Part shown: positions 1-5,071 of the stretch, one piece after another | How the letters are laid out: every line of letters starts with the position of its first letter | How positions within the stretch are numbered: position 1 is the first letter of the stretch | DNA from: Thermoplasmata archaeon | Lineage (GTDB): Archaea; Thermoplasmatota; E2; UBA202; JdFR-43 | Reading direction: 5' to 3' | Assembly (NCBI GenBank): GCA_003650975.1 | Contig: QMSU01000103.1 | Location: 1-5,071, forward strand | Length of the DNA: 5,071 nucleotides | Notes under the pieces: generated by a model | Told to the model about the DNA's origin: nothing | Seen by the model: only the letters and a program-made list of their open reading frames with translations | The model's database searches: none | Program-made: the position numbers and the translations under genes

Positions 1-516
1 GAATACACCCAGTCAGCGGCAACCCACAGCTTTTTGAGCGAGGGGACCTACAATGTCACGCTTCAGGTGGAGGACAACCAGAGCATGACAAACACCTATA
101 CCCAGGAAATTTTGGTGGGGCAGTCCACCGGCGGTGACACGCCGATTGTGCTCACCGCGGTCAACAAGGTTTCTGTAAGCAAGAATGAGGAAAAAACCAT
201 TGACGTGAAGGTGAAAAGTCCCGTGGCACTCAATGGCGTGCACATCGTGGTTGTGGAAAAAACGGGCAATATCACGGTGGACACCGGTGGAAGCGTGAAT
301 CTCACCCCGGACGAAGAGCAGACCATACCCATAAAGGTAACGGCATCCGAGGGTGGCACCATCACCATAAAGGCCATGGGGGATGGCGAGGAAAGCGAGG
401 TGAAGGAAATTACCATTGAAATCAAGAGCGGTGGGGGAACTCCCTCATTCACCCTCTTCCTTCTGTGCGCCGCAATAGCCCTCGTGCTCCTCTATTTCAG
501 ACGGCGGCATGAATGA
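1..516 (+). CDS. PKD/Ig-like cell-surface protein with C-terminal membrane anchor (5' end outside window)
   Basis: This is the C-terminal 171 residues of a secreted or surface-anchored protein. The frame is open from base 1, so the TTG at 34 is internal and not a start. Residues 8-26 (THSF..EGTYNVTLQVEDN) are the typical end of a PKD beta-sandwich domain. Residues 46-142 form a second beta-rich, Ig/CARDB-like segment with alternating Val/Ile/Thr and no Cys. A Gly-rich linker (SGGGT) leads to PSF, a hydrophobic helix of about 17 residues, and a terminal RRRHE. This linker-motif-helix-basic order is that of archaeal C-terminal sorting signals (PGF-CTERM, PEF-CTERM) handled by archaeosortases, but the motif here reads PSF, so processing is inferred. 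If not processed it would be a plain C-terminal anchor. The stop overlaps the next gene, a prepilin peptidase, suggesting co-transcription. Ligand and exact function are unknown. Confidence 0.85.
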   Translation, partial: EYTQSAATHSFLSEGTYNVTLQVEDNQSMTNTYTQEILVGQSTGGDTPIVLTAVNKVSVSKNEEKTIDVKVKSPVALNGVHIVVVEKTGNITVDTGGSVNLTPDEEQTIPIKVTASEGGTITIKAMGDGEESEVKEITIEIKSGGGTPSFTLFLLCAAIALVLLYFRRRHE

Positions 517-1165
517 ATTTGAGGTTGTCCGGTTTCTCATCGGGGCAGCTATTCTTGCATATGCCGCATACAGTGATGTGAAACATCGTGAGGCACGCGA
601 TATACTATGGGTGGCAATGGGCGCCATCGGTGTGGTTCTGCTGGTGGTGGAGAGGCCCGATACCACCACCACGCTCGTATCAATGGCCATTTCATTTCCC
701 TTTGCCTTCCTGCTCTATATTGTGGGCATGGGAGGGGCGGATGTGAAGGCACTGTGGGCCATCACGCTTCTGAGTCCCCTTCCCCCGCATTCCATGCCCT
801 TTTTTCCGCCATTGATATTCGTGTTCCCGCTGGTGGTGCTGCTCAACTCTCTCATTCTCATTGTGTTTTTGCCACCCATCTATCTGATTTACAATGCATA
901 CAGAAGGGACTGTGAATTTCCCTACTGTCTCTTCGGGTACCGGATGAAGGCAAATCTCGCAAAACATAAATTTGTATGGAGCATGGAAAAGGAGGGTAAA
1001 AAACGGATAATGCCCTTCAAGGACTGCGACATGGAAACAATGGGTGAGAGAGAAATATGGGTCACCCCTCAACTGCCCTTTCTGGTGTTTATCTTCGCGG
1101 GATTTGTGCTCTCATTTCTCTTCGGGGACATCCTTTTTTTCGTTTTTTCTCTTTTCCTCAAGTAA
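509..1165 (+). CDS. Archaeal prepilin/preflagellin peptidase (A24 family, FlaK/PibD-like)
   Basis: This is a membrane aspartyl protease of 218 aa that would cleave class III signal peptides of archaellins and type IV pilins on the cytoplasmic side of the membrane. The first catalytic Asp is D23, at the end of TM1 (AYAAYSDVKHREARD). The second is D78 in GMGGADVK, the GxGD-type motif in its common archaeal GGAD form. Their spacing fits FlaK (D18 and D79 in Methanococcus maripaludis). Hydrophobic segments lie near residues 5-22, 33-48, 55-73, 82-90, 98-125 and 187-217, with a soluble polar stretch near 127-185. The ATG lies inside the end of the upstream gene (8-nt overlap) without a clear ribosome binding site, so translation is probably coupled. 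The 3' end overlaps the convergent response regulator by 54 bp. The sequence alone does not distinguish archaellin from pilin substrates; no archaellum genes are visible. Confidence 0.88.
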   Translation: MNEFEVVRFLIGAAILAYAAYSDVKHREARDILWVAMGAIGVVLLVVERPDTTTTLVSMAISFPFAFLLYIVGMGGADVKALWAITLLSPLPPHSMPFFPPLIFVFPLVVLLNSLILIVFLPPIYLIYNAYRRDCEFPYCLFGYRMKANLAKHKFVWSMEKEGKKRIMPFKDCDMETMGEREIWVTPQLPFLVFIFAGFVLSFLFGDILFFVFSLFLK

Positions 1166-1759
1166 CTGCTCTATCTCATCTGTCCTTTTCTTTATGGTCT
1201 CAATCAGTCGTTTCTGACTGAGGATGAGATTTTTCACCGAGTTTTTGAGTTCTTCCGCCGCAGAATCGATGATGACGCCTATCAGCCGCCGGTGGCGGTT
1301 CATGGCCTTCACCAGCCGGAGATATTCCTCGGCCGTCTCCTCACCTATTTCCTTCTTAAGTTCGTTGTATACTTTTTTTGCCTCGCTCTCCCGCTCAAAT
1401 ATGTCCTCTATTTTTTTGAGTAATGTCTCCCTTCTGAAGGGTTTGACAATGTAATTCTCTATGCTGTTTATCGGCTTATCCTTTGTGTCATCCGGTGTGA
1501 GAGGCAGCGCCGTAAGCATTGACACCGGTATATCCCTGAGCTCGTCGTCGCTCTTTATTTTCTTCAGCGCCCCCCATCCGTCAAGTTTCGGCATGAGAAT
1601 ATCAAGAAGTATCAAATCGGGTTTCTCCTTTTTTGCCATCGCAACACATTCCTCGCCGTCGGATGCGGTGATCACCTCGTAGTGGTCCTCGAGCATTTTT
1701 TTCACGATGTTGACAATTTCCGGCTCATCATCTGCAATCAGTATTTTCTTCTTCATCAT
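1112..1759 (-). CDS. Response regulator: REC domain with long helical C-terminal tail
   Basis: This 215-aa protein has an N-terminal receiver domain (about 1-122) with all key residues: acidic pair D10/D11, phospho-acceptor D53 in LILLDILMP, T83, and K106 in the YIVKPF motif. Residues 123-215 are charged and helical, probably a coiled coil, ending in a Lys/Glu-rich tail. No DNA-binding domain, GGDEF or other output enzyme is visible, so signalling is probably through protein contacts. The start ATG overlaps the stop of the upstream ATPase gene (ATGA, 1756-1759). A strong GAGGAGG ribosome site lies at 1764-1770 inside that gene. Two ATGs are adjacent (1759 and 1756); the second has the more usual spacing (7 nt), so the protein may start one residue later. 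No histidine kinase is in the window. The natural partner suggested by the operon is the AAA+ ATPase. Confidence 0.92.
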   Translation of the reverse strand: MMKKKILIADDEPEIVNIVKKMLEDHYEVITASDGEECVAMAKKEKPDLILLDILMPKLDGWGALKKIKSDDELRDIPVSMLTALPLTPDDTKDKPINSIENYIVKPFRRETLLKKIEDIFERESEAKKVYNELKKEIGEETAEEYLRLVKAMNRHRRLIGVIIDSAAEELKNSVKNLILSQKRLIETIKKRTDEIEQLLEEKRKNEKKDVPEEK

Positions 1760-2409
1760 AACGCCTCCTCAAGTTTCACCAGTATCTCCCGTACGGTGCT
1801 CGCCGATTCAATGATATCCTTCACCAGCTGCTTTCCAAAGGGCTGGAAATCTTCTCCTCCTCCCGCCTCAATACGCTTTCTCACCATTTCCATCAGCACA
1901 TCAACCGAGGGCATCTCAAGGGACATTTTTTCCACATCTCTTCCCCTGAGATATTCCTTGAATTTGTCGATGGGTTCCACAGATGCCAGCACCACCGAGA
2001 TATGCAATTTTTCATCATCCAGTTTGCTGACAACGAATTTGATGATGCTGTCATCGGTGATGTAATCCACATCATCAATCATGAGTAGAATCGGCTTTTC
2101 AATATATTCCTTCCGCAAAAAAACTCTCGAGAAGAACGAAGCTCTCGTCTCCTTTTCAATGGTCTCCTTGAATTCTTCAAATTTCAGATCAGCCCCACCG
2201 TGAAAGTACAGTGGAAGAATTTTGTAGTGATGGGCAAACTCGTTTATCCACAGAAGAAAGGTGGTTTTCCCCATGCCTGTTTTTCCCTGCAGCCAGAAGC
2301 AGTTGCTTTTCCCGCCCAGCGCCTTTAAAATAATTTTCCGTGCCTCTTCCTTGTACACCATGAAATTCGGATTGGGCTCGTTCGGATTAATGAATAACTC
2401 TTCTGGCAT
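1756..2409 (-). CDS. Stand-alone AAA+ ATPase (DnaA/Cdc6-like P-loop domain)
   Basis: This is a P-loop ATPase of 217 aa from the ATG at 2409, or 222 aa from a GTG at 2424. Numbered from the GTG: Walker A is GKTGMGKT at 47-54 and Walker B is ILLMIDD at 112-118. A sensor-1-like strand is SVVLAS at 143-148. A YLRGR segment at 158-162 sits where initiator-type AAA+ proteins have the box VII Arg. A sensor-2-like TVRE with R212 lies in the last helix. The layout resembles the core of DnaA/Hda or Orc1/Cdc6, but there is no C-terminal DNA-binding domain; a STAND/archaeal ATPase origin is the alternative. The ATG at 2409 is preferred because a TATA box is centred about 25 bp upstream, predicting a leaderless start; the GTG has only a weak AGGA upstream. 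It overlaps the response regulator by 4 nt, so they should act in one pathway. Substrate unknown. Confidence 0.85.
   Translation of the reverse strand: MPEELFINPNEPNPNFMVYKEEARKIILKALGGKSNCFWLQGKTGMGKTTFLLWINEFAHHYKILPLYFHGGADLKFEEFKETIEKETRASFFSRVFLRKEYIEKPILLMIDDVDYITDDSIIKFVVSKLDDEKLHISVVLASVEPIDKFKEYLRGRDVEKMSLEMPSVDVLMEMVRKRIEAGGGEDFQPFGKQLVKDIIESASTVREILVKLEEAL
1764..1770 (-). promoter_or_regulatory. Shine-Dalgarno site for the response regulator
   Basis: GAGGAGG on the minus strand lies 4 nt before the first ATG and 7 nt before the second. It sits within the last codons of the upstream ATPase gene and supports re-initiation or coupled translation at the ATGA overlap. Confidence 0.75.
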
Positions 2410-2431
2410 TCGGGTATAAAACACCTTTTCC

Positions 2432-2446
2432 TATATATTTCTTTCA
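2432..2446 (-). promoter_or_regulatory. TATA box/BRE for the ATPase-response regulator operon
   Basis: The minus strand reads TGAAAGAAATATATA, a purine-rich BRE-like stretch followed by AAATATATA. The TATATA centre (about 2434.5) is about 25 bp from the ATG at 2409, the normal archaeal TATA-to-start distance, so the mRNA is predicted to begin at or within a few bases of the start codon. It overlaps the stop codon of the upstream dehydrogenase gene. Confidence 0.55.
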
Positions 2447-3412
2447 CTTTTTCCACACATCGGGATTCACGCAGTTGGGTGGCATCACTCCCTGGAGAAC
2501 GGCGCGTACGTTTTCTGCCACCATCACCGCCATTTTACTGCGTGTTTCGTATGATGCGGAGCCGATGTGGGGCGCCAGCACCACATTATCAAGTTCCAAA
2601 AGTTCCGGTGTTACCGCTGGCTCGTGCTCGAACACATCCAGAGCGGCGCCCCGTATCCACCCTTCCTTCAGTGCCCTTGCCAGTGCCCTTTCATCAATGC
2701 ACTTGCCCCGTGCCGTATTGATGAGATAGGCAGACGGTTTCATCAATCTGAGTTCTTTTTCACCAATGAGATGGTATGTATGTTCGTTGAAGGGTGTGTG
2801 AAGTGAGACATAGTCTGATTCCTCAAGCAGCGTCTGCAGATCCACAAATCTGGCATTGCAGGAACGTTCAATTTCTTCGTTCCTGCTTCTGCTGTAGTAC
2901 AACACCTTCATATCGAATCCCCGTGCCCTTGCAGCCACCGCCCTTCCTATCCTTCCCGCCCCTATGATACCGAGTGTTTTGCGGTGCACATCGCTTCCCA
3001 GCATCAGTAGGGGTGCCCATCCCTTGAACTTTCCGTCGCGCATAAACGCATCGCTCTCGACGATTCTCCGGGCCACACTCATGAGAAGGGCCCAGGTGAG
3101 GTCGGCAACCGTTTCCGTGAGTACACCGGGCGTATTGGTAACCGAAATGCCCCGCTCCGTGGCCGCCTTCACGTCAATGTTGTCGATGCCCACCGCATAG
3201 TTTGCAATTATTTTCAGGCGGGGCGAGGCATCCATCACCTCTGCATCTATCGGGTCAGTGAGCAGGCATATGAGCACATCCTTTCCCCTCACACCCTCAA
3301 TAATTTCCTCCTTGGTGGGAGGGGCATCTCCCTCATAGATGTCCATCTCATGCTCCCTGAGCATGGCAAGACCCTCCTCGGGGATTCTGCGCGTGAGAAA
3401 TATGCGTGCCAT
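2444..3412 (-). CDS. D-2-hydroxyacid dehydrogenase (glyoxylate/hydroxypyruvate reductase type)
   Basis: This 322-aa protein is a full-length member of the D-isomer 2-hydroxyacid dehydrogenase family, which reversibly reduces 2-oxoacids such as glyoxylate or hydroxypyruvate with NAD(P)H in the cytoplasm. The Rossmann motif GAGRIG is at 151-156. The catalytic set is R235 (LINTARGK), E264 (DVFEHEP) and H282 (APHIGSAS). Other family motifs are NYAVGIDNID (71-80) and NTPGVLTETVAD (93-104). After the second Rossmann strand comes YYSRSR (172-177) instead of an acidic residue; as in Thermococcales glyoxylate reductases, this suggests NADP(H) can be used. There is no C-terminal ACT domain, which argues against a long-form phosphoglycerate dehydrogenase. 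The frame is open to 3493, but MARIFLTRRIPEEG at 3412 is the natural family N-terminus and has a TATA box about 24 bp upstream. Substrate preference cannot be read from the sequence. Confidence 0.9.
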   Translation of the reverse strand: MARIFLTRRIPEEGLAMLREHEMDIYEGDAPPTKEEIIEGVRGKDVLICLLTDPIDAEVMDASPRLKIIANYAVGIDNIDVKAATERGISVTNTPGVLTETVADLTWALLMSVARRIVESDAFMRDGKFKGWAPLLMLGSDVHRKTLGIIGAGRIGRAVAARARGFDMKVLYYSRSRNEEIERSCNARFVDLQTLLEESDYVSLHTPFNEHTYHLIGEKELRLMKPSAYLINTARGKCIDERALARALKEGWIRGAALDVFEHEPAVTPELLELDNVVLAPHIGSASYETRSKMAVMVAENVRAVLQGVMPPNCVNPDVWKK

Positions 3413-3431
3413 GAGGGTATAACATGTATAC

Positions 3432-3446
3432 GTTTTAAGTATTAGC
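3432..3446 (-). promoter_or_regulatory. TATA-like element upstream of the dehydrogenase
   Basis: The minus strand reads GCTAATACTTAAAAC. Its TTAAAA core is centred about 24 bp before the ATG at 3412, which predicts a leaderless or nearly leaderless mRNA and supports this start over in-frame codons farther upstream. An imperfect palindrome lies between it and the start codon. Confidence 0.45.
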
Positions 3447-3462
3447 GATGAAAACGAAAAAG

Positions 3463-3553
3463 AGAACTCATGGAAAGCGCAGTGGTGAGGCACCCGGCTG
3501 AGAGTTCAGCCTCTGTCCATTGCGTCACCTTTCAAAGGATGCGGGGATGTTTT
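3463..3553 (+). ncRNA. Possible structured small RNA (intergenic, strand inferred)
   Basis: A nested fold lies at 3477-3525. The outer 9-bp helix pairs G3477-G3485 with C3517-T3525, including G.U pairs. An internal loop of 10 and 5 nt follows, then a perfect 6-bp hairpin, GGCTGA-GAGT-TCAGCC (3496-3511). On the plus strand the non-Watson-Crick positions are G.U; on the minus strand they become A.C mismatches, which favours plus-strand transcription. A plus-strand TTTTAAGTA element at 3433-3441 predicts a start near 3463-3467, and a T5 run at 3549-3553 could terminate it. A helix of about 9 bp plus a pocket resembles an archaeal H/ACA guide, but there is no ACA box after the stem and no k-turn, so I do not assign it. 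It might instead be a 3' UTR element of nikR. No RNA family is recognised. Confidence 0.3.
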
Positions 3554-3957
3554 TAGATGGCAGTCATGATCAGTTTGCCATGCTTGACTCCCTTGGTGCT
3601 GATGAGCCGGTCGGCAATGCGTTTCACCTCGGATGCTTTCCCCTTTATTGCCAGTGTTTCCATGCAGTGGTGTTTGTCCAGATGGATGTGCATGGTAGAA
3701 ATGATGTGAGGATGTTCGTCATGCTGCAGCTCAATGAGCCTGTCGGATATGCCCCTCTTTTCATGGTCGAAGATGATGGTCAGTGCCCCCACAACCGTTT
3801 CATCGGATTGCTCCCACCGCTCCCTCACCAGGAAGTCCCGTATCAGGTCCCGTATCGCTTCCGAACGGTTTGTGTAGCCCTTTTTCTTTATGGTACGATC
3901 AAACGTCCCGAGAAGTTCATGCTCAATTGATACGCCAAATCTGCTTATTTTTCCCAT
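3553..3957 (-). CDS. nikR: Nickel-responsive transcriptional regulator NikR
   Basis: This 134-aa protein has the normal NikR length. The N-terminal ribbon-helix-helix domain (about 1-48) contains RFGVSIEHELL and the YTNRSEAIRDLIRDFL helix pair. The C-terminal ACT-like metal domain spans about 54-134. All four high-affinity nickel ligands known from E. coli NikR (H76, H87, H89, C95) are present at a constant +3 offset: H79 in ELQHDEH, H90 and H92 in MHIHLD, and C98 in HHCMETL. It should act as a tetramer that binds an inverted repeat when loaded with Ni(II) and represses nickel uptake. The ATG at 3957 follows a GGTGAGG ribosome site. The gene is divergent from two small membrane protein genes across a 97-bp spacer that holds a candidate operator, so it probably controls them and perhaps itself. 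Confidence 0.95.
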   Translation of the reverse strand: MGKISRFGVSIEHELLGTFDRTIKKKGYTNRSEAIRDLIRDFLVRERWEQSDETVVGALTIIFDHEKRGISDRLIELQHDEHPHIISTMHIHLDKHHCMETLAIKGKASEVKRIADRLISTKGVKHGKLIMTAI

Positions 3958-3960
3958 TTA

Positions 3961-3967
3961 CCTCACC
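3961..3967 (-). promoter_or_regulatory. Shine-Dalgarno site of nikR
   Basis: GGTGAGG on the minus strand lies 3 nt before the ATG at 3957, or 5 nt if the GGTGA core is counted. It fixes the nikR start and shows that this gene, unlike the two upstream minus-strand operons, uses a leader, predicted to be about 12 nt. Confidence 0.65.
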
Positions 3968-3991
3968 GTATTTCACTTAAAATAGGAAAAG

Positions 3992-4001
3992 CTTATATAA
4001 G
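3992..4001. promoter_or_regulatory. Palindromic TATA element shared by nikR and the divergent membrane genes
   Basis: CTTATATAAG is a perfect 10-bp palindrome and can be read as a TATA box on both strands. On the plus strand, GGAAAAG precedes it as a BRE-like stretch and predicts a start near 4022. On the minus strand it predicts a start near 3970, just upstream of the nikR ribosome site. Use in both directions is inferred from spacing. Confidence 0.5.
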
Positions 4002-4015
4002 GATATGGGGTTTCG

Positions 4016-4042
4016 GTATCACAAAAATTAAAAAAGTAATAC
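4016..4042. promoter_or_regulatory. Candidate NikR operator, GTATCAC-N13-GTAATAC
   Basis: This is an inverted repeat with one mismatch between arms: GTATCAC (4016-4022), a 13-nt spacer of only A and T, and GTAATAC (4036-4042). Known NikR sites have this shape: E. coli GTATGA-N16-TCATAC (28 bp), and GTGTTAC-N13/14-GTAACAC in Geobacter-type systems. The site spans the predicted transcription start (about 4022) of the membrane genes and ends just before their ribosome site (GAGGTGA, 4044-4050), a position suited to repression. It is next to nikR itself. Confidence 0.6.
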
Positions 4043-4054
4043 TGAGGTGAAAAA

Positions 4055-4402
4055 ATGGCATGTTTCCTCGTACCCGGAACCGAAGCGGTTGTGACAACCG
4101 CTGTGCAAAAAGTGATTGGAAAGGAAAGAGCTGAAAAATTGAAGCTGGGCTGGCTGAATACGATGCTGTGGGGCGGTGTTCTCCTGCTGGCTGTTGAGCA
4201 CATATGGCACGGAGAAGTGGTGCTTTGGCCTCCGTTCCTGACTGCAATGAATAACCCGGCTGACATTGCTCCGATGGTTCATGAAATGGTAACCGTTGGC
4301 GCTGCAATGACGATAGCGATCACACTTGCCTGGATAGTGCTGGTGGCACTCGCTTCCATACTGCCACAGAGAATCGCTGCCAGGAAAGAAGTAAGAGTAT
4401 AA
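4055..4402 (+). CDS. Small membrane protein A of a NikR-linked pair (function unknown)
   Basis: This 115-aa hydrophobic protein has about three membrane segments: a weak or amphipathic helix near 3-20 (contains P7, E10), one at 34-50, and one at 79-103. The C-terminus is basic. The second segment carries LNTMLWGGVLLLAVEHIWHGEV, so E48, H49, H52 and E54 cluster at one membrane face. A short loop (WPPFLTAMNNPADIAPM) leads to H76-E77 (MVHEM) at the start of the last helix. These His/Glu residues look like metal ligands. Similar hypothetical proteins with the VEHxWHGEV and HEMxTVG motifs occur, as far as I recall, in various anaerobic bacteria and archaea without assigned function. It has a good ribosome site (GAGGTGA, 4 nt before ATG), begins just downstream of a candidate NikR operator, and is followed after 14 nt by a probable paralogue. 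A role in nickel uptake, efflux or sensing is inferred from context only. Confidence 0.85.
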   Translation: MACFLVPGTEAVVTTAVQKVIGKERAEKLKLGWLNTMLWGGVLLLAVEHIWHGEVVLWPPFLTAMNNPADIAPMVHEMVTVGAAMTIAITLAWIVLVALASILPQRIAARKEVRV

Positions 4403-4416
4403 AACAAGGGATCAGC

Positions 4417-4713
4417 ATGTGGCTTATCGTGCTCGCTCTGGCAGCGGTGATTGCGACCGCACTGTGGTATGCAAAGGATGAAAAAGGCGAATACCGGCTG
4501 GGATTTCTCAGTTTGATACTCTGGGGCACGACGATAATGGTGCTCGTCGATCATGTCATGGGATATGTGGCCGAAGGAGGGGCGTTTTTTGAGGTAACCA
4601 CTGAGGCGGCAGCGCTGAGCGTCGTGCTGGTCATTGTTGCCCTCATAGTATGGGAGGTCTCTCTCCTGGTAAGAGACCCGAAGGGAAAGTTGATGAACTT
4701 AAAAAGAGGCTAA
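4417..4713 (+). CDS. Small membrane protein B of a NikR-linked pair (probable paralogue of protein A)
   Basis: This 98-aa protein has three predicted membrane helices, near 2-18, 30-48 and 65-85, and a basic C-terminus (LMNLKRG). The second helix, LGFLSLILWGTTIMVLVDHV, aligns without gaps to LGWLNTMLWGGVLLLAVEHI of the upstream protein. LWG and the acidic-His pair (D45-H46 against E48-H49) are conserved, but the following WHGE is replaced by MGYVAEGGAFFE (E53, E59). The two are therefore likely diverged copies that form a heteromeric membrane complex. It lies 14 nt after protein A with only a weak AGGGA upstream of ATG, so one transcript under the same NikR-linked promoter is expected. The stop falls within an 11-bp tandem repeat and overlaps by 4 bp a short ORF on the other strand. 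No known family name can be assigned from the sequence alone. Confidence 0.82.
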   Translation: MWLIVLALAAVIATALWYAKDEKGEYRLGFLSLILWGTTIMVLVDHVMGYVAEGGAFFEVTTEAAALSVVLVIVALIVWEVSLLVRDPKGKLMNLKRG

Positions 4714-4721
4714 AAAGAGGC
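4700..4721. repeat. 11-bp tandem duplication at a gene end
   Basis: TAAAAAGAGGC occurs twice in direct tandem (4700-4710 and 4711-4721). The second copy supplies the TAA stop of the membrane protein B gene. Without it the frame would run on for one more codon (GAG) to a TGA. Confidence 0.8.
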
Positions 4722-4841
4722 GAGTGAGAGGAGGGCTTCTCCGCTCGAGAGAAAATACCCATCGACAGGCAGGTATTCGGTGTCATCGGCCACAGGCCAC
4801 ATATAGTATAATTCAGTTTTTCCAAGAACACCCCAAAACAC
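4710..4841 (-). CDS. Short putative ORF or gene remnant, convergent to the membrane genes
   Basis: A minus-strand frame from a GTG at 4841 (43 codons) or an ATG at 4802 (30 codons) to a TAG at 4712-4710. A TTG at 4862 would give 50 codons. The translation ends WPVADDTEYLPVDG, then YFLSSGEALLSLASF. It looks protein-like: acidic and aromatic residues are mixed, and third positions are C/G-rich as in the neighbouring genes, unlike the AT-rich DNA just upstream. A minus-strand TATAAA (about 4881-4886) predicts a start near 4858, close to the TTG. There is no clear ribosome site. It may be a small protein or the 3' remnant of a decayed gene. I do not recognise the family and would not rule out chance. 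Confidence 0.35.
   Translation of the reverse strand: MFWGVLGKTELYYMWPVADDTEYLPVDGYFLSSGEALLSLASF
4734..4755 (+). other. Imperfect hairpin downstream of the membrane gene pair
   Basis: Around GGAG-GGCTT-CTCC the arms extend to GAGAGGAG and CTCCGCTC with one mismatch. It could be a 3' end element of the membrane gene mRNA. No T run follows directly; the first is T5 at 4817-4821. It also lies inside the short minus-strand ORF, so the pairing may be incidental. Confidence 0.25.
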
Positions 4842-4874
4842 CGATATACACTTCTTGCGCAATATTTTTAATGT

Positions 4875-4887
4875 TCAAATTTATATT
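4875..4887 (+). promoter_or_regulatory. TATA box for the downstream gene (possibly bidirectional)
   Basis: The plus strand reads TCAAATTTATATT, with TTTATATT at 4880-4887. This is the best match to an archaeal BRE/TATA in the 4714-5044 gap. It predicts a start near 4909, which leaves a leader of about 135 nt before the ATG at 5045. The reverse reading AATATAAATTTG could serve the short minus-strand ORF. Confidence 0.4.
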
Positions 4888-4908
4888 GCAATAATGAAGG
4901 ATAAATTA

Positions 4909-5044
4909 AAAGGCCTTCTCTTTAACTCAAAAATAAGAGGTTATACGAATAAAAATCTCGCAAAATACACGTTATCTGAAATGCTGTGCCTAAGAAAGAC
5001 GAAAAGGATGGGCGAGAAAACCTTAAAACGGAAAGGTGTTTACC
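4909..5044 (+). other. AT-rich region, possible long 5' leader
   Basis: No supportable gene lies here. An open plus-strand frame (TTG 4855 or ATG 4894, to TAA 5070) is Lys/Asn-rich with A/T third positions and overlaps the next start, so I treat it as noncoding. Possible pairings are TCTCGC (4956-4961) with GCGAGA (5012-5017), and ACCTT (5020-5024) with AAGGT (5033-5037). The second would cover part of the ribosome site at 5032-5038. No known riboswitch class is recognised. Confidence 0.3.
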
Positions 5045-5071
5045 ATGACTATGGAAAAAGTCATTGCTAAC
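5045..5071 (+). CDS. Start of a further gene (first nine codons only)
   Basis: An ATG at 5045 opens a frame reading MTMEKVIAN to the window end. It is preceded by AAAGGTG (5032-5038), a reasonable Shine-Dalgarno match 6 nt upstream. A second in-frame ATG lies at 5051. Nine residues are too few to name a product. It is on the same strand as the membrane gene pair, but over 330 bases away with its own likely promoter. Confidence 0.55.

Follow-up and report, generated by a model that had tools for sequence, protein, structure and literature searches.

The window, a stretch of 5,071 nucleotides that makes up contig C130 of a 313-contig genome estimated to be 85% complete, carries a gene for the nickel-responsive regulator NikR and, divergent from it, two genes for small membrane proteins, here called A and B, which lie 14 nt apart (Table 1). 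A sequence-only reading of this DNA had claimed a complete NikR with four nickel ligands opposite the two membrane-protein genes, and a NikR-type inverted repeat ahead of the pair. Family scores and residues bear out the first, with RHH_1 and NikR_C domains above cut-off and H79, H90, H92, and C98 in place, and the second corresponds to a repeat that begins 14 nt after the TATA-like element and ends just before the Shine-Dalgarno-like sequence of A. What is generally known of archaeal promoters suggests a role for the TATA-like element in the expression of both genes. Taken alone, the window box lends modest support to a predicted NikR site, its score being reached in 2 of 100 mononucleotide shuffles; it becomes more than chance because other archaeal loci carry the signal in the corresponding position.

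Table 1. Genes and predicted elements of the nikR-A-B region, in window coordinates
Feature	Position	Strand	Basis
nikR, nickel-responsive regulator, complete	3553..3957	-	NCBIfam NF003381 202.9 bits (cut-off 105); Pfam NikR_C 107.5 bits (cut-off 22); four ligands
Palindromic TATA-like element CTTATATAAG	3992..4001		Position located; putative role for both genes
NikR-type operator (predicted), GTATCAC-N13-GTAATAC	4016..4042		11/14 to the published reversed NikR signal
Shine-Dalgarno-like GAGGTGA of gene A	4044..4050	+	Located in sequence
Gene A, 115 aa, predicted three-helix membrane protein, MACF N-terminus, EHIWHGE motif	4055..4402	+	Homologues, alignment, conservation, model (pLDDT 85)
Gene B, 98 aa, paralogue of A, three predicted membrane helices and a short C-terminal one, D45 invariant	4417..4713	+	Homologues, alignment, conservation, model (pLDDT 87), paralogy

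Distribution, pairing, and architecture of A and B

Neither A nor B of the window scores above cut-off with any Pfam or NCBIfam family, and their relatives taken as sets (38 members for A in Pfam and 86 in NCBIfam; 56 for B in Pfam) are likewise without one, so that the database search that the sequence-only reading had called for leaves both proteins outside known families. Scattered weak matches to COX1, DUF5676, HlyIII, ThiT, and others concern one to three members each, with a best E of 0.0004, and were rejected. A search of the sequences of solved structures returned nothing for A and, for B, four antibody chains at E values of 0.06 to 1.1 that we take as chance; fold searches of the PDB with the models of A and B gave no significant match. 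A has 4634 homologues among 4701 candidates, spread over archaea and anaerobic bacteria; every legible name in the 120 rows for A is “hypothetical protein”, and the named close homologues are mostly from Thermoplasmata. The lower number for B, 94 homologues among 178 candidates, reflects its faster divergence in a search that depends on shared words. When named genomes were scanned, at least 590 relatives of A emerged, the best 80 of which (23 archaeal and 57 bacterial records, including Thermoplasmata, Archaeoglobaceae, Bathyarchaeota, Clostridia, Chloroflexi, Coriobacteria, Elusimicrobia, and a Treponema) serve below as the loci set.

B adjoins A in 79 of these best 80 loci, and in the remaining one (L007) the contig ends inside A. 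Most loci have the order A-B; nine from a search of the phylum (L103 to L111) have B-A, and the order is divergent in seven complete archaeal loci and a truncated one, counting L033. In some genomes (L122, L121) A or an A-like gene is present but no B was found. A profile-profile alignment of A and B covers 91 columns at a probability of 95.8% and an E of 7e-9, which makes the two proteins paralogues, and P0215 and P0216 are full natural fusions of the two, with a third fusion (P0233) that lacks the start of A. Pairing, paralogy, and fusions are the usual signs of a heteromer and support the earlier suggestion that A and B probably act as one.

Conservation was assessed over 120 proteins for A (119 from loci plus that of the window, with more distant A-like rows left out) and 117 for B. 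M1, C3, H49, E77, G82, M85, and W93 of A are found in 120/120. The residues that had been named as possible metal ligands are all present at their positions in the window translations, and in A the greater part of the proposed cluster withstands the comparison, with H49 and E77 joined by E48 and E54 (119/120 each) and H52 (118/120), whereas H76 (81/120) does not; in B only D45 is invariant (117/117), and H46 (63), E59 (71), and E53 (45) are not retained as a set. The start of A, which that reading had not included, is M-(A/G)-C in 120/120, with alanine as residue 2 in 117 and glycine in 3. B of the window starts with MWLIVL. The A' group keeps C3 and has the motif DHxWNGE or one near it.

The model of A (pTM 0.70) has helices at residues 5-28, 31-51, and 68-114, and that of B (pTM 0.74) at 2-20, 28-53, 62-86, and 91-97. 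Three membrane helices put the N-terminus and loop 2 on one side, and the distribution of lysine and arginine (in A, a mean of 5.10 in loop 1, 3.90 in the C-terminal part, and 0.23 in loop 2; in B, 1.96, 4.93, and 0.11, respectively) predicts, by the positive-inside rule, that in both proteins this side is outside and the C-terminus inside. C3, the stretch from E48 to E54, and E77 of A would thus lie on the same outer side, and the conserved ligand-type residues are predicted to face outward. Insertion of the first helix of A into the membrane is less certain, given its low hydrophobicity (mean up to 1.3).

Nickel genes and the NikR signal around the pair

When the neighbors of A in the 80 loci were clustered without prior selection, the commonest were LarC (21 loci), LarE (17), and LarB (16), named through TIGR00299, TIGR00268, and NF033503, all above cut-off; at least one of the three is present in 24 of the 80 loci. 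With a reference set of NikR, LarB/C/E, HypA/C/D/E/F, hydrogenase protease, and [NiFe] large subunit and a range of 6 kb, a nickel gene lies near A in 38/80 loci (7/23 archaeal and 31/57 bacterial) as against 0/39 control stretches (Fisher P 8e-9), the controls being contig starts from 40 bacterial genomes, one of them dropped because it had A inside and 23/39 of them reaching the full 12.4 kb, with 354,510 bases scored against 798,879 in the loci. Some of the reference proteins, which were applied to both sets alike, were drawn from the loci themselves; the proteins from L054 and L008 have independent assignments. Individual loci illustrate the linkage: L129 runs A-B-hydrogenase protease-(85 aa, unnamed)-hypF-hypD, L054 has nikR and divergent B/A followed by the hydrogenase protease and the [NiFe] large subunit, and in L122 hypF adjoins nikR and A. 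Linkage to lar and hyp genes was beyond the reach of a view confined to the window's own sequence.

A search of the phylum gave 29 archaeal loci of 3 kb, of which 16 carry nikR, 5 larC, 4 larB, and 4 hypF, and 17 at least one gene of the set. Because lar genes neighbor the pair in archaeal (L101, L103, L104, L110, L111) as well as bacterial loci, lar linkage extends over both domains. In the phylum sample of 292 genomes, 60 have a match to A and 206 one to NikR_C, and 25 of the 60 have nikR no more than 735 bases from A or an A-like gene; this proximity, the recurrence of the NikR signal, and the lar and hyp genes of bacteria sustain the neighborhood link to nickel that had been proposed from the window.

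The signal was first spotted by eye and then matched to GTAACAC-[N13/14]-GTGTTAC, given in PMC545781 as the reversed NikR signal of delta-proteobacteria, against which archaeal and bacterial loci were both scored. In the 110 bases before A, with a region counted as positive when no more than 5% of 100 mononucleotide shuffles attained its score, the signal was found in 24/34 distinct archaeal regions and in only 1/57 bacterial ones (P 5e-13). In archaeal loci beyond the window it sits at about -40, and six positive loci (L002, L004, L006, L010, L012, L013) have no nikR in the locus stretch. In the nine B-first loci it precedes B in 8/9 and A in 0/9. An Rfam search of 12 bacterial loci for a metal riboswitch returned none, the only hit being a c-di-GMP-II riboswitch in L027. 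With the usual geometry of archaeal promoters, transcription would start inside the window box, which lies 14 nt past the TATA-like element, and Ni-NikR is therefore predicted to repress AB. Placement close to the predicted start of transcription is consistent with repression, which is how uptake genes are usually controlled; the targets that Ni-NikR represses normally serve uptake, as is generally known and as the accounts in PMC545781 and PMC10617489 have it. The link of AB to nickel is strong, and we conclude from these genomic data that A and B probably form a nickel-handling system.

A putative nickel importer and competing readings

We consider it probable that AB is a nickel importer of an undescribed family, and this is the most likely reading of the comparative data. 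We posit that the paralogues A and B, each predicted to have three membrane helices, come together as a heteromeric nickel(II) importer, and that NikR would repress its transcription in the presence of ample nickel. The small residue 2 should make Met1 removable, and its loss would leave the Ala-Cys of A as a nickel hook offering an amine, an amide, and a thiolate, an idea modeled on the chemistry of NiSOD (nickel superoxide dismutase) and NikM. Together with the E48-H49-x2-H52-x-E54 stretch that closes helix 2 and with E77, where helix 3 begins, the hook could catch Ni2+ outside, and the ion would then be passed between the helices of A and B. No ATPase constantly encoded with the pair was seen at the loci, which suggests a secondary carrier or a selective channel. 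Two partners with six helices together would be very small for a carrier, a point against this proposal. More broadly, and as a tentative possibility, AB could represent the first members of a new class of nickel importers common to archaea and anaerobic bacteria, a minimal machine of two paralogues with an outer-face Ala-Cys hook and an EHxxHxE helix end and with neither binding protein nor ATPase, which would feed the larBCE pincer cofactor and [NiFe]-hydrogenases where known importers are absent, and of which a single-gene form, A', may persist beside nikR and larCBE in Thermoplasmatota.

Whether AB-bearing genomes have other importers was surveyed for CbiM/NikM and NicO, with cobalt types included among the CbiM matches. 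Genome G000, which is incomplete, has no CbiM or NicO match and encodes a VhuA-related [NiFe] hydrogenase large subunit (380.9 bits, below the equivalog cut-off) with RICGVC and DPCLACASH. In the window's class, which contributes 80 of the 292 genomes of the phylum sample, A is matched in 40 genomes (five with only the A' type), CbiM in 6, and both in 0/80 (P 0.013 with all 40 A-positive genomes and 0.027 without the five, kinship being ignored). Outside the class, CbiM is present in 9/20 A-positive and 30/192 A-negative genomes. Among 40 bacterial genomes taken from A loci, LarC is found in 32, CbiM above cut-off in 2 and below it in two more, all of them with LarC, and NicO in 0/40, so that 30 of the 32 larC-positive genomes have neither CbiM/NikM nor NicO above cut-off. 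A sample of 116 genomes drawn from the bacterial order round G292 has A in 13, LarC in 52, and CbiM in 38. Here CbiM is no rarer with A (5/13: G342, G369, G395, G411, G442) than without it (33/103), and the enrichment of LarC with A is not significant (8/13 versus 44/103); larC lies within 2 kb of A in 5 of the 8 LarC- and A-positive genomes (G292, G342, G395, G406, G442), three of which also have CbiM. Mutual exclusion of A and CbiM is thus rejected as a rule: it holds in the window's class and fails outside it and in the order sample, and the equal frequency of CbiM in A-positive genomes of the order implies that AB is no mere substitute for CbiM.

The metal may be cobalt in some lineages, and the co-occurrence of A and CbiM outside the window's class would also suit a pair that transports mainly cobalt, or cobalt and nickel together, with a metal that varies by lineage as in CbiM/NikM and NiCoT. 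This reading is best in methanogen-like genomes, where L112 has B-A followed directly by CbiM (TIGR00123 276 bits, cut-off 184) and a distance of 3.3 kb separates the pair of L113 from a CbiM/NikM-type gene, with other genes there read by eye as cobalamin synthesis; overall it seems unlikely, for the commonest contexts found, NikR, the nickel-inserting LarC, and hyp, are specific to nickel. The presence of CbiM alongside in some genomes, the tight linkage to larC and hyp, and the very small size of the proteins would also befit a nickel sensor in the membrane, or a membrane-bound partner that delivers nickel to LarC or the Hyp proteins without transporting it. We regard that as decidedly unlikely, because the invariant residues are predicted to lie on the outer side while LarC and HypA are cytosolic, the NikR signal is in keeping with uptake, and many AB genomes have neither CbiM/NikM nor NicO. 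Export of nickel by AB would in principle be compatible with a position beside nikR if Ni-NikR activated the genes, yet the operator overlaps the expected start, as fits repression by nickel where export genes should be induced, and the neighbors are users of nickel, so that an exporter is very unlikely. That the neighborhoods arose by chance and the pair has an unrelated role is extremely improbable: 42/80 loci have none of the nickel genes sought, but the 38/80 that do, against none among the controls, the lar linkage of archaea and bacteria, and the NikR signal before the pair all speak for nickel.

Novelty and relation to known systems

The kind of system to which a nickel importer AB would belong, NikR-controlled uptake beside genes for nickel enzymes, is known; what appears to be new is the AB proteins themselves, because they match no family above cut-off, bear no profile relation to CbiM/NikM or NicO, and have no significant fold match. 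No such pair was found described in the titles and abstracts of the literature searched, whose coverage excludes most subscription journals. PMC2667541 reports only Nik/CbiMNQO, NikABCDE, and NiCoT as archaeal families of nickel and cobalt transporters, and PMC10617489 screens methanogens for NikMNQO and NikR; surveys limited in this way to known families would let AB escape. Nickel enzymes drive hydrogen metabolism, methanogenesis, and the racemization of hydroxyacids in anoxic places, the gut, and the rumen, and an unannotated family of more than 4,600 members could fill the importer gap of the 30 among 32 larC-bearing AB bacterial genomes in which CbiM/NikM and NicO are absent above cut-off. 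With AB, annotators could name a widespread “hypothetical protein”, and its six helices would provide a minimal setting in which to study metal selection and transport.

NikM binds its metal with the N-terminus at the outer face, as is proposed for A. NikMNQO and CbiMNQO further resemble AB in comprising small membrane proteins and in having lar and hyp neighbors, and they are under NikR control in other organisms, as described in PMC545781 and PMC10617489. They differ in that A and B have no match to Pfam PF01891, have hhalign probabilities of 0.7% (A) and 0.2% (B) against eight CbiM/NikM sequences, and lack the MHIPDG or MHIMEG start; nor does either show profile similarity to two NikN-like sequences, two only and picked by position, that stood for NikN/CbiN. 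NiCoT and NicO proteins share with the proposed importer the uptake of nickel without an ATPase and the presence of histidine and acidic residues where a helix ends, but A and B have no PF03824 match, reach hhalign probabilities of 0.1 to 0.4% against four NicO sequences, lack HX4DH, and have three predicted membrane helices each, whereas NiCoT has eight. NikABCDE likewise mediates NikR-repressed nickel uptake, yet it is an ABC system with a binding protein, and neither A nor B has a Pfam or NCBIfam match to an ABC permease, ATPase, or binding-protein domain. The earlier statement that the pair lacks any HX4DH, NikM, or ABC feature is thus one on which the translations, Pfam/NCBIfam, and hhalign agree; a scan of the whole of Pfam gave neither protein a match above cut-off to HupE/UreJ, UreH, or CorA. 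A parallel in gene context is LarMNQO of Lactiplantibacillus, whose nickel uptake genes are encoded with larBCE: LarMNQO is an ECF system, and AB would fill the same place with unrelated proteins.

A third paralogue

Beyond A and B, the paralogous small membrane-protein genes divergent from nikR that together form the proposed nickel-importer pair AB, a third paralogue, A', occurs in Thermoplasmatota as a single gene adjoining larC and larB. Its product, of about 97 aa, begins with MVCY, retains the N-terminal cysteine (C3) that is invariant in A and carries a DHxWNGE-like motif; nikR is also present at three of the four A' loci.

Coordinates of A' genes and of other genes in the window
Feature	Locus and position	Strand	Remark
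A'	L121:4065-4385		single gene by larC, larB
A'	L184:1971-2264		single gene by larC, larB
A'	L185:2136-2426		single gene by larC, larB
A'	L189:1671-1961		single gene by larC, larB
Response regulator and AAA/STAND-like ATPase	window 1112-1759 and 1756-2424	-	overlapping
2-Hydroxyacid dehydrogenase	window 2444-3412	-	443.7 bits; glyoxylate-reductase equivalog cut-off 455

Genes neighboring nikR and A

In the window, nikR ends upstream of the 2-hydroxyacid dehydrogenase gene, and it accounts for one of the two NikR_C matches in its genome. Elsewhere, an MntR/DtxR-like regulator, scoring below the equivalog cut-offs, is encoded in seven loci (including L030:5507-5917), in six of them immediately before A, and may control AB in the bacteria that bear it. 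Five loci (including L056:5314-5736) place a 140-aa ORF cluster, which found no match in NCBIfam, immediately 5' of A; the same position is taken in one locus (L061:3859-5985) by a protein of 708 aa whose N-terminus is rich in His, and in another (L039) by a 711-aa ORF.

Possible links to cobalt or F430, and other nickel-linked loci

CbiM-type genes, named for the ECF-type cobalt/nickel importer component, lie near B-A in methanogen-like genomes (L112:4433-5974, L113:4249-8892 and L118), as do genes resembling those for cobalamin or other tetrapyrrole synthesis, a setting faintly suggestive of cobalt as the metal or of nickel destined for F430. An elusimicrobial locus carrying both nikR and AB also encodes a HydE-like radical SAM domain fused to a HypC-like N-terminus (L018:5586-6878). 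Finally, PMC545781 lists in Desulfotalea psychrophila an operon of two genes, 422176-177, whose function is unknown and which has a pair of reversed NikR sites (the signal printed there for delta-proteobacteria is GTAACAC-[N13/14]-GTGTTAC); these genes could be an AB pair.
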